Below, one piece after another: positions 1 through 7,680 of a stretch of 7,680 bases of DNA. Source of the DNA: a bacterium (GTDB lineage Bacteria > UBP15 > UBA6099 > DSWB01); contig JAGUYV010000325.1 in the NCBI GenBank assembly GCA_020061125.1, forward strand, positions 1 through 7,680. Reading direction: 5' to 3'. Both the position numbers and the translations under genes were made by a program. The notes beneath the pieces were generated by a model, which was given only the letters and a program-made list of their open reading frames with translations, did not search any database and was not told the DNA's origin. Numbering within the stretch: the stretch's first letter is position 1; each line of letters begins with the position of its first letter.

Positions 1-95
1 AGCACAGCCGCAAGGCCGTGCGGCCCGGGCGGGTGCGTGTGCGCGCGCAGGTGGATGTGGTCGTCATGAACGATCATGAAAACAAAGCATAGCAC
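1..95 (-). CDS. Partial reading frame, 5' end of an unidentified His-rich protein
   Basis: On the minus strand, just downstream of the transporter stop codon and in the same frame, an open frame continues to the left edge. It could start at GTG 95 or ATG 77. From the ATG it reads MIVHDDHIHLRAHTHPPGPH and then GLAAV. Nearly every codon ends in G or C, as in the real genes here, which is the main reason to take it seriously. The cluster of Asp and His (HDDHIHL, HTH) would suit a metal-binding site such as those of PHP or amidohydrolase-type enzymes, but 25-31 residues are too few to name a family. No Shine-Dalgarno sequence precedes either start. If real, it is probably co-transcribed with the transporter gene upstream. 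Confidence 0.3.
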   Translation of the reverse strand, partial: MLCFVFMIVHDDHIHLRAHTHPPGPHGLAAV

Positions 96-110
96 GACAC
101 GCGGCGCGGG

Positions 111-1403
111 TCACGCCCTGGCCTTCACATTCCATTGCGAGACCATGAGCAGGAACGGAACCACGGCCAGGGGCGCGAAGATGTGGAAGAAATACTGTGT
201 GCCGTAGATGCCCGCAAGGTAGCCCAGGAGCGGAGCCTGCACGGCCGCGCCGATGGAGCCGAATCCGTTGATCAGGCCCGCGGCCGTGGCCGCGCCCTTG
301 CGCGAGCCGAAGTCCATGGCCGCGGCCCCGGTCATGATCGAGTCCGGGCCGTAAATCATGAAGAAGATCAGGCAGGCGCCCAGAATCATGGGCACGGTGC
401 CGAAGGCGTTGAGCTGGGTTTGCAGGGCGCACGCCAGGGCCAGGCCCAGGAACATGATGGCGCACACGGGCGCGCGGCGCGACTGCATGAGCTTGTCCGA
501 CACGAAGCCCGCGCTGATCGCGCCCAGGAACCCGGCGATCTCGGGCAGATTGGCCAGGTACCCGGATTCGATGGGATTGAAGCCCAGTTCGCGCGTCATG
601 TAGAACGGCAGCCATCCGAGCAGGGCGTAGCGGATGAATTTGAGGCAGAAATAAGACGCGCCCATGAGCCAGACCATGGGATGCGACAGCACCTCGCGGA
701 TCACGCTCGGCTCCGCCTGCCCGGTTTGCGCTCTCTGGGCGGCTTGCTGCCGTTCCGTTTGTTCCGCGGCCCGGCCCCTGTCGTCGCCGTAATGTTCCTC
801 GGCCGACGGCAGGCCCATTTTCTCGGGGGTGTCTTTGTGGAACAGCAGATACACGGCCGCGATAACCACCAGGATGATCGCGGGCGCGGCGAACGCGGAT
901 TCGAGGCCCCACTGCCCCAGGCTGTAGGTAGCGATGACCCCGGCCAGCAGACTGCCGATCTGGTAGCAGGTGCACCAGAAGCCCATGATGACCCCGCGCT
1001 CGCGCGTGGCGAACCACTGGGCCATGGACTTCACGCTGCTCGTCCACCCGCTGGCCTGCGCGTAACCGTTCAAGCCCCAGATCAACACGAGCAACAGAAA
1101 TCCCGGCGCGAACCCGAAGAGCGCGCTCATGGCCGCGGAGCTGATCATGCCCGTGGCCAGCATCACGCGCGGCCCGAGCCGGTCCCCCAGAACCCCGTTC
1201 AGAAACTGGCCCAGCGCATAGGTGGCCAGGAACGCGCCCTCGATCCACCCCAGCTCCGCCGCGCTCAATCCGCGCTCGTCAATGAGCGTGGTCTTGCACA
1301 CGGACAGATTCTTGCGCGTGAGATAATATCCCGCATACACAAACCACAAAATCGTAAAGCTGCGCATGCGGTAGTGCCTGAATTTTCTGGAAATCGCGTC
1401 CAT
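111..1403 (-). CDS. MFS transporter, organophosphate:phosphate antiporter (GlpT/UhpT/PgtP) type
   Basis: The product is a 430-aa inner-membrane secondary transporter with about 12 hydrophobic segments and a charged central loop (residues 190-240). Assignment to the OPA family rests on three stretches. YYLTRKNLSV (26-35) matches the GlpT YYLVRKN motif carrying the phosphate-binding Arg45. GWTSSVKSMAQWFATRERG (119-137) matches the family GW...W...ERG signature. FIRYALLGWLPFYM (256-269) matches the TM7 region carrying GlpT Arg269. The MFS loop motif GVLGDRLGPR is at 70-79. Both phosphate-site arginines (R30, R258) are therefore kept. The position matching the GlpT TM5 histidine (CAHNVGG) reads CTCYQIG, with Tyr147. 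Members exchange phosphate for glycerol-3-phosphate, hexose phosphates or phosphoglycerates, or act as sensors (UhpC); the substrate here is not determined. ATG 1403 is preceded by GGAG (1410-1413) with 6-nt spacing. A TATAAG hexamer at 1438-1443 could be a -10 box, but no matching -35 is seen. Confidence 0.9.
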   Translation of the reverse strand: MDAISRKFRHYRMRSFTILWFVYAGYYLTRKNLSVCKTTLIDERGLSAAELGWIEGAFLATYALGQFLNGVLGDRLGPRVMLATGMISSAAMSALFGFAPGFLLLVLIWGLNGYAQASGWTSSVKSMAQWFATRERGVIMGFWCTCYQIGSLLAGVIATYSLGQWGLESAFAAPAIILVVIAAVYLLFHKDTPEKMGLPSAEEHYGDDRGRAAEQTERQQAAQRAQTGQAEPSVIREVLSHPMVWLMGASYFCLKFIRYALLGWLPFYMTRELGFNPIESGYLANLPEIAGFLGAISAGFVSDKLMQSRRAPVCAIMFLGLALACALQTQLNAFGTVPMILGACLIFFMIYGPDSIMTGAAAMDFGSRKGAATAAGLINGFGSIGAAVQAPLLGYLAGIYGTQYFFHIFAPLAVVPFLLMVSQWNVKARA

Positions 1404-1413
1404 TGCAGTCTCC

Positions 1414-1804
1414 GGCCGGTTCGAGATACCGGGTTATCTTATACGATCCATTGAAAAAAGCGATCCGAAAAAGGCTTTGTCGCGGCGCGCGTCAGAGATC
1501 GTTCGCGTGGTATCACGCTGACTCCCGCACAAAATCATTGACAAACAGAGCGTTTCTGTGGTTGAATGAATCATGCCATGTCAGGAGTATTCAAAGCCAT
1601 AGAGTTCCGGCCGCGACGCCATAACACCTGGCACGGAACCCGGCGGCAGAAAACATTTTCAAGAGCGCGGACTGCGCCGCAACCAACGAGATAATGAGCA
1701 AAAGGCGCGGTCATTGATTGATGGGAACAAAACCCGAATCCGTTTTTCCGAGTCGGAGTTGTGTCCCCGCAGCGATTTGTAGACGAAGGGTTTATCCGTC
1801 GTCC
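1414..1804. other. Intergenic stretch with no convincing gene
   Basis: About 390 bp between the transporter start and the first long repeat. Short frames exist on both strands (for example 1571-1885 minus), but their translations resemble no family I know, show no coding-like codon bias and run into the repeats. A perfect TTGACA at 1538-1543 with a weak TTGAAT 18 nt later could be a plus-strand promoter, but no gene start lies close downstream. One GTGTCCCC motif is at 1761-1768. No RNA gene or clear terminator is seen. Confidence 0.6.
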
Positions 1805-1961
1805 TCTCATATCAAGGCATAGAGGCCTGAATGGGTAAAGGGAGGCATAATTAAGTATGGTGTCCCCAAAACTTTGTGTCCCCAAAACTTTCTCATATCA
1901 AGGCATAGAGGCCTGAATGGGTAAAGGGAGGCATAATTAAGTATGGTGTCCCCAAAACTTT
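1805..1961. repeat. Direct repeat, two identical 71-bp copies with a 15-bp partial copy between
   Basis: Positions 1805-1875 and 1891-1961 are identical over 71 bp (period 86), beginning TCTCATATCAAGGCATAGAG and ending GTGTCCCCAAAACTTT. The 15-bp spacer (1876-1890) is itself a third copy of the repeat end, GTGTCCCCAAAACTT. Perfect identity indicates a recent tandem duplication. The repeat ends about 43 bp before the start of the DUF2019-like gene. Short noncoding units carrying GTGTCCCC-like ends resemble the repetitive extragenic sequences that accompany REP-associated (Y1/TnpA-type) transposases, but no transposase is present here, so that link is inference. Confidence 0.85.
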
Positions 1962-2004
1962 ACGGGATAAACGCTTTGGAAAAAGCAATGAGAGGAGAAT
2001 TGTA

Positions 2005-2370
2005 ATGCAACAAAAGGAAAATAGAATTGAAAACCTAATAAATATATTTGCTGATTGCGTAGTGAAGCAACATGATGCCATTTGGCAGAAAGCAGATTCA
2101 AATATTGGAAACAAATATGCAAGAAAACTTATTAAGGCATGGGATGATATCTGCAAGATGGGTGATAATGCAAAAGATAGTTTTGTAATATTACTATATC
2201 ATGATGATGTTAGAGTTCGGTCATCAGCCGCTTGTTTTTTATTGAAATACAAACACGAAGAGGCAAAAAGGGTTCTTATTGAAATATCTAAGGGAGAGGA
2301 TATAACAGCCTTCGAAGCCAGCCAATGCTTAATGAGGTGGAAAGAGGGAGAATGGCATCTAGATGAATAA
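2005..2370 (+). CDS. Small DUF2019-like (HEAT-like) protein
   Basis: The product is a 121-aa, probably cytoplasmic helical protein with no signal peptide or membrane segment. Residues 63-95 (LLYHDDVRVRSSAACFLLKY and on through EEAKRVLIEIS) have the HEAT-like pattern of DUF2019 proteins, in which 'hpnp.VRl.AA...L...p..A...L..ia' is followed by a C-terminal segment with conserved Leu/Trp. Here the tail is ASQCLMRWKEGEWHLDE. The family has no established biochemical role; members are small and often lie in variable genomic regions. ATG 2005 has a strong Shine-Dalgarno sequence, GAGGAG at 1992-1997, 7 nt upstream. The gene is distinctly AT-rich (many AAA, AAT, ATA codons) against GC-rich neighbours and is flanked by repeats on both sides, so it is probably horizontally acquired. 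I am sure it is coding and fairly sure of the family. Confidence 0.75.
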   Translation: MQQKENRIENLINIFADCVVKQHDAIWQKADSNIGNKYARKLIKAWDDICKMGDNAKDSFVILLYHDDVRVRSSAACFLLKYKHEEAKRVLIEISKGEDITAFEASQCLMRWKEGEWHLDE

Positions 2371-2377
2371 CTGGCAG

Positions 2378-2451
2378 GAAACTATAGGAAACTAGACAAG
2401 AAACTAGGGACGCTAAGAAACTAGGGAAACTAGAGGGAAACTAGGGACGCT
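2378..2451 (+). repeat. Short tandem repeat array built on GAAACTA
   Basis: GAAACTA occurs six times in 66 bp, at 2378, 2388, 2400, 2417, 2426 and 2437, with irregular spacing (10, 12, 17, 9, 11). A longer unit, GAAACTAGGGACGCT, appears twice (2400-2414 and 2437-2451). The array starts 7 bp after the stop codon of the DUF2019-like gene and merges into the left end of the inverted-repeat element at 2444. It looks like slippage or end-duplication debris rather than a coding or CRISPR array. Confidence 0.75.
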
Positions 2452-2557
2452 TACCATTAAAATGACGCTGCAACACACAACACATTCTCTGCAATACAAC
2501 CACAGAGCGGGCCGCTTCTGTACGATGAATTCTCGTAAAACAAACGGTAAGTGTCCC
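2444..2557. mobile_element. Possible small non-autonomous element with inverted terminal repeats
   Basis: GGGACGCTTACC (2444-2455) and GGTAAGTGTCCC (2546-2557) form an inverted repeat matching at 11 of 12 positions, bounding 114 bp. Near the centre, 2502-2521 can fold into a hairpin: ACAGA pairs with TCTGT and GCG with CGC, with one bulged T and a 3-nt loop. No coding capacity is present. This layout (short termini, central hairpin, noncoding) fits a MITE or REP-type palindromic unit. No target-site duplication is obvious. The element lies between two convergent genes, so the hairpin might also weaken read-through, but no U-tract follows it on either strand. Confidence 0.45.
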
Positions 2558-2583
2558 GATTTAACCAGTGTCCCTATTTAACC
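2550..2583 (+). repeat. Two tandem 17-bp units AGTGTCCC(G/T)ATTTAACC
   Basis: The units at 2550-2566 and 2567-2583 are directly adjacent and differ at one base in 17. The first overlaps the right terminus of the inverted-repeat element, so the second looks like a duplicated element end. The GTGTCCC core is the same as in the repeats at 1761, 1860, 1876 and 1946. The array ends 7 bp before the stop codon of the YdeI-like gene. Confidence 0.8.
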
Positions 2584-2590
2584 GGATGTT

Positions 2591-3211
2591 TCAACAATCC
2601 GTCCATTCCTTTACGAAGCCGATGCGCTTGTTCCGGGCGGTCCTGGCGATAAAATAATTCAGGCTTTTCTCAAACATTTCCTGTCCCTGCCGTCGCCGTT
2701 CTTCAATGTATGCAATGCGAATACGCTTGTAGCTGTCCGGGAAATTGCAGAAATTCTTCCATGCTTCCGTATTCGCTTTAAGCGGCTTGAGGATGTCGGG
2801 AGCTATGGAAATGTTCTTATCGGGTTTTTCGTTTGGATCAAATTCGTGGGCTATTGCTGCGAGTCCCGCCCGGGTCATCTTCTTTTGCTCCACGAGCTTA
2901 TACACTCGTTCTCTGTTTAATTGTGAAAGCCCGCTGTTCTTCTTTCTTGCGGAAAACCGCTGTGCGAAACGCTCATCATCTATTGTTTTCACTATACTGT
3001 CTATCCAGCCGAAACACAGCGCTTCCTCAACAGCATCGTTATATGCAATGCGCGGTTTCCCGCTTGCTTTCTTGTAATATATGAGCCAAATATCCCGTTC
3101 CCTGTCGTGATTTTCCGACAACCACCGCCGCCAGTCTTTTCGGCTCGTAACATACAAAGTCTTCCCTATCTCCATATATCCGGCATTCCCCATATCAAAC
3201 TTGAAGCCCAC
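2591..3211 (-). CDS. YdeI/OmpD-associated (OmdA) family protein
   Basis: The product is a 206-aa, probably cytoplasmic protein matching the YdeI/OmpD-associated family. The N-terminal part has KTLYVTSRKDWRRWL (17-31), IWLIYYKKASGKPRI (41-55), the hallmark DAVEEALCFGWIDS (59-72) and RFSARKKNSGLSQLNRERV (85-103). The C-terminal helical part (149-190, AWKNFCNFPDSYKRIRIAYI and on) matches the bacteriocin-protection/OmdA region. Salmonella YdeI (OmdA) is linked to resistance to cationic peptides such as polymyxin; most homologues are uncharacterised, so that role should not be assumed here. The family usually begins close to 'KTLYV', so ATG 3175 or 3193 are possible starts. GTG 3211 is listed because GAGG lies 10 nt upstream (3221-3224); the other two lack a good Shine-Dalgarno sequence. 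Base composition is lower in GC than the surrounding genes, though less extreme than the DUF2019-like gene. Confidence 0.85.
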   Translation of the reverse strand: MGFKFDMGNAGYMEIGKTLYVTSRKDWRRWLSENHDRERDIWLIYYKKASGKPRIAYNDAVEEALCFGWIDSIVKTIDDERFAQRFSARKKNSGLSQLNRERVYKLVEQKKMTRAGLAAIAHEFDPNEKPDKNISIAPDILKPLKANTEAWKNFCNFPDSYKRIRIAYIEERRRQGQEMFEKSLNYFIARTARNKRIGFVKEWTDC

Positions 3212-3297
3212 ATCAACCTGACCTCAATCATCCCACAAACAGGTGATTTCACAGGTCGGAATGCATGAGCGCCAGCATCAATTGCAGATTTTATCAT
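3166..3297 (-). CDS. Possible 43-aa leader ORF overlapping the YdeI-like gene start
   Basis: ATG 3297 is preceded by GGAGG (3305-3309) with 7-nt spacing, a better initiation site than any start of the YdeI-like gene itself. The frame reads MIKSAIDAGAHAFRPVKSPV, continues for 23 more residues, and ends inside the next gene in another frame. It overlaps that gene by 46 bp from GTG 3211, so it could couple or attenuate its translation. Alternatively it may be the remains of an N-terminal extension separated by a frameshift. I recognise no homologous family, and it may be fortuitous. Confidence 0.3.
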   Translation of the reverse strand: MIKSAIDAGAHAFRPVKSPVCGMIEVRLMWASSLIWGMPDIWR

Positions 3298-3304
3298 AAA
3301 GCCG

Positions 3305-3316
3305 CCTCCGAAGAGG
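3305..3316 (-). promoter_or_regulatory. UUCG-tetraloop hairpin containing a Shine-Dalgarno sequence
   Basis: On the minus strand the sequence CCTCTTCGGAGG forms a 4-bp stem (CCUC/GAGG) closed by a C(UUCG)G tetraloop, an unusually stable loop type. The GGAGG that would initiate the 43-aa leader ORF forms its 3' arm, so folding would hide the ribosome site. Whether this 4-bp stem matters in the cell is unknown. Confidence 0.35.
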
Positions 3317-3534
3317 TTTTCTTAAAAAGCTTCTTTGAGTGCAGTTATCCGCGTTGCTTGGACACAATGCATAACTGTGCCTCCCTTTCCCCTTTAGACC
3401 GCTTGTTTCCGGCTGACGGGCGGGCTGCTGTGCGCTTGGCTACGGGGCTATTCCGGAGCTGATACGCGGATTCGGGTTGTGTTTCCATGCGGCCTGGTTT
3501 TGTTATTCGGGGCCGGAGGCGCGGCGCGCGGGTT

Positions 3535-4476
3535 TTATTTGCCCCCGCGCATGGCTTCGAGGAAATTTCTGATGAGGCGGCGCTCTTCGGGGCTGGCGCT
3601 TTGCATGAGCTTGAGGAACACGGCCAGGTCGCAGTCGCCTTTGGCGGCGCCGGCAAGGGCGTCCATTTCCCCGGGTGAAATCTCACATGCGCCGCCGGAT
3701 GGCCGGGCGGCGTCGGGAACCTCGGTCACCAGTGAGTGGGAAGAAGAGGAGCTTGAGGCCATGGGCGGTGCGTCCGAGGGCATGCGGGGCAGGTCTTTGT
3801 CCGCGGCAGGCGCGGGCGCGCCGGGGTCGTGCGGGTTGCCCGCCACCATACCTCCGAACTCGCGGCTTTTGAGCAAAAGGGTCTCGCGCTTGTCGGCTTC
3901 GCCCTGGAACTGGAAGCTGCGGATGGCGGACTCGATGGCGTCCCTGTGTTTCTGGTAGCTGGAGTAGGGGCACTGGAAATAGATGCCGATGCCGCGGCCC
4001 GCGGTGACGCCCCAGAGGTTCACGGCGGCCAGGGGGATGTCTTTGTGCTCGGGCAGGAGGAACCCGATGGAGCGGCCGGGGCCGGAGTAGGCGGCATGAT
4101 AGAGCACGCGGCCGCCGGTGTAGCGGTAGGCGCTGGCCGGCTCCTGCCCCAGGAGCGTGCGGTAGTAGGCGTCGTAGGATGCGCCGATGTCGTTGATGCT
4201 GCCGCCGCCGATGTCGTGCGAAATGATGAAGAACACCAGGTCACCGGCGCGGGCCACGAACACTGCGGGCTGCGCGCTGGGCTGGTAGCGGAATTCGCCG
4301 GGGTTGGACTCCGCGGTCCAGCCCGGGGGCAGGGTGAGGCTCATGTTCACGGCCTGCACCTGGGTCTGTGCGCGTGCGGTCGCGGCCCAGGCCATGAAAA
4401 CCGCGGCGGTAAGGGCGAGCAGCACGGGCCGCGGCGTTTTATTCCCATAAAATGGATTCCATCGGTGTGTGCGCAT
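3535..4476 (-). CDS. Exported protein with PsbP/DUF1795-like N-terminal half, third gene of VWA operon
   Basis: The 313-aa product has a signal peptide: basic N-terminus, hydrophobic core PVLLALTAAVFMAWAATARA (17-36), likely cut after ARA. Residues 42-191 (start MSLTLPPGW, end RDAIESAIRSFQFQ) have the look of PsbP/DcrB/DUF1795-type folds: 'f.lp.gW' at the start and a final helix 'l...i.sf.f'. This is pattern recognition, not a firm match. Residues 213-263 form a low-complexity linker rich in Pro, Ala and Ser, with six serines at 241-246. The C-terminal 50 residues hold a small charged helical module with two cysteines (C264, C282) and the stretch SPEERRLIRNFLEAM. ATG 4476 is chosen because it begins the signal peptide and has GGA 7 nt upstream. 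A longer TTG start at 4524 would overlap the VWA gene stop. The gap to the VWA gene is 44 nt, which suggests co-transcription. Confidence 0.8.
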   Translation of the reverse strand: MRTHRWNPFYGNKTPRPVLLALTAAVFMAWAATARAQTQVQAVNMSLTLPPGWTAESNPGEFRYQPSAQPAVFVARAGDLVFFIISHDIGGGSINDIGASYDAYYRTLLGQEPASAYRYTGGRVLYHAAYSGPGRSIGFLLPEHKDIPLAAVNLWGVTAGRGIGIYFQCPYSSYQKHRDAIESAIRSFQFQGEADKRETLLLKSREFGGMVAGNPHDPGAPAPAADKDLPRMPSDAPPMASSSSSSHSLVTEVPDAARPSGGACEISPGEMDALAGAAKGDCDLAVFLKLMQSASPEERRLIRNFLEAMRGGK

Positions 4477-4520
4477 GATTATGTCCGTTGAGAGAAATTT
4501 CCGGCGGGCGCGGGAGCGCG

Positions 4521-5855
4521 TCAATTTTTCAGTTCCCAGGTTTCACCGGTGATTTTGGGCGTGTACGCGGGGATTTCCGTGGTGTCGTGAATTTCTTCCA
4601 CGCTGAAGCGGAACTTGGCGGGCGAGTCGGCCGTGGACCAGTAGAATCCGTAGTGGCGGCAGGACAGGGCGCCGCCCTCGCCGTGCACCCATTCGCGATA
4701 GTCCCGGGCGTCGCGGCGCAGGTCTATGGCGTTCCATTGCACCGCGCCGTTGAAGTTGCCGCACGCCAGGACTTCGGTCCACCAGATTTTTTTATCGGGC
4801 ACGGGCAGGCCGTTGTGGATGGCGTATTTGGTGTGGGTGAGCGTGCCTTCGAGTGGCTGCGCGATGACATAGTCCGCGGGCAGGTACGGCTCGAAGCCCA
4901 CCACGGCGTCGCCGCCCTTGCGCAGGGGCCGGCTGCTCTCGTTGATTTTGCCCTCGGAGAATTTGAAAATGCCCACCTGCTTCTTGATCCAGCACCCGGT
5001 TTTGAGCGCGTCAATCACGAAGGGTTCGCCGGGGTCCAGGCGCACGCAGTTCTGCAGGCCCGCGGTCATGTCGGCGGAGAAATCCGTGAGGTCGTTGATT
5101 TTGCCGCCGTAGATGCGCGTGAGGCTCAAGTCGCCGAATATGAGGGATTCGGGTATGGCGGCGAACACGCTCATGAGCTGCTGCGTGTTGTGAGCCGGGA
5201 AGAACTGGCCGCCGCCCGCGCGGGCCGCCATTTGCAGCATGGCGAATTCGGGCGAGTCCGGCTTCACGGTGTAGCTGACAATGTGCGTGCGGGGGGCGAG
5301 GTCGCCGCACCCGTAATTCACGCTGCTCTCGAAGACCGTGGCCGCGGACTGCACGGGATTGCCTTCGCAGGATTCGCCGCCGTCGGTGAGCATGATGATC
5401 ATGGAGCGGGAATACTTGCCCATGCGGCAGGCGTGCTCGCCGCCCCTGTCAATGGCCAGGCCCAGGGGCGTGTTGCCGGAAGCGATCTGGCGCAGGGCGC
5501 GCACGGACTGGCGCACGCTGGCGTAATTGGTGGTGAACTGCTGAACCACGGGCGTGCTGTGGCAGCCGCCGGTGCGCATCACGGATACTTCGGGCCGCGG
5601 GGTGACGCGCTCGAACCCGTCCAGAAGGCGCTCCACGGCGCTCACGGCGTCGTCAATCTTGCGCATGCTGCCGTCCGGGGACAGGTCGTTCATGCTGCCC
5701 GAGGTGTCCATTATCAAGAGCACGGACACGCCGTCGCTCTGCTTGGCGCGCGCCGCAGCGGGCCGCGCCAGGGCGCAGAAGACCGCAACCGCCGCCAGCA
5801 GCATGGCCAAGCGGGGAATGAGCAGTGTGGTGTTGGCGCGTTCCTTGTGGTTCAT
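4521..5855 (-). CDS. Exported von Willebrand factor A protein with C-terminal four-Cys domain
   Basis: The 444-aa product has a signal peptide (residues 1-37, core LAMLLAAVAVFCALA, likely cut after AARA). A VWA domain spans about 43-235 with an intact MIDAS: D50-T-S52-G-S54, T129 (GNTPLG) and D158 (LTDGG), so divalent-metal-dependent ligand binding is expected. It carries extra cysteines (C98, C143, C163, C183) that could pair in the periplasm. Residues 247-444 (nucleotides 4521-5117) form a second domain not known to me, also found alone in the upstream protein; its cysteines are C270, C288, C365 and C399. Landmarks are TGCWIKKQVGIFKF (286-299), LTHTKY (339-344), WW (358-359), ACGN (364-367), QWNAIDLR (373-380) and HGEGG.LSCRHYGFYW (391-406). 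No membrane anchor follows the signal peptide, so it should be periplasmic or secreted. ATG 5855 lies 29 nt after the preceding gene; its Shine-Dalgarno sequence (GGA) is weak and close. The open frame continues upstream, but there it only shadows the neighbouring gene. Confidence 0.88.
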   Translation of the reverse strand: MNHKERANTTLLIPRLAMLLAAVAVFCALARPAAARAKQSDGVSVLLIMDTSGSMNDLSPDGSMRKIDDAVSAVERLLDGFERVTPRPEVSVMRTGGCHSTPVVQQFTTNYASVRQSVRALRQIASGNTPLGLAIDRGGEHACRMGKYSRSMIIMLTDGGESCEGNPVQSAATVFESSVNYGCGDLAPRTHIVSYTVKPDSPEFAMLQMAARAGGGQFFPAHNTQQLMSVFAAIPESLIFGDLSLTRIYGGKINDLTDFSADMTAGLQNCVRLDPGEPFVIDALKTGCWIKKQVGIFKFSEGKINESSRPLRKGGDAVVGFEPYLPADYVIAQPLEGTLTHTKYAIHNGLPVPDKKIWWTEVLACGNFNGAVQWNAIDLRRDARDYREWVHGEGGALSCRHYGFYWSTADSPAKFRFSVEEIHDTTEIPAYTPKITGETWELKN

Positions 5856-5884
5856 GCGTTCCGTTTCTTGTCGTGCGCGCGGCG

Positions 5885-6616
5885 CTATTGCTTGATCTGC
5901 CATTCCTCGCCCACGATGCGGTTCTCGCGATACGGGTAGGGCCGCAGGATTTCCACTTCCTGCACATCGAAATGGAACCGCGCGTCTTTTTCGAGCACGG
6001 ACCAGTAGAATCCATAGTGGCGGCACGAGGTGGCGCCGCCTTCGCCGTGGATCCATTCGCGGGCGCTGCCGTAGTCCCAGCGCACATCCACCGCGTTCCA
6101 CTGGGTCGCGCCGCTGTAGTTGCCGCAGACCATGATTTCCTGCCACCACACCTTCATCTCGGGTTCGGGCAGGCCGTTGACGATCACATACTTGGTGTGC
6201 GTGAGCTTGGTTTCCAGGGCCTGGGAGATGAGGTAGTCGGGCGCGGCTTTGGGGTCGAACGGGACCACGGACTCGCCGCCCGTGAGCATGGGCCGGCTGC
6301 TGTGTTCGATAACCTCGCCCGTGAACTTGAAGATGCCCACCTGTTTTTTGACCCAGCACCCTGTCTGCAAAGATTTGAAGGTGAATTTCTGTGAGGGGTC
6401 CAGGAACACGCACTGGCGCGGGTCCACATTGGGCGGCAGCATGGGTTCCATTTCCCAGGCGAATTGCGAGAGGTCGCTGGCCGCGCCCCGGTACACGGAG
6501 CGGATGTCCGCGGATGCCGCGGATGCGGGGTACGCCATGGCCAGCGCCGCCAGGGCGGCCGCAAGCGCCAGTGTTGCGCGCAATCCTTTATGCAATGACT
6601 TGATCTGAAATCGCAT
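5885..6616 (-). CDS. Exported single-domain paralogue of the VWA protein C-terminus
   Basis: The 243-aa product has a signal peptide (1-36, core LALAAALAALAMA, cleavage near ASA). The remainder is one copy of the four-Cys domain (nucleotides 5885-6499), aligned without gaps to VWA-protein residues 270-444: 95 of 175 identical by hand count (54%). Cysteines C69, C87, C164 and C198 have exactly the same spacing (18, 77, 34). Before the first Cys, similarity continues (VYRGAASDLSQFAWEM against IYGGKINDLTDFSADM) with a 6-residue length difference. Shared signatures include GCWVKKQVGIFKF, SSRP, LTHTKY.I.NGLP, CGN..GA.QWNA and HGEGGA.SCRHYGFYWS. I do not recognise this domain. It is probably periplasmic and disulfide-bonded (inference). 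ATG 6616 is chosen over the upstream ATG 6754 because it begins the signal peptide, has GGA 7 nt upstream and lies after the candidate promoter. First gene of the three-gene operon. Confidence 0.88.
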   Translation of the reverse strand: MRFQIKSLHKGLRATLALAAALAALAMAYPASAASADIRSVYRGAASDLSQFAWEMEPMLPPNVDPRQCVFLDPSQKFTFKSLQTGCWVKKQVGIFKFTGEVIEHSSRPMLTGGESVVPFDPKAAPDYLISQALETKLTHTKYVIVNGLPEPEMKVWWQEIMVCGNYSGATQWNAVDVRWDYGSAREWIHGEGGATSCRHYGFYWSVLEKDARFHFDVQEVEILRPYPYRENRIVGEEWQIKQ

Positions 6617-6707
6617 TCGCCAGTCCGCATCCAGCGGCGCGCCGGGTTGTGTTTCGCCCCCGCTTGCGCGCCACAGGGCAATGGGTTCCTTGATTACAAC
6701 GATCCTA

Positions 6708-6736
6708 TATTTATCCCAAAAAAGAAATTGTGTCAA
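6708..6736 (-). promoter_or_regulatory. Candidate sigma70-type promoter for the VWA operon
   Basis: On the minus strand a perfect TTGACA (6731-6736) is followed after 17 nt by TAAATA (6708-6713), a weak -10 in a markedly AT-rich stretch within otherwise GC-rich DNA. Transcription would start about 85-90 nt upstream of ATG 6616. No other good candidate lies closer. Confidence 0.45.
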
Positions 6737-6737
6737 T

Positions 6738-6765
6738 GGCGCGGCGCAATGCATTCCGGCGCGCC
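6738..6765. promoter_or_regulatory. 28-bp dyad, candidate operator between divergent promoters
   Basis: GGCGCG (6738-6743) and CGCGCC (6760-6765) flank a palindromic core AATGCATT (6748-6755), all sharing one centre (between 6751 and 6752). Overall 24 of 28 positions obey dyad symmetry. The site lies exactly between the TTGACA of the leftward promoter (6731-6736) and the TCGACA of the rightward one (6771-6776), where a dimeric regulator could control both. No regulator gene is visible in the window. Confidence 0.4.
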
Positions 6766-6770
6766 GCCTC

Positions 6771-6800
6771 TCGACATGCGCTGCGGGATTCTGTTACCAT
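6771..6800 (+). promoter_or_regulatory. Candidate sigma70-type promoter for the PH-like zinc-ribbon gene
   Basis: TCGACA (6771-6776, 5 of 6 to consensus) and TACCAT (6795-6800, 4 of 6) are separated by 18 nt. Transcription would start near 6807, about 50 nt before ATG 6857. Confidence 0.35.
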
Positions 6801-6856
6801 TAAATCAACGAATAGAACAAGAAACGAAATCTGCCGCGCGCCACATGGAGCAACGC

Positions 6857-7396
6857 ATGGCCGATGAGCCGCTCATCAAAGTCAAGCCCCACGCGCTCAA
6901 GCGCATGGCGCCGCTGTTCGCGCCCGGTGAAACCCTGCTCGTGGCGCTGCCCTGCGGCCGCATGGACCTTGACAGCAAAACCCTGCGCGACGCGGACCGC
7001 GACTATTTTCTGGTCACGGACCGGCGCGTGCTGTCCGTGCCGGGCGCGTGGTTCCGCACGGGCAAAGGAGCGCTGGGGTTTCTGCGCGCCATGATTTTCG
7101 ATGCGGACTTGACCGTGCATGTGCTCGGGGCCACGCTCACCGTGCATGTGCAGGCGCGCGGCCAGGCGCCGGAGCGGTCCGTGGCGTTCACCAACCTGAA
7201 GAAGCCCGACGCCGAATATGCGCTCAAGCTGCTGCGCGAGCCGTGCACCGTGCGCGTGTGCAAGGCGTGCGGCAAGCCCCTGCGCGACGATTTCGCCATG
7301 TGCCCGTTCTGCCAGGCCAGCCTCAAGCGCGTGTGCGGCAACTGCGGCCGCCCCATGCAGGACGCCTGGGTTTCCTGCCCCTACTGCGGGGCATGA
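6857..7396 (+). CDS. PH-like domain protein with two C-terminal zinc ribbons
   Basis: The 179-aa product is probably cytoplasmic (no signal peptide or TM segment). Residues 20-128 begin with FAPGETLLVALP and include YFLVTDRRVLSVPG (50-63). This is the pattern of bacterial PH-like domains (YokE/bPH type: 'l.pgE.i......' then 'y.lvTdrRll'). The tail carries two CxxC...CxxC zinc ribbons: C135/C138 with C149/C152 (CKACGKPLRDDFAMCPFC) and C160/C163 with C174/C177 (CGNCGRPMQDAWVSCPYC), as in double-zinc-ribbon proteins. Such proteins are usually adaptors, but no partner is known here. ATG 6857 is chosen because GGAG (6847-6850) lies 6 nt upstream; the in-frame ATG 6845 has no Shine-Dalgarno sequence. 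The gene is divergent from the VWA operon across a shared control region and is followed 141 nt later by another zinc-ribbon gene. Confidence 0.82.
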   Translation: MADEPLIKVKPHALKRMAPLFAPGETLLVALPCGRMDLDSKTLRDADRDYFLVTDRRVLSVPGAWFRTGKGALGFLRAMIFDADLTVHVLGATLTVHVQARGQAPERSVAFTNLKKPDAEYALKLLREPCTVRVCKACGKPLRDDFAMCPFCQASLKRVCGNCGRPMQDAWVSCPYCGA

Positions 7397-7441
7397 TTGC
7401 GCCGCCCCCTTCACGAAATTTGATTTTCAATTAAGATCCTA

Positions 7442-7471
7442 TGGAAACGGATCGCGAGATTCGTGTATACT
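7442..7471 (+). promoter_or_regulatory. Candidate promoter for the second zinc-ribbon gene
   Basis: TATACT (7466-7471, 5 of 6 to the -10 consensus) is preceded, 18 nt upstream, by TGGAAA (7442-7447, 4 of 6). It lies in an AT-richer patch after the stop of the preceding gene. Transcription would start near 7478, just at the GC-rich hairpin that follows. Confidence 0.35.
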
Positions 7472-7478
7472 CTGAAGT

Positions 7479-7510
7479 TGCAGGCCGCGCCGCACGGCGC
7501 AGCGGCTGCA
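7479..7510 (+). promoter_or_regulatory. GC-rich stem-loop in the leader of the second zinc-ribbon gene
   Basis: TGCAG (7479-7483) pairs with CTGCA (7506-7510), CCGC (7485-7488) with GCGG (7502-7505), and GCC (7489-7491) with GGC (7496-7498), leaving a 4-nt loop and small bulges. No T-run follows, so it is not an intrinsic terminator. Its position at the expected 5' end of the transcript suggests an mRNA-stabilising or regulatory leader hairpin. Confidence 0.4.
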
Positions 7511-7537
7511 AATGAGCGCTCACAGAGGATGATGACC

Positions 7538-7680
7538 ATGGATAATCCCTTCTGTCCCAATTGCGGTATGGAAGTGCAGCCCGGCGAAGCCTTCTGCGGC
7601 ACCTGCGGGTTCAATCTGCAGCAGACAACCGCGGCCGCGCCGCCTCCGCCCGTTGCCGCGCCCGCACCCCCGGCTCCACC
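7538..7680 (+). CDS. Zinc-ribbon protein with Pro/Ala-rich linker (3' end cut by window)
   Basis: The visible 47 residues begin MDNPFCPNCGMEVQPGEAFC and continue GTCG. This is a classic N-terminal zinc ribbon with C6/C9 and C20/C23, followed from about residue 32 by a Pro/Ala-rich linker that runs to the window edge. In proteins of this layout the ribbon and flexible linker usually precede a further domain, often a membrane segment or PH/VWA-like region; here it lies outside the window. Three in-frame ATGs exist (7529, 7532, 7538). AGAGG at 7524-7528 touches the first, so ATG 7538, with 9-nt spacing, is the best start. The gene lies downstream of and in the same direction as the PH-like double-ribbon gene. 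Confidence 0.8.
   Translation, partial: MDNPFCPNCGMEVQPGEAFCGTCGFNLQQTTAAAPPPPVAAPAPPAP

Follow-up and report, generated by a model that had tools for sequence, protein, structure and literature searches.

A four-cysteine domain present free and fused to a VWA domain in two adjacent, probably exported proteins of a UBP15 bacterium

Results

The window analysed here, a 7,680-nt contig from a bacterium of the phylum UBP15, carries three co-oriented genes on the minus strand (5885-6616, 4521-5855, and 3535-4476), separated by gaps of 29 and 44 bp. No terminator-like sites were found on the minus strand between them, and the three are probably co-transcribed as an operon. Read directly from the sequence, the N-termini of all three products pass from a basic stretch through a hydrophobic run to an Ala-x-Ala-like end; these signal-like features, judged by eye, suggest that all three proteins are likely exported. 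The first gene encodes a 243-residue protein in which a signal peptide-like N-terminus (about residues 1-33) precedes a domain with four cysteines (residues 36-243, encoded by 5885-6511, with the first Cys codon at 6410-6412); it matches no family. The second gene encodes a 444-residue protein composed of a signal-like N-terminus, a VWA domain (residues 45-226, encoded by 5178-5723) and, after almost no linker, a further copy of the four-Cys domain (residues 245-444, encoded by 4521-5123, with the first Cys codon at 5046-5048). Both copies of the domain were delimited by pairwise comparison. An earlier note on this DNA had assigned the pair to 4521-6499; the boundary at the VWA protein is correct, and the one at the free protein falls short, the gene being 5885-6616.

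The third gene, a probable operon member, encodes a 313-residue protein that is predicted to be exported and has no confident family. It matched no Pfam family above the cut-off, a weak NEW3 match lying below it, and its single match in the genomes of the phylum was at chance level (E 0.04). Its N-terminal half, with PPGW near the start and AIRSFQFQ near the end, bears a resemblance to PsbP/DUF1795-type proteins, as judged by eye. Beside the operon lie two divergently oriented zinc-ribbon genes. The adjoining one (6857-7396) encodes a protein with a C-terminal double zinc ribbon (PF12773). The other (7539-7680) is cut by the contig end; as read from the sequence, its product has a zinc ribbon at the start and a Pro/Ala-rich stretch after it.

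The free and the VWA-fused copies are one and the same domain, as the earlier note had claimed. From Cys270 of the VWA protein and Cys69 of the free protein to the respective C-termini the two align without a gap, with 95 of 175 residues identical (54%), and the four cysteines keep a spacing of 18, 77, and 34 in both (positions 270, 288, 365, and 399 in the VWA protein; 69, 87, 164, and 198 in the free copy). All four motifs that had been quoted, GCW.KKQVGIFKF, LTHTKY, CGN..GA.QWNA, and HGEGGA.SCRHYGFYWS, are present in each copy. The likeness reaches ~30 residues N-terminal of the first Cys, where a single gap of six residues is needed, and this brings the overall count to 102 of 206 identical residues; over the last 25 residues of the domain identity drops to 28%. 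In BLASTP the two copies match with 228 bits (E 3e-77), and among 1000 composition-preserving shuffles none exceeded 23 identities, against the 95 observed. The mature proteins have even numbers of cysteines (four in the free copy and eight in the VWA protein, whose VWA half has four of its own at positions 98, 143, 163, and 183), in line with a four-Cys domain that is probably stabilised by disulfides.

Strict retention between the copies of motifs rich in His, Glu, Trp, and Gly, such as the last of those listed above and LTHTKY, would also suit an extracellular enzyme, in which the four-Cys domain is catalytic and the VWA domain serves as a metal-dependent dock for a substrate or partner. 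However, no enzyme family was matched, and two paralogues alone cannot tell catalytic from structural conservation; we regard an enzyme as quite improbable.

The pair looks like an old tandem duplication in which both copies have been retained under constraint. Where the copies share a residue, 70 of 95 codons are identical, compared with 58.7 expected from codon usage. Synonymous sites, judged by third positions and shared codons, thus stand close to codon-usage equilibrium while over half of the protein sequence is still shared, which argues for an old event and a conserved protein. We did not use the pairwise dN/dS of 0.46 between the copies to gauge selection, as its synonymous estimate is limited by codon bias.

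The VWA half of the 444-residue protein is typical of its family. It matches PF13519 (VWA_2) with 39.5 bits (curated cut-off 27) and PF00092 (VWA) with 28.8 bits (curated cut-off 23.8), and its MIDAS residues are all present: D50-T-S52-G-S54 (the DxSxS motif), T129, and D158. The earlier description of a fusion to a metal-binding VWA domain therefore holds for the fold family and the motif, and metal binding itself is predicted from these residues. The nearest PDB sequence, 4rck (E 0.003), aligns over the VWA part only; the C-terminal four-Cys domain, in contrast to the VWA half, has no family match.

That the four-Cys domain belongs to no known family was borne out for both copies, which lacked a match in Pfam (even at E 10), NCBIfam, PHROGs, PADLOC, and PDB sequences; two weak PHROGs rows (E 0.16 and 0.29) covered the signal region only. 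When the genome itself was searched with a protein query and with a two-row profile, only the two known copies were recovered. They find each other at 50% identity with E 1e-70, the sole gauge of search sensitivity, so that distant relatives could escape. Six other genomes of the phylum, from the same order and other families, contained no four-Cys domain detectable with the two-row profile even at E 10. VWA proteins are present elsewhere in the phylum, yet the whole-genome profile search placed the four-Cys domain in none of them. Across 386 genomes spread over the taxonomic domain and 577 from four other phyla (~950 sampled), we found short chance matches only. The weak rows L004-L010 and L019 were rejected as relatives: they are short, lack the four cysteines, and lie inside unrelated proteins or run across stop codons, the match in L005, for example, falling within what by eye is a homocysteine methyltransferase-like protein and that in L009 within a pseudouridine synthase-like one. 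Translated searches of plasmids and phages returned no relative of the four-Cys domain. Pattern scans of GTDB and IMG/VR also returned none; we treat these as weak negatives because they are coarse, depending on exact words of 6-8 residues, and miss relatives below ~60% identity. By these searches the four-Cys domain is a real, lineage-restricted novelty of putative function, and the arrangement is that of a VWA domain fused to an unrecognised domain that also stands free beside the fusion.

The contig itself is correctly assigned. An MFS transporter gene at 111-1403 has counterparts that are 78% identical in three genomes of the same order and 61% identical in a fourth; the close matches in three same-order genomes rule out misbinning. 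Synteny is not conserved: at the MFS-gene loci of the four relatives the operon is absent and RND-pump-type or other genes are found. The operon may have been gained horizontally, or lost in the relatives. In two of them (L040 and L042) the far side of the MFS gene is occupied by a large gene that we take, from the sequence CAIYVRVST read by eye, to be serine-recombinase-like, and the MFS locus may therefore be an integration hotspot.

Base composition separates the operon from the DNA next to it. The GC content of the operon (0.62-0.67) resembles that of the MFS gene (0.64), whereas the 1404-3211 segment has 0.44-0.48, with 0.62-0.68 around it; the foreign-looking part is thus this segment and not the operon. 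The segment looks like acquired or transposon-derived DNA. It contains two ORFs, one DUF2019-like (2005-2370) and one of the OmdA/YdeI family (2591-3211). It also harbours repeats: at 1805-1961 a 71-bp sequence occurs in two perfect copies and GTGTCCCCAAAACTTT in three units, and at 2398-2451 there are repeats of the GGGAAACTAGGGACGCT type.

Free and fused copies of one domain side by side could also reflect homotypic assembly, in which the free protein is a structural subunit that forms extracellular polymers or dimers, and the fused copy joins through its own domain as a minor, tip, or capping subunit. VWA-bearing tip subunits exist, ComC/PilY1 being an example (PMC10374093). On this contig, however, pilin, sortase, and secretion genes were not found; nor was an assembly motif, and the C-terminus carries no sorting signal. 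We consider homotypic assembly unlikely.

Structure prediction with a fold search, which the earlier note had proposed, yielded models but no usable fold assignment. Two AlphaFold runs on a two-row alignment, with each copy as query once, gave mean pLDDT values of 46 and 43, below useful confidence. Both low-confidence models place strands at CW.KKQVGIFKF, WW.E...C, CRHYGFYWS, and the following F.F.V.E, and a short helix ahead of the first Cys, which makes a beta-rich domain plausible. The hits of the first model were Ig-like adhesin domains (best VIA Z 5.9, rmsd 3.0 over 113 residues); those of the second, from the same alignment, were hot-dog and other folds unrelated to them. VIA Z values below 8 are common by chance according to the tool's own remark. 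Since model confidence is low, we do not take the Foldseek and VIA lists, which disagree between the runs, as evidence for any fold.

The Ig-like hits of the first model nonetheless bear on a further explanation, that the domain has a known fold (an Ig-like or jelly-roll beta-sandwich) diverged past sequence recognition and that its novelty reflects sparse sampling of the lineage. The comparison within the phylum covers six other genomes, none of the same family, which would favour such a view. Against it, the Z score lies in the range common by chance and the second model drew unrelated folds. A diverged known fold, which we think doubtful, would be compatible with a binding module rather than exclusive of it.

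Discussion

VWA domains in general are protein-binding modules. Together with the Cys pattern and the probable export of the two proteins, this leads us to favour, with a probability of about 0.45, a reading in which the four-Cys domain is a lineage-restricted, probably disulfide-stabilised, exported binding domain that has been duplicated, with one copy fused to a MIDAS-type VWA domain. The domain would act outside the cytoplasm as a binding module, used once alone and once coupled to the metal site of the VWA domain. The free and the VWA-borne copies would bind one another or a common ligand, with the VWA domain gripping an acidic group on a partner through its metal ion. Either of the earlier note's suggestions, self-assembly or a receptor/ligand pair, may apply. 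Four points speak against this reading: no neighbour of known function hints at binding or adhesion, the structure models fall below useful confidence, the operon has been seen on a single 7.7 kb contig, too little to establish conserved gene association, and a catalytic site would account just as well for the conserved Trp, His, and Glu residues. We think it rather improbable that the domain founds a new exported family whose free and VWA-fused copies make up an extracellular complex of two dedicated components, in which the VWA domain uses its metal to regulate or cap assembly of the free subunit.

Among known systems, the type IV pilus tip adhesins ComC/PilY1 are exported proteins with an N-terminal VWA domain bearing a MIDAS (PMC10374093), an architecture that the 444-residue protein appears to share. 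Unlike them, it is only 444 residues long and lacks the PilC/PilY1 C-terminal domain (no Pfam family at E<=10), and there are no pilin genes on its contig; the missing PilC domain rules out a PilY1/ComC-type adhesin. A sortase-anchored tip adhesin (RrgA-like) is likewise ruled out, as the protein ends in KITGETWELKN, with neither an LPXTG-type motif nor a hydrophobic tail. The four-Cys domain fits a broad and amply documented class, the FESNov families of uncultivated taxa, of which 404,085 have been catalogued and 23.7% have signal peptides (PMC10849945): constraint and the lack of known relatives are common to both. In contrast, FESNov families span several species, and the four-Cys domain is so far found in one genome. 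Because constrained exported families without relatives are numerous in uncultured phyla (PMC10849945), the domain is interesting rather than exceptional. Should the domain prove to have a novel fold or a specific partner, this poorly sampled phylum would gain an extracellular module, and the pair would offer a compact two-protein system for studying how bacterial VWA domains recruit their partners.
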